64,000 nucleotides of DNA from Flavobacterium commune. GTDB taxonomy: Bacteria; Bacteroidota; Bacteroidia; Flavobacteriales; Flavobacteriaceae. Shown here piece after piece: positions 1 to 64,000 of this stretch; the stretch's first letter is position 1, and each line of letters opens with the position of its first letter. Location of the stretch: contig NZ_CP017774.1 of the NCBI RefSeq assembly GCF_001857965.1, positions 2,232,001 to 2,296,000 on the forward strand. The letters run 5' to 3'. The notes beneath the pieces are model-generated. The model saw only the letters and a list, made by a program, of their open reading frames with translations, ran no database searches and was not told where the DNA came from. The translations under genes were made by a program, and so were the position numbers.

Positions 1-131
1 ATATAACGAATACTCCTTGTTTTTATTTATTAAATAATTTTCAAAAATATTTTTCGTGTGTATTTTCTGTTAAATAAAATGTATCTTCGTTAGCTGTTAA
101 GAATTATCTTATTGTAACTTTATTTGGCTAT

Positions 132-2942
132 ATGAAAAAAATCAACAATTTAGTATTCGGAATGATGGTGTTTCCATTGGCTGTTTTTGCACAGCAAATC
201 GATTTTTCAAAAAAAATTCCTTTTGATCCAACTGTAAAAACAGGAAAACTTGAAAATGGTTTGACCTATTATATCAAGAAAAATACCAAACCAGAGAAAA
301 AAGTTGACCTTAGGTTGGTGGTAAATGTAGGTTCTATTCTTGAGGATGATGACCAACAAGGATTGGCTCATTTTATGGAACACATGTGTTTTAATGGCAC
401 AAAACGTTTTCCTAAAAATCAGTTAGTTGATTATTTGCAAAGTATAGGAGTAAAGTTTGGACAACATTTAAATGCTTATACCAGTTTTGATGAAACGGTT
501 TATTTCCTGCCTATTCCATCAGATAGTCCCGAGAAATTAGAGAAAGGTTTTCAAATTCTGGAAGACTGGGCGTTTAATACTGTTTTGAGTCCTGAAGAAA
601 TAGACAAAGAAAGAGGTGTTGTTTTAGAAGAATACCGTTTGGGTTTAGGTGCCCAAAAACGAATGTTGAGTCGTTATATTTCTAAATTAATGCACAATTC
701 GCATTATGCAGAACGTTTGCCTATTGGGAAAAAAGAAATTTTGGAAAAATTCAAATACGAAACTTTAAATCGTTTTTATACGGATTGGTATCGACCAAAT
801 TTGATGAGCGTAATTGTTGTGGGAGATATTGATGTTAACGAAATGGAGCAAAAAATCATCTCTCATTTTTCGACATATAAAAATCCAACGAACGAGAAGG
901 TCAGAAAAACTTTCGAGATTCCGAATCACAAAGAAACTTTTGTAGCTGTTGAAACAGATAAAGAGGCTCCATCGGCTCAAATTCAATTATTGTACAAAGA
1001 TTATGAAGCTCCAAAAACAGTTATAAATGTTGGAGATTTTAAAGATGATTTGGTTGAAGGTCTATTTACAACTATTTTGAATACTAGATTAGGCGAATTG
1101 GTTAACTCTCCAGCGCCGCCGTTTACTTATGGCTATTCTTATTATGGAGGTACTTTTGCTCGAAATAAAAAAGCGTTTCAATCGGTAGCGATGTCTCAGG
1201 AAGACAAACAATTGAGTGCTTTGAAAGTATTGGTTACCGAAAACGAAAGAGTTAAGAAATTTGGTTTTACCCAAGGAGAATTAGATCGATCTAAGTCTGA
1301 AATTCTTGCTTCTATTGAGAAAATGTATAACGATAGGGATAAAACCAATTCAGCAAATTTTGTGAGCGAATATCAGTCTAATTTCTTGAATAATAATCCT
1401 GCACCCGGTTTAGAATGGACGTATCAAACCGTAAAAGAAGTATTGCCAGTTATTAATTTGAATGATGTAAATGCTTTAATTAAAAGTTATTTGAAAGAAG
1501 ACAATCGTGTGGTTATCTTAACAGGTCCAGAAAAAGAAGGTCTTAAAAAAGTGGCTGAACAAGAAGTTTTGGACGCTTTAAAAATCAATACAGATGCTAT
1601 TGAGCCTTATCAGGATGCAGCTGTAGCAACTAGTTTGATTCGAAATGAAATTAAGCCGGGTAAAATTGTTAAGCGAGAAAGTAATCCAAAAATTGGAACC
1701 AAGATATTGATTTTGTCCAACGGTGCAAAAGTGATTTACAAGAATACTGATTTTAAAAATGACGAGATTCTTTTTGAAGCGGTTAGTTTTGGAGGGACTA
1801 ATTTGTATTCTGATGCTGATATGAAAAAAGTGGAATTTGCTAACGGTGCATTGAAAGATGCTGGTTTTTCAGGTTTGAAACTAAATGATATCAATAAATT
1901 TATGACAGGAAAAAAAGCAAGTGTGAGACCTTATATTAGTGGTGTAACTGAAGGCTTGAGCGGAAATGCAACGCCTAAAGATTTGGAATATTTGTTCCAA
2001 ATGACTTATGCTTATTTTACTGATTTGAATTTAGATCCAGAGGTTTTTGAAGCATACAAACAAAAGCAATCCACTTATTATAATAATCTGGCTTCTCAAC
2101 CTAATTTTTATTTTCAGCAAGAGCTTTTTACCGCTCTTTATGAAGGAAATCCTAGATTTAATGGTTTAATTCCAAATGATAAAATCTGGAAAGAAACTGA
2201 TTATACTTTGGCATACAATAAATACAAAGAACGTTTTGCTAATGCAGCTGATTTCGAATTTTATTTTGTTGGGAATATTGATGATAAAGTAATAGAAGAA
2301 TATGCGGTTAAATATTTGGCTTCTTTGCCTTCTTCTAATAAAAAAGAAAAAGCAACTGATTTAGGATATAGAATGCTAAAAGGTGATTTGAAAAAAGTAG
2401 TAAATAAAGGTGCTGATCCTAAAAGTAATGTCATGATATTGTATTATGGAGATGCGAAATATTCGAATAAAGAAGCTATGAGTATGCAGGCTTTAGGCGA
2501 AATTTTGACTATAAAACTAATCGAACAATTGCGTGAAAATGAAAGTGGCGTTTATGGAGTTTCTGCAAGAGGAGGCATGAGTAAAGTGCCTTATGGATCT
2601 TATAATTTTTCTATCGGATTTCCATGTGGACCAGAAAACGCTGAGAAATTAACAGCATCAGCCTTAGAAGAACTTCAGAAAATTATAAATAACGGACCAG
2701 AAGAAAAAGATGTAGCTAAATTTAAAGAAGGGGAATTGCTTGAATACAAGAAGGACAGTAAAGAAAATAGATTTTGGTTGTCTAATTTCACGAGTTCCTA
2801 TACCAAAGGGAATAGTGCAGAAGAGGTATTGAAATTTGAAGAATATGTAAATGCAATTACTGCTAAAGATATTCAGAATGTGGCTCAAAAATACCTGACA
2901 AAGGATAAAGTAATTGGGATTTTGATGCCAGAAAAAAAATAG
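132..2942 (+). CDS. M16 family zinc metalloprotease (pitrilysin/insulinase-like), exported
   Basis: A 936-residue zinc peptidase of the M16 family, expected to degrade peptides in the periplasm. A Sec signal peptide ends near residue 21 (FAQQ). The inverted zinc motif H80-F-M-E83-H84 is intact, and the ERGVVLEE segment near residues 160-167 supplies the third zinc ligand. The length fits the two-lobed architecture with duplicated M16 halves, the second half (from about residue 500) being the inactive partner. It is the only plus-strand gene before the convergent methyltransferase and ends at a strong palindromic terminator. Only 131 bases of upstream DNA are visible. Family assignment is secure; the substrate is unknown. 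Confidence 0.93.
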   Translation: MKKINNLVFGMMVFPLAVFAQQIDFSKKIPFDPTVKTGKLENGLTYYIKKNTKPEKKVDLRLVVNVGSILEDDDQQGLAHFMEHMCFNGTKRFPKNQLVDYLQSIGVKFGQHLNAYTSFDETVYFLPIPSDSPEKLEKGFQILEDWAFNTVLSPEEIDKERGVVLEEYRLGLGAQKRMLSRYISKLMHNSHYAERLPIGKKEILEKFKYETLNRFYTDWYRPNLMSVIVVGDIDVNEMEQKIISHFSTYKNPTNEKVRKTFEIPNHKETFVAVETDKEAPSAQIQLLYKDYEAPKTVINVGDFKDDLVEGLFTTILNTRLGELVNSPAPPFTYGYSYYGGTFARNKKAFQSVAMSQEDKQLSALKVLVTENERVKKFGFTQGELDRSKSEILASIEKMYNDRDKTNSANFVSEYQSNFLNNNPAPGLEWTYQTVKEVLPVINLNDVNALIKSYLKEDNRVVILTGPEKEGLKKVAEQEVLDALKINTDAIEPYQDAAVATSLIRNEIKPGKIVKRESNPKIGTKILILSNGAKVIYKNTDFKNDEILFEAVSFGGTNLYSDADMKKVEFANGALKDAGFSGLKLNDINKFMTGKKASVRPYISGVTEGLSGNATPKDLEYLFQMTYAYFTDLNLDPEVFEAYKQKQSTYYNNLASQPNFYFQQELFTALYEGNPRFNGLIPNDKIWKETDYTLAYNKYKERFANAADFEFYFVGNIDDKVIEEYAVKYLASLPSSNKKEKATDLGYRMLKGDLKKVVNKGADPKSNVMILYYGDAKYSNKEAMSMQALGEILTIKLIEQLRENESGVYGVSARGGMSKVPYGSYNFSIGFPCGPENAEKLTASALEELQKIINNGPEEKDVAKFKEGELLEYKKDSKENRFWLSNFTSSYTKGNSAEEVLKFEEYVNAITAKDIQNVAQKYLTKDKVIGILMPEKK

Positions 2943-2960
2943 ATTTTCATTTAAAAGTAA

Positions 2961-2994
2961 AAACCTGTTTGCCGCGGCAAACAGGTTTTTTTAT
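2961..2994. terminator. Perfect 28-bp palindrome acting as bidirectional terminator
   Basis: Bases 2961-2988 form a perfect palindrome centred on GCCGCGGC, with an A-tract on the left and a T-tract on the right, so it can stop transcription from both convergent neighbours. Its core (CCTGTTTGCC...GGCAAACAGG) resembles the two palindromes inserted in the tRNA-Arg pseudogene near 53.7 kb. Confidence 0.85.
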
Positions 2995-3002
2995 GATGTG
3001 AA

Positions 3003-3767
3003 TTATTTAAAACAAACAGGGATAATTTCTCCTTTTGCTAAACAATATTTAGTAACTAATTCGGGAGCAATTTTATTAGTATAATCTTCTTCAATTACTT
3101 TAAAACCGATGCTTCTCAGTTTGTCGAAATAATCGCGACCATAAATACGTACATGGTCGTACTGCCCGAAAATTTTAGCGCGTTCTTTTTGGTCGGTAAT
3201 ACTGTCGTCTGCAAAAGTAACGTCTCGATTTAAATCCTGTGGAATTTGTAAAATTGCCATTCCACCCGGTTTTAATACACGATACAATTCCTGCATGGCT
3301 TTAGTATCGTCAGGAATGTGTTCCAAAACGTGGTTGCAAAGGATAACATCGTATTGATTGTCTTCAAACGGAAGATTACAAATATCAGCTTTTACGTCTG
3401 CTAAAGGCGAAAACAAATCGGTTGTGGTGTAATCCAGATTTTTTTGTTTTCTGAACAATTTGTAAAAAGCCTGTTCCGGTGCAAAGTGTAACACTTTTTT
3501 GGGAGCTGTAAAAAAATCAGTTTCTTCATTTAAATACAACCAAAGTAAACGATGTCTTTCTAACGAAAGTGTACTTGGTGAAAGCACATTGTTTCTTTGT
3601 TTTTCGTATCCGTAAGGCAACATCGATTTGAAGCTTTTCCCGTCAATAGGATCGGTATATTTATTTCCTTTTAATGAAAGTGCAATAATTGGACGCGCCA
3701 AATAACTCAAACGAATTAATAATGGTCGAGGAATAGTATTTAAGACTAATTTGAAGAGTTTTTTCAT
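3003..3767 (-). CDS. Class I SAM-dependent methyltransferase
   Basis: A 254-residue methyltransferase of the Methyltransf_11 type. The core holds a SAM-binding region around VLHFAPE, an acidic strand DYTTTDLF, and the CNHVLEHIPDD post-motif followed by LYRVLKPGG, all typical of UbiE/MenG-like small-molecule methyltransferases. The first motif is HFAPE rather than the usual glycine-rich E/DxGxGxG, as in some related groups. The N-terminal 60 residues are basic and hydrophobic. Substrate unknown. It may be the last gene of a minus-strand group with the GxxExxY gene and map, though a repeat-bearing gap separates it from them. Confidence 0.85.
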   Translation of the reverse strand: MKKLFKLVLNTIPRPLLIRLSYLARPIIALSLKGNKYTDPIDGKSFKSMLPYGYEKQRNNVLSPSTLSLERHRLLWLYLNEETDFFTAPKKVLHFAPEQAFYKLFRKQKNLDYTTTDLFSPLADVKADICNLPFEDNQYDVILCNHVLEHIPDDTKAMQELYRVLKPGGMAILQIPQDLNRDVTFADDSITDQKERAKIFGQYDHVRIYGRDYFDKLRSIGFKVIEEDYTNKIAPELVTKYCLAKGEIIPVCFK

Positions 3768-3775
3768 GGCTATTA

Positions 3776-3820
3776 CACGGAGACTCGCAAAGCTATCACA
3801 GAGATTCGCAGAGTTCTTTT
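3776..3820. repeat. Left flank repeat of the GxxExxY gene
   Basis: The stretch contains CACAGAGATTCGCAGAG and a preceding variant GGAGACTCGCAAAG. A related sequence in inverted orientation lies on the other side of the GxxExxY gene (4258-4304). Judged by eye; a genome count is needed. Confidence 0.55.
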
Positions 3821-4235
3821 AAATATTTGTGTTCGAATTAATAAAACGTTTTATACTATTTCTTAAAATTTTTGAATTGTAATTGATTAATAGTCCGTAT
3901 GGATAATTTCCTAATTTTAGATAGGTAAGTATTTGGGCAAAATGTACTGATGTGTAATTTTCGACTGTTTTTAATTCAATTACTAATTTATCTTCAACTA
4001 GTAAATCAATTTTGTAACCTTGGTTGAGTTCAATTTCTTTATATGTAATAGGTAATGATAATTCCTTTTCTACTTTTAGTCCTGCTTTTTGTAATTCATA
4101 AAATAAACATGCTTGATAAGCTGATTCTAAAAGTCCTGATCCTAATTCTCGATGAACTTCAATTGCTAATCCAATAACCTTATAAGAAAGTGCATTTAAT
4201 TCTTCGCTTAACTCTAAATTGGCATTTTCTTCCAT
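3819..4235 (-). CDS. GxxExxY protein, PD-(D/E)XK nuclease-like
   Basis: A 138-residue protein carrying the family signature G-L-L-E-S-A-Y (in GSGLLESAYQACL) near residues 33-45. It also keeps a PD-(D/E)XK-like core, IDLLVEDKLVIELKTV, giving D...ELK as the putative metal-binding and catalytic residues. The biochemical role of this widespread family is not established. The gene sits alone between two short, related, oppositely oriented repeats, and separates the methyltransferase from map. This suggests a small insertable cassette rather than a stable operon member; that part is inference. Confidence 0.88.
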   Translation of the reverse strand: MEENANLELSEELNALSYKVIGLAIEVHRELGSGLLESAYQACLFYELQKAGLKVEKELSLPITYKEIELNQGYKIDLLVEDKLVIELKTVENYTSVHFAQILTYLKLGNYPYGLLINYNSKILRNSIKRFINSNTNI

Positions 4236-4257
4236 TTATCCGTATCTTTTATTAAAT

Positions 4258-4304
4258 CTTTGCGAATTTCTGTGCTTTCTCTGATTGTCTCTGCGAAATA
4301 GCTT
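4258..4304. repeat. Right flank repeat of the GxxExxY gene
   Basis: TTTGCGAATTTCTGTG followed by TCTCTGCGAAATAGC. Read on the minus strand this matches the left flank motif (CACAGA.ATTCGCA.AG), so the gene is bracketed by imperfect inverted repeats. Confidence 0.55.
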
Positions 4305-4325
4305 ATGAAATTTGTATCTGATATA

Positions 4326-5144
4326 TTAGATAATCAAAGGAACTTTTCTAAACTCATCTTCTTCGTTGCTTTCAATTCCTAAAGCTTTGTAGATGTAAGC
4401 GTAGGTAGACAGCAATTCGGGTTTTCCATCTACTAATGCGACATCGTGTTCAAAATGTGCAGATGGTTTTCCATCGGCAGTAAGAATTGTCCAACCGTCT
4501 TTTAATTGTTTTATGTTGCGGGTACCCTGGTTGATCATGGGTTCCAATGCGATAACCATTCCTTCAACAAAAAGTTTTCCACGACCTTTTTTTCCATAGT
4601 TAGGCATTTCGGGATCTTCGTGCATTTTTTGTCCTAATCCGTGTCCTACTAATTCACGAACTACTCCGTAACCATGACCTTCAGTATATTTTTGAATAGC
4701 ATTCCCTACATCTTCTACACGATTTCCGGCTTTGAATTCGCGCATTCCCACGTATAACGATTCCTTGGTAACCTGTAACAGTTTTTTAGTTTCCGGAGCT
4801 ACTTCGCCTACTTCAAAAGTATAGGCGTGATCGCCGTGAAAACCATTCTTGTAAGCACCACAATCAATAGAGATAATATCACCGTTTACAAGAGGAGTGT
4901 TATTTGGAATTCCGTGTACTACTTGGGCGTTTGGACTCATGCAAAGTGAATTTGGGAAACCATATAAACCTAAAAAACTAGGTACGGCACCGTGATCACG
5001 AATGAACTCTTCGGCTAATTTATCAAGATGTAAAGTGGTAACTCCTTCTTTAACTTCAGAAGCAAGCATTCCTAATGTTTTCGATACAATTAAGGCACTT
5101 TCGCGCATTAATTCTATTTCTTCACGTGATTTTACTACAATCAT
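4326..5144 (-). CDS. map: Type I methionine aminopeptidase
   Basis: Removes the initiator methionine from nascent proteins in the cytosol. The 272-residue protein has the pita-bread metallopeptidase fold with its five metal ligands visible: the two aspartates of DIISIDCGAYKNGFHGDHAYTF, the histidine of LVGHGLGQKMHEDPE, and the glutamates of IALEPM and HFEHDVALV. Length fits type I enzymes without the N-terminal zinc extension. A TAATTTTG -7 box lies on the minus strand about 20 bases upstream of the start codon. Confidence 0.96.
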   Translation of the reverse strand: MIVVKSREEIELMRESALIVSKTLGMLASEVKEGVTTLHLDKLAEEFIRDHGAVPSFLGLYGFPNSLCMSPNAQVVHGIPNNTPLVNGDIISIDCGAYKNGFHGDHAYTFEVGEVAPETKKLLQVTKESLYVGMREFKAGNRVEDVGNAIQKYTEGHGYGVVRELVGHGLGQKMHEDPEMPNYGKKGRGKLFVEGMVIALEPMINQGTRNIKQLKDGWTILTADGKPSAHFEHDVALVDGKPELLSTYAYIYKALGIESNEEDEFRKVPLII

Positions 5145-5164
5145 AGTTTTGAATTTTGAGTTTG

Positions 5165-5172
5165 CAAAATTA
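5165..5172 (-). promoter_or_regulatory. -7 promoter element of map
   Basis: CAAAATTA on the plus strand reads TAATTTTG on the minus strand, a match to the Bacteroidetes TAnnTTTG -7 element, placed just upstream of the map start. Confidence 0.5.
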
Positions 5173-5186
5173 CGATTTTAATTGAT

Positions 5187-6596
5187 TTAATCAGGATTTG
5201 CTATAATTTTATACAATTCGGAGTTGGAATTGCAAAATTCATTTCTCAAAGCAATTGCATTCAACTGTGCTGTAATCAAGCTGCTTTCCCGGCTATTGAT
5301 TAAAAACAAAGAGCTTTCCCCAAAGGAAAATAACCGTTCTTCAGATTGTAACATGGTTTTGTAATTAGCAACTAAATCATTGGCTAAAATATATTGTTTG
5401 TTTAACGAACTAATAACTTCTTTTTGAGCTTTGATTTTGTTCGAAAGCTGTAAACGCTCTAGATTAAGGCTGTTTGTTGTCTCCTGAATTTTATATTTGG
5501 CTAATTTGAGTCCGCCTCTTTCTTTTCTCAAAAAAATAGGATAGCTAAAATTGACTCCTATCTTATAATTTTCAAATTTATAGTTGTCAATATATTGAGG
5601 TTCGGAAAGATAGGAATAGCTGAGGTCTATTTTAGGTAAAAGCATATTGGCTTTTAATTTTTGTTCTACCTCAAGCATATCAATTTTAGTTTCTATTGCA
5701 TTTATCTTAGGATGATTGTCAATGGTGAAATCCTGTGTTAATAAATCATTTGTTTTTAAAGTTTCCTGAATGGTATTTTCAATTTGTTGTTCAGGAAAAA
5801 GTGTTTCAGAAAGTTCCATTGGTATCAAATTCTCTAACCATAAGAAATTAGAAAGTTCGAGTTTAGCCTTATAGAGTTTTAATTTTGAATTTTCCAGACT
5901 CAATTGGCGACTTTTTAAACTAATTCCTGCTTCGACACTATCAATTGCTCGTTTGTCTCCTTGTTCAATAGAAGTTAAAATAGCATTATAACGTGTTTGC
6001 GCATTAGTGGTGTACTGACTGTACATTTGGAATTCGTCGTAATTTTTTTTCCAATTAAAATAAGCTACCGAAGCATCATATAATATGGCTACTGCTTGTA
6101 GTTTTCGTTCGGCTTGGCTCAATTGAATTTGCATTTTAGCTTTTCGCAAATCGGCCATTCTTTGGTTGATAAAAAGTCCCTGACCTACAGGTACCGAAAT
6201 TCCAAAGGAGGTTAAGCCCGGATTAGGAACCGTGTTTTCGGGATTGAGGTAATAACCTTCGTTTTGATCAAAACCCGCTTTAATTTCGATTCCATACCAG
6301 GTAGGAATTTTAAAACTGCTATTCAAAATAGAATAATAGTCGGTGCCTTTGAATTGTTTTTTATCAAAATCTACTCCAATTTTCGGGTCAAATGCACCAC
6401 GGGCCGTCATTAAATTAGCCTGTGCTTTACTGATTTCTAAATTAGCGGTTTTGACTAACGGATGAAATTTTTTGACATAGCCTAAATATTCATTGAAAGT
6501 AAATTCAGATTGTTTAGGCGCTTCTGTTTCTCCATTAGTTTGCTGTGCCTGAAGAATAAAAGTAAAATGCAGTAAAAATAAAATGAGGTATTTCAT
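5187..6596 (-). CDS. TolC-family outer membrane channel protein
   Basis: A 469-residue outer-membrane efflux protein with a signal peptide (cut near LQAQQ) and long heptad-rich helical stretches around residues 140-250 and 350-450, as in TolC. As the last gene of the four-gene operon it would form the exit duct for the adjacent ABC pump and HlyD adaptor. Its start overlaps the HlyD stop by one base (TAATG-type junction), so translation is probably coupled. Substrate unknown; export of a peptide, bacteriocin or hydrophobic molecule is possible. Confidence 0.88.
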   Translation of the reverse strand: MKYLILFLLHFTFILQAQQTNGETEAPKQSEFTFNEYLGYVKKFHPLVKTANLEISKAQANLMTARGAFDPKIGVDFDKKQFKGTDYYSILNSSFKIPTWYGIEIKAGFDQNEGYYLNPENTVPNPGLTSFGISVPVGQGLFINQRMADLRKAKMQIQLSQAERKLQAVAILYDASVAYFNWKKNYDEFQMYSQYTTNAQTRYNAILTSIEQGDKRAIDSVEAGISLKSRQLSLENSKLKLYKAKLELSNFLWLENLIPMELSETLFPEQQIENTIQETLKTNDLLTQDFTIDNHPKINAIETKIDMLEVEQKLKANMLLPKIDLSYSYLSEPQYIDNYKFENYKIGVNFSYPIFLRKERGGLKLAKYKIQETTNSLNLERLQLSNKIKAQKEVISSLNKQYILANDLVANYKTMLQSEERLFSFGESSLFLINSRESSLITAQLNAIALRNEFCNSNSELYKIIANPD

Positions 6597-7951
6597 TATT
6601 TTTTTTCTTTAGATTTACTTGTTTTTTCTTGTACTTGATAATAGTCAGGAGGGAAACCGTTTAAGATTCTCCAAATTTCAAACCAAACAGGAACAGTATT
6701 TAATAAAGCTATCGTTTGAGCTCCGGAACCTATACTGATTTGTTTAGGCCATGAAGCTTCATCTTTATCCGGAGCTATTAGTACTCTGAATTTTCCATTG
6801 TCACTGATAAAATTTTCGACAGCTACAATTTTTCCTCCAAAAGTTCCGTAGGAGATGTCAGGCCAGCCCGAGAATACAATAGTAGGCCAGCCGTCAAACC
6901 ATATTCTAACCTTTGCTCCCTTGGAAATTAAAGGTAAGTCTAATGGATTGACATAGGTTTCTACGGCAATATCATATTCAGAAGGCATTATGGTTGCTAT
7001 GGGTGTTCCTTCTTTAATAGTTTCTCCAATACCTGCTTGTAAGGCTCTGTTAATATAGCCGTTTTGAGCAGCTTTGATGTAGTACATTCCGTTACGGATG
7101 CTGTAATTAGCATATTGGTTTTTTAATTTGTTTACCTGAGCATCGGTATCGTACTGGCTGCTTAATGCGGTGAATTGATCACTTTTGGCTTTAGCTGTTT
7201 TTTCACTGTATTCAGCATCAATTCGATTGAGTTCAACTTTAGCGTTGATTAATTCGTTTTTGCTGGTTAATAATTTATTTTCCTGAGTAATAATTTTGGC
7301 TTCAACTTCCTGAAGTTTTAATCTTTTTTCTTCTACATCGGTCAGGGGTTTTAGACCTTCTTTGTTCAATTGTACAGTACGATTAAATTGAGTGTTGGCA
7401 ATTTTGAGTTGTGTTTTTACCGCAATTAAATCCATAGAGTCGCTTTCTATCTTGAAAAGGGATTGTCTAATTTTGTTTTTTGCCTGTTCCAGTTTAAGTA
7501 GTTTTTCATTTTGAATAGCCTGAATTTGAATAGACAATGCACTTACCTTAGAGTCATAAGATTCCAAAGCTTGTTTTTTAGCGTCAAGCTGATTCTTAGT
7601 ATTTGCAACTAAGTTAGGATCCATGTAATCTTCTTTGATTTCAGAAATATAAAGGATGGTGTCTCCTTTGTGAACAAAATCGCCTTCCTGAACGTACCAT
7701 TTTTCAATTCTTCCTGAGATTACACTTTGAATTGACTGGGGTCTTTGATTGGGTTTTAATGTGGTTACAGCTCCTTTTCCGGAAATATTTTGAGTCCACG
7801 GAAGGAATAGCCCAATTAAAGCCAGAATGGAAACTATAGTTATTATTCGGTTCAGTATTTTATAATGCGGTCTCTTAGCCAGCGATTTAACGGTGTTGTA
7901 GCGATCCAGGAATGTTGAACCGTGTTCGTTATTATTAGAAATATTAAGCAT
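6596..7951 (-). CDS. HlyD-family membrane fusion protein (periplasmic adaptor)
   Basis: A 451-residue adaptor. One membrane segment lies near residues 36-53 (IITIVSILALIGLFLPW). It is followed by a lipoyl-like half (VISGRIEKWYVQEGDFVHKGDTI), a long coiled-coil hairpin around 120-270, and the second lipoyl half near 290-310 (AQNGYINRALQAGIGETIKEGTPI). This layout is typical of type I secretion adaptors that link an inner-membrane ABC exporter to TolC. It overlaps the ABC gene by 8 bases and touches the TolC gene, so the three are co-translated. Confidence 0.9.
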   Translation of the reverse strand: MLNISNNNEHGSTFLDRYNTVKSLAKRPHYKILNRIITIVSILALIGLFLPWTQNISGKGAVTTLKPNQRPQSIQSVISGRIEKWYVQEGDFVHKGDTILYISEIKEDYMDPNLVANTKNQLDAKKQALESYDSKVSALSIQIQAIQNEKLLKLEQAKNKIRQSLFKIESDSMDLIAVKTQLKIANTQFNRTVQLNKEGLKPLTDVEEKRLKLQEVEAKIITQENKLLTSKNELINAKVELNRIDAEYSEKTAKAKSDQFTALSSQYDTDAQVNKLKNQYANYSIRNGMYYIKAAQNGYINRALQAGIGETIKEGTPIATIMPSEYDIAVETYVNPLDLPLISKGAKVRIWFDGWPTIVFSGWPDISYGTFGGKIVAVENFISDNGKFRVLIAPDKDEASWPKQISIGSGAQTIALLNTVPVWFEIWRILNGFPPDYYQVQEKTSKSKEKK

Positions 7952-9614
7952 AATTTTGATTTTTAGTATCTAAAATAATTTTTCCTTTTTGCATAGTAAT
8001 TTTTCTATTGCATTTTGTTTTCCAATATGGATTTTTTGAAGAAACAACAATTGTCCATTTGTGTTCTTCGGAGGTTAAAAAGTCAATGATTTCATTGGCT
8101 ACTTTTTCGTCCATAGTGTCCGTAGGATCTTCAAGAAATAAAATTTTAGGTTTGTTTACAATGCTTCTGGCTAATAATATTTTTTGAGCATTAGAGGATG
8201 ATAGCTGTCTTCCTTCAGGGAAAATAGGAGTCATTAAACCTTTAGGCAAAGATTTAATGAAACTGCTGAGTTGTACACCATCAAATGCCCATTTTAAAGT
8301 TTCATCAGTAATATTTTTGTTTTTAAATGTAATGTTGTCAATGACAGTGCCTTCAAAAGGAGTTTCACCATGAATGATGCTCGAAACTTGTGCGCGGTAC
8401 TGATTGATATTTATTTTAGTAAAACTGTCATCATTGATGTACATCACTCCGGATGATGGTTGAATAAGTCCTGATAAAATTCGGATCAGGGTTGTTTTTC
8501 CGGAACCATTTTCTCCGTCAATAAAAATATGTTCCGATTGTTGAATTTTCAGAGAGATATTGTCTAAAATTTTGTTTTTTGAATCAGGAAATCTAAAACT
8601 AACATCATCTACTTCTAATGCTATTGAAGTATAACAATTGTCATAGTCAATAGGGAATTCTTCTTCTAAATCCATGTCGGTTATGGTTCCTATTTTTTCT
8701 ATTGAAGTCAATACATCGTAGAAAGTTTCCAGTCCCAGGATTATTTTTTCGACCGAATTAATTACCAATAAAATAATAATTTCGGCAGCCACAAATTGAC
8801 CAATATTCATTTCCTGTGCTAACACCAGATAACCTCCTATTGAAAGTAAGCTGGCAGTAATGATTACTTTAAACACAATTAATTGGCTAAACTGTGATTT
8901 GATTACGGCAAAATGATTTTCTCTTGAGTTGAGGTAATTAGTCAGTATTTTGTCGTTTTTTTCTAAGGCGTAATCATGGTGTAACTGGTTTCGGAAACTA
9001 AAGTTGTTTCTGGCTATTTCCTGAAGCCAACCCGCTATTTTGTATTTGAATTTAGATTCTGTTAAACTGGTATTTAGACCTGAAACATAAGAAAATCTAA
9101 AAATGAAATACAGTAAAGCAAATAGTAGAATACCAAAAAAGATAAAATAGGAATGGTATAATGAGAGTAAGATGAGTCCGAAAACAATTTGGAGTAAGGC
9201 GGCCGAAAAATCTAACAATAGTTTTGAAGTTCCTTTTTGAATTACTAAGGTGTCAAAAAAGCGGTTAGCCAGTTCAGGCGGATAATTGTTATAGAATTCT
9301 TCAAATTTAATTTTTGGAAGACGTACAGCAAATTCATAAGAAGAACGGATAAATATTTTTTGTTGCAAATTTTCAGTTATTCGCAACTGCATTAGAGATA
9401 AAATACCCACTAAGGCCACACCAAAAACAACCAGAATAATTAACATGATCCAGGAAACACTAGCTCTTCCTGATTGAATAAAATTAGTTATCGCCTGAAT
9501 CCCTAAAGGCAATGATAAACTAATAATTCCTGAAAAAATGGAATAAAAAAACAGCTGATAAACGTCTTTTTTATCCAGTTTTAATAAGTTATAAAATCGT
9601 TGTAAAGGCTTCAT
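7944..9614 (-). CDS. ABC exporter, fused permease and degenerate ATPase
   Basis: A 556-residue half-transporter with about six membrane helices in residues 15-300 and an ATPase domain in 330-556. Walker A is intact (GENGSGKT, 367-374). Other motifs are not: the Q-loop position has H415, the signature is LSSSN (471-475) instead of LSGGQ, the Walker B/catalytic pair DE reads E495-D496, and the H-switch is serine (S526). There is no C39 peptidase domain. Gene context with HlyD and TolC partners argues it still works as a type I secretion pump, probably with slow or altered ATP hydrolysis. It starts 6 bases after the TetR stop. Confidence 0.88.
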   Translation of the reverse strand: MKPLQRFYNLLKLDKKDVYQLFFYSIFSGIISLSLPLGIQAITNFIQSGRASVSWIMLIILVVFGVALVGILSLMQLRITENLQQKIFIRSSYEFAVRLPKIKFEEFYNNYPPELANRFFDTLVIQKGTSKLLLDFSAALLQIVFGLILLSLYHSYFIFFGILLFALLYFIFRFSYVSGLNTSLTESKFKYKIAGWLQEIARNNFSFRNQLHHDYALEKNDKILTNYLNSRENHFAVIKSQFSQLIVFKVIITASLLSIGGYLVLAQEMNIGQFVAAEIIILLVINSVEKIILGLETFYDVLTSIEKIGTITDMDLEEEFPIDYDNCYTSIALEVDDVSFRFPDSKNKILDNISLKIQQSEHIFIDGENGSGKTTLIRILSGLIQPSSGVMYINDDSFTKININQYRAQVSSIIHGETPFEGTVIDNITFKNKNITDETLKWAFDGVQLSSFIKSLPKGLMTPIFPEGRQLSSSNAQKILLARSIVNKPKILFLEDPTDTMDEKVANEIIDFLTSEEHKWTIVVSSKNPYWKTKCNRKITMQKGKIILDTKNQNYA

Positions 9615-9620
9615 AGATAT

Positions 9621-10292
9621 TTATTTTTTTAAGGCTTTGGTTATAAGGTCAAGGTAGAAATCAGTTGGCGAAATCAGATCACTACAGTCGGTTATTGTTT
9701 TTAGGTGTTCGTTAAGAAAATGCTGGTGCAAACTTCCTTCTACTATTGTTGAAGCCAGACTTTTAGAATAAGGATAATCAGGATTAACGTCATAAATCAT
9801 AGTGGCTAATTGATTGATTATTCTTTTATAGACTAAAAAATATCCTTCCTTGTTGTCTTCATCTACTTCTTTAGTGTAAAGAGCTTTGTTGAATTCAGCG
9901 ATGATAATTTTATTTAAAATGGCTTCATTAATATGTTTGGTGTTGTCATCGTCTTTAATTTTTTCGGTAACAACTATTATTGCTTTGGTTAGTTTTTCTA
10001 CCGGATTGTTAATGTTATTAGTGGCAAGAACAAGTCTGTATTCCATCCAACTCCAATACCAGGAGGATAGATATACAACTAATTTATGCTTGTTTTCAAA
10101 ATACCTGTAAATGGAGCTTTCGTTAGACTGAATTTGTTCACCCAATTTTTTAAATGTAAAACTTTCTAAACCAATTTCGTCTATTAATAAAATGCTTTGC
10201 AGAATGATTTTTTTACCTAATTCAGATGTTTCAGGATCTTTCAGGTAGAGCTTCTCATTTACTTTTATTTTTAAATTTCCTAACAAATCCAT
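9621..10292 (-). CDS. TetR/AcrR-family transcriptional regulator
   Basis: A 223-residue regulator. The N-terminal helix-turn-helix lies in residues 25-75 (LESFTFKKLGEQIQSNESSIYRYF), with the usual Y-R-Y-F segment at the recognition helix end. The C-terminal ligand-binding part is not close to a named group I recognise. As the first gene of the exporter operon, it probably represses its own promoter and thereby the whole pump. A 9-bp inverted repeat brackets its -7 element. Confidence 0.9.
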   Translation of the reverse strand: MDLLGNLKIKVNEKLYLKDPETSELGKKIILQSILLIDEIGLESFTFKKLGEQIQSNESSIYRYFENKHKLVVYLSSWYWSWMEYRLVLATNNINNPVEKLTKAIIVVTEKIKDDDNTKHINEAILNKIIIAEFNKALYTKEVDEDNKEGYFLVYKRIINQLATMIYDVNPDYPYSKSLASTIVEGSLHQHFLNEHLKTITDCSDLISPTDFYLDLITKALKK

Positions 10293-10325
10293 TGCTATTC
10301 ATTTTTGTGCAAATTTAATAGCAAT
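10291..10325 (-). promoter_or_regulatory. Promoter and putative TetR operator of the exporter operon
   Basis: ATTGCTATT (10291-10299) and AATAGCAAT (10317-10325) form a perfect 9-bp inverted repeat with a 17-bp spacer. Inside it, CAAATTTA (10310-10317) reads TAAATTTG on the minus strand, the -7 box of the tetR-led operon. A dimer on the repeat would cover the promoter. Confidence 0.5.
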
Positions 10326-10501
10326 ACTTTTAATTTCGTGTTTTTAACATATAATTATGCTAAAACAAAGCGTTTTCTAATGTTGTTTTAATGTTGGAGT
10401 TGCTTTTGGTGTTATTTTTAGTGCAAGGTTAGTTTAATTTATAATTAGATTTTTTAGAAAATATTTTATAGGGTATTGGTGATTTGAATTTCATTTTGAA
10501 T

Positions 10502-11464
10502 CTAGGATGCATTTATAATTAAGAAATAGATTGGCATTCCTATTGTTATGTTTATGGGAAAGGTTACTGCAAGTGCCATTGGTAAAAAAAGCCCCGGATT
10601 TGCTTTCGGTACAGTTATTTTCATAGCTGCTGGTACAGCAATGTATGAAGCACTAGCTGCTAATATTGCAAACATAAATCTATTACTAATGTCATCGGTA
10701 ATTAATGAGCTTATTATTGCAAACAGACAACCGTTAAACAATGGTATTAATATGGCAAATAGGGAAGGGAATAGCCCAAAAGAGAAGAATGATTGTAGTT
10801 TTCTACCGCTTGTTATTCCCATGTCTAAAAGAAATATAGCAAGGAATCCTTTGAAAAGATCATTAGTAAAAGGAGCAATACCCTCTGCTTGTTTGTCACT
10901 AGCCATAAAACCTATAGTTAAACTTCCTAGAATTAGTAGCACGCTTCCATTAGTTAACGAATGTTTTAGTATTGAATTCTTTTTAATAGTTTTGGATTCT
11001 TTTTTGTTAAAGATAGATATTAAAACTAATCCTATTATTATTGCGGGTGACTCCATTAATGCCATTATCGCAACCATGTGTCCATGGAGTTTTAATTGTT
11101 GTGCTTCGAGAAATGAAACAGCAGTCACAAATGTTACTGCACTAACCGATCCATAGGCTGCTGCGATTGCTCCCGAATCAAATATGTTTAATTTTTTCTT
11201 CAAGATAAAGAATGTATATAAAGGGATAAATATCGAAATGCAAATTCCGAATACCATAGACCAAGCTATTTCGCTAGTAAAGGTTTCGTGTGATAGTTCT
11301 TGCCCTCCTTTAAAGCCTATGGCAAATAATAAGTAAAGTGAAATAAATTTAGAGGAGTTTTGGGGTATTTCTAAGTCACTTTTTAAATATACTGCAATAA
11401 TACCCAATACAAAAAAAAGTAAAGCAGGGTTGGTGAGGTTTTCAATTAGTAGATTAAAATTCAT
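10502..11464 (-). CDS. sbtA: SbtA-type sodium-dependent bicarbonate transporter
   Basis: A 320-residue inner-membrane permease with about ten hydrophobic helices, matching the SbtA family (first described as the Na+/HCO3- symporter of cyanobacteria). The segment LLFAIGFKGGQEL near residues 45-57 and the glycine-rich AAAYGSVSAVTFVTA stretch are characteristic. In a heterotroph it would supply bicarbonate for carboxylation reactions. It overlaps the upstream 106-residue gene by 11 bases and is divergent from a LysR regulator, as bicarbonate transporters often are. No PII-like SbtB partner is present here. Confidence 0.88.
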   Translation of the reverse strand: MNFNLLIENLTNPALLFFVLGIIAVYLKSDLEIPQNSSKFISLYLLFAIGFKGGQELSHETFTSEIAWSMVFGICISIFIPLYTFFILKKKLNIFDSGAIAAAYGSVSAVTFVTAVSFLEAQQLKLHGHMVAIMALMESPAIIIGLVLISIFNKKESKTIKKNSILKHSLTNGSVLLILGSLTIGFMASDKQAEGIAPFTNDLFKGFLAIFLLDMGITSGRKLQSFFSFGLFPSLFAILIPLFNGCLFAIISSLITDDISNRFMFAILAASASYIAVPAAMKITVPKANPGLFLPMALAVTFPINITIGMPIYFLIINAS

Positions 11465-11774
11465 TTCTGTTCTGGTTTATGTTTGTATTATTATTTGAGC
11501 TTTCGGGATTTTTCAAACTAATTTGTATTTCTGACCAAATCATTAATTTTTTTTTCTCCTTTTCTGCTTTTAAAGATGTTTCCAAAAACGATTTTAAAAC
11601 TAATTTCAATTCTTCGGTTTTTTGGATGGCTTGTAAGTCATGTTTGCCATATCTGATTAATGAACTAAAATCCTTTTTTTCATAAAAGCTAATTTTGCTC
11701 AAAAGGAGATTGCTTAAAACTTCTCTAAATTCAAAAGGAGTAAATTCTCCCTCGATTAATTTTAATTTTTGCAT
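11454..11774 (-). CDS. Small cytoplasmic protein co-transcribed with sbtA, function unknown
   Basis: A 106-residue charged protein with no signal peptide or membrane segment. It is mostly predicted helix (residues 10-90) with an asparagine-rich tail, and I recognise no family. It precedes sbtA and overlaps it by 11 bases, so the two are translationally coupled. It lies where an allosteric partner of SbtA could be encoded but does not look like a PII/SbtB protein. A role in controlling the transporter is a guess from position only. Confidence 0.6.
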   Translation of the reverse strand: MQKLKLIEGEFTPFEFREVLSNLLLSKISFYEKKDFSSLIRYGKHDLQAIQKTEELKLVLKSFLETSLKAEKEKKKLMIWSEIQISLKNPESSNNNTNINQNRNEF

Positions 11775-11830
11775 ATGATTTGTTTTAAAGATGATGCAAA
11801 AATGGATATTAAATTTTATATATTTTTATT

Positions 11831-11838
11831 TATATTTG
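11831..11838 (+). promoter_or_regulatory. -7 promoter element of the LysR gene
   Basis: TATATTTG matches TAnnTTTG and lies 24 bases before the lysR start codon, in the 88-bp divergent region shared with the sbtA operon. Confidence 0.55.
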
Positions 11839-11862
11839 TAATGAATTGCATAAAAATATTTT

Positions 11863-12780
11863 ATGAATTATACTTTAAATCAACTTAAGATATTTCTTAA
11901 AATTGTTGAAACTAGGAGTATCACTAAAGCTTCTGAAGACTTGAATTTAACCCAGCCTGCTGTTTCAATTCAGCTGAGGAATTTTCAAAATCAATTTGAT
12001 ATTCCATTGACGGAAGTTATTGGGAGAAAAATTTTTATTACAGATTTTGGATTGGAAATAGCCGAATCGGTCGAAAATATAATTAATCAGGTTTATGCTA
12101 TTAATTATAAAAGTCTCTCTTATAAAGGACTTTTGTCTGGTAGGTTGAAAATTTCTGTGGTGTCAACAGGTAAGTATGTTATGCCTTTTTATCTTTCAGA
12201 TTTTATAAAATTGAATCCAGAAATAGAATTGTTAATGGATGTGACTAATAAAAATAGAGTGATAAAAAGTTTGGAGAATAATGAAGTTGATTTTGCGTTA
12301 GTATCCATATTACCTGAGACCATTCAAGTTGAAAAGTTGGATTTATTACAAAATAAATTATTCCTTGTTGGAAATAGCAAAGAGCATGCGATCGCTTACA
12401 CCAATAAAAATTTTAGTGAATTACCTTTAATTTACAGAGAGAAAGGTTCTGGCACAAGACAAACAATGGAAGGGTTTATAAAACAAAATTCAGTTTCAGT
12501 ATTGAAGAAATTGACACTTACCTCTAACGAGGCTGTTAAACAAGCTTTATTGGCTGGTTTTGGTTATTCTATAATGCCACTAATTGGAATTAAAAATGAA
12601 CTGCAAAATAATGAGTTGCAGATTATTCCAGTAAAAGGACTTCCTATTAAAACAGTTTGGAGTTTAATTTGGTTAAAAGGGAAAAAACTTTCGCCGATTG
12701 CTGTGGCCTATTTGAATTTTTTAAGACAGGAGAAAGATAAAATAATTCAGGAAAAATTTAGTTGGTACGAAGGTTACTAA
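11863..12780 (+). CDS. LysR-family transcriptional regulator, probable controller of sbtA
   Basis: A 305-residue LysR regulator. The N-terminal winged helix-turn-helix (residues 1-60: FLKIVETRSITKASEDLNLTQPAVSIQL) is canonical and is followed by a periplasmic-binding-like effector domain (about 90-290). The overall pattern resembles CbbR/CmpR-type regulators of carbon fixation and bicarbonate uptake genes. It is transcribed divergently from the sbtA operon, the standard layout for a LysR protein and its target. The inducer is unknown. Confidence 0.9.
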   Translation: MNYTLNQLKIFLKIVETRSITKASEDLNLTQPAVSIQLRNFQNQFDIPLTEVIGRKIFITDFGLEIAESVENIINQVYAINYKSLSYKGLLSGRLKISVVSTGKYVMPFYLSDFIKLNPEIELLMDVTNKNRVIKSLENNEVDFALVSILPETIQVEKLDLLQNKLFLVGNSKEHAIAYTNKNFSELPLIYREKGSGTRQTMEGFIKQNSVSVLKKLTLTSNEAVKQALLAGFGYSIMPLIGIKNELQNNELQIIPVKGLPIKTVWSLIWLKGKKLSPIAVAYLNFLRQEKDKIIQEKFSWYEGY

Positions 12781-12800
12781 TTTTCGAATTTGATGTAAAA

Positions 12801-12832
12801 ATGCCCTATATCGTGAAAACGATTTAGGGCAT
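12801..12832. terminator. Bidirectional terminator between lysR and gpmI
   Basis: ATGCCCTA (12801-12808) pairs with TAGGGCAT (12825-12832), with an inner ATCGT/ACGAT helix and a GAAA loop. It lies between convergent genes. Confidence 0.75.
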
Positions 12833-12858
12833 TCCATATATGTGTTAGTAAAAAAGTG

Positions 12859-14382
12859 TTATTTCACCAATAATGAATGACTGGACATAGCAGCAGGTTG
12901 AACTACTCCCATCAAGTCTAAAATTGTTGGAGCAATATCTCCTAAAACACCATCCTGAATAGCTATTTGGTCATTGTCAACTAATATAAAAGGAACAGGA
13001 TTAGTTGTGTGGGCTGTATTTGGACTTCCATCAGGATTAATCATCGTTTCACAGTTACCGTGGTCAGCAATTACAATAGTCGAATAGCCGTTTGCAAGTG
13101 CAGTAGTAATTACTTTTTCGGCACATTTATCTACAGCTTCGCAAGCTTGGATAGCAGCTTCCATAATTCCGGTATGTCCTACCATGTCTCCATTGGCAAA
13201 GTTTAGACATACAAAATCCACTTCTCCTTTTTCAAGTTCAGGGCAAAGTGCGTCAGCTAATTCATAAGCACTCATTTCAGGTTGCAAATCATAAGTGGCG
13301 ACTTTTGGAGAGTTTCTTAAGATACGTGATTCGCCTTCAAACGGCACTTCTCTACCACCTGAAAAGAAGAAAGTTACGTGTGGGTATTTCTCTGTTTCGG
13401 CAATACGGATTTGTTTTTTGCCTGCTTTTTCTAAAACTTCGCCTAATGTTTCAGTAATGTTGTCTTTGTTGTAAACTACTTTTACATTTTGATAAGTCTC
13501 ATCATAATTAGTCAATGTAACATAGTACAAATCTAATTTATGCATATTTTGCTCGTGGAAATCCTGTTGCGAAAGTGCTTCAGTCAATTCTCTACCACGA
13601 TCCGTTCTGAAGTTGAAGAAAATAACAACGTCGTCATCCTGAATAGTTGCTAATGGTCTTTCGTCAGCGTCAACAGCTACAAGCGGTTCAATGAATTCAT
13701 CAGTGATGTCATTTCCATAGCTGGTAGCAATTGAAGTAACAACATTATGTGTTGGAGTTCCTTTTCCATGAACCACTAAGTCATAAGCAAGTTTTACTCT
13801 TTCCCAACGTTTATCACGATCCATCGCATAGTAACGACCAATTACAGAGGCAATTTTTACCGGAGTATTGGCAATATAATCAGTTAGATCCTGAATGTAT
13901 TTTTTTCCAGATTTAGGATCAACATCTCTACCATCAGTGAAGGCGTGGATGAAAACCTGATCTAAACCGTAATCCTGAGTGGCATCAATTAATCCACGCA
14001 AGTGAGAAGTATGAGAGTGTACACCTCCGTCAGAAACTAATCCTAAGAAATGTACTTTTTTGTTATTGTCTTTTGCGTACTGAAAAGCATCTTTTAATAC
14101 TTGTTCCTGTGCCAAAGTTTTATTGGCTACAGCCAAATTAATTTTAGCTAAATCCTGATAAACAATTCTTCCGGCACCAAGATTCATGTGTCCTACTTCG
14201 CTGTTTCCCATTTGACCTTCCGGTAAACCTACGTGTAAACCATCGGTTCTAAGTTGAGCGCTAGGATATTTTTTATAAAGACTGTCTATAAAGGGAACAT
14301 TTGCATTGTCAATTGCAGATACTTTCGGGTCAGGTGATTTTCCCCAACCATCCAAAATCATAAGGATTACTTTTTTGCTCAT
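12859..14382 (-). CDS. gpmI: 2,3-bisphosphoglycerate-independent phosphoglycerate mutase
   Basis: Interconverts 3- and 2-phosphoglycerate in glycolysis and gluconeogenesis, using two manganese ions. The 507-residue protein has the alkaline-phosphatase-fold metal sites: ILDGWG near the N-terminus, the catalytic serine in GQMGNSEVGH near residue 62, the DGRDVDP and DRDKRWERV substrate loops, and the C-terminal IADHGNCE motif. Length is normal for the family. It is monocistronic, with a TATCTTTG -7 element on the minus strand just upstream. Confidence 0.97.
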   Translation of the reverse strand: MSKKVILMILDGWGKSPDPKVSAIDNANVPFIDSLYKKYPSAQLRTDGLHVGLPEGQMGNSEVGHMNLGAGRIVYQDLAKINLAVANKTLAQEQVLKDAFQYAKDNNKKVHFLGLVSDGGVHSHTSHLRGLIDATQDYGLDQVFIHAFTDGRDVDPKSGKKYIQDLTDYIANTPVKIASVIGRYYAMDRDKRWERVKLAYDLVVHGKGTPTHNVVTSIATSYGNDITDEFIEPLVAVDADERPLATIQDDDVVIFFNFRTDRGRELTEALSQQDFHEQNMHKLDLYYVTLTNYDETYQNVKVVYNKDNITETLGEVLEKAGKKQIRIAETEKYPHVTFFFSGGREVPFEGESRILRNSPKVATYDLQPEMSAYELADALCPELEKGEVDFVCLNFANGDMVGHTGIMEAAIQACEAVDKCAEKVITTALANGYSTIVIADHGNCETMINPDGSPNTAHTTNPVPFILVDNDQIAIQDGVLGDIAPTILDLMGVVQPAAMSSHSLLVK

Positions 14383-14399
14383 TAGTTTTTAGTTTTTGG

Positions 14400-14407
14400 C
14401 AAAGATA
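14400..14407 (-). promoter_or_regulatory. -7 promoter element of gpmI
   Basis: CAAAGATA on the plus strand reads TATCTTTG on the minus strand, 18 bases upstream of the gpmI start. Confidence 0.55.
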
Positions 14408-14523
14408 AATTATTTCTAAAATCTTCGTTGCGAATAAAATCACAATTATGTATTCAAGAATTTAGCTATGGTAAAAATGACAATTTTGTTGCTGAAATGG
14501 TGTTTTGTTAAAATAAATGCAGT

Positions 14524-16938
14524 TTAAAATTTGGTTTTCACCGAATTATAGTCAATAAAATAACGCAGACTAATGGATAAAATATTAGTCATATTAGCGT
14601 TAAAAACGGAGTTGATGTTCTGTTTTAAGTTTCTTTGAATACTATTAGTTTCTTCCTGAGAATAATTTCGATATAATAAGGATAATTGGCTTCCGGGGGC
14701 AAACCACCAGGAATAAGAAAAGTCAAAATTCCAGGAGTTAAAATTCCTGTTTTTATTAGTATTGTAGCTGTTATTAGCTGTTAAACGGCCATTGTCTTCC
14801 AGGTTATAGAAATTTTTGTTGGACGAATACGACCAGTAATATCGGGCATTAAGGTTTATTGTCATCTTGTTGTTGATGGAATATTTACCCGTGAGATTGT
14901 TTTGTAGGGTTTCGATGTTTCTTTTGGCAAAAATAATTCCGGAATTGTCAGAGTCAACCCAGCCAATATTGTTGCTGTTTTTTGAATAATCAGTATAAAA
15001 ACCCAGAGAGAATTTGTCACTAAATCGATATTTGGGACCGGCATAAATTCGGTATGAAAATCGTTTGTTTTCGTCAAACTTTTCAATAGAAGGAGTTATG
15101 TCAAAAGTTAGGTTGTTGTTTTTGTTGGATTCCATTTCCAGATAAACAGAAAATCTTCTGGGAATATAGAGAAAACGACCTGTTTGGCGTGGTTCATAAA
15201 AATCGTATGTTTCAAAAGGAAGTACATTAATCCCAAGTTGAAAATAGAATAATTTTAAAGTAGTGGCTGTTATAATGGTTTGTATCCAACTGGTGTTTTG
15301 AATTCTATTAGTACTGTTGTCAACATCTAAATTTACTTCCTGTTCAATTTTTAAGGTGTTGAACAATTTTGTTGGATTTAAAATTCGATAACTGGCATTC
15401 ACAAAACCACTATAATAGTTAGTGTAGAATAAAATGCCTAAATCATTAGAATCAAAGTTTTTTGAAGTGTATTTTCCGTTAAAAAGGTAACGGTATTTTC
15501 CACTTGTTTTGGCAAAAGTGATGAAGCTTTTGAAACCGTCATAGCTTTCAGTGTCATTGATGCTGCTGTATTTGAAATCACCGGATAAATTATAAGTATT
15601 GCCTTTAGTGTTTAAATCGAATACTAATCCACTAACATTGGCATCTCTAAAATTACCGTTACGGCTAGTGTTGGTATTGATAAAAGAAACCGAAGAATTT
15701 TGTCTGAATCGTTGATCTAGTACAAGGATGTTGTAATTTGTTAAAGGTTCAATTACTTCAGTTCGGCTGCTGTTGTCATTGGTGTTTTTTATTGTAGCAA
15801 AGGTTTTTTCGGTAATGGCGTTTAGAAAACCAATTCCCAATCCTTTTTTAGTTCGTCCTGAAATTTTTATCGCGTTGATTAAATCTACAGTACTGGGATA
15901 GTTAGTGATTTGTTCGTTGTTAACTAAGCTTTCTTCTAAAGTTGATTTGCTAATAATTGGAGTTCCACCAATTCGTCTGGAATAAAATATATTTCCAATG
16001 TTGAATAAGTTAGTTCCTTCGGTAAAAAAAGGTCTGTTTTCGTCTAATTTCTGTTCAAAAGGTTCCAGATTTAGGATTGCATTATCAAATTTAGTTTGTC
16101 CAAAATCAGGAATTAAAATGGCATCTAAAGTAAATGCATCGTTGATTCCGTATTTTATATCTAATCCTGCTTTGAGCGTTTTGTCAGCAGAAAAGTTGTC
16201 TTTTTGGTAATAAGCCGAAGTATAAGGAATTAGGAACAATCGGGTAGGAGGATTTATGTTTTCTATTCCTTCCAATGTTCCTGATTGTGTTAAGACAGCG
16301 CCTATTCGGGTGTCGATATGATTCCAGGTGAATTTTTGCGCATTTCTTTTAATTTCACGCATAAAATTAATGCCCCAGCTTTGTTTTTGGCTCTTAGGAA
16401 AACGGATTGCAGCATAAGGGATTTTCATTTCTACTGACCAGCCAAAATGAGTTATTTTGACACTGCTTTGCCATATAGCATCCCATGTAAAATCCTCAAT
16501 TTCTTCAGTAGCTAAACAGTCCATTTGCACTCCGGTAGAACTTACATAGAAACGATAATCCTGTTGTCCGTCATTAAAACCGTTTATGAAAACAGCAAAA
16601 TGATCGGCTACGCCAAAAACGTCTCTTTCGGTTAATTCCCGTTGGATTTTATCAGGTTCGTCGTCGTAAAGTAGTGCCGAAATGTAGATGGCTTCATTGT
16701 CGTATAGAACTTTGACTTCGGTTTTTTTATTTTCGCTTATGGCTTTACCGTTATCGGGTTCAAACATAATGAAATTAGAAGCTGTTTCGGTGTTTTCCAG
16801 CCATTCGTCTTCTTCAATTTTTCCGTCAATAGCCAGTTCCTTTGTCTTTGATTTTGCCAAAATACTTTTTTTTTGTGCAAAAAGACTCAGGTTTAATAAC
16901 GCTAAGAAGCAATATATTGATAAACGAAATAACTTCAT
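14524..16938 (-). CDS. DUF5916 outer-membrane protein with N-terminal CBM9-like domain
   Basis: An 804-residue exported protein. After a signal peptide (cut near LSLFAQ) comes a carbohydrate-binding family 9-like domain in about residues 30-210 (ELAIDGKIEEDEW at its start, MKIPYAAIRFP near its end). The remainder is rich in alternating aromatic and polar strands and ends in ISLRYFIDYNSVKTKF, typical of an outer-membrane beta-barrel (DUF5916). The combination is common in Flavobacteriia, and the function is unknown; binding of glycans at the cell surface is the usual guess. It stands alone, divergent from the L,D-transpeptidase-like gene. Confidence 0.85.
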   Translation of the reverse strand: MKLFRLSIYCFLALLNLSLFAQKKSILAKSKTKELAIDGKIEEDEWLENTETASNFIMFEPDNGKAISENKKTEVKVLYDNEAIYISALLYDDEPDKIQRELTERDVFGVADHFAVFINGFNDGQQDYRFYVSSTGVQMDCLATEEIEDFTWDAIWQSSVKITHFGWSVEMKIPYAAIRFPKSQKQSWGINFMREIKRNAQKFTWNHIDTRIGAVLTQSGTLEGIENINPPTRLFLIPYTSAYYQKDNFSADKTLKAGLDIKYGINDAFTLDAILIPDFGQTKFDNAILNLEPFEQKLDENRPFFTEGTNLFNIGNIFYSRRIGGTPIISKSTLEESLVNNEQITNYPSTVDLINAIKISGRTKKGLGIGFLNAITEKTFATIKNTNDNSSRTEVIEPLTNYNILVLDQRFRQNSSVSFINTNTSRNGNFRDANVSGLVFDLNTKGNTYNLSGDFKYSSINDTESYDGFKSFITFAKTSGKYRYLFNGKYTSKNFDSNDLGILFYTNYYSGFVNASYRILNPTKLFNTLKIEQEVNLDVDNSTNRIQNTSWIQTIITATTLKLFYFQLGINVLPFETYDFYEPRQTGRFLYIPRRFSVYLEMESNKNNNLTFDITPSIEKFDENKRFSYRIYAGPKYRFSDKFSLGFYTDYSKNSNNIGWVDSDNSGIIFAKRNIETLQNNLTGKYSINNKMTINLNARYYWSYSSNKNFYNLEDNGRLTANNSYNTNKNRNFNSWNFDFSYSWWFAPGSQLSLLYRNYSQEETNSIQRNLKQNINSVFNANMTNILSISLRYFIDYNSVKTKF

Positions 16939-16957
16939 GAAGGAATGATATCTTAGG

Positions 16958-16965
16958 CAAAAATA
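16958..16965 (-). promoter_or_regulatory. -7 promoter element of the DUF5916 gene
   Basis: CAAAAATA on the plus strand reads TATTTTTG on the minus strand, about 20 bases before the start codon. Confidence 0.45.
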
Positions 16966-17081
16966 ATAAAATAAGTGAAATTAACAACTTTTTAACAACC
17001 TCTGGCGTAATAAAAAAACTACTAATAGGTTAAAACTATCTTATTAATGCGGCTTTGTTTTTTTTAAGGGTGCTTTTTTTA

Positions 17082-17089
17082 TATTTTTG
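17082..17089 (+). promoter_or_regulatory. -7 promoter element of the L,D-transpeptidase-like gene
   Basis: TATTTTTG matches TAnnTTTG and lies 36 bases before the start codon at 17125. Confidence 0.45.
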
Positions 17090-17124
17090 GCTGTGTAATT
17101 AGGTTTTTAAGTAATTAGTATTCA

Positions 17125-17847
17125 ATGGTTTGTAAGGGTTTTTTGAGTTGTGTGTTGCTCGTGTTTTTTTTAGGAACAACTAATGTCTTTTTTTCAAAAG
17201 AAAGTAAAACTGAGGTGGTTTTGAAACATCATCAGGGAAGTGATTTTGTAGAGCCAAGTGTTGAGGAAGTTTATAATAAATTGCATTCGGCAAATTATGA
17301 TTTGCCTAAACTGGAAAGTTTTAAGAAGGCTTTGGAAGGTTTTTATAAGTTAAAAGCTCAGGGAGTTATTTCTAAAAACATAATTACACTTATTGATTTT
17401 AGTTTATCAGCTAATGTTAAAAGACTTTGGGTGATTGATTTGGATACTGATGTTATCTTGTATCATTCGCTGGTGGCTCACGGAAGAAATACCGGAGGTG
17501 AGTTTGCTAATAGTTTTTCTAATACTCCGGAATCCTATAAGAGTAGTTTGGGTTTTTATGTTACGGGAGAAGTGTATAATGGAAAACATGGAAAGTCATT
17601 GAAACTGGACGGTTTAGAGAAAGGAATTAATGATAATGCCAGAGAAAGAGCGGTTGTTGTCCATGGAGCTGATTATGTTTCGGATTCTTTTATTCATAAT
17701 AACAAAAGATTAGGCAGAAGTCTTGGTTGTCCGGCGATTCCATTGGGAATAACAGAAGAATTAATTAGTACTATCAAGGATAAATCTTGTTTGTTTATTT
17801 ATTATCCTTCGGATTCCTATCAAAATTTGTCAAAGTTGGTTTCTTAG
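17125..17847 (+). CDS. Murein L,D-transpeptidase catalytic domain-like protein
   Basis: A 240-residue exported protein of the L,D-transpeptidase catalytic domain family related to YkuD. The hydrophobic N-terminus (LSCVLLVFFLGTTNVFF) acts as signal. The active-site region is visible: H180 in VVVHGADYVSD and C202 in LGRSLGCPAIP. Such proteins cross-link or remodel peptidoglycan, but this family has few characterised members and the exact reaction is unproven. Monocistronic. Confidence 0.85.
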   Translation: MVCKGFLSCVLLVFFLGTTNVFFSKESKTEVVLKHHQGSDFVEPSVEEVYNKLHSANYDLPKLESFKKALEGFYKLKAQGVISKNIITLIDFSLSANVKRLWVIDLDTDVILYHSLVAHGRNTGGEFANSFSNTPESYKSSLGFYVTGEVYNGKHGKSLKLDGLEKGINDNARERAVVVHGADYVSDSFIHNNKRLGRSLGCPAIPLGITEELISTIKDKSCLFIYYPSDSYQNLSKLVS

Positions 17848-17969
17848 TTCGGTTTGATGAAAAAAAAAATCAGGAGGTAACAATTTAGTTTTAAAAAAGT
17901 TAAGCTTGAATTTGTTTTTTGACTAAAAAAATATGCTCTAAAAATTTGTTTTCAACTTAACTTATTCTT

Positions 17970-17977
17970 TATATTTG
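17970..17977 (+). promoter_or_regulatory. -7 promoter element of first tRNA-Gly
   Basis: TATATTTG, with a TTTG (17945-17948) 21 bases upstream as -33 element. It lies 12 bases before the tRNA. Confidence 0.7.
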
Positions 17978-17989
17978 CACCACGCTAAT

Positions 17990-18062
<73 letters not shown>

Positions 18063-18067
18063 CATAG

Positions 18068-18097
18068 AAACCGAAATTTAATAGTTTCGGTTTTTTT
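18068..18097 (+). terminator. Terminator of first tRNA-Gly
   Basis: AAACCGAAA (18068-18076) pairs with TTTCGGTTT (18085-18093) and a T-run follows. Confidence 0.85.
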
Positions 18098-18106
18098 AAA
18101 ATAAAA

Positions 18107-18137
18107 TTTGGAGGTGTTTGAATAATTTGTATATTTG
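18107..18137 (+). promoter_or_regulatory. Consensus promoter of second tRNA-Gly
   Basis: TTTG (18107-18110), exactly 19 bases, then TATATTTG (18130-18137): a textbook Bacteroidetes -33/-7 promoter. Confidence 0.8.
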
Positions 18138-18147
18138 CACCCGTTAT

Positions 18148-18220
<73 letters not shown>

Positions 18221-18225
18221 CTTAG

Positions 18226-18256
18226 AAACCGAAACTTAATAGTTTCGGTTTTTTTT
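18226..18256 (+). terminator. Terminator of second tRNA-Gly
   Basis: AAACCGAAAC (18226-18235) pairs with GTTTCGGTTT (18242-18251) and a T-run follows. It overlaps the end of the convergent pepE gene by two bases. Confidence 0.85.
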
Positions 18257-18962
18257 ATTGGATAAAACTCAATTCCGAGTTTGGTTTTATTTCAACGGGA
18301 ATGCGGTTTTTTTGGAATAATTTGGCTGATAACTTTCCTTTCAAAATTATTTTTCCGTCTTTTATTTCGAGCCAACTTCCTTCTTTTAGTCCTAAAACCG
18401 GGAAATTATTAAAGTGATGAAATTCGTTAATCCTGGTTTCCCGGCTTTCTCCCATGTGAGTCGATTGGGAATCGGCATCTATAAAATGTACGTTTAAATT
18501 AAAAGGAATTAGTCCTAAGGTTTTAAAGCTTGGTGGATAAACAATAGGCATGTCGTTAGTGGTTTGCATGCTCAGTCCGGCAATGTTGCTGCCTGCGCTG
18601 GTTCCTAAGTAGGGGGTGCCTTTTTCGAGTGTTTCTTTTAGCGTAGTCATGATTTTTTCATGGTACAATTGTTTTACTAATAAAAAGGTATTGCCTCCGC
18701 CTGTAAAAATTCCTTCGGCATTTTGAATGGCCTGAGCAGGGTTTTCATATTGATGAATTCCTTTTATGACGATATTGATTTTGGCGAAAACCGAAGCTGT
18801 TTTTTGAGTGTATTCATCATACGAAATCCCGCTGGGCCTGGCGTAAGGAATGAATAGCACAGTTTTACAGTTTTTGAAATGTGATTTCAATTTAGGGAGT
18901 AAGTATTCTAAATAGCTGCTTCCGAAAAGGGTAGAGGTGCTGGCTAGTAATAGATTTTTCAT
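18255..18962 (-). CDS. pepE: Dipeptidase E (alpha-aspartyl dipeptidase, peptidase S51)
   Basis: A 235-residue cytoplasmic serine peptidase that cleaves Asp-X dipeptides. The fold is class I glutamine amidotransferase-like, with the nucleophile S122 in YLGTSAGSN, the preceding GIFTGGGNTF loop near 84-93, and an LNVHFIDADSQSTHMGESRETRI region supplying the histidine. Length matches characterised PepE. It is monocistronic and converges on the tRNA-Gly terminator. Confidence 0.92.
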   Translation of the reverse strand: MKNLLLASTSTLFGSSYLEYLLPKLKSHFKNCKTVLFIPYARPSGISYDEYTQKTASVFAKINIVIKGIHQYENPAQAIQNAEGIFTGGGNTFLLVKQLYHEKIMTTLKETLEKGTPYLGTSAGSNIAGLSMQTTNDMPIVYPPSFKTLGLIPFNLNVHFIDADSQSTHMGESRETRINEFHHFNNFPVLGLKEGSWLEIKDGKIILKGKLSAKLFQKNRIPVEIKPNSELSFIQ

Positions 18963-19091
18963 GATATTTTTTGATTTAAAGATATAAAATCGGTTTGCTA
19001 ATCAGTTTGATTTATTAACAAATTTTTATCAGCTTCTTAGTATCAAATTGGGATGAGCTTGATTTATTTTTACTCTTTGATTTTGTGTAAG

Positions 19092-19829
19092 ATGAGGGTA
19101 TTTGTAGCTGCTTTTTTTATTTTGTTTACAACTGTTGTTTTGGGGCAGCTAAAGAAAGCTTCTGAAATAAGAGGGCAGGTGAGTGCTTATGTGTCTAATT
19201 TGGACGGCATTTATGTTATTAATCTAAAATCTGAGCAAACGGTTTTTACGGATTTAAACGGAGAATTTGTTATTGAGGCTAATGTAGGTGATACTTTGGT
19301 TTTTTCGGGTTTGCAAACTAAACGCAAAGAAGTAGTGTTGAATGCCGAAGATTTTAAGAAAGTTGTTTTGAAAGTGCATTTAATTACCATGATTCATGAA
19401 TTGAATGAAGTGGTAGTTAGAAATTATAATTCGATTAATGCGGTGTCACTTGGAATTGTTTCTTCAGGCCAAAAAAAATATACCCCAGCCGAGAGAAAAT
19501 ATGCCACTGCAAGTTCGGCTCGTTTAAATCCTATGGGTTTGGATCCTGTAGTTAATCTTATTTCCGGTCGTAGTAAGATGTTGAAAAAAGAAATAGAGGT
19601 CGAGAAAAAAGAATCATATATGGCTATGTTGGAAAAAATGTTTGATAAAGAACATTTTATTAATACATTGCAGTTGCCTTTGGAATATGTAAAAGGTTTT
19701 GAGTATTATGTAGTGGATAATCAAAAATTCACTAAAATATTAGAGATGAAAAATAAAACTACAATTGAATTTTTGTTAGGAGAATTGGCAGTGAAATACA
19801 AAGCGATAATTGCCCTTGAAAACAAATAA
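19092..19829 (+). CDS. Exported CarboxypepD_reg-like protein, paralogue 1 of 3
   Basis: The start chosen here is ATG 19092, which gives a clean signal peptide (MRVFVAAFFILFTTVVLGQ); an in-frame ATG at 19053 would add 13 residues in front of it. The mature part begins with a carboxypeptidase-regulatory-like beta-sandwich (about residues 25-105: IRGQVSAYVSNLDGIYVINL...GEFVIEANVGDTLVFSG). A C-terminal region of unknown fold follows, containing SLGIVSSGQKKYTPAER and NLISGRSKMLKKE. It is the first of three tandem related genes and probably sits in the periplasm or on the outer membrane. Function unknown. Confidence 0.75.
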   Translation: MRVFVAAFFILFTTVVLGQLKKASEIRGQVSAYVSNLDGIYVINLKSEQTVFTDLNGEFVIEANVGDTLVFSGLQTKRKEVVLNAEDFKKVVLKVHLITMIHELNEVVVRNYNSINAVSLGIVSSGQKKYTPAERKYATASSARLNPMGLDPVVNLISGRSKMLKKEIEVEKKESYMAMLEKMFDKEHFINTLQLPLEYVKGFEYYVVDNQKFTKILEMKNKTTIEFLLGELAVKYKAIIALENK

Positions 19830-20538
19830 TTTTCTTTTACTATTGCTGTTTTTGTTTGGCCAAATTATTTTTGGTCAGGATATTCGAAAGCAAATCCGTG
19901 GACTTATTCGCGTTGATTCTACTTCGGTAGAAGGGGTGAATATTGTTAATCAAACTACTCAAAAAACAACTTCGACCGACAAGAATGGAAGTTTTACACT
20001 TTTTTTAAAAGAAGGTGACGAACTGCTGTTTTCTGCGGTAAATCTTGTAACTTTACGTAAAAAGATAGTTCAGGCTGATTTAGAAAAAGCTGTTTTAATA
20101 GTTCAGTTACAAATTGAAAGCATCCCGCTCAAAGAAGTAATCATTAAAGAAGATTCCAAAATTAATGCTGAAAGTTTAGGGATTATTCCAAGTGGGCAAA
20201 AAAAATATACGGTTGCTGAAAGGAGATTGTACACTGCAAGATCAGGTTTTTTAGACAGGCCGTTGAACTGGATGTCAGGAAGAACAGCGATGCTAAAGAA
20301 GGAGTTAATTGTTGCTGAAAAAGAACAATTGATGGCTAAATTAGAATATCTTTTTGAAGAAAATTTTTATATTGAAACATTAAAAATCAGGAAAGATTAT
20401 ATCAGGGATTTTCAGTTGTATTGCATAGAAAATGATGATTTTGTGTCTTCGTTAAAATCAAAAAACAAAACTCTGTCCAAGTTTTATATCTTAACTCTGG
20501 CTAAAAATTATAATAAAATAACGGTCTATGAAAACTAA
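19816..20538 (+). CDS. Exported CarboxypepD_reg-like protein, paralogue 2 of 3
   Basis: No ATG precedes the signal peptide. The best start is TTG 19816 (then KTNNFLLLLLFLFGQ), with TTG 19810 as an alternative, and the gene overlaps the end of the previous one by 14 bases. About 240 residues: signal peptide, beta-sandwich, then the same C-terminal module as its neighbour (SLGIIPSGQKKYTVAER, NWMSGRTAMLKKE), showing tandem duplication. The overlap and weak start suggest coupled translation. Function unknown. Confidence 0.72.
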   Translation: MKTNNFLLLLLFLFGQIIFGQDIRKQIRGLIRVDSTSVEGVNIVNQTTQKTTSTDKNGSFTLFLKEGDELLFSAVNLVTLRKKIVQADLEKAVLIVQLQIESIPLKEVIIKEDSKINAESLGIIPSGQKKYTVAERRLYTARSGFLDRPLNWMSGRTAMLKKELIVAEKEQLMAKLEYLFEENFYIETLKIRKDYIRDFQLYCIENDDFVSSLKSKNKTLSKFYILTLAKNYNKITVYEN

Positions 20539-21277
20539 AGTAAGTATTTTAATTTTTCTTCTTTTAACTCAATTTTCTTTTGGTCAAGTAGGTGGGCAAA
20601 AAACACTTAAAGGTCAAGTGCGAAATAATTTGGTTCCGGTTGAAAACGTAATTGTTTTTAATGTGAATTCAAATGTGGGAGATGTAGTGGATCAATATGG
20701 CTTGTTTGAAGTTAAGGCAAAGGTTCATGATACCTTAGTTTTTTCCAGTTTGTCTTTTAAATCTAAAAAAATTGTTCTTTCCGAGGCTGATTTTGTTGCG
20801 TCTAAGTTGATTGTCAATTTAGAAGTTTTTACTAATGAATTGGCTGAGGTTTTAATTCTGGCTAAGAAAGAATTAAATCCTGTTGAAGGAAATACGCAAA
20901 AATATGTTGACTTGAAATACTTTGATGATGCTAAATCTTCTCCTAAAAACAGGACTTTACCTCCGGTTGGCGGTATAGAAAACGGAGTGGACTTTGTAAG
21001 GATTTATAAAGATGTCTTGGGAGTTTTAAGAAAAAACAATCCTCAAAAAACGGATTTTTATAAAGAAACCAGTTTTTCTGAAGTGGTAATGGATAAGGTG
21101 AATTATGGTTTTTTTTCTAACACCTTGCACTTAAAAGATGATGAGATTAAATTGTTTTTAATTTATTGTGAAAATGATTCTAAGTCACGACAATTAATGC
21201 AACCAAGTGAGGAGTTTCGATTAATGGATTTTCTTATTACTAAGAACACGGAGTATAAAAAAATAACGAAACACTAG
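20528..21277 (+). CDS. Exported CarboxypepD_reg-like protein, paralogue 3 of 3
   Basis: A 249-residue protein with signal peptide (MKTKVSILIFLLLTQFSFGQ) and the same N-terminal beta-sandwich (KGQVRNNLVPVENVIVFNV...GLFEVKAKVHDTLVFSSLS). The C-terminal half differs from paralogues 1 and 2: the SGQKKYT-ER module is replaced by NTQKYVDLKYFDDAKSSPKN. It overlaps paralogue 2 by 11 bases, so the three form one operon. Function unknown. Confidence 0.75.
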   Translation: MKTKVSILIFLLLTQFSFGQVGGQKTLKGQVRNNLVPVENVIVFNVNSNVGDVVDQYGLFEVKAKVHDTLVFSSLSFKSKKIVLSEADFVASKLIVNLEVFTNELAEVLILAKKELNPVEGNTQKYVDLKYFDDAKSSPKNRTLPPVGGIENGVDFVRIYKDVLGVLRKNNPQKTDFYKETSFSEVVMDKVNYGFFSNTLHLKDDEIKLFLIYCENDSKSRQLMQPSEEFRLMDFLITKNTEYKKITKH

Positions 21278-21366
21278 AAAAACAATAATCGTCAAGCGTT
21301 TGGTTTACAAAAAATAAAGGTCTTTATTTTAAGAGAAAATTTAAAAATAGACTTTTTTAATTTTGG

Positions 21367-21374
21367 TATATTTG
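21367..21374 (+). promoter_or_regulatory. -7 promoter element of tatA
   Basis: TATATTTG, 22 bases before the tatA start. Confidence 0.6.
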
Positions 21375-21396
21375 CATTTTAAAAAAAATATAGAAT

Positions 21397-21723
21397 ATGT
21401 TTGGTATTGGAGGAGGAGAGTTAGTCTTTATAATGTTTGTAGTTTTATTGTTGTTTGGATCGGATAAGATTCCGGAAATTGCCCGTACAATGGGAAAAGC
21501 AATGGCGCAATTAAAAAATGCTACAAATGATATAAAACATGAAATTCAGAAAGGTGCAGAGGAAAATGGTTTAGATGCAAAATCATTGTCAGAAATGACA
21601 GGTGGTATCAATTCGCAAATTAATCAGGTAAAAGAAGATATTTTAGGAGATAGTGTTGTTCAGGCAACCAAAATCAAAGAAGATATTGAAGATATTGCCG
21701 GTCCGGTAAAACGTAGTCGATAA
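21397..21723 (+). CDS. tatA: Twin-arginine translocase subunit TatA/TatE
   Basis: A 108-residue membrane protein that polymerises to form the Tat protein-conducting element for folded proteins. Features: one N-terminal helix (residues 5-21, ELVFIMFVVLLLFGSDKIP), the FGSDKIPE hinge, then an amphipathic helix (IARTMGKAMAQLKNATNDIKHEI) and a charged tail. TatC is not in the window. The stop overlaps the next gene's start by one base. Confidence 0.93.
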   Translation: MFGIGGGELVFIMFVVLLLFGSDKIPEIARTMGKAMAQLKNATNDIKHEIQKGAEENGLDAKSLSEMTGGINSQINQVKEDILGDSVVQATKIKEDIEDIAGPVKRSR

Positions 21724-22286
21724 TGTTAGATAAGCTCCTCTCGTTAGATGTTCAATTGTTAGTGTATTTAAATGGACTTGGGTCAGAGTCTTACGATAGT
21801 TTGTGGCTTTTTATAACCAAACAAACCAATTGGATTCCACTTTTTTTAATACTACTTTATGTTATTTATAAAAAAATAGGTGGTAAGCAAATATTGTATG
21901 TGCTGTTGTTTGTAGCATTACTTATTTTTATTACTGATCAGTGTACTAATTTGTTTAAGCATGGAGTACAGCGATTACGTCCTTGTAATAATCCGGATGT
22001 TTATTCGATGATCCGGGTGGTGAAAAAAACAAAATCGTTTAGTTTTTTCTCGGGACATGCAGCAAATAGTATGGCGGCAGCTGTGTTTATTTATCATCTT
22101 ATTAAACCGTATTTTAAATATACTTTTTTATTATTTCTTTGGCCTTTAATTTTTGCTTATAGCCGAATTTATTTAGGATTGCATTATCCGTTAGATATTT
22201 TGAGTGGTTATTTATTTGGAATGTTAACAGGGTGGTTAGTTTTTAGAATATATCAATTTACAAAAATAAAATATTTTCCGCTTTAA
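21723..22286 (+). CDS. PAP2-family membrane phosphatase
   Basis: A 187-residue integral membrane phosphatase with the three PAP2 motifs: K-x6-RP (KHGVQRLRP), SGH in SFFSGHAAN, and SR-x5-H-x3-D (SRIYLGLHYPLD). About five membrane helices. Such enzymes dephosphorylate lipid phosphates, for example undecaprenyl diphosphate or phosphatidylglycerol phosphate; which one cannot be told here. Co-transcribed with tatA (one-base overlap). Confidence 0.92.
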   Translation: MLDKLLSLDVQLLVYLNGLGSESYDSLWLFITKQTNWIPLFLILLYVIYKKIGGKQILYVLLFVALLIFITDQCTNLFKHGVQRLRPCNNPDVYSMIRVVKKTKSFSFFSGHAANSMAAAVFIYHLIKPYFKYTFLLFLWPLIFAYSRIYLGLHYPLDILSGYLFGMLTGWLVFRIYQFTKIKYFPL

Positions 22287-22305
22287 GAAGAAAGTTTGTG
22301 AAAAT

Positions 22306-22352
22306 AAAAAACGCATATTCACAGTTTGTATAGTTTGTGAATATGCGTTTTT
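22306..22352. terminator. Bidirectional terminator between PAP2 and O-methyltransferase genes
   Basis: A roughly 17-bp stem (AAAACGCATATTCACA with TGTGAATATGCGTTTT) and a 12-base loop, with A and T tracts on either side, between convergent genes. Confidence 0.85.
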
Positions 22353-22367
22353 GTTTTAGGGAATGTT

Positions 22368-23009
22368 TTAAAGTACTCTGCTTACTGTTAGCCCGTCTCG
22401 AATAGGAAGTAAAACGGTTTCTACTCTTGGGTCTTCTTTTAATAATTTATTGTAATCAAGTAATATTTTTGTGCTTTTGTCTTTTGGGTTTAAAGGTTCT
22501 AAAACTTTACCGCTCCAAAGTACATTGTCTGATAAAATAATGCCTCCTTTATTCATTCTGGGAACAATCAACTCAAAATAATTCAGGTAATTTTCTTTAT
22601 CGGCATCAATAAAAACCAAATCAAATTTGATGTCAAGCGTAGGGATGATATCGACTGCTTCGCCTAAATGTTGAACAATTTGATTGCCCCAAGGTGATTT
22701 GTCAAAATGTTTTCTCTGAAAATCGACTAATTCTTCTTTGATGTCTATGGTATGCAATTGTCCGTTTTCCTGCATACCTTCGCATAAACATAAAGCCGAA
22801 TAACCGGTATAAGTTCCAATTTCAAGAATATTCAACGGACGAATTAATTTAGACAACATGCTTAAAACCCTGCCTTGGAAATGCCCGCTTAACATTCGTG
22901 GCAATAAAATTTTTTGGTAGGTTTCCTTGTTTAAAGCTGCTAATAATTCGGGCTCTTTTTCAGAATGTTGCTCGATGTAATCTTCTAATTCTTGAGAAAT
23001 GAAATGCAT
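22368..23009 (-). CDS. Class I SAM-dependent O-methyltransferase
   Basis: A 213-residue enzyme of the caffeoyl-CoA/catechol O-methyltransferase family (PF01596). The SAM motif is NILEIGTYTGYSAL (near residue 60), and the metal-binding aspartates lie in FDLVFIDADKENYLNY and IILSDNVLWSGKV. The bacterial members act on small catechol-like compounds, but the substrate here is unknown. Monocistronic, divergent from rlmN. Confidence 0.93.
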   Translation of the reverse strand: MHFISQELEDYIEQHSEKEPELLAALNKETYQKILLPRMLSGHFQGRVLSMLSKLIRPLNILEIGTYTGYSALCLCEGMQENGQLHTIDIKEELVDFQRKHFDKSPWGNQIVQHLGEAVDIIPTLDIKFDLVFIDADKENYLNYFELIVPRMNKGGIILSDNVLWSGKVLEPLNPKDKSTKILLDYNKLLKEDPRVETVLLPIRDGLTVSRVL

Positions 23010-23035
23010 TTTGCTGTGTTTTTTTCAATTTGTGC

Positions 23036-23043
23036 CAAAGTTA
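23036..23043 (-). promoter_or_regulatory. -7 promoter element of the O-methyltransferase gene
   Basis: CAAAGTTA on the plus strand reads TAACTTTG on the minus strand, 27 bases upstream of the start. Confidence 0.5.
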
Positions 23044-23079
23044 TCAAATTATCAAAACAACAAATCAACAAATAGTCAT

Positions 23080-23087
23080 TAAATTTG
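23080..23087 (+). promoter_or_regulatory. -7 promoter element of rlmN
   Basis: TAAATTTG ends only 5 bases before ATG 23092 and 11 before ATG 23098, implying a leaderless or almost leaderless transcript. Confidence 0.55.
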
Positions 23088-23091
23088 CAGC

Positions 23092-24135
23092 ATGCAAATG
23101 GAGAAAAAAGACATAAGAGCCTTATCTAAAGAAGAATTACGCAATTTTTTTGTTGCTAATCGTGATAAAGCATTTCGTGGAAATCAGGTTTATGAATGGT
23201 TGTGGAGTAAGGGAGCGCATACTTTTGAAGATATGACTAATATTTCTAAAGGGACGCGTGCCATGCTGGAGGATAACTTTGTGATTAATCATATCAAAGT
23301 CGATACCATGCAGCGTTCAGAAGACGGAACGGTGAAAAATGCTGTTCGTTTGCATGATGGTTTGGTGGTTGAATCCGTGTTGATTCCTACTGAAACACGT
23401 ACTACTGCCTGTGTTTCCAGTCAGGTAGGGTGTAGTTTGGATTGTAATTTTTGTGCTACTGCGCGTTTGAAAAGAATGCGGAATCTGGAGCCAGGGGAAA
23501 TTTACGATCAGGTTTTGGCTATCGATCGCGAAAGCCGTTTGTATTACAATCATCCGTTGTCAAATATTGTTTTCATGGGAATGGGTGAGCCATTGATGAA
23601 TTATAATAATGTCATTAAGGCTATTTCGATGATTACTTCGGAAGAAGGATTGGGAATGTCCCCGAAACGAATTATGGTTTCAACTTCTGGAATTCCTAAG
23701 ATGATAAAGAAAATGGCCGATGATGAGGTCAAATTCAAATTGGCAGTTTCCCTGCATTCAGCCATTGATGAAATCAGAGCCCGAATTATGCCTTTTAGTA
23801 AAAACTTTCCTTTAGCTGATTTGCGTGAAGCTTTGGAATATTGGTACCGAAAAACTAAAAGTAAAATTTCTTATGAATATGTGGTTTGGAAAGGAATCAA
23901 CGACAATAAGGCTTCGGTAGATGCTTTGGTTAAATTTTGCAAATATGTTCCTTGTAAAGTTAACTTGATTGAATATAATCCTATTGATGATGGCGAATTT
24001 CAACAAGCTTCTGAGGAATCCATAAATGCTTATATTAAGGCTTTAGAAGCTATTGGAGTGGTAGTTAAAGTAAGGAGAAGTCGTGGAAAAGATATAGATG
24101 CGGCCTGTGGGCAATTAGCTAATAAAGAAGTCTGA
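23092..24135 (+). CDS. rlmN: Dual-specificity 23S rRNA (A2503)/tRNA (A37) C2-methyltransferase
   Basis: A radical-SAM methyltransferase that makes 2-methyladenosine in 23S rRNA and some tRNAs. The 347-residue protein carries the iron-sulphur motif C114-x3-C118-x2-C121 (CSLDCNFC), the GMGEPLMN loop, and the C-terminal cysteine (DAACGQL) that holds the protein-RNA adduct. Two starts are possible (23092 or 23098); the second fits better because the predicted transcription start is so close to the first. Monocistronic. Confidence 0.96.
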   Translation: MQMEKKDIRALSKEELRNFFVANRDKAFRGNQVYEWLWSKGAHTFEDMTNISKGTRAMLEDNFVINHIKVDTMQRSEDGTVKNAVRLHDGLVVESVLIPTETRTTACVSSQVGCSLDCNFCATARLKRMRNLEPGEIYDQVLAIDRESRLYYNHPLSNIVFMGMGEPLMNYNNVIKAISMITSEEGLGMSPKRIMVSTSGIPKMIKKMADDEVKFKLAVSLHSAIDEIRARIMPFSKNFPLADLREALEYWYRKTKSKISYEYVVWKGINDNKASVDALVKFCKYVPCKVNLIEYNPIDDGEFQQASEESINAYIKALEAIGVVVKVRRSRGKDIDAACGQLANKEV

Positions 24136-24182
24136 AAATGATAAATTATTTTGTTTAAACAGTCCTGTTTTATATAAAATAG

Positions 24183-24190
24183 TATCTTTG
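24183..24190 (+). promoter_or_regulatory. -7 promoter element of the polyprenyl synthase gene
   Basis: TATCTTTG ends 7 bases before the start codon at 24198; the leader would be only a few bases long. Confidence 0.55.
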
Positions 24191-24197
24191 GAAACGA

Positions 24198-25175
24198 ATG
24201 AATGTTACCTCTCAAATAAAACAGCCCATATTTAATGAAATGGAACTTTTTGAAAAAAAGTTCTACGAGTCGATGTCTTCTCAAGTGGCGTTGTTAAACA
24301 GAATTACGTATTACATCGTTAACAGAAAAGGAAAACAAATGCGTCCGATGTTTGTTTTTCTAACCGCTAAGATGATTTCCGGAGGAATTGTGAACGAAAG
24401 AACCTATCGGGGTGCTTCGGTTATCGAGTTGATTCATACGGCAACCTTAGTACATGATGATGTGGTGGATGACAGTAACCGTCGTCGCGGATTTTTCTCA
24501 ATTAATGCTCTTTGGAAAAATAAAATTGCTGTACTTGTAGGTGATTATTTATTATCCAAAGGATTGTTGCTTTCTATAGATAACGGTGATTTTGATTTAC
24601 TTCAAATTATTTCTGTCGCTGTGCGTGAAATGAGTGAAGGCGAATTACTTCAAATAGAAAAAGCCCGAAGACTCGATATTACTGAAGATGTTTATTACGA
24701 AATTATTCGAAAAAAAACGGCAACACTTATTGCAGCTTGTTGTGCATTGGGAGCCAAATCAGTTTCTGAAGATGTAGTTCAGGTAGAAAATATGCGAAAG
24801 TTTGGCGAATTAATTGGAATGGCTTTTCAGATAAAGGATGATTTGTTTGATTATACTGAAGATGCTATTGGAAAACCAACAGGAATCGATATTAAAGAAC
24901 AAAAAATGACTTTGCCTTTAATTCATGTTTTGAATATTTGTTCGAAAAAAGAAAAAACATGGTTAATCAATTCGATAAAAAATCACAATAAAGACAAGAA
25001 ACGCGTTAAAGAAGTGATTGCTTTTGTGAAAAACAATAACGGTTTGACTTATGCCGAAAATAAAATGATTGAATTCCAACAGGAAGCTCTTTCTTTACTT
25101 CAAAATTATCCCGATTCCGAATTCAAAGATGCTTTGACTTTGATGGTGAATTATGTTATCGAAAGGAAAAAATAA
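24198..25175 (+). CDS. Polyprenyl diphosphate synthase (isoprenoid chain for menaquinone)
   Basis: A 325-residue trans-prenyltransferase with both aspartate-rich motifs, HDDVVDD (first, near residue 90) and IKDDLFDYTED (second, near 213), and the K-x-x-R motif region RKGKQMRP. It condenses isopentenyl units into the long chain that becomes the side chain of menaquinone, the flavobacterial respiratory quinone. Chain length cannot be read with certainty. Monocistronic, or at the head of the sigma-factor group. Confidence 0.92.
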   Translation: MNVTSQIKQPIFNEMELFEKKFYESMSSQVALLNRITYYIVNRKGKQMRPMFVFLTAKMISGGIVNERTYRGASVIELIHTATLVHDDVVDDSNRRRGFFSINALWKNKIAVLVGDYLLSKGLLLSIDNGDFDLLQIISVAVREMSEGELLQIEKARRLDITEDVYYEIIRKKTATLIAACCALGAKSVSEDVVQVENMRKFGELIGMAFQIKDDLFDYTEDAIGKPTGIDIKEQKMTLPLIHVLNICSKKEKTWLINSIKNHNKDKKRVKEVIAFVKNNNGLTYAENKMIEFQQEALSLLQNYPDSEFKDALTLMVNYVIERKK

Positions 25176-25304
25176 TTTCCTTTGCCAACTATTGATTTTA
25201 TTGGACTTTTTGATTTTTATATTATAAAATCAAAAATAAATCTACTCCTCATGCAACCTTTTTGCATCGATAATCGTCTTGCTAATAGAAACACTTTAAA
25301 AATT

Positions 25305-25874
25305 TTGAAAGTAATCAACTTACATCAGCAGGAAAACGAACTAATCCGGTTAGCGGTCGAAAACAATCGACAAGCTCAACAAAAGATTTATAGTCAGTTT
25401 TCACCCAAAATGCTAAGTGTTTGCCGTCAATATGTAAAAGACATTCATCAGGCCGAAGATATCATGATAACTGCTTTTATGAAAGTGTTTACCAATTTGA
25501 AGAATTTTCAATTCAAAGGAAGTTTCGAAGGTTGGATAAGACGAATCATGGTAAACGAATGTATTTCGTTTATCAGGGTTCACAAAAAACTGAAGTATAT
25601 CGAAGACGATTTCGTCATTGGACGCGATGAGGAAAGTTTTGATTCTATTGAAAGTCAATTTTCGGTAGCTGATATTCAGTTTTTGATAGACAGTTTACCA
25701 GATGGGTATAAAATAGTTTTCAATTTGTATGCTATTGAAGGATATAAACATCAGGAAATTGCAGGTATGTTAGGAATTAGCGAAGGGACGTCTAAATCGC
25801 AGTTATCGCATGCCAGAAAAGTATTGAAGGGACAAATTAATAAGTTGAAAAAGTATAGCAATGGAACCGAATAA
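25305..25874 (+). CDS. RNA polymerase sigma-70 family factor (ECF type)
   Basis: The frame is open back to 25182 with no good ATG near homologous sequence. TTG 25305 gives a normal ECF length of 189 residues (KVINLHQQENELIRLAV); ATG 25251 is an alternative. Region 2 spans about residues 25-95 (YVKDIHQAEDIMITAFMKVFTNL, FKGSFEGWIRRIMVNECISFIR) and region 4 about 125-180 (LPDGYKIVFNLYAIEGYKHQEIAGMLGISEGTSKSQLSHAR). It overlaps the next gene by 14 bases. It probably directs an envelope-related regulon together with the two downstream genes. Confidence 0.88.
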   Translation: MKVINLHQQENELIRLAVENNRQAQQKIYSQFSPKMLSVCRQYVKDIHQAEDIMITAFMKVFTNLKNFQFKGSFEGWIRRIMVNECISFIRVHKKLKYIEDDFVIGRDEESFDSIESQFSVADIQFLIDSLPDGYKIVFNLYAIEGYKHQEIAGMLGISEGTSKSQLSHARKVLKGQINKLKKYSNGTE

Positions 25875-26580
25875 ATTAGAAACGCAATTTAGGGAACAAT
25901 TGAATTCTCGTGAAATCAAACCCTCTGAAATGGCTTGGACAAAACTCGATACCATGCTTTCAGCAACAGAAAAACCAAAAGCTAAATTTCCCTGGTTGTA
26001 TGTGGCGGCAAGTTTTACAGCTTTGTTATTGATTGGAACAGTGTATTTTACTTTTCAAGAAAAGACAATTAAAACCCAGAAAAATGAAGTGGTAATTCAA
26101 AAAACAGTTGATACTAAAATTAAAGCACTAACGTCAGATTCTGTTAATTTAAAAATGGAGAAAAAAGAATCGATAGTTCAAATAATTCAAAAATCGACTT
26201 CAAAAAGCAACCAATCTTCTGAGTTAAAACAAGAATCAAGAGTTGTTAAAAATCAAGAAGCTGAGGTTTCTGGTCTCAATCAACATAAAGATGATATTAT
26301 AGTTGTTTCTTCTGAAGAAAAGAATTTCAAATCAATAAGTAAAAATAAATACGTTTCAGCAGAAAAATTATTAGCAGAAATCAGTAATACTAAATTTGAA
26401 TCGGCTGATAAAACAATGAGAAATACAACTAAAGTTATTTCTGTAAACCCAAACATTTTACTATCAAATGTTGAAGCAGAATTGAATCAGTCTTTTAAAG
26501 AATCTGCATTAGACAGATTGAATAAAAATTTTAAGACTATAAGAACAGTTTTGGTGAATAGAAATTACAAAGACGAGTAA
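25861..26580 (+). CDS. Probable anti-sigma factor, single-pass membrane protein
   Basis: A 239-residue protein with an N-terminal cytoplasmic part (residues 1-40, MEPNKLETQFREQLNSREIKPSEMAWTKLD-type start), one membrane helix at about 43-62 (FPWLYVAASFTALLLIGTVYF) and a polar, lysine/serine-rich periplasmic tail. Overlap with the ECF sigma gene and this topology make it the likely membrane anti-sigma partner. No conserved anti-sigma zinc motif is visible, so this rests on context. Confidence 0.65.
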   Translation: MEPNKLETQFREQLNSREIKPSEMAWTKLDTMLSATEKPKAKFPWLYVAASFTALLLIGTVYFTFQEKTIKTQKNEVVIQKTVDTKIKALTSDSVNLKMEKKESIVQIIQKSTSKSNQSSELKQESRVVKNQEAEVSGLNQHKDDIIVVSSEEKNFKSISKNKYVSAEKLLAEISNTKFESADKTMRNTTKVISVNPNILLSNVEAELNQSFKESALDRLNKNFKTIRTVLVNRNYKDE

Positions 26581-26608
26581 GAATTAATAAACAATCAAAA
26601 AAGAAATC

Positions 26609-28201
26609 ATGCAAAAATATATTTTATTTATACTAATAATATCGTTTGCTTTTGCAACGAATCTGAATGCCCAAAAAAAGGGAAGTTATAAAAAAGTTTT
26701 AGATTGGGGATATTGGCAAGCTGAACAGCCAGAATACGAGATGAGTCTTGAAAAAAACGTTGAATTCAATAATGAAAACATCTTAACTATTAAATCAGTT
26801 AAAAGTAAAATTAATGGTTTTGGAACGCTTATGAAAACGACTAAACCTGATTTGTATCTAGGAAAAACAGTTAAAATGACTGCTTATGTTAAAAATGAAG
26901 ATGTAAAATCTTGGGCTGGGCTTTGGATGCGTGTTGATTATTATGATAGTAATGTTCTTGCTTTTGATAATATGGAGAAAAGACCTATAAAAGGAACATC
27001 TGATTGGGGAAAATATGAAATTGTTTTATTTGTTCCTGTTGAAGCAACATCTATTTCTTATGGCGTTTTATTAGCTGGAACTGGTCAAGTTTGGTTTAAG
27101 GATGTAAAGTTCGAAATTGTTGATGATACTGTTCCTGAAACAGGGATAAATAAAGGAAGAGAAAATAAAGTATTGTCATTTGAAGCCAAAGCCAAAGCAA
27201 TTGGTAATGAAATTAAAAGAATAACAGATGAGGAGAAAAATGCTCTAAAAGCTGAAGTAAGTTCAATAGATAAAGAAATTGGAGAAGGAATAATTTCTAA
27301 AGAAAAAGTAGCAGAACTTAAATTGAAAAAAGCACAAGAACACGCCGCTAATATTGAAAAAAGAGTTGCTGTTGAGCAAGAAAAACTAAATCAATTGGTT
27401 CAGGATAAAGTTGATGGAAAGATAGGTGAAGAAGCTAATCCGAAAAAGAAAGGTGGTACGTTAATTTTAGGAAGTAATAATGATTCTTTTGATAACGGTA
27501 GAGAGATTAATCTTGCTTCAATGAAGGTTTATAATGGTCATGATGACAAGTTGAATCGTCATATAAAACGAACAACAAGTCAGATTGTTTTTGCTATAGG
27601 AGCCAATAATTTAATTACTGATGGGGCGGTTGGAAATTCTGACTTTAAATACGCGAGATCGCATTTTTATGAATGGGGATTGACCTATAATACCAGAATA
27701 TTAAAAAACGATAATTTATTGCATGCTAAATACGGTTTGTCATTAATGTATAATAATTTGCGACCAACAGATAATCGTAATTTTCAAGTGAATGGCAATC
27801 AGACTGATCTTGTAATTAATCCAGTTGTTTTAAAAGATTCTCGTTTTCGAAATGTTAATTTGGTAGTGCCTTTGCATTTGGAATTTGATTTTACAAAACC
27901 GACCGTTATAAACGATAAGACTTATTTTAAATCTCATGACGGTTTTAGATTAGGTTTAGGTGGTTATTTTGGAGTTAATCTAAAATCTAAACAAATTCTT
28001 AAATATGATATTGATGAATATGCTTCAAGAGAAGTGACTAAAGGGAATTTTAATATGAATGATTTTATCTATGGTTTGAGTACTTATGTAGGTTACAAGG
28101 CAACTAGCTTGTATTTAAAATATGATTTAAATCCTTTGTTTAAAGATAATGCAGTCAAGCAAAACAATGTTTCTTTAGGATTGCGATTTGATTTTAACTA
28201 A
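26609..28201 (+). CDS. Exported fusion: jelly-roll domain, coiled coil, outer-membrane beta-barrel
   Basis: A 530-residue protein with a signal peptide (cut near NLNAQ). Residues 25-170 form a carbohydrate-binding-like jelly roll (WAGLWMRVDYYD, FDNMEKRPIKGTSDW, SYGVLLAGTGQVWFKDVKFEIV); similar modules occur next to helix-turn-helix or other domains in other bacteria. Residues 185-275 are a charged coiled coil, and residues 290-530 look like a PorT-type barrel ending in SLGLRFDFN. It is third in the sigma/anti-sigma operon, and a role as envelope sensor or target is inference. Confidence 0.7.
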   Translation: MQKYILFILIISFAFATNLNAQKKGSYKKVLDWGYWQAEQPEYEMSLEKNVEFNNENILTIKSVKSKINGFGTLMKTTKPDLYLGKTVKMTAYVKNEDVKSWAGLWMRVDYYDSNVLAFDNMEKRPIKGTSDWGKYEIVLFVPVEATSISYGVLLAGTGQVWFKDVKFEIVDDTVPETGINKGRENKVLSFEAKAKAIGNEIKRITDEEKNALKAEVSSIDKEIGEGIISKEKVAELKLKKAQEHAANIEKRVAVEQEKLNQLVQDKVDGKIGEEANPKKKGGTLILGSNNDSFDNGREINLASMKVYNGHDDKLNRHIKRTTSQIVFAIGANNLITDGAVGNSDFKYARSHFYEWGLTYNTRILKNDNLLHAKYGLSLMYNNLRPTDNRNFQVNGNQTDLVINPVVLKDSRFRNVNLVVPLHLEFDFTKPTVINDKTYFKSHDGFRLGLGGYFGVNLKSKQILKYDIDEYASREVTKGNFNMNDFIYGLSTYVGYKATSLYLKYDLNPLFKDNAVKQNNVSLGLRFDFN

Positions 28202-28289
28202 TTTGTGAATACAATGGCAATGACAGTAAAGAAATTCAAAAGCTGTATTGATTTTTGATATTGTCATTGTCATTGATATTGTTACTTTG
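28202..28289. repeat. Low-complexity CAATG/CATTG repeat region
   Basis: CAATGGCAATGACAG on the left and TTGTCATTGTCATTGATATT on the right form imperfect inverted repeats. A similar composition occurs at 46944-47083. The dnaG promoter follows directly. Confidence 0.4.
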
Positions 28290-28297
28290 TATCTTTG
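28290..28297 (+). promoter_or_regulatory. -7 promoter element of dnaG
   Basis: TATCTTTG, 28 bases before the TTG start of dnaG. Confidence 0.55.
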
Positions 28298-28324
28298 ATG
28301 CTTTCCAACTTTATACCTTAAAAA

Positions 28325-30379
28325 TTGATTTCAAAAGCCACCATAGATACTGTTTTCGAAACTGCTCGAGTTGAGGAGGTTATTGGCGATTTTGTACAAT
28401 TAAAACGAGCAGGAAGTAATTTTAAAGGATTGAGTCCGTTTTCTGACGAACGTTCTCCATCGTTTATGGTATCGCCGGCTAAAGGAATTTGGAAAGATTT
28501 TAGCTCCGGAAAAGGAGGGAACTCTGTGGCTTTCCTGATGGAGCACTCCCATTTTACCTATCCGGAAGCCATTCGTTATCTGGCTAAAAAATACAATATC
28601 GAAATTGAGGAAACCGAACAGACTGATGCTGAAAAGGCAAATATGGATGCCCGGGAAAGTATGTATCTGGTTTCGGAATTTGCAAAAGATTATTTTCATA
28701 ATACACTTTTAAATACAGAAGAAGGTAAAGCAATCGGACTTTCGTATTTTAAAGAAAGAGGGTTTACTGCTGAAACTATAAAAAAGTTTAGTTTAGGATA
28801 TTCGCCTGAAACCTGGGATGCTTTTACTAAAGAAGCCTTGGGGAAAGGTTATAAATTAGAATTTCTGGAAAGCACAGGTTTGACTATCCCCAGGGAAGAT
28901 CGTCCTTTTGACCGATTCAAGGGTCGTGTGATGTTCCCGATACAAAGTATGTCAGGACGTGTTTTAGGGTTCGGAGGAAGGATTCTGACCAATGATAAAA
29001 AAGCGGCTAAATACCTGAATTCACCTGAAAGTGAAATCTACCATAAGAGTAAAGTTTTATATGGTATTTTTCAGGCTAAGCAATCTATAGCTAAATTAAA
29101 CAATTGTTTTTTAGTTGAGGGTTATACTGATGTAATTCAGTTTAATCAAGCGGGAATTGAGAATGTGGTGGCTTCTTCGGGAACTGCTTTGACTCCGGAT
29201 CAAATCAGATTAATCAACCGATTGACCAAAAATATTACCGTTCTTTTTGATGGTGATGCTGCCGGACTTCGGGCTTCTGTTCGTGGAATCGATTTGATTC
29301 TAGAGGAAGGAATGAATGTGAAAGTTTGTACTTTTCCTGATGGAGAAGATCCGGATAGTTTTGCTAAAAAAACATCGCATGACGATTTGGTTGCTTATTT
29401 AGAAAATAATGCTAAGGATTTTATTCAGTTCAAAGCTTCGTTGTTAATGGATGAAGCCAAGAATGATCCTATCAAGAAAGCCGATTTGATTCGGGATATG
29501 GTGCAAAGTATTTCTAAAATTCCAGATCGTATTCAGCGCGAAGTTTACATCCAGGAATGTTCTCGAATTATGGATATTTCGGAGCAAGTCCTTATTAGTA
29601 CTTTAGCTCAGTTGATTCAAAAAGATGTTGCTGAAGTTGCTAAAAAGCAAAAGCAGGAGCAAAAACCTTTTGAAGTTCATAGAAACCAAAACCCGAAAAA
29701 TACAGGGTATTCAGGAGGAGATCCGGAAGATCCCAGATTTGGGCCGCCAGAGAATTATCCTGGAGAACCGGGATATCAAAGCGAGCCTACAGAAAAAGTA
29801 GATGTTCTTTATCGTTTAGAACGAAAAGTTATTGAAATTTTATTGCTTTATGGAAATAAAACAGAACAATTTGAAGATGTTTTGATGAAGTCAAATGAAG
29901 ATGGCGAAATCGTGAATGTCTCTGAAATGAAGTCCTATAAAGTTTTTCAACGTATCTATTTAAGTTTACAAGAAGATGAAGTTGAATTAGCTAACCCTTT
30001 GTTTCGTGGAATATTTACTGATTTGATTAACCATTATCTTCAAAATGATTCTTTTAGTTTAGAACAGTATTTGATGCATTTGCCAGCAGAATATGCCCAG
30101 GAAGTGACTGATATTTTGATGGAAGATGAGCGATTAGTTTTGCATGATTGGGAAGGTCAAAATATTTTTCCTAAAACAAAACAGGATACTATAAGCCAAA
30201 ATGTTTCTGAGACTATTTTAACCTTAAGATGGTATTTAGTCGGTAGAATTATTGATGAATTAAAAAACTCCATATCTCCTGATCAGGATAATATGGAGTC
30301 TTTAATGATGATTAGAGATTATAATGAACTCACTCGAGCTTTTTCAAAAAAACTGGGTAGGGTTATGTCTCGTTTTTAG
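28325..30379 (+). CDS. dnaG: DNA primase
   Basis: Makes RNA primers at the replication fork. The start is TTG 28325, since the conserved N-terminus (ISKATIDTVFETARVEEVIGDFV) begins there. Residues 1-100 are the former zinc-binding domain, but all four ligands are replaced: S37, S40, D58 and S61 stand where CHC2 primases have Cys, His, Cys, Cys. The TOPRIM core is intact (FLVEGYTDVI near residue 265, LFDGDAAGLRA near 310). The C-terminal 180 residues should bind the DnaB helicase. Its stop lies one base from the stop of the convergent response regulator. Confidence 0.96.
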   Translation: MISKATIDTVFETARVEEVIGDFVQLKRAGSNFKGLSPFSDERSPSFMVSPAKGIWKDFSSGKGGNSVAFLMEHSHFTYPEAIRYLAKKYNIEIEETEQTDAEKANMDARESMYLVSEFAKDYFHNTLLNTEEGKAIGLSYFKERGFTAETIKKFSLGYSPETWDAFTKEALGKGYKLEFLESTGLTIPREDRPFDRFKGRVMFPIQSMSGRVLGFGGRILTNDKKAAKYLNSPESEIYHKSKVLYGIFQAKQSIAKLNNCFLVEGYTDVIQFNQAGIENVVASSGTALTPDQIRLINRLTKNITVLFDGDAAGLRASVRGIDLILEEGMNVKVCTFPDGEDPDSFAKKTSHDDLVAYLENNAKDFIQFKASLLMDEAKNDPIKKADLIRDMVQSISKIPDRIQREVYIQECSRIMDISEQVLISTLAQLIQKDVAEVAKKQKQEQKPFEVHRNQNPKNTGYSGGDPEDPRFGPPENYPGEPGYQSEPTEKVDVLYRLERKVIEILLLYGNKTEQFEDVLMKSNEDGEIVNVSEMKSYKVFQRIYLSLQEDEVELANPLFRGIFTDLINHYLQNDSFSLEQYLMHLPAEYAQEVTDILMEDERLVLHDWEGQNIFPKTKQDTISQNVSETILTLRWYLVGRIIDELKNSISPDQDNMESLMMIRDYNELTRAFSKKLGRVMSRF

Positions 30380-30380
30380 A

Positions 30381-31010
30381 TTAAACGATCTCTAAACTTT
30401 TAGCTTTGTTTACTAAATCAACTAAGTTAGTAACATTTAGTTTCGTTAATAAACGTAATTTATAAGTACTAATGGTTTTTTCGTTCAAACCTAAGATTTC
30501 TGCAATCTCGTGGTTTTTCTTTCCACCACTTAAATAACGTAAAACTTCTACTTCACGGTTAGAAAGTTTACGGTACAAACGCTCGCTTTTACTTTGTTTG
30601 GCAATTAAAGCCAGGTTTTTCTTAACCGTTTCATTCATGATAATTTTACCTTGATGAACTTTGATTATAGATTGTCCCAGAGTCTCTAATTTCTCTTTTT
30701 TATGAACATATCCGGAAACTCCAGCTTTGATGGCATTAGGAGCATAAATTTGTTCAGAAAGTCCACTAAAAATAATAATTTTAGTTTTAGGGAAATTCTT
30801 TAAAAGCGCTTTTACTTCAAAAATACTCGAAAGACCTTCAAGTTCTAAGTCTAAGACAAGAACGTCAATTTCTTTTGTTAAGAGTATATCTCTTATCATC
30901 AAAAAACTACCAACATTGGCAGTAATTGATATGTCTGAATGGTCTTTGAAGTACGACTTTACTCCAAAATGCACTACCGGAAAATTATCGGCTAGACAAA
31001 CTTTAATCAT
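30381..31010 (-). CDS. LuxR/NarL-type response regulator
   Basis: A 209-residue two-domain regulator. The receiver (1-120) has the phospho-acceptor in VLVLDLELEG (D near residue 53) and the switch lysine in GYVHKKE, but the acidic pair reads D-N (ADNF) instead of two acids. The helix-turn-helix (140-205: LSNREVEVLRYLSGGKKNHEIAEILGLNEKTISTYKLRLLTKL) is standard LuxR/GerE. No sensor kinase is adjacent, so it is an orphan regulator. It is convergent with dnaG without a visible terminator. Confidence 0.9.
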   Translation of the reverse strand: MIKVCLADNFPVVHFGVKSYFKDHSDISITANVGSFLMIRDILLTKEIDVLVLDLELEGLSSIFEVKALLKNFPKTKIIIFSGLSEQIYAPNAIKAGVSGYVHKKEKLETLGQSIIKVHQGKIIMNETVKKNLALIAKQSKSERLYRKLSNREVEVLRYLSGGKKNHEIAEILGLNEKTISTYKLRLLTKLNVTNLVDLVNKAKSLEIV

Positions 31011-31107
31011 GATTTTTTTTTTTTTAGGGTTGTTTTTTTGTGTGAATTATATATATAAATTTAAGTAAAAAAAAGCAATAATACTATTTTTTATAGATAA
31101 AATAGTA

Positions 31108-31908
31108 TTAAATCCGATTAATTACACAAACTGGTATTGGATTCATCTTGTGTTGGTTGATTGTGTTGAGTTTTTTGTAGATTTCAAACACCTTTTTTTC
31201 TCTTTCAGAGTAATTGTTTTGGGGGTTTTTATTCTCATCTTCGAGCATTGCCCATTCTAATTCGTCATAAGTGGCACCTAATTGTTGCTCATCGGTTTTT
31301 TCATCTCCAAATAAACCATCTGAAGGTTGAGCTGTTAAGATAGAATTAGGGACTTGTAAATATTCGGCTAAAGCAAAAACATCTGATTTCATTAAATCGG
31401 CAATCGGACTTAAATCGACACCGCCATCACCGTATTTAGTGTAGAAACCTACGCCAAAGTCTTCTACTTTATTACCGGTTCCTGCAACTAATAGTCCATG
31501 AACTCCTGCATAATAATATAAGGTAGTCATTCTTAATCGTGCGCGGGTGTTGGCTAAGGTTAGATTAAGTTTGTTTTCTTCAAAGTTGGCAGGAACTTCT
31601 TTTTTAAAAGTTTCAAATACAGCTGTTAAGTCAGTGTGTACACTACTCACATTAGAAAAACGCTTCTTAAGTTGTTCAATATGCTCTTTAGCGCGGCTTA
31701 CATGACTGACATGTTGGTGGATTGGCATTTCAACACATAAAACCTGAAGTCCGGTTTGAGCGCATAAAGTAGAGGTTACAGCCGAATCTACACCGCCTGA
31801 AATTCCTACTACAAAACCATTAACTTTTGTGGTTGTTGCATAAGATTTTAACCAATTGACAATCTGAGTGTTTACCTGATCAACTTTTAGAGTGCTTTTT
31901 TTAGTCAT
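31108..31908 (-). CDS. nadE: NH3-dependent NAD+ synthetase
   Basis: Amidates nicotinate adenine dinucleotide, the last step of NAD synthesis. At 266 residues it lacks the glutaminase domain of longer enzymes, so it should use ammonia. The N-type ATP pyrophosphatase P-loop is SGGVDS in VVGISGGVDSAVTS (near residue 33), with ATGTGNKVED-like and FYTKYGDGGVDLSPI substrate segments. Divergent from gldB across a 102-bp region that holds crossing promoters. Confidence 0.95.
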   Translation of the reverse strand: MTKKSTLKVDQVNTQIVNWLKSYATTTKVNGFVVGISGGVDSAVTSTLCAQTGLQVLCVEMPIHQHVSHVSRAKEHIEQLKKRFSNVSSVHTDLTAVFETFKKEVPANFEENKLNLTLANTRARLRMTTLYYYAGVHGLLVAGTGNKVEDFGVGFYTKYGDGGVDLSPIADLMKSDVFALAEYLQVPNSILTAQPSDGLFGDEKTDEQQLGATYDELEWAMLEDENKNPQNNYSEREKKVFEIYKKLNTINQHKMNPIPVCVINRI

Positions 31909-31938
31909 AAATAGTTCAAATTTTAAGCATCAGGAACG

Positions 31939-31946
31939 TATCTTTG
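31939..31946 (+). promoter_or_regulatory. -7 promoter element of gldBC
   Basis: TATCTTTG on the plus strand, 64 bases before gldB. It lies inside a dyad (AGCAT-CAGGAAC at 31926-31937; GTTCCTG at 31974-31980 and ATGCT at 31986-31990). Confidence 0.5.
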
Positions 31947-31991
31947 CATCAAATTTTCGTTAACATACTGGTTGTTCCTGTTATAATGCTG

Positions 31992-31999
31992 CAAATTTA
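31992..31999 (-). promoter_or_regulatory. -7 promoter element of nadE
   Basis: CAAATTTA reads TAAATTTG on the minus strand. It fires leftward from inside the gldB leader, facing the gldBC promoter. Confidence 0.5.
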
Positions 32000-32010
32000 A
32001 TTAAAATAAA

Positions 32011-32970
32011 ATGAAAACTTGTGTATTTTCCTTAGTTCTATTGTTCTTTTTTTTGTCATGTGAGACTAAAAATAAGACAGAAAAAGCAGTAGAGGCTATT
32101 TCGGTTGATTTAAAAGTGGTACGATTTGATAAAATATTTTTCGAAACCGCTCCTGAGGATCTGCCAAAGATTAAAAAAGAATTTCCTTTTTTCTTTCCGA
32201 CCGGAAATGATGCTGCTGTTTGGTTAGAAAAAATGCAAAATCCTCTTTGGCGTGAATTGTATAGTGAAGTTCAAAAAAAGTTTTCCAATTTTGATTTGTA
32301 TAAAGCAGAATTAGAAGGGGTTTTTAAGCATATAAAATACAATTTTCCTAAAACAGTTACGCCTAAAGTATATACTATTGTAGCTGAAATGGATTATAAT
32401 AATAAGGTGATTTATGCTGATAGCTTATTGATTATTTCGCTTGAAATGTATCTGGGGAAGGAACATAAATTTTATCAGTTTCCGAATTATTTAAAACAAA
32501 ATTTCGAACCCAGACAAATGATGCCTGATGTTGTAGAAAGTTTTGCAAGAAGACAAATCCCGCCAAGCATAGAAAAAAACTTTTTGGCGGCTATGATTTA
32601 TTCCGGAAAGCAATTGTATTTAAAAGATAAATTGTTGTCAGAAGATTATACTGATGCGGATAAAATAGGTTACACAGCTGAGCAATTGTTGTGGTGTCAG
32701 GAAAACGAGAGTTATATGTGGCGTTATTTTATTGAAGATCAATTGCTGTATAATGATGATCCTAAGTTGATTCCTAGGTTTATTAGTCCAGCGCCTTTTT
32801 CTAAATTTTATTTAGAAATTGATAATGAGTCTCCGGGTAAGGTAGGAGCCTGGATTGGTTGGCAAATTGTGCGTTCGTATATGAAAAATAATGAAGTATC
32901 TTTGCCGCAATTAATGCAGATGAGTGCAAAAGAAATTTTTGAAAAATCAAATTATAAACCTAAGAAATAA
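32011..32970 (+). CDS. gldB: Gliding motility lipoprotein GldB
   Basis: A 319-residue lipoprotein required for gliding in Flavobacterium johnsoniae. The lipobox ends at C17 (FFLSCETK). The body matches GldB from the start (LKVVRFDKIFFETAPEDLPKIKKEF, FFPTGNDAAVWLEKMQNPLW), including the central EMYLGKEHKFYQFPNYL and C-terminal GKVGAWIGWQIVRSYM segments. It is anchored in the envelope. The last base of its stop is the first of the gldC start codon (TAATG), so translation is coupled. Confidence 0.96.
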   Translation: MKTCVFSLVLLFFFLSCETKNKTEKAVEAISVDLKVVRFDKIFFETAPEDLPKIKKEFPFFFPTGNDAAVWLEKMQNPLWRELYSEVQKKFSNFDLYKAELEGVFKHIKYNFPKTVTPKVYTIVAEMDYNNKVIYADSLLIISLEMYLGKEHKFYQFPNYLKQNFEPRQMMPDVVESFARRQIPPSIEKNFLAAMIYSGKQLYLKDKLLSEDYTDADKIGYTAEQLLWCQENESYMWRYFIEDQLLYNDDPKLIPRFISPAPFSKFYLEIDNESPGKVGAWIGWQIVRSYMKNNEVSLPQLMQMSAKEIFEKSNYKPKK

Positions 32971-33305
32971 TGTCAAATACAAATAAATCAGAAATAAATT
33001 TCCTGGTAGAATTAGATGAAAACCGTGTTCCGGAAAAATTATATTGGACGGCAAAAGATGGTGGAATTGAATTAGAAGAGTCGAAAGCAATTATGTTGTC
33101 AGTTTGGGATAGTAAGGCTAAAGAAAGTATGCGTATTGATTTATGGACTAAAGATATGCCTGTAGATGAGATGAAAATTTTCTTTCACCAGACTTTAGTG
33201 GCAATGTCGGATACTTTTCACCGTGCAACCGGTGATGAAAAAATGTCAGCAACGATGAAAGATTTCTGCGAGTATTTTGCAGAGAAATTAGAGTTGACAA
33301 AATAA
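32970..33305 (+). CDS. gldC: Gliding motility protein GldC
   Basis: A 111-residue soluble protein that increases gliding efficiency in F. johnsoniae. The sequence fits GldC throughout (EINFLVELDENRVPEKLYWTA, WTKDMPVDEMKIFFHQTL, MKDFCEYFAEKLEL). An IS256-type element sits directly behind it: the 8-bp target duplication starts at the last sense codon and includes the stop TAA, so the reading frame is unchanged. The old terminator now lies beyond the insertion. Confidence 0.96.
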   Translation: MSNTNKSEINFLVELDENRVPEKLYWTAKDGGIELEESKAIMLSVWDSKAKESMRIDLWTKDMPVDEMKIFFHQTLVAMSDTFHRATGDEKMSATMKDFCEYFAEKLELTK

Positions 33306-33307
33306 TT
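33300..33307. repeat. Target-site duplication, left copy
   Basis: AAATAATT, identical to 34678-34685. It contains the gldC lysine codon and stop. Confidence 0.85.
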
Positions 33308-34677
33308 GACACTATCCCAAAAAGTGTGTAAGTTGAAAAGTTAAGGCTTCGTTTTTATAATCGGAGCCTTTTTTCAAATATAAGGGTAAATTGGTTTAAA
33401 ACAATTCCCCAATTTTGAATAGGCATTGACCATTTTTTGGTCGCTTCTCTTAAAGCCAAAAATACCGATTTTAATACAGCATCATCTGTTGGGAACGACA
33501 TTTTATTTTTAGTGTATTTTCTAATTTTTCCGTTTAAGTTCTCGATTAAATTTGTTGTATAAATGATTTTTCTAATTTCAATTGGAAAATCAAAAAATAC
33601 GGTCAATTCATCCCAGTTATCTCGCCAGGATTTAATTGCATAAGAATATTTGGATTCCCATTTGTCTGCAAAATCGTTTAAAGCCAACTCTGCTGCTTGT
33701 TTTGTTGGAGCGTTATAAATATGTTTCATATCGGCAGTAAATTGTTTTCGATCCTTCCAAACGACATATTTACAAGCATTTCTAATTTGATGAACCACGC
33801 AGATTTGTGTTTGAGATTCAGGGAAAACACTTCGGATTGTTTGAGTAAATCCATTTAAATTATCGGTAGCTGTAATAAGTATATCTTCAACGCCACGGGC
33901 TTTTAAATCAGTCAAAACACTCATCCAAAAGCTACTGCTTTCATTCTTACCAAGCCACATTCCTAAAACATCTTTTTTACCATCTCTGTTAAGCCCTACA
34001 GCTAAATAAATAGTTTTATTGATAACTTTCGAACCTTCTCTAACCTTAAAAACAATACCATCCATCCAAACAATTAAATAAAGCTCTTCTAGTGGCCTGT
34101 TTTGCCAAGTAACTACTTCATTTGTAATTGTGTTGGTAATACGTGATATAGTCGAAGAAGACACTTCAAAATCATATACCTCCTTGATCTGTTCTTCAAT
34201 ATCACTAACACTCATGCCTTTAGCATAAAGTGAGATGATGACATTTTCAATACCTTGGGCTATATTTTCTCTTTTAGGAACAAGCAGGGGATTAAAGGAA
34301 GAATCTCTGTCACGAGGAACTTTGATTTCTTGTTGACCAAAAGAGGTCTTTATTTTTTTAGTTCCGTGTCCGTTGCGATAATTACCCTTAGTGGTTTTAT
34401 CGTGTTTTTCATTGTCTAAATGAGCATCAAGTTCGGCTTCGAGCATATGTTCAACAGCTCGTTTGTGCATCGTTTGAAAGAATGAGGTTAAATCTTCTGC
34501 ATTCTTGAAGGATTTATAGAAATCCTTGTTGTTTAATAAGTCGTCTTTGTCAATCATAATTATGTAAGGTTAAAAATAACAAAAAGTTATTTCCGAAAAA
34601 TATTTTTGAGCTTTTTAAAGGAGCTCAAATATTTTTCAGAATAACTTTTCAACTTACACAGTTAGTGAGACACTACC
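33308..34677 (-). mobile_element. IS256-family insertion sequence, 1370 bp, complete
   Basis: Ends are defined by the 8-bp direct repeat on both sides. The terminal inverted repeats start with G at both ends and share an 18-bp perfect block (GTGTAAGTTGAAAAGTTA at 33326-33343 and its complement at the right end), with the outer 18 bases matching imperfectly. It carries one intact transposase gene. Length, repeat size and 8-bp target duplication fit IS256-type elements. Confidence 0.93.
33355..34557 (-). CDS. IS256-family transposase (mutator-type DDE)
   Basis: A 400-residue transposase of the IS256/Mutator group. The catalytic region includes [14 protein letters not shown] (first Asp, near residue 166), [10 protein letters not shown] (second Asp, near 232) and a C-terminal [21 protein letters not shown] segment with the glutamate. 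The N-terminal DNA-binding part has [17 protein letters not shown]. The frame is full length and undamaged, so the element could still move. Confidence 0.95.
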
Positions 34678-34685
34678 AAATAATT
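34678..34685. repeat. Target-site duplication, right copy
   Basis: AAATAATT, identical to the left copy at 33300-33307. Confidence 0.85.
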
Positions 34686-34704
34686 TTTGAAAAACTCTAA
34701 TAGA

Positions 34705-34750
34705 AAAATCCCAAATTCCAATTTTAATATCTTGGAGTTTGGGGTTTTTT
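34705..34750 (+). terminator. Former gldBC terminator, displaced by the IS
   Basis: AAAATCCCAAATTCCAA pairs (with some G-U pairs) with TTGGAGTTTGGGGTTTT, followed by more T. Before the insertion it lay about 20 bases behind the gldC stop. Confidence 0.7.
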
Positions 34751-34778
34751 ATTTTAAACGTTTGGAATTTGGATTTGT

Positions 34779-34798
34779 ATCCTGATACCTATCGGGAT
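34779..34798. repeat. Imperfect 20-bp palindrome
   Basis: ATCCTGATACCTATCGGGAT differs at two positions from a perfect palindrome built on CCCGATAGCTATCGGG. It lies next to the engB stop. Confidence 0.5.
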
Positions 34799-34804
34799 TG
34801 GAAT

Positions 34805-35428
34805 TTAAAATCCACCACTGTTGTTTTTGAAAATTTCCTGATTGACTTCGTCTATGTAATTTAGGACTTCTTCTTTGCCGGTGCCTTCAGTTGATGAGGT
34901 TACAAAATAAGGAGGCATTTCAGCCCAATGGTTAGCAAACATTTGTTTTTTGTAGGCTGCAACATGAGAGTCAATTTTTACCTTACTGATTTTATCGGCT
35001 TTGGTGAAAATGATGCAGAAAGGAATTTCGCTTTCGCCCATATAATTCATAAATTCAATGTCGATAGCTTGTGCTTCATGGCGAATATCAATCAATACAA
35101 ATGCGCAGGCTAATTGCTGTCTTTTTTCAAAATAATCAGTAATGAATTGTTGAAAAACAGATTTGGTTTTCTTTGAAACCTTAGCATAACCATAGCCGGG
35201 TAAATCAACCAGAAACCAATTGTTGTTAATTAAAAAGTGATTAATTAATTGTGTTTTTCCTGGTCTTCCTGATGTTTTGGCTAATTTTTGTCGGTTGGTC
35301 AACATATTTATTAATGAAGACTTGCCTACATTAGACCTGCCTATAAAAGCATATTCGGGCAAAAAGTCCTTAGGGCATTTGCTTACGTCTGAGTTGCTAA
35401 TTACGAATTCGGCGGTATTGATTTTCAT
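34805..35428 (-). CDS. engB: Ribosome biogenesis GTPase EngB (YihA/YsxC)
   Basis: A 207-residue essential-type GTPase acting in assembly of the large ribosomal subunit. All G motifs are present: G1 GRSNVGKSS (near residue 30), G2 with TSGRPGKTQ, G3 DLPGYG, G4 TKAD and G5 TSS. Length is standard. It probably shares a transcript with the upstream hydrolase gene, 26 bases away. Confidence 0.96.
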   Translation of the reverse strand: MKINTAEFVISNSDVSKCPKDFLPEYAFIGRSNVGKSSLINMLTNRQKLAKTSGRPGKTQLINHFLINNNWFLVDLPGYGYAKVSKKTKSVFQQFITDYFEKRQQLACAFVLIDIRHEAQAIDIEFMNYMGESEIPFCIIFTKADKISKVKIDSHVAAYKKQMFANHWAEMPPYFVTSSTEGTGKEEVLNYIDEVNQEIFKNNSGGF

Positions 35429-35454
35429 GTTTTTTTAATATAAAAAAAGCTGTT

Positions 35455-36234
35455 TTATGCCGAAGCTGCTTTTAAATTAGTTTTTGTCAGCCATTCTTCA
35501 AGTAATTTATTGAATTCATCAGGATGTTCCATCATGGCTGCGTGACCGCATTGGTCAATCCAGTACAAGGTTGAATTAGGTAATAATTTGTTGAATTCTT
35601 GGGCTACATCAGGAGGGGTAACTTTGTCATTTTTTCCCCAAATGATACAAGTCTGAACGTGCATTTTAGGTAAATCCTTAGCCATATTGTGACGAATGGC
35701 ACTTTTAGCAATGGTTAAGGTTTTGATTAATTTTATTCTGTCGTTTACTGTTGCGTAAACCTCGTCAATTAACTCCGGAGTGGCAATTTTTGGGTCATAA
35801 AATACGTCTTCCGCTTTTTTCTTGATGTATTCATAGTCACCGCGTTTTGGGTAGCTATCGCCCATTGCGCTTTCATAAAGTCCTGAGCTTCCTGTTATTA
35901 CTAGTCCGGCTACTTTTTCAGGATACATTTTAGTGTGGTACAAAGCGATGTGTCCTCCTAATGAATTTCCTAAAAGTATTACACGGTCAAAGCCTTTGAA
36001 GGTAATAAAGTCTTTTACGTATTTTGCAAAAGCTTTTACGTTAGTTTTTAGTAAGCTTTGAGTGTATATGGGTAAGTCCGGAATAACAATTTTGTATCCT
36101 TTGTCAGAGAAGTAACGAGCTACGCCATCAAAGTTGCTTAGGCCTCCCATTAAGCCATGTAAAATGACAATTGGGGTTCCTTCTCCTGCTTCATAATAGC
36201 TGTATCTGCCTTCTTTTTTATAGTTTTTTTCCAT
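35455..36234 (-). CDS. Alpha/beta hydrolase
   Basis: A hydrolase of about 259 residues with the nucleophile in LGNSLGGHIAL, the oxyanion segment ILHGLMGGLSNF, an acid in IWGKNDKVTP and the catalytic histidine in QCGHAAMMEHP. The frame is open to a TTG at 36264, but that TTG is part of the -7 box, so ATG 36234 (EKNYKKEGRYSYYEAG) is the better start. Substrate unknown. It lies directly upstream of engB on the same strand. Confidence 0.88.
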   Translation of the reverse strand: MEKNYKKEGRYSYYEAGEGTPIVILHGLMGGLSNFDGVARYFSDKGYKIVIPDLPIYTQSLLKTNVKAFAKYVKDFITFKGFDRVILLGNSLGGHIALYHTKMYPEKVAGLVITGSSGLYESAMGDSYPKRGDYEYIKKKAEDVFYDPKIATPELIDEVYATVNDRIKLIKTLTIAKSAIRHNMAKDLPKMHVQTCIIWGKNDKVTPPDVAQEFNKLLPNSTLYWIDQCGHAAMMEHPDEFNKLLEEWLTKTNLKAASA

Positions 36235-36261
36235 GCTTTTGGATGCGAATTTCAATTTCGA

Positions 36262-36269
36262 CAAATATA
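36262..36269 (-). promoter_or_regulatory. -7 promoter element of the hydrolase-engB unit
   Basis: CAAATATA reads TATATTTG on the minus strand, 28 bases upstream of ATG 36234. Confidence 0.6.
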
Positions 36270-36522
36270 GGATATAATCAGTTAAAAAGAATTTTTGAAA
36301 ACATTTTTTGAGTATAATCTATAAGTCTTTATAGTGTTGAAGGTGTGTTTTTGTGTTTATGTTGTTGAATGTCTATGGTTTTTTTATGGGATTATAATGC
36401 TTTTATGCTTTAAGAAATAAATTGTTTTTAAGAGTGGTTTTTCGAATTGAATTATGCTCTTGTTAAGAAATGCTCTTTTGGCTAATGTTCTGATTGTCTA
36501 AAAATTAAAGGGTTTTGGTTTG

Positions 36523-36589
36523 AAGTGGGTAAACTTATCAACAAAGTGGTAGAAAGTGGTAAAAGGTGGTAAAATTTTTTATATTTTTG
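36523..36589 (+). promoter_or_regulatory. mraZ promoter with tandem MraZ boxes
   Basis: AAAGTGGT (36543-36550), AAAGTGGT (36553-36560) and AAGGTGGT (36563-36570) repeat at exactly 10 bp. A related AAGTGGGT (36523-36530) lies two helical turns upstream. The -7 box TATTTTTG follows at 36582-36589, and the boxes cover the -33 region. The layout fits autorepression by the MraZ ring. The rest of the 36265-36614 gap shows nothing else. Confidence 0.75.
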
Positions 36590-36614
36590 CTCTATATCAT
36601 TTAAAGCTATTCTT

Positions 36615-37085
36615 TTGAATACAATTGTTGGAACATATGAGTGTAAAGTTGATGCTAAAGGGAGGGTTTTGTTACCTGCTCCTTTGAAAAAGCAATTGGC
36701 GACCTCTCTTCAGGACGGTTTTGTTTTGAAGCGTTCTTTGTTTCAGCCTTGTCTGGAGTTGTATCCAATGGAAGAATGGAATTTGATGATGCAAAAAATC
36801 AATAAGCTTAATCGATTTGTTAAGAAGAACAACGACTTTATCCGCAAGTTTACTGCTGGTGTCAAGGTAGTTGAGATTGATGCTTTGGGGCGTTTATTAG
36901 TGCCTAAGGATTTGGTGAATTTTGCCAGTATAACTAAGGATGTTGTTTTTTCGTCTGCGGTGAATATTGTGGAAATTTGGGATAAGGATTTGTATGAGCA
37001 GTCAATAGATGATGGAGTTGATTTTGCAGATTTGGCTGAAGAGGTAATGGGTAATATAAATGACAACAACGATGGAATATCATAA
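36615..37085 (+). CDS. mraZ: Transcriptional regulator MraZ
   Basis: First gene of the dcw cluster, 156 residues. It has two SpoVT/AbrB-like halves: GTYECKVDAKGRVLLPAPLKKQL (near residue 5) and GVKVVEIDALGRLLVPKDLVNF (near 82). MraZ binds tandem boxes in front of its own operon and represses it. The start is TTG at 36615; no ATG precedes the conserved N-terminus. It overlaps rsmH. Confidence 0.95.
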   Translation: MNTIVGTYECKVDAKGRVLLPAPLKKQLATSLQDGFVLKRSLFQPCLELYPMEEWNLMMQKINKLNRFVKKNNDFIRKFTAGVKVVEIDALGRLLVPKDLVNFASITKDVVFSSAVNIVEIWDKDLYEQSIDDGVDFADLAEEVMGNINDNNDGIS

Positions 37086-37968
37086 TCCGGTTTTGCTAAA
37101 AGAAACAGTAGATGGTTTAAATATTAAGCCAGACGGAGTGTATGTAGATGTGACTTTTGGTGGAGGTGGTCATTCGAAAGAGATATTAAGACGATTAGGG
37201 CCTAACGGGAAATTATTTGCCTTCGATCAGGATGAAGATGCACTTGCTAATGCACTACCTGATGAGCGATTTGTATTGATTAATGAAAATTTTAGACATA
37301 TAAAACGATTCCTTCGTTTTCATGGTGTGAGAAATGTTGATGGGATTTTAGGTGATTTAGGAGTTTCTTCTCATCAGTTTGATGTGCCGGAAAGAGGATT
37401 TTCAACCCGATTTGATGCAGGTTTGGATATGAGAATGAGTCAAAAAAACGATCTTAATGCTTATAAAGTAGTTAATGAGTATGATGATGCTAATTTAAGA
37501 AGGGTTTTTTATGATTATGGTGAATTGAAAAATGCACCTGCTTTATCAAGAACCATTATTGAAGCCAGAGTGCACAGACCAATAAAAACTACTGATGAAT
37601 TAAAAGAAGTTTTGGCGAAATATTTACCTGAAAGAGTTCGAAATAAAGTATTGGCTCAAATTTATCAGGCGATTCGAATTGAGGTGAATCAGGAGATGGA
37701 TGTTTTAAAAGAATTTTTAGAACAATCATTAGAAATTTTGAATCCGGGAGGACGATTAAGTGTGATTTCGTATCATTCTTTAGAAGACCGTTTGGTGAAA
37801 AGATTTATAAAAAACGGCATGTTTGAAGGAGAACCTGAACGTGATTTTTTTGGCAATTTTTCGGTTCCGTTTAAAACTATTGGAAAATTAATTGTTCCTG
37901 AAAACGAAGAGATTAAAGTGAATAACAGAGCAAGAAGTGCCAAGTTAAGAATTGCCGAAAAAAAATAA
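37060..37968 (+). CDS. rsmH: 16S rRNA (cytosine-1402-N4)-methyltransferase
   Basis: Methylates N4 of C1402 in the ribosomal P site. The 302-residue protein has the SAM motif VDVTFGGGGHSKEIL, GILGDLGVSSHQFD, and the C-terminal SYHSLEDRLVKRF and NNRARSAKLRIAE segments. Two starts are possible: ATG 37060 and ATG 37072 (EYHNPVLLKETV), the second matching homologues better. It overlaps mraZ by 14 to 26 bases. Confidence 0.96.
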   Translation: MTTTMEYHNPVLLKETVDGLNIKPDGVYVDVTFGGGGHSKEILRRLGPNGKLFAFDQDEDALANALPDERFVLINENFRHIKRFLRFHGVRNVDGILGDLGVSSHQFDVPERGFSTRFDAGLDMRMSQKNDLNAYKVVNEYDDANLRRVFYDYGELKNAPALSRTIIEARVHRPIKTTDELKEVLAKYLPERVRNKVLAQIYQAIRIEVNQEMDVLKEFLEQSLEILNPGGRLSVISYHSLEDRLVKRFIKNGMFEGEPERDFFGNFSVPFKTIGKLIVPENEEIKVNNRARSAKLRIAEKK

Positions 37969-37989
37969 AGATAACAAATTAACACCCAG

Positions 37990-38022
37990 TCTCCCTCTTC
38001 TTTGGAGAGGGTTGGGGAGAGG
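37990..38022. repeat. Intergenic CCCTCT-type repeat with hairpin
   Basis: CCCTCTTC (37993-38000) pairs with GGAGAGGG (38004-38011) across a TTT loop, followed by TTGGGGAGAGG. It fills the 59-bp gap between rsmH and ftsL in a cluster with otherwise overlapping genes. It resembles a repeat I recall from other Bacteroidetes intergenic regions. Confidence 0.55.
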
Positions 38023-38027
38023 AAAAT

Positions 38028-38375
38028 ATGAAAACGAGTATTTATAATCTGTTAAAAGCAAGGTTTTTAATCGATGATGATGCGATAAAAAATTGGCGTT
38101 TTATTGTTTTTTTGATTGTTCTGGCAATAATTATGATTGCAAATACACAGCGATACGAACAAAAAGTATTTAAAATAGCTGAATTAACTTCAGAAGTAAA
38201 AGAATTGCGCTCAGAATTTGTTGACAGACGTTCGGAATTAATGAAGTTACGAATGGAGTCAACCGTTTCTGAAAAGATGGTAGAAAAAGAAATTTTCCCA
38301 TCTACAGTACCTCCGGTAAAGATAAAAGTGAAGAAAGAAGAAGAAAAAAGTTTCCTTAAGAAATTATGGCAGTAG
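38028..38375 (+). CDS. ftsL: FtsL-like cell division protein
   Basis: A 115-residue bitopic membrane protein. A short cytoplasmic start is followed by one helix at about residues 23-41 (WRFIVFLIVLAIIMIANTQ), then a periplasmic coiled coil (YEQKVFKIAELTSEVKELRSEFVDRRSELMKLRMEST). Position between rsmH and ftsI and the topology identify it as the FtsL of the Bacteroidetes type; sequence conservation is always low. It overlaps ftsI by 10 bases. Confidence 0.85.
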   Translation: MKTSIYNLLKARFLIDDDAIKNWRFIVFLIVLAIIMIANTQRYEQKVFKIAELTSEVKELRSEFVDRRSELMKLRMESTVSEKMVEKEIFPSTVPPVKIKVKKEEEKSFLKKLWQ

Positions 38376-40369
38376 ATGATAAACACATATCGTACCGAAT
38401 CTATCTGGTTGCTTGTGCTATCTTTTTGATGGCAATAGGAATTGCTGTTAAGTTGACTAATATTCAATGGGTCGAAGGAGAGTATTATAGAGAATTAGCA
38501 AAGGAAAGAACGGTTCGAAATTTTGTTATTCCTGCTAATAAAGGAAATATTTATTCTGCCGATGGAAGTTTGTTGGCTACTTCAATCCCAAAATACATTA
38601 TCCGCTTTGATGCTTTGGCTCCAAAAAAAGAAGCTTTCGAGCAAAATGTGAATGCTTTGGCCGATTCATTAGCTACTGTTTTAGGGAAATCAGCAGGTTT
38701 TTATCAAAATGAACTCAGAAAAGCAAGAGCTAATAATAATCGTTATTATTTAGTTGCCAGGGATCTAAGTTATACCGATTATATGAAAATAAAGAGTTTT
38801 CCTTTATTTGAATTAGGGGCTTATAAAGGCGGAATTATAATCGAACAAAAAACAGTACGCGAGCATCCTATTGGTAAAATTGCCGAAAGAACCATTGGGT
38901 ACGAAAGAAAATACCAGGTAGGACATTCGGATGGAAAAGGAATTGAATGGGCTTACAGAGATTATTTGAATGGTAAAGATGGAAAAATTCTGAAGCAAAA
39001 AATTGCTAAAGGACAATGGAAACCTATCAGAGATTTGAATGAGGTTGACCCTCAGGATGGCTACGATGTGATTTCTACAATAGATGTTTACATTCAGGAT
39101 ATTGCACACCACGCTTTATTGAAACAATTAGAAGATTATCAGGCCGATCATGGTTGCGTGGTGGTGATGGAATCGCATACGGGGCAGGTAAAAGCTATTT
39201 CTAATTTAGGAAGAGCTAGCGATGGAACCTATTATGAAACAACTAATTACGCAGTAGCCGAATCGCATGAACCGGGTTCTACTTTTAAATTAGTTGATTT
39301 AATGACTATTCTGGAAGATAAAGTTGCCGATACCAGTACGGTTTATGATACCAAAGGAGGAGAAATAAGGTACTCGGGTAAGGCAGTGAGGGATTCTCAT
39401 AAAGGAGGTTATGGGAAAATTTCTTTAGGAAGAGGTTTCGAATTATCTTCAAACACCGTTTTGGTTCAGGCAGTATATGATAATTATAAAAACAATCCGT
39501 CCAAGTTTGTCAATCGAGTGAATTCTTATGGATTGAATAAACGATTGAATATGGATTTTAAAGGAGAAGGACGTCCGTTTATCCCACAACCTACGGATAA
39601 AAATTGGTCTAATATTTCATTGCCTTGGATGGCTTTTGGATACGGGGTTTCGGTTACGCCAATGCAAACCTTAGCTTATTATAATGCGGTGGCTAATAAT
39701 GGAGTGATGGTAAAACCACAATTTGTTTCTGAAATTAAAGAATGGAACAGAACCATCAAAAAAATGGAGCCGGAGGTTATTAATCCTAAAATTTGTTCGC
39801 GAGAAACACTTTTAAAAGTAAGAGCTGTTTTGAAAAATGTAGTTAAACGAGGAACAGGTTCAAAATTATATTCTAAGGATTTTTCTATGGCAGGAAAAAC
39901 CGGAACAGCTCAGGTAAATTACGGAAAACGTGACGGTTCAGGCTTGTATTATGCCTCTTCTTTTGTGGGGTATTTTCCAGCGGATCATCCTAAATATTCT
40001 TGTATTGTAGTGGTTCATAAGCCTAATACATCCAATAATAATTATTATGGTGCCGATGTGGCAGGTCCTGTTTTTAAACGAATAGCCCAAAAGATTTTCA
40101 CCGAAGTACCTTCGACAAATGAAATCAAAAAACTGGATAGAAAGATTCCAAAACAGGAGAAAAATTACAACGAATATTATGCTAAACTCCAAAAGAATCA
40201 GCAATTAATTCCTAATGTTAAAGGGATGCCGGGAATGGATGCCATTGCTTTGCTGGAAAATTTAGGAATGAAAGTGAGAACCAGTGGAATGGGAAAGGTT
40301 AAAAAGCAATCGTTACAGGCAGGACAAAATATTATAAAAAACACTACCATAACTTTAGAATTATTGTAG
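38366..40369 (+). CDS. ftsI: Septal peptidoglycan transpeptidase (FtsI/PBP3) with PASTA domain
   Basis: A 667-residue class B penicillin-binding protein that cross-links septal peptidoglycan. A membrane anchor lies at about residues 9-29. A PBP dimerisation domain follows, then the transpeptidase with S305-T-F-K (EPGSTFKL), S361-S-N and K511-T-G (AGKTGTAQ). A C-terminal PASTA domain (IPNVKGMPGMDAIALLENLG) is present, as in SpoVD-like and Bacteroidetes FtsI. Confidence 0.95.
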   Translation: MAVDDKHISYRIYLVACAIFLMAIGIAVKLTNIQWVEGEYYRELAKERTVRNFVIPANKGNIYSADGSLLATSIPKYIIRFDALAPKKEAFEQNVNALADSLATVLGKSAGFYQNELRKARANNNRYYLVARDLSYTDYMKIKSFPLFELGAYKGGIIIEQKTVREHPIGKIAERTIGYERKYQVGHSDGKGIEWAYRDYLNGKDGKILKQKIAKGQWKPIRDLNEVDPQDGYDVISTIDVYIQDIAHHALLKQLEDYQADHGCVVVMESHTGQVKAISNLGRASDGTYYETTNYAVAESHEPGSTFKLVDLMTILEDKVADTSTVYDTKGGEIRYSGKAVRDSHKGGYGKISLGRGFELSSNTVLVQAVYDNYKNNPSKFVNRVNSYGLNKRLNMDFKGEGRPFIPQPTDKNWSNISLPWMAFGYGVSVTPMQTLAYYNAVANNGVMVKPQFVSEIKEWNRTIKKMEPEVINPKICSRETLLKVRAVLKNVVKRGTGSKLYSKDFSMAGKTGTAQVNYGKRDGSGLYYASSFVGYFPADHPKYSCIVVVHKPNTSNNNYYGADVAGPVFKRIAQKIFTEVPSTNEIKKLDRKIPKQEKNYNEYYAKLQKNQQLIPNVKGMPGMDAIALLENLGMKVRTSGMGKVKKQSLQAGQNIIKNTTITLELL

Positions 40370-40403
40370 CCTCAACTAAGCTCTTCATCAAAGAGAGTGA
40401 AAA

Positions 40404-41879
40404 ATGAAAGATATGAGTAAATTATTAAAAGACATATTATATAAAGTAGCAATCGAAGCGGTTCACGGATCGACAGATGTTGTTATCGGGAAATTGGATT
40501 TTGATTCCAGAAAAATCGGAGCCAATGATGTGTTTGTTGCTATTCGTGGTTCTATTTCCGATGGTCATGATTATATTCAAAAAGCAATCGATTTAGGAGC
40601 TAAAGCAATTATATGTGATGCTTTTCCGGAGCAATTTGCTAGTGAGGTTACTTATGTTCAGGTAAACGATACCAATAAGGCATTAGCTTTTATGGCTGCT
40701 AATTATTTTGGAAATCCATCCGAAAAATTAAAATTAGTTGGAATTACGGGAACTAATGGCAAGACAACTATTGCTTCTTTATTATATCAATTATTTAAAA
40801 AAGCAGGATTCAAAGTGGGCTTGCTTTCTACAGTAAAAATATTGGTCGATGATGTGGAATTTAAAGCTACGCACACCACACCTGATTCTATTACGATCAA
40901 TCATTTTTTGAATGAAATGGTCAACGCCGGTATTGAGTATTGTTTTATGGAAGTGAGCTCCCATGGAATTCACCAAAAACGCACCGAGGCATTACATTTT
41001 ACAGGAGGTGTTTTTACTAATTTATCACATGACCATTTAGATTATCATCCGACTTTTGCAGAATATAGAGATGTTAAAAAATCGTTTTTTGACAATTTAC
41101 CAAAAACTGCTTTTGCTATTTCGAACATTGACGATAAGAATGGAGCGGTGATGATGCAAAATACGCTAGCTAAAAAACGTACTTATGCACTGAAATCCTA
41201 TGCTGATTATAAGGCTCAAATTTTAGAGAATTTATTGTCAGGTTTGTTGCTTAAAATTGATGGCAACGAAGTTTGGGTAAAACTGATAGGTGTTTTTAAT
41301 GCTTATAATTTGTTGGCAATTTATGCAACTGCTATCGAATTAGGTTTGGATAACTTGGAAACACTTCGTTTGTTGTCCGAATTGGAAAGTGTTTCCGGAA
41401 GATTCCAATACATTGTTTCTGATTCTAATGTTACTGCTATTGTGGATTATGCACATACTCCTGATGCTTTAGAAAACGTGTTGAAAACCATCAATGAAGT
41501 GCGTACTAAGAACGAACAACTGATAACTATTGTAGGTTGTGGAGGAAACAGAGACAAGGCGAAGCGACCAATTATGGCTGAAATTGCATCTGAATTGAGT
41601 AACAAAACCATTTTAACATCTGATAATCCAAGGGACGAAGACCCGGAAGTGATTATTGGAGAAATGGAAGCGGGAGTCCCACCACAAAATCATAAAAAAG
41701 TTTTTGCTGTAACCGATCGAAAACAAGCTATAAAAATTGCTTGCCAATTGGCTCAGCCCAATGATATTATTTTAATTGCAGGAAAAGGACATGAAACCTA
41801 TCAGGAAATCAAGGGTATTCGTACTCATTTTGATGATATGGAGATTGTTAAGGGAATTTTAGAAGAACTACATAAATAG
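40404..41879 (+). CDS. murE: UDP-MurNAc-L-Ala-D-Glu:meso-diaminopimelate ligase
   Basis: Adds the third amino acid of the peptidoglycan stem. The 491-residue Mur ligase has the P-loop [14 protein letters not shown] (near residue 114), ATP-binding FMEVSSHG and [10 protein letters not shown] segments, and the DNPR motif ([11 protein letters not shown]) that selects meso-diaminopimelate over lysine. The start here is ATG 40404; ATG 40413 ([10 protein letters not shown]) is also possible. The gene lies 34 bases after ftsI. Confidence 0.96.
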
Positions 41880-41886
41880 TGAAATT

Positions 41887-43116
41887 ATGCTGTATTATTT
41901 ATTTGATTATTTCAACAAAACATTGAATATTTCTGGAACAGGAGTTTTTCAATACATCACTTTTAGATCGGCATTAGCTTTTATTCTTTCGTTGTTGTTG
42001 TCAACAATTTATGGAAAAAGAGTCATTCGCTTTTTACAAAAACAGCAAGTAGGCGAGACTATTAGAGAACTCGGTTTGCAAGGGCAGAATGAGAAAGCAG
42101 GAACTCCTACTATGGGAGGATTGATTATCATTTTTGCAACCTTAATTCCTGTTTTGTTGTTTGCCAAATTGCATAATATATATATCGTTTTGTTGATTGT
42201 GACTACCTTATGGATGGGAACAATTGGTTTTGTAGACGATTATATCAAGATTTTCAAAAAAGACAAACAAGGATTAAAAGGAATTTTTAAGGTTTTTGGT
42301 CAGGTTGGATTAGGTTTGATTGTGGGAAGTGTGTTGTATTTTAATCCACAAGTAACCGTTCGAACTGATACCGGAAAAACCGATGTTTTTAAGCAAACAA
42401 CTGCAGCCGTTATAGTGCCAGCCGGTATTGAGGAAAAATCTACAGCAACAACAATTCCTTTTTTCAAAAATAATGAGTTTGATTATGCTGAAGTTTTGGC
42501 ATGGACAGGCGAAGGTTATGAAAAATGGGCTTGGTTGGTTTTTATTCCGGTAGTAATTTTTATTATCACGGCGGTTTCTAACGGTGCTAATTTAACTGAC
42601 GGTATCGACGGACTAGCGGCAGGGACTTCCGCTATTTCGGTACTGGCACTCGCCATTTTTACATTCGTTTCGGGAAATATTATTTTCTCTAATTATCTCA
42701 ACATTATGTATATCCCTAATTCGGGAGAAATGACGGTTTTTATTGCTGCTTTTGTTGGGGCACTCATCGGATTTTTATGGTACAATTCCTATCCGGCTTC
42801 GGTTTTTATGGGAGATACAGGAAGTTTAACTATAGGAGGAATTATCGCGGTATTAGCAATTGCTGTTCGAAAAGAATTATTGATTCCATTATTATGCGGA
42901 ATATTCCTTGTAGAAAATTTCTCAGTGGTTTTACAGGTGAGTTATTTTAAATATACCAAGAAACGTTTTGGCGAAGGCCGAAGAATTTTTCTGATGTCGC
43001 CATTGCATCATCATTATCAAAAGAAAGGTTATCACGAAAGTAAGATTGTTACCCGATTTTGGATTGTGGCCATCATGCTGGCGATACTTTCCATTGTTAC
43101 CTTAAAACTAAGATAA
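41887..43116 (+). CDS. mraY: Phospho-N-acetylmuramoyl-pentapeptide transferase
   Basis: Transfers phospho-MurNAc-pentapeptide to undecaprenyl phosphate to make lipid I at the inner membrane. Ten helices are expected in 409 residues. Conserved stretches are [32 protein letters not shown] (near residue 236), FMGDTGSL and [11 protein letters not shown]. It is about 45 residues longer than most MraY proteins because of a polar insertion at about 155-200, between membrane helices. It lies 7 bases after murE. Confidence 0.96.
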
Positions 43117-43117
43117 G

Positions 43118-44449
43118 ATGAGATTAGTAGTATTAGGCGGAGGCGAAAGCGGGGTTGGAACAGCAATCCTTGGAAAAGAAAAAGGATACGATGTTTTTGT
43201 GTCTGATTTTGGAAAGATAAAAGAAAATTACAAAGAAGTTCTTATAAAAAATGGTATTGATTGGGAAGATGAAAAACATACAGAATCCCTTATTCTGAAT
43301 GCCGATGTGGTGATGAAAAGCCCGGGGATTCCTGAGAAAGCACCCATAGTAAAAAAGCTGGTCGAAAAAGGAATACCAGTAATTTCTGAAATCGAATTTG
43401 CTGCTCCTTTTACTAAAGCAATTACGATAGGAATAACAGGAAGTAACGGGAAGACAACTACTACGATGTTAACCTATCATTTGCTAAAATCAGCGGGATT
43501 GAATGTAGGACTGGCAGGGAATATCGGGAAAAGCTTTGCTGAACAGGTTGCCGAAGATAAGTACGATAGTTACGTGCTGGAGTTGAGTAGTTTTCAGTTG
43601 GACGGAATCATAAATTATAAGCCGCATATAGCCATTATAACCAATATTAGTCCGGATCATTTAGACCGATACGATTATAAATATGAGAATTATATTGATT
43701 CGAAATTTAGAATAACAATGAACCAGACCGAAGAGGATTATCTCATTTATGATGCAGATGACGAAGCAATTTCAGAATGGTTACAAAAGAACAAAACAAG
43801 AGCAAAATTAATTCCTTTCTCATTGACAAAAACATTTGAAGAAGGAGTCTTTATAAAAAATAACAAAATGGAAGCAATAATCAATCAAGAGGAATTTCAA
43901 ATGGAAACAGCAGCAATTGCCTTGGAGGGAAAACATAATTTTAAAAACGCCATGGCAGCAACTTCTGTAGCTAAATTGATGCAAATTAGAAAAGCAACAA
44001 TTCGCGAAAGTTTATCAAATTTTCAGGGTGTAGAACACCGTCTTGAGAAAGTATTGAAAATCCAAAATGTGCAATACATCAACGATTCGAAAGCAACTAA
44101 CGTAAACGCTACTTTTTTTGCTTTAGACAGTATGAATACACCAACAGTATGGATCGTTGGAGGTGTTGATAAAGGAAATGATTATAACGAATTGATGGCA
44201 TTGGTTCGCGAGAAAGTAAAAGCTATTATTTGTTTGGGAGTTGAGAATAGAAAAATTATTGATGCTTTTGGTAATGTGGTGGATGTAATGGTTGAAGTAG
44301 GCACGATGACCGAAGCCGTAAGAATGGCACAACACATTTCAGAAAAAGGAGATACTGTTTTATTGTCGCCAGCCTGCGCTAGTTTTGACTTGTTTGAAAA
44401 CTACGAAGACAGAGGAAGACAATTTAAAGATGCGGTGCATAATTTGTAA
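43118..44449 (+). CDS. murD: UDP-N-acetylmuramoylalanine:D-glutamate ligase
   Basis: Adds D-glutamate to UDP-MurNAc-L-Ala in the cytosol. A 443-residue Mur ligase with N-terminal LGGGESGVGTAIL, P-loop GITGSNGKTTTTML (near residue 108), ELSSFQLDG, NISPDHLDRY, and the C-terminal YINDSKATN and LSPACASFDLFENYEDRG motifs. It starts 1 base after the mraY stop. Confidence 0.96.
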   Translation: MRLVVLGGGESGVGTAILGKEKGYDVFVSDFGKIKENYKEVLIKNGIDWEDEKHTESLILNADVVMKSPGIPEKAPIVKKLVEKGIPVISEIEFAAPFTKAITIGITGSNGKTTTTMLTYHLLKSAGLNVGLAGNIGKSFAEQVAEDKYDSYVLELSSFQLDGIINYKPHIAIITNISPDHLDRYDYKYENYIDSKFRITMNQTEEDYLIYDADDEAISEWLQKNKTRAKLIPFSLTKTFEEGVFIKNNKMEAIINQEEFQMETAAIALEGKHNFKNAMAATSVAKLMQIRKATIRESLSNFQGVEHRLEKVLKIQNVQYINDSKATNVNATFFALDSMNTPTVWIVGGVDKGNDYNELMALVREKVKAIICLGVENRKIIDAFGNVVDVMVEVGTMTEAVRMAQHISEKGDTVLLSPACASFDLFENYEDRGRQFKDAVHNL

Positions 44450-44551
44450 AAAAAGCTAGAAGTTAGGAGATGGAAGCTGGAAGTGTATATGTTTCAAAAT
44501 TCAGAACCCATGCACCATAACTTATAACTCACAACCCATAACTTAAAAACG
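44450..44551. repeat. Simple direct-repeat spacer between murD and ftsW
   Basis: CCATAACTTA occurs at 44515-44524 and again at 44536-44545 with CTCACAAC-like sequence between, forming an ACTTATAACTCACAACCCATAACT stretch of low complexity. No promoter or hairpin is obvious. Confidence 0.4.
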
Positions 44552-45844
44552 ATGAAACAACTAATTAGCAGTTTAAAAGGGGACAAAGGGATTTGGTCAT
44601 TTGTGGCCTTATTGGCCCTGTTTTCCTTTATGCCTGTTTTTAGTGCCAGTAGTAACCTGGCTTATTTGGGTCATGGAACAGGAAATACCTTAGGGTATTT
44701 ATTAAAACATCTGATACATATTTGTTGTGGTTTTGCAATTATTTATGCGGTACACAATGTTCCGTATCATTATTTCCGGTCTATTTCTAAATTGTTACTA
44801 CCTGTAGTTTGGGTGGTTTTAGGGATTACAATGATAAAAGGAACAGTGATAGGCGGAGCCAATGCAAGTAGATGGCTCCAAATTCCGTTTGTAGGTTTGT
44901 CATTTCAGCCTTCTGCCTTTGCAGCTTTGGTTTTGTTTGTGTTTGTAGCACGTTATTTATCAAAAACAAGAACAGAGCCGATAGACTTTTTAGAGTCTTT
45001 AAAGGAACTTTGGTTGCCTGTTTTTATTACGCTAATGTTAATCCTGCCTTCGAATTTTTCAACCACAGCTTTGATTTTTTCAATGGTTGTAATGTTAGTA
45101 TTCATAGGGAGGTATCCAATAAAATATATCGGAATTATTGTAGGTTCAGGAATAGTTTTTCTTAGTTTTTTCTGGGTATTGTCTAAAGCTTTTCCAGATG
45201 CTAAATTGTTTAGCAGGGTTAGAACATGGGAAAGCCGAATTGAAAATTTTAGTACCAATAAGCCTGATGAAGATGATTACCAAATAGAGAAAGCCAAAAT
45301 TGCCATTGCATCTGGAAAAATATATGGATTAGGTCCGGGGAAAAGTGTTCAGAAAAACTTTTTACCACAATCTTCTTCCGATTTTATTTATGCCATTATC
45401 GTTGAAGAATATGGATTGATTGGTGGTTTAGGGGTTTTGTGTTTGTATTTGTTGTTGCTTTTTCGATTTGTAATTGCTTCGCATAAGGCCAATACGCTTT
45501 TTGGAAAATTAGTCGTCATTGGGCTCGGTTTTCCAATGATTTTTCAGGCGATGATTAATATGGCAGTTGCTGTAGAATTATTACCTGTTACAGGACAAAC
45601 GCTTCCGTTAATAAGTAGTGGAGGAACTTCTATCTGGATGACTTGTATCGCATTGGGAATCATCATTGGTGTAACCAAAAAAGAAGAAGAAATAGAACAA
45701 GAACAAAAAGATGCTGCCAGAAGAGAAGAAGCGCTTCAAAGACTGATTGATGCTGAATTAGCTGCCGAAGAGCAACAACAGAAAGAGTCTTATTCGATAG
45801 AAGATAAAATGACTAATCCAATGAATGCCGTTTTAAATAAATAG
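44552..45844 (+). CDS. ftsW: Septal peptidoglycan polymerase FtsW (SEDS family)
   Basis: A 430-residue SEDS glycosyltransferase that polymerises lipid II at the septum with FtsI. About ten helices; conserved [61 protein letters not shown] and [15 protein letters not shown] segments. A charged cytoplasmic tail (about residues 373-430) is rich in Glu, Lys and Gln. It lies 1 base upstream of the murG frame. Confidence 0.95.
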
Positions 45845-45854
45845 ATTGATAGCA

Positions 45855-46943
45855 ATGAAACAGTATAAATTCATATTAAGTGGCGGAGGAACCGGGGGAC
45901 ATATTTATCCTGCAATTGCAATTGCCAATGAATTAAAATCGCGATTTCCGGATGCGGAGTTTCTATTTGTAGGAGCTCAGGATAAGATGGAAATGCAAAA
46001 AGTACCGCAAGCAGGATATGCTATCAAAGGTTTGTGGATTGCCGGATTGCAAAGAAAATTGACTCTACAGAATGCTATGTTTCCATTGAAATTAATTAGC
46101 AGTTTGTGGAAATCCAGAAAAATAATAAAACAGTTTAAGCCCGATGCGGTTATAGGAACAGGTGGTTTTGCAAGCGGTCCTTTGTTGCAAATGGCAAATA
46201 TGCTTGGTATTCCAACATTGATTCAGGAGCAAAATTCATTTCCGGGAATTACCAATAAATTGTTGAGTAAAAAAGCCAATGCTATTTGTGTGGCTTATGA
46301 AAATCTGGAACGATTTTTTCCAAAAGAGAAAATGATTCTGACAGGGAATCCTGTTCGTCAGGATTTGATTGCTATTGAAAGCAAAAGAGCAGCAGCAATT
46401 GAATATTTTAGATTGGATACCAATAAAAAAACGCTTTTAGTTCTTGGTGGAAGTTTAGGTGCCAGAAGAGTCAATCAGTTAATTGAAAAAGAACTGAAAA
46501 ATATACAGGCTCAAGACGTTCAGATTATCTGGCAATGTGGGAAGTTGTATTTCGAGGATTATAAAAAATACAATTCGGAGAATGTTCAGGTGGTTGCTTT
46601 TATTGAAAAAATGGATTTTGTTTATGCTGCCGCCGATATTATTATTTCGCGTGCTGGAGCTTCTTCGGTATCGGAATTGTGTATTGTGGGGAAACCAGTC
46701 ATTTTTATTCCATCGCCTAATGTAGCTGAAGATCATCAGACAAAAAATGCAAAAGCCATTGTCGATAAAAAAGGAGCGCTTTTAATCAAAGAATCTGAAT
46801 TAGATACCGAGTTTAGTTTGGTTTTTGAAGCTTTGTTGAAAGATCCGGAAAAACAAAAGCAGTTGAGTGAGAATATAAAAGAACTCGCGTTGCCAGAAGC
46901 AACAAAGCAAATTGCCGACGAAATTGTGAAATTGATACAATAG
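45855..46943 (+). CDS. murG: UDP-GlcNAc:lipid I N-acetylglucosaminyltransferase
   Basis: Converts lipid I to lipid II on the inner face of the membrane. ATG 45855 gives [19 protein letters not shown], the standard start; the frame extends to a TTG at 45846. About 362 residues with the GT-B fold: GGGTGGH loop, [33 protein letters not shown] and [10 protein letters not shown]. Confidence 0.96.
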
Positions 46944-47083
46944 CAATGATAATTGTCAATAATAATGGCAATAGCAAAATAGAAATAAAAATAATAACAC
47001 AATAGTAACTCAGTTTTGATTTTTTGACAATTGATATTGTTATTGAAATTAACATTGAAACATTATTGAAATTGACATTGAAA
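46944..47083. repeat. Low-complexity TTGAAATTGACATTG spacer between murG and murC
   Basis: Repeated ATTGAAATT, ACATTGAAA and ATTGACATTG units on the right (47030-47083), and CAATGATAATTGTCAATAAT-like units on the left, form an imperfect inverted arrangement like that upstream of dnaG. Confidence 0.4.
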
Positions 47084-48439
47084 ATGAATCTAAATCAAAT
47101 ACATAACGTTTATTTTATCGGTATCGGTGGTATTGGTATGAGTGCTTTGGCGCGCTATTTTAAGTATATCGGGAAACAGGTTTCCGGTTATGACAAAACA
47201 CCAACGATTTTAACTAATGAGCTAATCGAAAGTGGTATTGCTATTCATTTTGATGATGATATCAATTTAATACCTAAGGATTATTTTGTCGAAAATACCT
47301 TGGTGATAATTACGCCAGCAGTTCCAAGAACCCACTCCGAGTGGAATTATTTTTTAGAGCGTGATTATCAGGTTAAAAAAAGAGCCGAAGTTTTAGGAAT
47401 TATTACTAAGGATACTTTTTGTTTTGCAGTGGCTGGAACCCACGGAAAAACCACTACATCTAGTATTTTGGGACATATTTTACATGAAAGTGGTGCAGAT
47501 GTTACGGCTTTTATTGGCGGAATTGTAGAGAATTACAATTCGAATTTAATAGGAAGCGGGAAAACCGTAACCGTTGTTGAAGCTGATGAATTTGACCGTT
47601 CGTTTTTGCATTTGCATCCCAATATTGCCTGTGTGACTTCAATGGATGCCGATCATTTGGATATTTACGGAACTAGCGATGCTATAAAAGAATCGTTTAC
47701 TGAGTTTGCAGATAAAGTAGAGGATAAATCTAAATTGTTTATTACGACTGATTTGCCACTTTCAGGAATTACTGTTGGAGTAAATGAGGAAGAAGCGGTT
47801 TACAATGCTTTTAATATTAGAATAGAAGACGGAAACTATGTTTTTGATGTTAAAACACCTGCTGGAGTTTTAAAAGATTTTCGTTTTGGACTACCAGGAA
47901 GACATAATTTGATGAATGCTTTAATGGCTTTTGCAATGGCAGTAAATTTCGGCACCCCAACCGATGCCATTGCAAAAGCCTTAGCTTCATTCCAAGGAAT
48001 AAGAAGACGTTTTTCGTATCAAATTAGAACTGAAAACCTGGTTTATATTGATGATTATGCACATCATCCTACTGAGATAAATGCGGTACATCAGGCGGTT
48101 AGGGAATTGTATCCTAACAAAAAAGTATTGGCAGTTTTTCAGCCGCATCTTTTTAGCAGAACCAAAGATTTTGCAGATGATTTTGCAAAAAGTCTTTCTC
48201 AGTTTGACGAAGTGTTATTGATGGATATTTATCCGGCACGTGAGTTGCCTATGGAGGGAGTAACTTCGGACTGGTTGTTGTCTCTGATAGAAAATCAGAA
48301 TAAAAAATTAGTTTCAAAAGAAGATTTGATAGCAACTATGTTGAAAAGTGATGCTCCGGTTATGGTTACAATTGGAGCTGGTGATATTGGTGAAATGGTG
48401 GGAGCAATTAAAAACGCTTTAAATGAAAAAAATATTTAA
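47084..48439 (+). CDS. murC: UDP-N-acetylmuramate:L-alanine ligase
   Basis: Adds the first amino acid of the stem peptide. The open frame reaches back to TTG 47024, but the conserved start is ATG 47084 (NLNQIHNVYFIGIGGIGMSALA), giving 451 residues. Motifs: GIGGIGMS, P-loop VAGTHGKTTTSS (near residue 112), EADEFDRSFL, DADHLD and DDYAHHPTEI. Overlaps ftsQ by 17 bases. Confidence 0.96.
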   Translation: MNLNQIHNVYFIGIGGIGMSALARYFKYIGKQVSGYDKTPTILTNELIESGIAIHFDDDINLIPKDYFVENTLVIITPAVPRTHSEWNYFLERDYQVKKRAEVLGIITKDTFCFAVAGTHGKTTTSSILGHILHESGADVTAFIGGIVENYNSNLIGSGKTVTVVEADEFDRSFLHLHPNIACVTSMDADHLDIYGTSDAIKESFTEFADKVEDKSKLFITTDLPLSGITVGVNEEEAVYNAFNIRIEDGNYVFDVKTPAGVLKDFRFGLPGRHNLMNALMAFAMAVNFGTPTDAIAKALASFQGIRRRFSYQIRTENLVYIDDYAHHPTEINAVHQAVRELYPNKKVLAVFQPHLFSRTKDFADDFAKSLSQFDEVLLMDIYPARELPMEGVTSDWLLSLIENQNKKLVSKEDLIATMLKSDAPVMVTIGAGDIGEMVGAIKNALNEKNI

Positions 48440-49148
48440 TTGGACAAACATCAGATTAATCCTAATGTTAGGATTGGTTGTTTTTCTTTTTTCGTTTACT
48501 TCAAAGCGAAATGAAAAGCGAAAATTAGCAAAAATAGCTGTTGTTTTTGTAGGAGAAAACAATCTTTTTATCAAGGAAGAAACGGTTAATAAATTGTTAA
48601 TAGAAAATATGGGCGACCCATTAGCTATTGAAAAAGATAAATTAGATTTGAATAAGCTGGAAGGAAAGCTGAATTCAAATGCGATGATTGACGAATCAGA
48701 TGTTTTTGTAAGTATTGATGGTGTTCTGAAAGCGGTTGTAAAGCAAAAGACTCCTGTGGCTAGAGTGATTAATGGTTCAGAATCTTTTTATGTTGATTAT
48801 AAAGGTGGTAAGATGCCGCTATCGGATAATTTCACAGCTAGAGTTCCACTTGTTTCGGGGGATATAAATAGAGGGGGTAACGAAAAATTGGCTCGTTTGT
48901 TTCGTGTGATTTATGAGGATGATTTTTTGAAAAAAAACATCATTGCTATAGAGATTATGCCTAATGCTAGCTTAAAAATGTTCAATAGGAATTACGATTA
49001 CCAGATTGATTTTGGTAGTATGATGAATTTTGAAACGAAATTTAAAAATTATAAAGCCTTTTTTCAAAAAGCAGTTTTAGATAGTACGTTATATAAATAT
49101 AAAAAGATTGACCTCAGGTTTACAAAACAAGTAGTTTGCACTAAATAA
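48423..49148 (+). CDS. ftsQ: Cell division protein FtsQ/DivIB
   Basis: A 241-residue bitopic protein with a short cytoplasmic start, a helix at about residues 9-26 (IRLILMLGLVVFLFSFTS) and a periplasmic POTRA/FtsQ region (KIAVVFVGENNLFIKEETVNKLL and onward). It scaffolds FtsL and FtsI at the septum. Conservation is low, but its position between murC and ftsA supports the call. Confidence 0.88.
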   Translation: MKKIFNWTNIRLILMLGLVVFLFSFTSKRNEKRKLAKIAVVFVGENNLFIKEETVNKLLIENMGDPLAIEKDKLDLNKLEGKLNSNAMIDESDVFVSIDGVLKAVVKQKTPVARVINGSESFYVDYKGGKMPLSDNFTARVPLVSGDINRGGNEKLARLFRVIYEDDFLKKNIIAIEIMPNASLKMFNRNYDYQIDFGSMMNFETKFKNYKAFFQKAVLDSTLYKYKKIDLRFTKQVVCTK

Positions 49149-49154
49149 TAGAAA

Positions 49155-50540
49155 ATGGAAAAAGAGAATATTGCAGTAGGTCTAGATATAGGGACAACCA
49201 AAATCGTTGCCATGATAGGCAAGAAAAATGAGTATGGTAAGTTAGAAATTTTGGGAGTTGGAAAATCCAAAAGTCTAGGTGTGGCTAGAGGAGTGGTTAA
49301 TAATATTACACAAACCATTCAATCTATTCAGCAAGCAATAAATGATGCGGAAACAAATTCAGGTTATAAAATTAAAGATGTTGTTGTAGGGATTGCAGGA
49401 CAACACATCCGTAGTATTCAGCATACCGATTACATCAGCAGAAGTAATCCGGAAGAAGTAATTGGTGGAAATGACATTCAATTACTAATTGATCAGGTTA
49501 ATAAATTGGCCATGTTGCCAGGGGAAGAAATTATTCACGTTTTACCTCAGGAATTTAAAATAGATGGACAATCTGAAATAAAAGAACCAATTGGGATGTA
49601 TGGTGGAAGGCTAGAATCCAGTTTCCATGTTGTAGTAGGTCAGGCTTCGTCTATACGTAACGTAGGGCGTTGTATTCAAAGTTCTGGTATCGAATTGTCA
49701 GGGTTGACTTTAGAGCCATTAGCTTCATCTGATGCGGTTTTGAGCCAAGAAGAAAAAGAAGCTGGAGTTGCCTTAATTGACATCGGTGGAGGAACAACTG
49801 ATTTGGCCATTTTTAAAGATGGAATTATTCGTCATACCGCAGTAATTCCTTTTGGAGGAAATGTAATTACTGATGATATCAAAGAAGGCTGTTCTATTAT
49901 AGAAAAACAGGCTGAATTGTTGAAAGTTAAATTTGGTTCAGCTTGGCCAGGAGAAAATAAAGACAACGAGATTGTTTCTATTCCGGGATTAAGAGGAAGA
50001 GAGCCAAAAGAGATTTCGTTGAAAAACTTGTCCAAGATTATTCACGCCCGTGTGGTGGAAATAATTGAGCAGGTTTTTACAGAAGTAAAAGCTTATGGTC
50101 ACGAAGATCCAAGAAAAAAACTAATTGCTGGAATTGTACTTACTGGTGGTGGTGCTCAATTGAAACACATCAAACAATTAGTAGAATACATTACAGGAAT
50201 GGACACCAGAATTGGATATCCTAATGAGCATTTAGCAGGTAATTCAGACGAAGAGTTTTCTAGTCCATTGTATGCAACTGCAGTTGGATTAGTAATGAAT
50301 AGTATTTGTAATAATACGCAGAGTGCGATAAGAAAAGAAGAAGTAGTTCCTCAAAGAACTGTTTATTATCGTGAGCCGGTTGTGGAAACGGTAGAGCGAT
50401 TTGAACCGGAAGTAGAAGAGGTACAAACGCAAGTACCGGTTTATTCTAAAAATGAAGAGTCAACAGGAGAAAAGATTAAGCGATCTTTCTTTGATCGTTA
50501 TGTTGATAAGATTAAAGACTTTTTAGATAACGCAGAGTAG
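49155..50540 (+). CDS. ftsA: Cell division protein FtsA
   Basis: An actin-like ATPase that tethers FtsZ to the membrane. 461 residues with phosphate-1 VGLDIGTTKIVAMIG, phosphate-2 VALIDIGGGTTDLAIF and the adenosine motif GIVLTGGGAQLKHI. The C-terminal end is a basic amphipathic helix (IKRSFFDRYVDKIKDFLDN), the membrane-targeting sequence. Just upstream of ftsZ. Confidence 0.96.
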   Translation: MEKENIAVGLDIGTTKIVAMIGKKNEYGKLEILGVGKSKSLGVARGVVNNITQTIQSIQQAINDAETNSGYKIKDVVVGIAGQHIRSIQHTDYISRSNPEEVIGGNDIQLLIDQVNKLAMLPGEEIIHVLPQEFKIDGQSEIKEPIGMYGGRLESSFHVVVGQASSIRNVGRCIQSSGIELSGLTLEPLASSDAVLSQEEKEAGVALIDIGGGTTDLAIFKDGIIRHTAVIPFGGNVITDDIKEGCSIIEKQAELLKVKFGSAWPGENKDNEIVSIPGLRGREPKEISLKNLSKIIHARVVEIIEQVFTEVKAYGHEDPRKKLIAGIVLTGGGAQLKHIKQLVEYITGMDTRIGYPNEHLAGNSDEEFSSPLYATAVGLVMNSICNNTQSAIRKEEVVPQRTVYYREPVVETVERFEPEVEEVQTQVPVYSKNEESTGEKIKRSFFDRYVDKIKDFLDNAE

Positions 50541-50595
50541 TAAGATAGAAGAGAATAAAGCACAAAAAATATATAAATATCAAAAACCAAATATT

Positions 50596-52560
50596 ATGAC
50601 GAGCAACTCAGAATTTGGAAGTATTTCATTTGATTTACCAAAAAATCAATCAAATGTAATCAAAGTAATAGGTGTAGGTGGAGGCGGAAGTAATGCTATC
50701 AACCACATGTTCAAGCAAGGAATCAAAGGAGTTGATTTCATTGTGTGTAACACTGATTCACAAGCACTGCAAAATAGTGGTGTTCCTAATAAAATTCAAT
50801 TGGGTGTGAACCTGACTGAAGGTCTTGGTGCCGGAGCTAATCCAGACGTAGGACAACAATCGGCTATAGAAAGTATTGCCGATATCGAAAAGATGTTGGA
50901 TCGCGGAACTAAGATGGTTTTTATCACAGCCGGAATGGGTGGAGGTACCGGAACTGGTGCTGCGCCTGTAATTGCTCAACTGGCTAAAGAAAGAGAGATT
51001 CTTACCGTGGGTATTGTAACCTTGCCGTTTACTTTTGAAGGAAAGGTGCGTCAGGAACAAGCACTTATTGGAATTGAAAAATTACGTAAACAAGTTGATT
51101 CTTTAATTGTTATCAATAATAACAAATTAAGAGAAGTGTATGGAAATCTTGGTTTCAAAGCAGGATTCTCAAAAGCCGATGAAGTTTTGGCAACAGCCTC
51201 AAGAGGAATTGCCGAAGTAATTACACATCACTATACTCAAAATATCGATTTACGTGATGCTAAAACCGTATTAGCTAATAGTGGAACGGCTATCATGGGT
51301 TCGTCTGTTGCTTCAGGAGAAAACAGAGCTAAAGAAGCTATTATTGCTGCTTTAGATTCTCCATTATTAAATGATAATAAAATTACAGGAGCCAAAAACG
51401 TATTGTTGCTCATCGTTTCTGGATCTAATGAAATTACCTTAGATGAAATTGGTGAAATCAATGACCACATTCAAAGTGAAGCGGGTTATAATGCTAATAT
51501 CATCATGGGAGTTGGTGAAGATGAATCATTAGGTGATGCAGTTGCTGTAACGATCATTGCTACTGGATTTGATATTGAACAACAAAACGGAATTGTAAAT
51601 ACAGAGCCTAAAAAAATCATTCACAGTTTAGAGGATGAGCAAAAAATTGTTCACAATTTAAGTAGTACTCCTGTTGCTAGTTTTGATTTAAGTACTGATA
51701 AACCGGTAACTAATACAGCTGAAGAGCGTGTAGTTTTCGATTTAGTTGACGAAGAGGAAGAAGAAGTAGTTGCTGTTGTTGCTCCAGCTCCTGTTGTTCC
51801 GGTTGAGGGAAACGAAGAATTGATGGCGATATCTGAATTTATTAAAAATATAGATGTTACTTTCGAAATTGTTTCTCCTATAAAAGAAGAAGAGTTTACA
51901 TTTTCTGCACCAAAAGTAGAAGAAGTAAGACAAGCAGTTCAGCCAATTGTTGAACAACCAAAAGCAATCGAAAAGCAAGAACAAACTTCTATTTCATTTG
52001 ATTTGCCTCTTTTTAAAGCCGAGCCAGTTCAGGAAAAAGAAGAAAAAATCTTATTCGAATTGACAAATGAAACTAAAGAAATCAAAGTAAACCAAGCGGT
52101 TCAATTTGTATCTGTAACAGAATTGTCTGATAACGGGGTTATCAAATATTCTTTGGAAGAGTACATGGAAGCTGAGAACGAATTAGCTAAACCAGTTGCA
52201 AAAGTGGTGGAAGAAGTAATTCCTGAGGAGTTGAATATTACAATGAAAAAAGTAGAATTAGCTCCGGAAGATTTTTCTAATGCAGAAGATATTTCTCCTA
52301 TCGAAATGACAATTGAAGAAACTTTACGTTTAAGAGCTGACGAAAGAAGAAAGAAATTAAAAGAGTTTAATTATAAGTTTCATAATAACGTTTCTAAGAT
52401 TGATGAGTACGAAAAAGAACCAGCTTACAAAAGATTAGGTATCGATATTTCGAATAATCAAATGAATAATGCTAACTCAAGAATCTCTGTTGGAACAGAT
52501 AGTAATAACGATTTACAATTGCGTTCTAATAATTCTTATTTGCATGATAATGTAGATTAG
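50596..52560 (+). CDS. ftsZ: Cell division GTPase FtsZ with long C-terminal extension
   Basis: The tubulin-like ring protein. The GTPase core occupies about residues 15-330 (GVGGGGSNAINHM, GGGTGTGAAPVIAQ, FTFEGKVRQEQA). After it come about 320 residues of acidic, low-complexity linker. A short conserved block near the end (EYEKEPAYKRLGIDIS, about residues 610-625) is likely the peptide that binds FtsA and other partners. At 654 residues it is far longer than the usual 380. Last gene of the dcw operon. Confidence 0.96.
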   Translation: MTSNSEFGSISFDLPKNQSNVIKVIGVGGGGSNAINHMFKQGIKGVDFIVCNTDSQALQNSGVPNKIQLGVNLTEGLGAGANPDVGQQSAIESIADIEKMLDRGTKMVFITAGMGGGTGTGAAPVIAQLAKEREILTVGIVTLPFTFEGKVRQEQALIGIEKLRKQVDSLIVINNNKLREVYGNLGFKAGFSKADEVLATASRGIAEVITHHYTQNIDLRDAKTVLANSGTAIMGSSVASGENRAKEAIIAALDSPLLNDNKITGAKNVLLLIVSGSNEITLDEIGEINDHIQSEAGYNANIIMGVGEDESLGDAVAVTIIATGFDIEQQNGIVNTEPKKIIHSLEDEQKIVHNLSSTPVASFDLSTDKPVTNTAEERVVFDLVDEEEEEVVAVVAPAPVVPVEGNEELMAISEFIKNIDVTFEIVSPIKEEEFTFSAPKVEEVRQAVQPIVEQPKAIEKQEQTSISFDLPLFKAEPVQEKEEKILFELTNETKEIKVNQAVQFVSVTELSDNGVIKYSLEEYMEAENELAKPVAKVVEEVIPEELNITMKKVELAPEDFSNAEDISPIEMTIEETLRLRADERRKKLKEFNYKFHNNVSKIDEYEKEPAYKRLGIDISNNQMNNANSRISVGTDSNNDLQLRSNNSYLHDNVD

Positions 52561-52579
52561 TGAACTTAATTTAATAGAT

Positions 52580-52621
52580 AATAACCCGAAAATTGCATTT
52601 AATTTTCGGGTTATTTTTTTT
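52580..52621 (+). terminator. Terminator of the dcw operon
   Basis: AATAACCCGAAAATT (52580-52594) pairs perfectly with AATTTTCGGGTTATT (52601-52615) across a 6-base loop, and a run of T follows. Confidence 0.9.
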
Positions 52622-52736
52622 ACCTTCGCACGGAGTTTGGGTCAAAGAGAATGCTTCTTAAAGCTGTTTTATCTTATCAAATTCGATTTCAATTAAATAT
52701 CAAACTAGCAGTATTGCTTATTAATAAAATAGACAA

Positions 52737-53186
52737 ATGAGTTTATCAGTAAAAATCATGGATGAGATGAAAACCGCCATGAAAGCTAAAGATACAGTAG
52801 CTTTAGAATCATTAAGAGCAATAAAATCAGAATTGCTTTTAGCTCAAACGGCTTCTGGTTCTAAAGAAGAAATTTCAGAAGAAGAAGAAATTAAATTATT
52901 GCAACGTTTGGTGAAAACCCGTAAAGAAAGCGCAAGAATTTTTACTGAACAAAATCGTGCTGATTTGGCTGAACCTGAATTAGCTCAGGTAGCTGTAATC
53001 GAAAAGTTTTTACCGGCTCAATTGAGTGAAGCTGAAATTGAGGCTGTAATTGCTAAAATTATTGCTGAAACTGGAGCATCTGGAATTGCATCTATGGGTA
53101 AAGTAATGGGATTAGCTTCTGCTCAATTAGGAGGGACTGCCGAAGGCAAAACGATTTCTACTATAGTAAAAAAATTATTAGTCTAA
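52737..53186 (+). CDS. GatB/YqeY domain protein
   Basis: A 149-residue protein consisting of the helical GatB/YqeY tail domain alone (MDEMKTAMKAKDTVALESLRAIKSELL, EFLPAQLSE-type segment FLPAQLSEAEIEAVI, GKVMGLASAQLGGTAEGKTIS). The domain resembles the tRNA-binding tail of the GatB amidotransferase subunit; the free-standing protein has no settled role. It lies between the dcw terminator and tRNA-Arg. Confidence 0.92.
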   Translation: MSLSVKIMDEMKTAMKAKDTVALESLRAIKSELLLAQTASGSKEEISEEEEIKLLQRLVKTRKESARIFTEQNRADLAEPELAQVAVIEKFLPAQLSEAEIEAVIAKIIAETGASGIASMGKVMGLASAQLGGTAEGKTISTIVKKLLV

Positions 53187-53209
53187 AATCATAAATCTAA
53201 AATAAATTT

Positions 53210-53283
53210 GGCTGCGTAGTTCAACTGGATAGAATATCAGATTTCGGCTCTGAGGGTTGCAGGTTCGAACCCTGCCGCGGTCA
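53210..53283 (+). tRNA. tRNA-Arg(TCG)
   Basis: A 74-base cloverleaf. Acceptor GGCTGCG/CGCGGTC has two G-U pairs and discriminator A. Anticodon stem TCAGA/TCTGA encloses TTTCGGC, with anticodon TCG at 53244-53246. T-arm GCAGG-TTCGAAC-CCTGC. CCA is not encoded. A damaged second copy follows 370 bases downstream. Confidence 0.95.
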
Positions 53284-53293
53284 CTTTTTTTGT

Positions 53294-53339
53294 AGCTTCA
53301 AAAATAATCAGGATAATTTGATTGTTTTTGAAGCTTTTT
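53294..53339 (+). terminator. Terminator of tRNA-Arg
   Basis: AGCTTCAAAAA (53294-53304) pairs with TTTTTGAAGCT (53325-53335), followed by T. Repeated at 53778-53823. Confidence 0.85.
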
Positions 53340-53391
53340 GTTTTAAAATAGAAAAAGTCAATCTATAGTAAAAATCAATTTTCAGTAAACT

Positions 53392-53640
53392 ATGAAATAT
53401 TATGTATATGTTTTGGAAAGTGAAATTCATGGGAGGTTATATAAAGGTCAGACATCTGATATTGATAAACGTATAAAAGAACATAATTTAGGAAAAACAA
53501 AATCTACAAAAGGATATAAACCTTGGAGATTAGTTTATTTTGAGGTTTATGAAACAAGAGAAGAAGTATTAGAGCGTGAAAAATATTTTAAGACAGGAAG
53601 TGGAAGGGCTTTTTTGAAAGAGAAATTACAAAAGAAATGA
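53392..53640 (+). CDS. Small GIY-YIG nuclease-domain protein
   Basis: An 82-residue protein that is just a GIY-YIG domain: YYVYVLES with Y6 at the GIY position, LYKG (Y17) at the YIG position, the catalytic arginine R27 in DIDKRIKEH, and a glutamate in LEREKYFK (E61 or E63). Related small proteins are widespread and some nick DNA. The gene lies alone between two copies of a tRNA-Arg region, so a role in moving or copying that segment is possible but unproven. Confidence 0.9.
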   Translation: MKYYVYVLESEIHGRLYKGQTSDIDKRIKEHNLGKTKSTKGYKPWRLVYFEVYETREEVLEREKYFKTGSGRAFLKEKLQKK

Positions 53641-53674
53641 CCAGTTGGATTTAGTTTTGTTAGTCAACTGAATA

Positions 53675-53694
53675 CCTGTCTGCCTATAGGCAGT
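53675..53694. repeat. Palindromic insertion in the D-loop
   Basis: Contains the perfect 14-bp palindrome CTGCCTATAGGCAG (53680-53693). Confidence 0.85.
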
Positions 53695-53729
53695 GAATAT
53701 CAGATTTCGGCTCTGAGGGTTGCAGGTTC

Positions 53730-53750
53730 CCCGCCTGCCGGTCGGGCAGG
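53730..53750. repeat. Palindromic insertion in the T-loop
   Basis: CCTGCC and GGCAGG arms around GGTCG. The insertion splits TTC|GAAC without loss of bases. Confidence 0.85.
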
Positions 53751-53777
53751 GAACCCTGCCGCGGTCACTTTTTTTAT

Positions 53778-53823
53778 AGCTTCAAAAATAATCAGGATAA
53801 TTTGATTGTTTTTGAAGCTTTTT
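53778..53823 (+). terminator. Duplicated tRNA-Arg terminator
   Basis: Same AGCTTCAAAAA/TTTTTGAAGCT hairpin as at 53294-53339. Confidence 0.75.
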
Positions 53824-53856
53824 ATTTTAAATTGTATTGAATTTAAAATCTTTTTG

Positions 53857-54687
53857 ATGGAGCTAACTATGGTATTTCAATTTTTTATCATTCTTGTTTT
53901 TGGGATATTAGCTCTTCTCTTGATCGTGTTTCGAATTATTGAACCTATTTATGTTTTCTTCTTTAAGAAACCTTTGTTTTTACATATTTACCCTTTTTCT
54001 AAAAAGCTGAATAATGAGCAAAAAGAAATTTTAAAAACGAATTTCCTTTTTTATAATCGGCTTACTCCAAAAAAAAAGCGCTATTTTGAGCATCGTGTTA
54101 AAGAGTTTGTGCGTAAATATGAGTTTATAGGTAAGGATATAGTGATTACCGAAACGATGCAAATACTCATAGCGGGAACTTATGTGATGCTGACTTTTGG
54201 TCTGCGGAAATACCTAATTACTTTATTTACGAGAATTATTATTTATCCGTCAAGTTATTATTCGTCTTCAAACGATGCTTACCATAAAGGCGAGTTCAAT
54301 CCCAGAATGAAGTCGATTGTTTTTTCCTGGGAAGATTATATTTTAGGTCATCAGACTACCAATGATAATATTAATTTAGGTCTTCATGAATTTGCTCATG
54401 CCTTGCATTTTCATTGTATGAAAAGTAATGATTCCAGCGCAGCCGTTTTTTTTGATGAATTTAATAAAGTGACAAGGTATTACACTGATGCGGAATTAAA
54501 TGCCGAATTGCGTTCTAAAGGCTATTTCAGATTGTATGCTTATCAAAATCAATTCGAATTTCTAGCAGTAATTTTGGAGCATTTTTTTGAAACTCCGAAG
54601 CAATTTAGAAAGGAACATCCGGAGTTGTTTGTCATTGTTAACAATATGCTTAATTTTAAAGAGTATTTAGTTGAAGATTCTTTTTAG
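53857..54687 (+). CDS. MtfA-like zinc-dependent peptidase (M90)
   Basis: About 276 residues from ATG 53857; the open frame extends back into the tRNA terminator repeat and is not likely used. An N-terminal membrane helix (VFQFFIILVFGILALLLIVF) precedes the peptidase domain. The zinc motif is H177-E-F-A-H181 in NLGLHEFAHALHF, with a further acid in FEFLAVILEHFFETP. MtfA in E. coli is a cytosolic peptidase binding the Mlc repressor; the membrane-anchored flavobacterial form has no known target. Confidence 0.85.
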   Translation: MELTMVFQFFIILVFGILALLLIVFRIIEPIYVFFFKKPLFLHIYPFSKKLNNEQKEILKTNFLFYNRLTPKKKRYFEHRVKEFVRKYEFIGKDIVITETMQILIAGTYVMLTFGLRKYLITLFTRIIIYPSSYYSSSNDAYHKGEFNPRMKSIVFSWEDYILGHQTTNDNINLGLHEFAHALHFHCMKSNDSSAAVFFDEFNKVTRYYTDAELNAELRSKGYFRLYAYQNQFEFLAVILEHFFETPKQFRKEHPELFVIVNNMLNFKEYLVEDSF

Positions 54688-55031
54688 AGTTGTTGGTGAT
54701 TTTTTTGTAAGTTATTTATTTTGAGTAATCGATTAACTAATACTTAGAGCTAAAATTATAGAAATAATAGGATTCTTTTAGCTCTATTACAAGCTTATAT
54801 AGATGTGTTTTTATATATTTGTTTACAGTTTTTCTAAAGAAAATCTTAAAATTAGAATGTTATTTACTATCATATAAAATAAATTATTTCTTCACTTTCC
54901 CATTTTCTATTCGATATTTTTTCTGAATCAAAAAGAAGTTTTAATCTATTTTGAAATAAAATTTTAAGCAATATGCTAACCAAAGTATATTGAGAATGTA
55001 ATTCACAGTTGTTATTTAATTTATATAATTT
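54688..55031 (+). promoter_or_regulatory. Regulatory gap upstream of the hybrid two-component gene
   Basis: 344 AT-rich bases without a gene. AGAGCTAAAA (54746-54755) and TTTTAGCTCT (54776-54785) form a 10-bp inverted repeat with a 20-base loop, perhaps a weak terminator of the peptidase gene. TATATTTG at 54814-54821 is a possible -7 box for the downstream regulator, which would then have a leader of about 200 bases. Confidence 0.4.
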
Positions 55032-57749
55032 ATGCTAAGAAAATACTCTTTCATAATAATTTTTGGTGTTATCATTTTTTTTAATTCATGTAAGTCATCA
55101 ACCGAAGTAGATCCGGTTTCAATAGGATTTTCGCAATGTATTAATCAGGATATTTGGAGAATGTCGATGAACCATGAAATGACAGTAGAAGCTTCTCTTC
55201 ATCCAAGAGTTAAGCTGACTATTTATAATGCTAACCGTAAAGTAAAAAAGCAAATCCAGGACATTGAAAAGATGATTCAGGATAAAAAAGATATTATAAT
55301 AGTTTCTCCTTTTGAATCGGATTCGATTGTTCCTGTAATAGAAAAGGCGGTTCTTAAAGGAATTCCTGTAATTGTTGTGGATAGAAAAGTAAATACTTCA
55401 AATTACACGGCACACATAGGTGCAGATAATATTGAGGTAGGAAGAATTGCAGCTAAGCATATTGTTTCATTGTCTAAAGGAAAAGCTAATGTTGTTGAAA
55501 TAAAAGGCAATTCATCTACCTCGCCCGGTTTTGAAAGAAATTTAGGTTTCAGGCAAATTTTAGATAAATATCCAGGTGTCAAAGTGGTTACTATGGAGGC
55601 TAAAAGAGATGAATTAGTCTTAGATGATTTTTTAAAAATACTGAATAATTTTCCCAATATTAATTATATCTATGCTTACAATGACGAAATTGCTTATCAG
55701 ACCTGGATGGTTCTTAAAAAGAGAGGCTTAGAGAAAAGCATAAAAATTATAGGAGTAGATGGTCTTAATGGGCCTAATGGTGGACTTCAGTTGGTTCAGG
55801 AAGGGATTTTAGAAGCCACTGTTTTATATCCTACAGGAGCTGCCGAAGCAATAAAGTTGGCTTTAAAAATAGCGAATAAAGAAATCGTTCCTAAAAACAA
55901 TAAACTAAATACTATTTTGATAGATTCTCTTAATGCAAATATTATGAGTAATCAGTTTGATAGAATAACGATTCAGCAATCGGATATTGAGCAACAGCAA
56001 AAGGTTATCAAAAGTCAGGAGAAAAAATATGTAAGCCAGAATAATCTTTTGAAATTGTTGACTTTTTTATTGGTAATAGTTTTAGGTCTGGCTATTTACA
56101 GTATTTACTCGAGAATTATGATTAGTCGAAAGAAACAGGAATTAGAAGAAACCAATAAAAAAATCAAACACCAAAGAAATGAAATTAAAAAGTTTTCTAA
56201 TGAATTAAAACAAAGTAATGAGGCCAGATTGAACTTTTTTACGGGCTTGTCACACGAATTCAAAACACCTTTAACCTTGATTTTGAGTTCGGTTGAATCC
56301 CTGGAAAGTGAATTTAAGAATAAAGGAATTGCTATCAACAAAGAAATTAATTTGATGTATAACAATTCCAGAAGATTACTGCGTTTAATCAATCAATTAT
56401 TGGATTATAGAAAAACTGAGGATCAAAAATTTACTTTGAGAGCATCGCAAACCAATTTATTGGATTTTTCAAAAGGTATTGTAAGTGATTTTGACCGCGA
56501 AGCAAAGAAAAAGAATATTGATTTTTCATTGAGTACTAACAATGAAAATTTAGAGGTTTATATTGATAGAAATTTAATGGATAAAGTCTATTTTAATCTG
56601 TTGTCAAACGCCTTTAAGTTTACACCTGAAAACGGTAAAATCAGTATTTCGATAAAAGAAGATAGGGAGAATAATGTTGTTCATATTCACTTTAAGGATT
56701 CGGGAATTGGCATACCAGAAAAAGAAATTGATCAGGTATTTAACGCTTTTTATCAGGGGTCTAATAATTATAGAAACAGTTCAGGAATTGGGCTTCATTT
56801 ATCAAAGAGTTTTATTGATTTACATAAAGGAAGTATTGAAGTTGTTTCAAAAAACGGAGCAGAATTTATCATTACATTACCGCTTGGAAAAGAGCATTTA
56901 GATGAAAAATCGATAGTTAAAGAAGCTGCATTAGATTATGTACATCAATCCGATTATTTAGATTCTGAAGTTATTCAAAAGAAAGAACCTCAGCATAATG
57001 AGGATAGGTATTCGATTCTTTATATAGAGGATAATAAAGATCTTTTGGATTTTGTATCGAATAAGTTTTCAACCGAATATACTTTTTTTACTTCAGATGG
57101 AACTAATGCTGTGGAATATGCTTTAGAGTTAATTCCGGATATTATTATTTGCGATTTGAATTTGCCCGAACTTAATGGATTTCAAATTTGTGAAAAACTC
57201 AAAAAAGATTTGAGAACTTCTCATATTCCAACGATTATATTAACCTCTTCAGATGATCAGGATTCTTATTTACAGGCTTTAGATAGCGGGGCAGATGTTT
57301 TCCTGACAAAGCCATTTAATTTAAAAGTATTGGCGCAGTCCATCAAAGCCTTACTTTTTAACAGAGAGAAATTAAGGTATTATTATACCAATAATATAAT
57401 CAATATCGAAGAAGGAACTTTTGGTGTTACCGAACAGGATTTTCTTAAAAAGCTTAACGAACTGATTGAGAAAAATTTAGATAATTCGGCTTATACCGTG
57501 GAAGATTTAGCTAAAAACCTGGCTATTTCCCGTGTGCAATTGTATCGTAAAGTCAAAGCAATATTGGGAATTAGCATCAGTGATCATATTAATAATATAA
57601 GATTAGAAAAGTCTAAAGAATTTTTGAAAAAATCAGATCTAACAATTTCAGAGATTGCTTATGCAGTAGGTTTTTCTACACCGAATTATTTTTCAACTTC
57701 ATTCAAAAATAAATTTGGTATCTCGCCAAAAGAGTATAAGATTAAATGA
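55032..57749 (+). CDS. Hybrid two-component system regulator with sugar-binding sensor
   Basis: A 905-residue one-protein signalling system. Lipobox-like C20 or signal anchor; a ribose-binding-type periplasmic domain (about residues 28-320: VSIGFSQCINQDIWRMSMNHEM, PVIVVDRKVNTSNYTAHIGADN). One membrane helix lies near 340-358. The histidine kinase has H408 in LSHEFKTPLTL and NLLSNAFKF, the receiver D708 in ICDLNLPELNG, and the AraC DNA-binding domain spans about 805-905. The domain order is that of B. thetaiotaomicron BT1754, a fructose sensor. It lies in front of a sugar locus and probably controls it. Confidence 0.93.
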   Translation: MLRKYSFIIIFGVIIFFNSCKSSTEVDPVSIGFSQCINQDIWRMSMNHEMTVEASLHPRVKLTIYNANRKVKKQIQDIEKMIQDKKDIIIVSPFESDSIVPVIEKAVLKGIPVIVVDRKVNTSNYTAHIGADNIEVGRIAAKHIVSLSKGKANVVEIKGNSSTSPGFERNLGFRQILDKYPGVKVVTMEAKRDELVLDDFLKILNNFPNINYIYAYNDEIAYQTWMVLKKRGLEKSIKIIGVDGLNGPNGGLQLVQEGILEATVLYPTGAAEAIKLALKIANKEIVPKNNKLNTILIDSLNANIMSNQFDRITIQQSDIEQQQKVIKSQEKKYVSQNNLLKLLTFLLVIVLGLAIYSIYSRIMISRKKQELEETNKKIKHQRNEIKKFSNELKQSNEARLNFFTGLSHEFKTPLTLILSSVESLESEFKNKGIAINKEINLMYNNSRRLLRLINQLLDYRKTEDQKFTLRASQTNLLDFSKGIVSDFDREAKKKNIDFSLSTNNENLEVYIDRNLMDKVYFNLLSNAFKFTPENGKISISIKEDRENNVVHIHFKDSGIGIPEKEIDQVFNAFYQGSNNYRNSSGIGLHLSKSFIDLHKGSIEVVSKNGAEFIITLPLGKEHLDEKSIVKEAALDYVHQSDYLDSEVIQKKEPQHNEDRYSILYIEDNKDLLDFVSNKFSTEYTFFTSDGTNAVEYALELIPDIIICDLNLPELNGFQICEKLKKDLRTSHIPTIILTSSDDQDSYLQALDSGADVFLTKPFNLKVLAQSIKALLFNREKLRYYYTNNIINIEEGTFGVTEQDFLKKLNELIEKNLDNSAYTVEDLAKNLAISRVQLYRKVKAILGISISDHINNIRLEKSKEFLKKSDLTISEIAYAVGFSTPNYFSTSFKNKFGISPKEYKIK

Positions 57750-57852
57750 TAAAGGTGAAGTTATTTTTCGATTTTGAAAATTTTTAAATAAGTCAAAACT
57801 CATTTATGATAAGCACGTTTTAAAAAGTGTGCTAAATTTTAGTGTTACCATC

Positions 57853-57888
57853 AAGCCTGTCAAGAGTATTTTGACAGGCTTTTTTTTG
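57853..57888 (+). terminator. Terminator of the hybrid regulator gene
   Basis: AAGCCTGTCAA (57853-57863) pairs perfectly with TTGACAGGCTT (57871-57881), followed by eight T. Confidence 0.9.
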
Positions 57889-58092
57889 TTATAAGCTGTT
57901 TTGAAAATTGGACTGCTAAATTTTCATTTTTACCCAATTCAAAAATAAATCCGGTTGATTGATTAGTTGTTTTGAAAATCAAGTCCACTTAAAATTTTCA
58001 TAAATAAATCTGCCATTTTCTTAAAAAAGTATAAAAAGCGATTAATCAAGGTTGAAAATACGTAAACGGGGTATCATTTTCTAAAACTGGAA

Positions 58093-58234
58093 GTAACATA
58101 GTTGTATTTCCTGTAACATGATTGTAACTATAACGAAATAGTTTTTAGTTTGATTTTAGTTTTAATTCACTGAAATCAAGTGTTTTGAGGGTGTGGTGGT
58201 GGGGTTTTGGTAGTGTTGTATGTAATTGTTACAT
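58093..58234 (+). promoter_or_regulatory. Putative operator of the sugar-utilisation locus
   Basis: GTAACATAGTTGTA (58093-58106) and GTAACATGATTGTA (58113-58126) are direct repeats with a 20-bp period, two helical turns, as expected for an AraC-type dimer site. ATGTAA-TTG-TTACAT (58220-58234) is a related perfect inverted repeat closer to the genes. The remaining sequence from 57889 to 58264 shows no gene. Confidence 0.5.
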
Positions 58235-58264
58235 ATTTAAAATATCAAGCTTTTTTTTGCATAT

Positions 58265-58420
58265 ACCTTAGCAATTCAGTTTAATAATTTTTGATAATGA
58301 AAAAAAATAGTTGTTTGTTCTGTTATTGCTTCGCTAGTGGTGTTCCATTTTATTCTGATGCAATAGTTTTTTAAGCAGCTGATAAAAATTGTAAAGCATA
58401 GGAATTTCTCCGGTACTGAT
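58265..58420 (+). pseudogene. Decayed 5' fragment of the MFS sugar porter gene
   Basis: From TTTAATAATTTTTGATAATG through TCTGTTATTGCTTCGCT to AGCTGATAAAAA the sequence follows the start of the sugar porter gene at 59830-59960. An extra A after the start shifts the frame, and a stop appears after about 25 codons. Homology fades near 58400. It lies directly upstream of the GH27 gene. Confidence 0.8.
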
Positions 58421-58471
58421 TTCGGCTTCATTCTAATCAATAAAAAACTAAACGCAACAAATTTATATAAA

Positions 58472-59722
58472 ATGAAAAAACAAATTTTTAGTCTTATCCT
58501 AATGGTGCTTTGCTTGAGTTCTGGAAGTGTAGAAGCGCAAACCAAATTGGCTGATGGTTCTTTATTGGCACCAACTCCACCTATGGGTTGGATGACCTGG
58601 AATTATTTTGCAGATAAATTTAATGAGACAGATATACGTGAAATGGCAGATGCCATGGTAAGTAGCGGTATGGTTAAAGCGGGCTATAATTATCTGTTTA
58701 TAGACGATGGATGGCAGGGCGGAAGAGATAACAGAAACAATATTATTCCTGATCCTAAAAAATTTCCATCGGGTATAAAAGCACTTGCCGATTATGTGCA
58801 TAGCAAAGGATTGAAATTAGGAATTTATTCGGATGCGGCTCCGTTAACCTGCGGGGGCTATACTGCCAGTTTGAATTTTGAAGAACAGGATGCGAAAACT
58901 TTTGCTTCCTGGGGAATTGACTATTTGAAATACGATTATTGTGGAGCTCCCGATGATATGGAAATAGCCAAAACACGCTACAAAAAAATGGCGGATGCTT
59001 TACGCAATAGCGGGCGTGATATTGTGTTGGGTATTTGCGAATGGGGTGGACGTAAACCTTGGCTTTGGGGAGGACAGGTTGGTGGTCAGTTATGGCGTAC
59101 AACCGGTGATGTAAGGGATAAATGGAGAAGTATTAAACCAGTTAAAACACTTAAAGATTTAGATACTGAAGGAGCCGGAATATTAGATATTGTAGATTTT
59201 TCTCAAGATTACGCATCCTATGCCGGACCAGGACATTGGAATGATATGGATATGCTTGTGGTTGGGCTTTATGGTAAAAAAGGACCTTCGGGTGATTTTG
59301 GTGGAGTTGGATGTACTGATGCCGAATACCAAAGTCAGATGAGTCTTTGGTCTATTATGAATTCTCCATTGGCAGCATCTAATGATGTTCGTAATATGAA
59401 TGCCGAAACCAAACGCATTTTATTAAATGATGAGGTAATTGCTATCAATCAGGATGCTTTGGGTAAACAGGCAGTTTGTAAAATCAAGAATGATACTTGG
59501 AGTGTATTTGTAAAACCATTGGCAAATGGGGATTATGCAATTGCAATTGTAAACCGTTCTGAAACCACTCAAAAATCAAAAATCAATTTTGCTGAACTGG
59601 GATTAAATGAAACCTACGAAATCAAGGATTTATGGGCACACAAAGTAATTGGTAAAGGGAAAAAATGGAGTGGAATGGTACAGCGCCATGAAACAAAAAT
59701 GTTTCGACTGAAAAAAATATAA
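58472..59722 (+). CDS. GH27 alpha-galactosidase
   Basis: A 416-residue exported glycoside hydrolase that removes terminal alpha-galactose. Signal peptide cut near SVEAQ. The (beta/alpha)8 barrel starts with PPMGWMTWNYF; the nucleophile is D155 (YLKYDYCG) and the acid/base D258 (GHWNDMDML). A C-terminal beta-domain (about 315-416) is normal for GH27. Related specificities such as alpha-N-acetylgalactosaminidase cannot be excluded. It sits between a decayed and an intact copy of the porter 5' end. Confidence 0.92.
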   Translation: MKKQIFSLILMVLCLSSGSVEAQTKLADGSLLAPTPPMGWMTWNYFADKFNETDIREMADAMVSSGMVKAGYNYLFIDDGWQGGRDNRNNIIPDPKKFPSGIKALADYVHSKGLKLGIYSDAAPLTCGGYTASLNFEEQDAKTFASWGIDYLKYDYCGAPDDMEIAKTRYKKMADALRNSGRDIVLGICEWGGRKPWLWGGQVGGQLWRTTGDVRDKWRSIKPVKTLKDLDTEGAGILDIVDFSQDYASYAGPGHWNDMDMLVVGLYGKKGPSGDFGGVGCTDAEYQSQMSLWSIMNSPLAASNDVRNMNAETKRILLNDEVIAINQDALGKQAVCKIKNDTWSVFVKPLANGDYAIAIVNRSETTQKSKINFAELGLNETYEIKDLWAHKVIGKGKKWSGMVQRHETKMFRLKKI

Positions 59723-59854
59723 TACACATAATAGAGGAAGAAAAGTTTTCACATTTCTATCTCTTTTTGCTTCTGAGGGTTGGTTTTTATAGGATTAAAA
59801 AACAAGCCTTTTTTAAAGAATATCGTAGTGATTTAATTTAATAATTTTTTGATA

Positions 59855-61129
59855 ATGAAAAAAATAGTCGTTTGGTCTGTTATTGCTTCGCTTGCAGGAT
59901 TTCTGTTTGGTTTTGACACAGTAGTCATTTCGGGAGCTGATAAAAAATTGCAAGAGCTTTGGAATTCATCTGATGCTTTTCATGGAACTGTAGTTATGGG
60001 AATGGCTTTATGGGGTACCGTTTTCGGAGCCATTTTTGGTGGAATACCTACTAATAAAATAGGAAGAAAGAATACTTTATTATGGATAGGGATTTTATTT
60101 TTCTTTTCGGCCATTGGATCAGCTTTAGCAAATGATCCTTATGTTTTTGCTGCTTTTAGATTTATTGGAGGTTTGGGTGTAGGAGCATCTACAATTGCTG
60201 CTCCGGCTTATATTTCTGAAATAGCACCGGCAAAAGACCGAGGGAAATTAGTTGCTTTTTATCAATTTAATATTGTCTTAGGGATTTTGATGGCCTTTCT
60301 GTCTAATTATTTGTTGAGAAATACAGGAGAGAATTCATGGAGATGGATGATGGGAGTACAAGCCTTTCCTTCCTTTATTTATACGCTGTTCGTTTTTGGT
60401 ATTCCTAAGAGCCCAAGATGGTTGTTGTCTAAATCCAGAAATGAAGAGGCTAAAAAAATATTGATATTAATGGGACAGGAAGCAGAGTATGAAGAAATGA
60501 AAAAGGAGATTGAGCTGGATAATAACAATGCCGCTTTGACAAATGATACTATCTTTTTGAAAAAATACCGCACTCCATTAATTCTGGCTTTTTTAATAGC
60601 CTTGTTTAATCAGTTATCAGGGATTAACGCTTTTCTGTATTATTCTCCCCGAATTTTTCAGGAGGCTGGTTTGGGAGAGAGTACTGCGTTACTTAGCAGT
60701 ATTGGTATCGGTGTTGTCAATTTAGTTTTTACTTTATTAGGGGTTTCATTAATTGATAAGTTGGGTAGAAAAGTACTGATGTACATAGGCTCGGTAGGTT
60801 ATATTATTTCGCTGAGTCTTGTAGCTATCGCTTTCTTTTTAAAATGGCAGGGAATGGCAGTTCCGATTTTTCTGTTCTTGTTTATTGCAGCTCATGCCAT
60901 TGGTCAGGGTGCTGTTATCTGGGTTTTTATTTCAGAGATTTTTCCAAATCACCTTAGAGCTTCAGGACAAGCTTTTGGGAGTACTACGCATTGGGTTTTG
61001 GCAGCAATAATTCCATCACTAATACCATTTTTGTTTTCTTCAATCGGAGCGGGTGTGGTGTTTTTATTCTTTGCCGTAATGATGGTTTTTCAACTTTTGT
61101 TTGTGGCTTTTTTAATGCCGGAAACTTAA
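59855..61129 (+). CDS. MFS sugar porter, C-terminus cut by an in-frame stop
   Basis: A 12-helix sugar:proton symporter (424 residues from ATG 59855; a TTG lies at 59849). Sugar-porter motifs: NKIGRKNTLL, SEIAPAKDRGK, PKSPRWLL, NQLSGINAFLYYSPRIF, DKLGRKVLMY and SEIFPNHLRASGQAFGS. The reading frame stops at TAA 61127-61129 exactly where the family has the lysine of PETKG. The next codons continue in frame as GISLEELSKKLIKE to a second stop at 61172-61174. One A-to-T change would explain it. All membrane helices are retained, so it may still work. Probably a fructose or glucose carrier. Confidence 0.9.
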   Translation: MKKIVVWSVIASLAGFLFGFDTVVISGADKKLQELWNSSDAFHGTVVMGMALWGTVFGAIFGGIPTNKIGRKNTLLWIGILFFFSAIGSALANDPYVFAAFRFIGGLGVGASTIAAPAYISEIAPAKDRGKLVAFYQFNIVLGILMAFLSNYLLRNTGENSWRWMMGVQAFPSFIYTLFVFGIPKSPRWLLSKSRNEEAKKILILMGQEAEYEEMKKEIELDNNNAALTNDTIFLKKYRTPLILAFLIALFNQLSGINAFLYYSPRIFQEAGLGESTALLSSIGIGVVNLVFTLLGVSLIDKLGRKVLMYIGSVGYIISLSLVAIAFFLKWQGMAVPIFLFLFIAAHAIGQGAVIWVFISEIFPNHLRASGQAFGSTTHWVLAAIIPSLIPFLFSSIGAGVVFLFFAVMMVFQLLFVAFLMPET

Positions 61130-61177
61130 GGAATTTCTTTAGAAGAATTAAGTAAAAAATTAATAAAAGAATAAATC

Positions 61178-62779
61178 ATGACTAAAATTGCTATTAAAAA
61201 ACACGCTAAATTATTGTTGTGTACCATAGGTTTACTGACTTTGTTTAATTGTAAAGAGTCTTCAGTATCAGATAAAAAAGCATATACGGAAGAAGAATTG
61301 TACCGACCTAATTTTCATTTCACGCCTAAAAAAGCCTGGATGAATGACCCTAACGGCATGTTTTATTATAATGGGTATTATCATCTTTATTTTCAGCATT
61401 ATCCGGATTCAACTGTTTGGGGACCTATGCACTGGGGACATGCAATAAGTACTGATATGGTCACCTGGACAGAAAAACCAATTGCCATTTACCCGGATGA
61501 AAAAGGATATATCTTTTCAGGAAGTGCTGTGGTGGATTTACAAAACACTTCCGGATTTGGGAGTTTGAAAAATCCTCCTATCGTAGCCATGTTTACCTAT
61601 CATGATCCAACAAAAGAAAAAACGAAAGAGCCTGGAATTCAGTCACAAGGGATAGCCTATTCATTAGACGAAGGATTGACTTGGAAAAAATATGAAAAAA
61701 ATCCGGTAGTAGAATTTCCTTCGATTAAAGATTTCAGAGATCCAAAGATGACCTGGGATAACATTCACAAACAATGGTTAATGGTTTTAGCCGCAGGTGA
61801 TAAAACTATTTTTTACAGTTCTAAAAACCTAAAAGACTGGACAATGCTTTCTGATTTTGGAAAAAATATCGGAGCACACGGCGGTGTTTGGGAATGTCCT
61901 GATTTTTTTCCGATGATGGTAGAAGGTTCGGACGAATATAAATGGGTGCTTTTGTTGAGTATCAATCCTGGAGGACCTAACGGCGGTTCGGCTACGCAAT
62001 ATTTTGTAGGTGATTTTGATGGTAAGATATTTAAGCTGGATGAATCTTTTTCTAAAGATATAAATGGGCAAAAAGGGCTATGGATTGATTACGGAAGAGA
62101 TAATTATGCAGGTGTAACCTGGTCTAATATTTCAGAGACCGATGGCAGAAAACTGTTTATGGGTTGGATGTCCAATTGGGACTATGCCCAAAAAGTTCCA
62201 ACTCAAAAATGGAGAAGCAGCATGACTGTAGCCAGAGAATTAAAATTGATTAAGGAAAATAATCATTACAGGCTTTCTTCAGTTCCGGTAAGAGAATTAC
62301 AAAATTATGTAGCCAATACAATCAAGAAGGAAGCGCTTAAAATTACCGATAAAAAAACGGTTTTAATTGATAAATCATCAATTGACTTAACAAGGTTAGA
62401 CATTCAATTTACCTTAAGAAATCTTAAAAAAGACATCTATACTTTTTCACTGTGTAACAGTTCTGATAACAATATCAGTTTTGGTATTAATAAAAAGGAC
62501 AAATACTTTTTTATCGACCGAAAAAAATCAGGGGATTTGTCTTTCTCGGATGCTTTTGCAAAACAAATTTCGAAAGCCCCTTTTACTGAAGATTTTGATA
62601 AAATAGACGTAAGAGTAATAGTCGATAAAACTTCAATCGAAGTGTTTTACGATAACGGCAAAACAGTAATGACCGAAATATTTTTTCCGGAAAAACCAAT
62701 GGAAACATTTTCTGTAACGAAAGAAAAATTCGATTTCACCATCGAAAACTTAACTATTAACCAATTAAATTTTAACTAA
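61178..62779 (+). CDS. GH32 beta-fructosidase lipoprotein
   Basis: A 533-residue enzyme that releases fructose from sucrose, raffinose-type sugars or fructans. Lipobox at C25 (TLFNC), so it is probably tethered to a membrane. The five-bladed propeller has nucleophile D57 (AWMNDPNGM), transition-state D188 (FRDPKM) and acid/base E239 (WECPDFF). A C-terminal beta-sandwich spans about residues 370-533. It starts 48 bases after the porter stop. Exo-action on inulin, levan or sucrose cannot be separated by sequence alone. Confidence 0.95.
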   Translation: MTKIAIKKHAKLLLCTIGLLTLFNCKESSVSDKKAYTEEELYRPNFHFTPKKAWMNDPNGMFYYNGYYHLYFQHYPDSTVWGPMHWGHAISTDMVTWTEKPIAIYPDEKGYIFSGSAVVDLQNTSGFGSLKNPPIVAMFTYHDPTKEKTKEPGIQSQGIAYSLDEGLTWKKYEKNPVVEFPSIKDFRDPKMTWDNIHKQWLMVLAAGDKTIFYSSKNLKDWTMLSDFGKNIGAHGGVWECPDFFPMMVEGSDEYKWVLLLSINPGGPNGGSATQYFVGDFDGKIFKLDESFSKDINGQKGLWIDYGRDNYAGVTWSNISETDGRKLFMGWMSNWDYAQKVPTQKWRSSMTVARELKLIKENNHYRLSSVPVRELQNYVANTIKKEALKITDKKTVLIDKSSIDLTRLDIQFTLRNLKKDIYTFSLCNSSDNNISFGINKKDKYFFIDRKKSGDLSFSDAFAKQISKAPFTEDFDKIDVRVIVDKTSIEVFYDNGKTVMTEIFFPEKPMETFSVTKEKFDFTIENLTINQLNFN

Positions 62780-62791
62780 ACTATCTAAACT

Positions 62792-64000
62792 ATGAAACGA
62801 AAAATCATTTTTTATTTAATTCTAATGGGGTCATTTTTTTCACTTTCGGCCCAAAACATCGGAATAAAAGGAGTTGTAACCTCTTCTGAAGACGGTATGT
62901 CGCTCCCGGGGGTATCTGTTGTAGTATCAGGGTCTAATAAGGGGACTATTACTGATATGGACGGTAAATATGAACTTAGAAATGTAGATCCAAAAGCAAC
63001 TTTGACTTTTAGTTATGTGGGATTTACAAATCAAACACTAGAAGTAAACGGTCAGGAAACAATTAATGTTATTTTAAAATCAGAATCGCAGCAATTAACA
63101 GAGGTTGTGGTAACGGGATATTCTAAAGAACGAAAAGTCGATGTGACAGGAGCTGTAGTTGTTGTTGAGATGAAACCCATCGAAGGGCAAAGTATGAGTT
63201 CTGGTAATGCCATGCAGGCGCTACAAGGTAGGGTTGCAGGTTTGTCTATTGAAAAATCAGGAGATCCAAGTGGTACGAGTAGTAAGATTTTGATTAGAGG
63301 GGTGAGCACTCTGGGTAATACCGATCCATTGTATGTAATTGATGGTGTGCCTACAGTAAGACCAGAGGTTTTTGCCAGTTTAAATCCAAGTGCAATAGAA
63401 TCGGTTCAGGTATTGAAAGATGCTTCTGCTTCGTCTATTTATGGTTCCAGAGCGGCTAATGGTGTTATTGTTGTAACAACCAAAAATGCTTTTAAAGGAG
63501 AAAGAATGAATGTCTCTTACAATACCAGTATTTCAGCAATGTCAGAGAAAAAACAAAGGTATAAAATGCTGAATTCAGTAGATAGAGGAAAGGTTTTGTG
63601 GCAGGCATCAGTTAATGATGGAGCTAATCCGACAGATGCTTACGGAGCAATCTATAATTTTGACTGGAATAATGACCTGAATAATCCGGTATTGAATAGC
63701 GTTTCCGTTCAGCCTTATGTAGGTGGGGATACTAATATGCCGGCAGGAAATACAGATTGGCAGGATGTAGTGTATAAAACAGGATTTGTTATCAATAATG
63801 ATTTGTCCGTATCAGGAGGTACTGATAAATCCAATGCCATGTTGAATTTAGGCTATTTGGATAATACAGGAATGTTGAAATATACTAATTTCGAAAGATA
63901 TACCGCAAGATTGAATGCTAATTTCAAGTTGTTTAACGACAAGGTACGATTTGGTATTAATTCACAGTTTACCCAATCTAATGAAAGATTAGCGGCTAAT
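62792..64000 (+). CDS. SusC/RagA-type TonB-dependent receptor, 5' part (cut by window end)
   Basis: 403 codons are visible, open to the window end. Signal peptide (cut near SLSAQ), then a CarboxypepD_reg domain (IKGVVTSSEDGMSLPGVSVVVSG, about 24-100). The SusC signature LTEVVVTGYS follows, then the plug domain (MQALQGRVAGLSIEK, VLKDASASSIYGSRAANGVIVVTTK) and the first barrel strands. It imports oligosaccharides across the outer membrane with a SusD partner that should lie beyond the window. It follows the GH32 gene by 12 bases. Confidence 0.95.
   Translation, partial: MKRKIIFYLILMGSFFSLSAQNIGIKGVVTSSEDGMSLPGVSVVVSGSNKGTITDMDGKYELRNVDPKATLTFSYVGFTNQTLEVNGQETINVILKSESQQLTEVVVTGYSKERKVDVTGAVVVVEMKPIEGQSMSSGNAMQALQGRVAGLSIEKSGDPSGTSSKILIRGVSTLGNTDPLYVIDGVPTVRPEVFASLNPSAIESVQVLKDASASSIYGSRAANGVIVVTTKNAFKGERMNVSYNTSISAMSEKKQRYKMLNSVDRGKVLWQASVNDGANPTDAYGAIYNFDWNNDLNNPVLNSVSVQPYVGGDTNMPAGNTDWQDVVYKTGFVINNDLSVSGGTDKSNAMLNLGYLDNTGMLKYTNFERYTARLNANFKLFNDKVRFGINSQFTQSNERLAAN

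Follow-up and report, generated by a model that had tools for sequence, protein, structure and literature searches.

Islands carried by tyrosine recombinases insert at a tRNA gene, keep this tRNA complete and leave a partial copy of it at the other side. Mobile group I introns in tRNA genes can carry homing genes of the GIY-YIG type, and the Ssn proteins of Neisseria, single-strand GIY-YIG nucleases with site specificity, are associated with repeats. Palindromes are also found inside genes, as in the case of the Rickettsia palindromic elements, which are about 100-150 nt long and lie in the coding frames of protein genes. For the single-domain GIY-YIG proteins of the UPF0213 type, we know of no linkage to tRNA. 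SegB, a free-standing GIY-YIG homing endonuclease of T-even phages, is reported to cut inside tRNA genes and to be enriched beside them, where it produces tandem tRNA-segB arrays, with no preference for a tRNA isotype (PMC13096335).

In this study, we have analysed a 64-kb window (the whole stretch of DNA considered here, G000:C1:2232001-2296000) of a 3.85-Mb single-contig genome, in which a gene for a small GIY-YIG nuclease lies between an intact tRNA-Arg(TCG) and a second, interrupted copy of it. The locus is probably a minimal homing-like element, that is, a single-domain GIY-YIG gene settled at tRNA-Arg(TCG) and tied to this one tRNA gene. As in free-standing homing endonucleases, the nuclease is found outside any intron or intein, with a complete tRNA beside the gene, in the 10 loci inspected in this respect.

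The tRNA-Arg(TCG) locus and its nuclease

All the parts of the locus lie on the forward strand. The only intact tRNA-Arg(TCG) called by both ARAGORN and Rfam (53210..53284) follows a gene that we take to be of the yqeY type (52737..53186) and precedes a terminator (53285..53347, with its hairpin at 53294-53335), whose homologue in F. sufflavum stands between the tRNA and the GIY-YIG ORF. The ORF itself, of 82 aa (53392..53640), is followed by a tRNA-Arg remnant (tRNA', 53653..53768), a second copy of the terminator (53769..53831) and an ORF presumably coding for an MtfA-like peptidase (53806..54687), the true start of which is probably further in. Both flanking genes, taken from the ORF list, are syntenic with those of four empty sites, as genomes lacking the element show the same order of yqeY, tRNA-Arg, terminator and mtfA-like gene. 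The element measures about 484 bp, and the GIY-YIG gene is the sole ORF of at least 60 aa between the copies. Besides the tRNA, the terminator is duplicated too: a direct repeat of 81 nt with 98% identity (53267-53347 and 53751-53831) runs from the T-arm through the terminator. Neither the ORF nor this second terminator figured in a preliminary description of the locus, which was concerned with the tRNA copy.

Alignment of tRNA' to the intact tRNA shows exactly two insertions, of 20 nt (CCTGTCTGCCTATAGGCAGT, 53675..53694) at the border between D-loop and D-stem, after tRNA nt 22, and of 21 nt (CCCGCCTGCCGGTCGGGCAGG, 53730..53750) at the centre of the T-loop (GGTTC^GAACC), without loss of tRNA bases at either site. 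The second copy, its two inserts and their places had thus been correctly described, the boundaries given before (53655..53767) requiring a small correction, since the copy spans 53653-53768 and its 3' end lies one base further. The anticodon arm and the 3' half were said to be kept, and tRNA nt 23-57 and 58-75 are indeed identical to the intact gene, so that the whole of nt 23-75 is unchanged apart from the T-loop insert; nt 1-22, at about 53653-53674, are degenerate. Each insert contains a CTGCC-N-GGCAG palindrome, in agreement with the palindromic character attributed to both. Taken singly, the inserts exceed shuffled sequences only modestly, their palindromicity being equalled by 374 and 1144 of 20000 shuffles, and the case for them therefore rests on recurrence, which is the stronger evidence. 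Within the 64-kb window, CTGCC-N2-8-GGCAG has two matches, both in tRNA', with 0.05 expected. Folding of the RNA, to which the preliminary description had also pointed, gives no excess of stability for tRNA' over its shuffles (z -0.96).

The protein encoded between the two copies matches PF01541 with 63.5 bits (gathering cut-off 22.6; E 2.3e-17). Six residues, Y6, Y17, G19, R27, H31 and E63, are invariant among 20 aligned relatives, and all of them except G19 presumably correspond to the catalytic Tyr, Tyr, Arg, His/Tyr and Glu of GIY-YIG enzymes. As the catalytic residues are invariant and dN/dS amounts to 0.16-0.33 in 15 pairs of the Arg clade, the protein is, by these sequence measures, maintained by selection, though some copies are broken: the nuclease of F. 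sufflavum is frameshifted and that of genome G141 seems broken. No DNA-binding domain for a specific site is visible in the 82 residues. Among proteins of solved structure, those of UPF0213 (1zg2, 1ywl) come closest to it in sequence, followed by SLX1 and I-TevI; a naming attempt with NCBIfam on three proteins returned one match only, below the cut-off, for one of them.

Recurrence, split tRNA copies and occupied sites

A protein search of 121 genomes of the genus found relatives at E <= 1e-10 in 50 of them. The genome studied here carries, besides the copy in the window, two nuclease genes at tRNA-Met and one at tRNA-Ala, while three of its seven relatives are without tRNA linkage. Named genomes were scanned with an alignment of five Arg-type proteins, the alignment of 20 sequences being too diverse for scanning, and yielded 73 loci in several phyla; host labels may err in this set, because many of the genomes are metagenome-assembled. 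Loci at tRNA-Arg occur in many Flavobacteriia (Flavobacterium ranwuense, F. soyangense, F. sufflavum, Algibacter, Joostella, Paucihalobacter, Mesohalobacter and Dokdonia, for example) and in Pedobacter, Terrimonas and Marinifilum. Patescibacteria carry elements at tRNA-Cys, and Ser, Gln, Gly, Asp, Asn, Lys and other tRNAs are each used in a few cases in other groups. Phages were considered as the source of the element and rejected, as only 7 of 50,697 phage records matched the window protein, all of them weakly (below 60% identity).

Two layouts are found. In the first, seen with Met, Ala, Val, Pro and Leu, the ORF often starts some 44-70 nt past the tRNA and has a second, partial copy of this tRNA behind it; in the second, seen with Arg and some Pro, the partial copy precedes the ORF and the tRNA comes after it. 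Nuclease, partial tRNA and terminator may be repeated in tandem arrays of up to five units (genome G007). After collapsing rows with identical coding cores, which reduced the genus set from 112 to 80, there were 148 distinct ORFs including the named set, of which 96 have a tRNA on the same strand within 320 nt and none has one on the opposite strand. Linkage amounts to 47/76 in the genus, 46/49 among the closer named relatives (L160-L208) and 3/23 among the weaker named ones (L209-L232); the 52 ORFs unlinked at this distance comprise later array units, genes at contig ends and also truly unlinked genes.

The nuclease type goes with the tRNA. On a tree of 79 genus proteins (82 columns, built by a quick method, with 38 of 75 inner branches left open and one too-short row dropped), seven tRNA labels on 57 rows require six changes, the minimum possible, against a mean of 32.6 for shuffled labels, with none of 200 shuffles as low. 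Support for single tRNA groups ranges from 64 (Arg) to 100 (Leu), and the Pro clade contains both layouts, with the tRNA upstream and downstream. Within the genus, each nuclease clade is tied to its own tRNA.

Beside the linked ORFs, the spare tRNA copy is usually split, and the place of the split is typical of the tRNA. For each linked ORF, about 220 nt of adjoining sequence were searched by split alignment, with two mononucleotide shuffles per locus as controls. A tRNA copy divided by an insert was found in 78 of 96 loci; 16 had none and in two the flank was too short. All 78 splits scored above their own shuffles, none of which reached 15, with scores of at least 20 in 64 and below 20 in 14. 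For tRNA-Arg lying downstream, the insert stands exactly after nt 22, without loss, in 17 of the 23 other loci, and the same site is used with the tRNA upstream, as in the window and F. sufflavum. The inserts of these 17 loci are 16 to 41 nt long and differ in sequence; they start with CCTG or CCG, end with CAGG and are palindromic to a varying degree. Copies of tRNA-Cys are split after nt 33-34, again without loss, in 4/7 loci, and those of tRNA-Met after nt 37, with 7 nt replaced, in 11/14. The anticodon arm is replaced in Pro copies with the tRNA upstream (split after nt 28, 6/7), in Val (after nt 28, 4/4) and in Ala (after nt 27, 4/8). The automatic procedure misplaced the split at nt 6 in three Pro loci with the tRNA downstream (L089, L112, L118), where replacement of the anticodon arm is plain by eye, and the split of at least one Ala locus (L117) is a weak misplacement. 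Spare copies are often decayed, or lost, in their half next to the nuclease gene, with nearly whole copies in L165 and L178. A match in genome G114 to the gap pattern of the D-loop was dropped, its insert not being palindromic; the window's own copy does not fit that exact pattern.

These results do not support the picture of a free-roaming palindromic unit that mainly chooses RNA loops, as drawn in the preliminary description. Interrupted copies mostly adjoin a GIY-YIG gene at a tRNA, the site of the split goes with the tRNA and the nuclease type, and Ala, Val and Pro copies, together with single Gly, Gln and Lys loci, have the anticodon arm replaced instead of a loop entered. F. sufflavum (L177) shares with the window the order tRNA, terminator, GIY-YIG ORF and tRNA', similarity falling at the 3' end of tRNA', and it carries inserts at both sites, the one in the T-loop being identical; the two inserts are therefore not two recent local events.

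Three further observations concern the surroundings of such loci. In three Patescibacteria (L179, L190, L194), a double palindrome of about 30 nt occupies the anticodon loop of tRNA-Cys copies, and others like it appear again in the surrounding few hundred bases that were read. At tRNA-Arg in three other members of the genus (L053 in G080, L055 in G090, L054 in G110), a second copy of the tRNA, partial or whole, lies 0.7-2.5 kb downstream with no GIY-YIG match between; insertions of other kinds may thus also occur at the tRNA-Arg(TCG) locus. Two matches to Flavo-1 RNA (RF01705; L095, 776-920 on the reverse and 2691-2770 on the forward strand) flank the element of genome G145.

For both Arg, with its four empty sites, and Ala, the same site is known in an occupied and in an empty state. 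One downstream-flank search of orthologous tRNA-Ala(GGC) sites, all in one group of related species, gave 8 occupied and 13 empty sites; five of the places (L116, L242, L243, L250, L256) are the same as genus loci read elsewhere in the analysis, and four stretches containing no tRNA-Ala (L245, L249, L252, L255, of which L249 holds a GIY-YIG ORF) were left out of the terminator count. A TACCC(A/G)A(A/G)CA hairpin follows the intact tRNA-Ala in 8/8 sites with the ORF and in 0/13 sites without it. The empty sites have terminators of the CTTGTAAA type (nine), the ACCGTAT type (three) and one other, so that 12 of 13 belong to the TTGTAAA or ACCGTAT type. One or other of these two empty-site types is found after tRNA' in five of the eight occupied sites (a TTGTAAA type in L116, L234 and L243; ACCGTAT in L242 and L250). 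In two more, L256 and the array L251, tRNA' too has the occupied type behind it, and in L257 no tRNA' can be recognised. The simplest reading of these sequences is that the element would have brought its own terminator to tRNA-Ala, leaving the native one behind the spare copy. Four further occupied tRNA-Ala sites (L019, L109, L120, L123) have no TACCC hairpin after the intact tRNA, with a ACCCAAAC hairpin after tRNA' in L120 and L123; they fit less well and count against a terminator swap as a general rule. In genome G078, the intact tRNA and tRNA' differ in their T-stem allele. The crossover could lie anywhere in the 3' half of the tRNA, and the element may therefore also have inserted just behind the tRNA.

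Proposed homing-like transfer and alternative readings

The arrangement suggests how such an element could spread. In a chromosome still free of the element, the nuclease would cut the uninterrupted tRNA gene where the spare copy is split or close to this position, between nt 22 and 23 in the case of tRNA-Arg, and the break would be repaired from a chromosome bearing the element, with the two tRNA copies serving as homology arms; the element would thereby be copied in and a working tRNA left. A palindrome from one of the dispersed families of the genome would abolish the cut site of the spare copy and, together with the decay of the half facing the nuclease, would make it harder for the tRNA copies to recombine and so remove the element. 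We infer that the palindrome of the spare copy marks the cut site. The supposed target is interrupted in this copy and retained in the intact tRNA beside the nuclease. The T-loop palindrome of the window and F. sufflavum is not accounted for by a single cut site.

The palindromes themselves are widespread. In the genome studied here, CTGCC-N2-6-GGCAG occurs 48 times (against 3 for the backward control), TCCGCC-N0-4-GGCGGA 22 times (against 0) and TCCCGA-N2-8-TCGGGA 69 times (against 2). At least one match is present in 118/121 genus genomes for TCCCGA, in 107/121 for CTGCC and in 62/121 for TCCGCC; TCCCGA counts are mostly far over the backward control, and for CTGCC many genomes have no more matches than chance would give and some have high numbers. 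The expectation that the palindromes occur elsewhere in the genome and in its relatives is thus borne out by dispersed families and by relatives with palindromes at the same place of the tRNA. Of the 27 dispersed loci read in this genome, one contains tRNA genes. Three of these 27 lie at the starts of 16S genes: TCCGCC and TCCCGA palindromes stand just ahead of what we take to be the 16S rRNA start at three near-identical places (L137, L139, L140). Six others (L138, L143, L145, L146, L148, L149) are copies of a longer repeat with TCCGCCGCGGCGGA at the tip of a long imperfect hairpin. The tRNA locus (L144, G000:C1:1475355-1476622) is a cluster of two tRNA-Asn genes and three T-arm fragments in which the T-loop holds TCCGCC-N2-GGCGGA.

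In one alternative, which we consider unlikely, palindromic units would spread by their own means and gather in any spare tRNA copy because it is free of selection, the nuclease being a bystander. This reading can draw on the palindromes lying far beyond tRNA copies, on CTGCC-rich genomes without a nuclease match at E <= 1e-10 (79 copies in G086, 65 in G117) and, as a point in favour of the roaming unit proposed earlier, on the tRNA-Asn cluster, where no nuclease gene is detectable, so that split tRNA copies can exist without one. Random neutral insertion, however, would not be expected to produce the base-exact, tRNA-typical position seen across genera at nt 22 of tRNA-Arg, or the replacement of the anticodon arm in several tRNAs. 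As palindrome-rich genomes without a nuclease match exist, we treat the palindromes as a partly independent pool filling the split tRNA copies.

The GIY-YIG protein might instead mobilise the palindromes, as RAYT proteins do with REPs, the tRNA copies being one landing place among others. The 18 genomes with a tRNA-Met type nuclease, picked by us from the genus loci read, are richer in TCCGCC copies than the 103 others (median 4.5 versus 0, p 1e-9, and p 0.003 after subtracting three copies per genome), figures that ignore kinship. A RAYT as the mobiliser finds no support, since none of five palindrome patterns occurs within about 1.5 kb of the three Y1_Tnp genes of this genome, and this leaves room for the GIY-YIG protein in such a role. 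But TCCCGA palindromes are present in 118 genomes against 50 with a nuclease match, and several palindrome-rich genomes are without such a match; mobilisation by the nuclease is thus very unlikely. A Y1_Tnp (RAYT-like) gene near G000:C1 3794615 (L157) lies close to palindromes of a different kind (CTCTGCAC..GTGCAGAG and GAGGGACT..AGTCCCTC), which may form a REP-like system of their own.

We give equally little credence to a system acting on RNA, in which the tRNA would be the substrate of the nuclease and the spare copy, with a stable hairpin in place of the cleavage arm, would serve as decoy or antidote RNA. Clades specific for one tRNA and an altered position typical of it fit an RNA target equally well, and one Pro copy (L088) still scores as a tRNA in Rfam, with 37.8 bits. 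Yet many spare copies lack the tRNA half facing the nuclease, DNA insertion fits them better than a folded decoy, and the copy in the window folds no better than its shuffles. Plain tandem duplication of the tRNA with pseudogene decay, or an assembly artefact, as the 81-nt repeat might suggest, can be dismissed as scarcely credible, being contradicted by the recurrence of the same anatomy in dozens of separate assemblies from several phyla, by the unlike terminators behind the two copies in related species and by a conserved ORF under purifying selection.

The homing-like element is the reading that we retain. Counted against it are the tRNA-Asn palindromes without a detectable nuclease, the 52 of 148 unlinked ORFs, the 16 linked loci with no split copy, the low-scoring and misplaced splits, the deviating tRNA-Ala sites, the target left in the intact tRNA, the T-loop palindrome, the broken nucleases and a protein of 82 aa with no visible DNA-binding domain. 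If it is true, small GIY-YIG genes beside bacterial tRNA genes would be selfish elements, each living off one essential tRNA, and the position of the palindrome would predict, to the base, where each nuclease lineage cuts. The dispersed palindromes may, in turn, be tied to breaks in structured genes. The puzzle posed by such an element is how a bare catalytic domain of 82 aa tells tRNA genes apart and how the intact tRNA escapes cutting. More tentatively, and with slightly less conviction than doubt, we propose a class extending across phyla, with one GIY-YIG protein of 80-odd residues per element, in which each lineage would use one tRNA gene, rebuild a working tRNA with its own terminator and leave behind a remnant immunised by a palindrome in the cut site. 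The bare catalytic domain would then read a tRNA-shaped substrate, either a folded single strand or tRNA-like DNA.

Comparison with described systems

Several known systems resemble the element in part. The Rickettsia palindromic elements, invoked earlier as a parallel, share with it the presence of palindromes inside genes, and the parallel is weak, as they are larger and lie inside protein genes. Ssn also combines a small GIY-YIG protein with a repeat-associated target. Mobile group I introns have in common a tRNA target and a homing gene, but here no group I or II family was found in 10 loci (Rfam, E up to 0.01) and the tRNA is complete beside the gene instead of being split around it; the intron reading was rejected on these grounds. 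The REP/RAYT system likewise involves short dispersed palindromes, with the difference that no Y1 transposase lies beside these families in the genome studied and that the palindromes occupy typical tRNA positions.

A complete tRNA and a partial copy flank the element as they flank tyrosine-recombinase islands. Unlike those integrative elements that target tRNA genes, however, it is only some 484 bp long and has no integrase, the nuclease being its only ORF of at least 60 aa. The single-domain GIY-YIG proteins of the UPF0213 type are the best solved relatives by sequence and of similar length; in contrast to the nucleases described here, the weaker relatives found in our searches are seldom linked to a tRNA.

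The open-licence literature, to which our search was confined, contained nothing on GIY-YIG elements that are linked to a tRNA and accompanied by a tRNA copy split by a palindrome. We regard the element as a variant of free-standing homing endonucleases, with a fair chance of forming a class of its own. SegB resembles it in being a GIY-YIG nuclease that adjoins tRNA genes and forms tandem tRNA-nuclease arrays, and differs in being a phage gene without isotype preference (PMC13096335). The element of the window type, in contrast, is found in bacterial chromosomes, encodes a protein of 82 aa, falls, within the genus, into clades each with one tRNA and is accompanied by a spare tRNA copy split by a palindrome.
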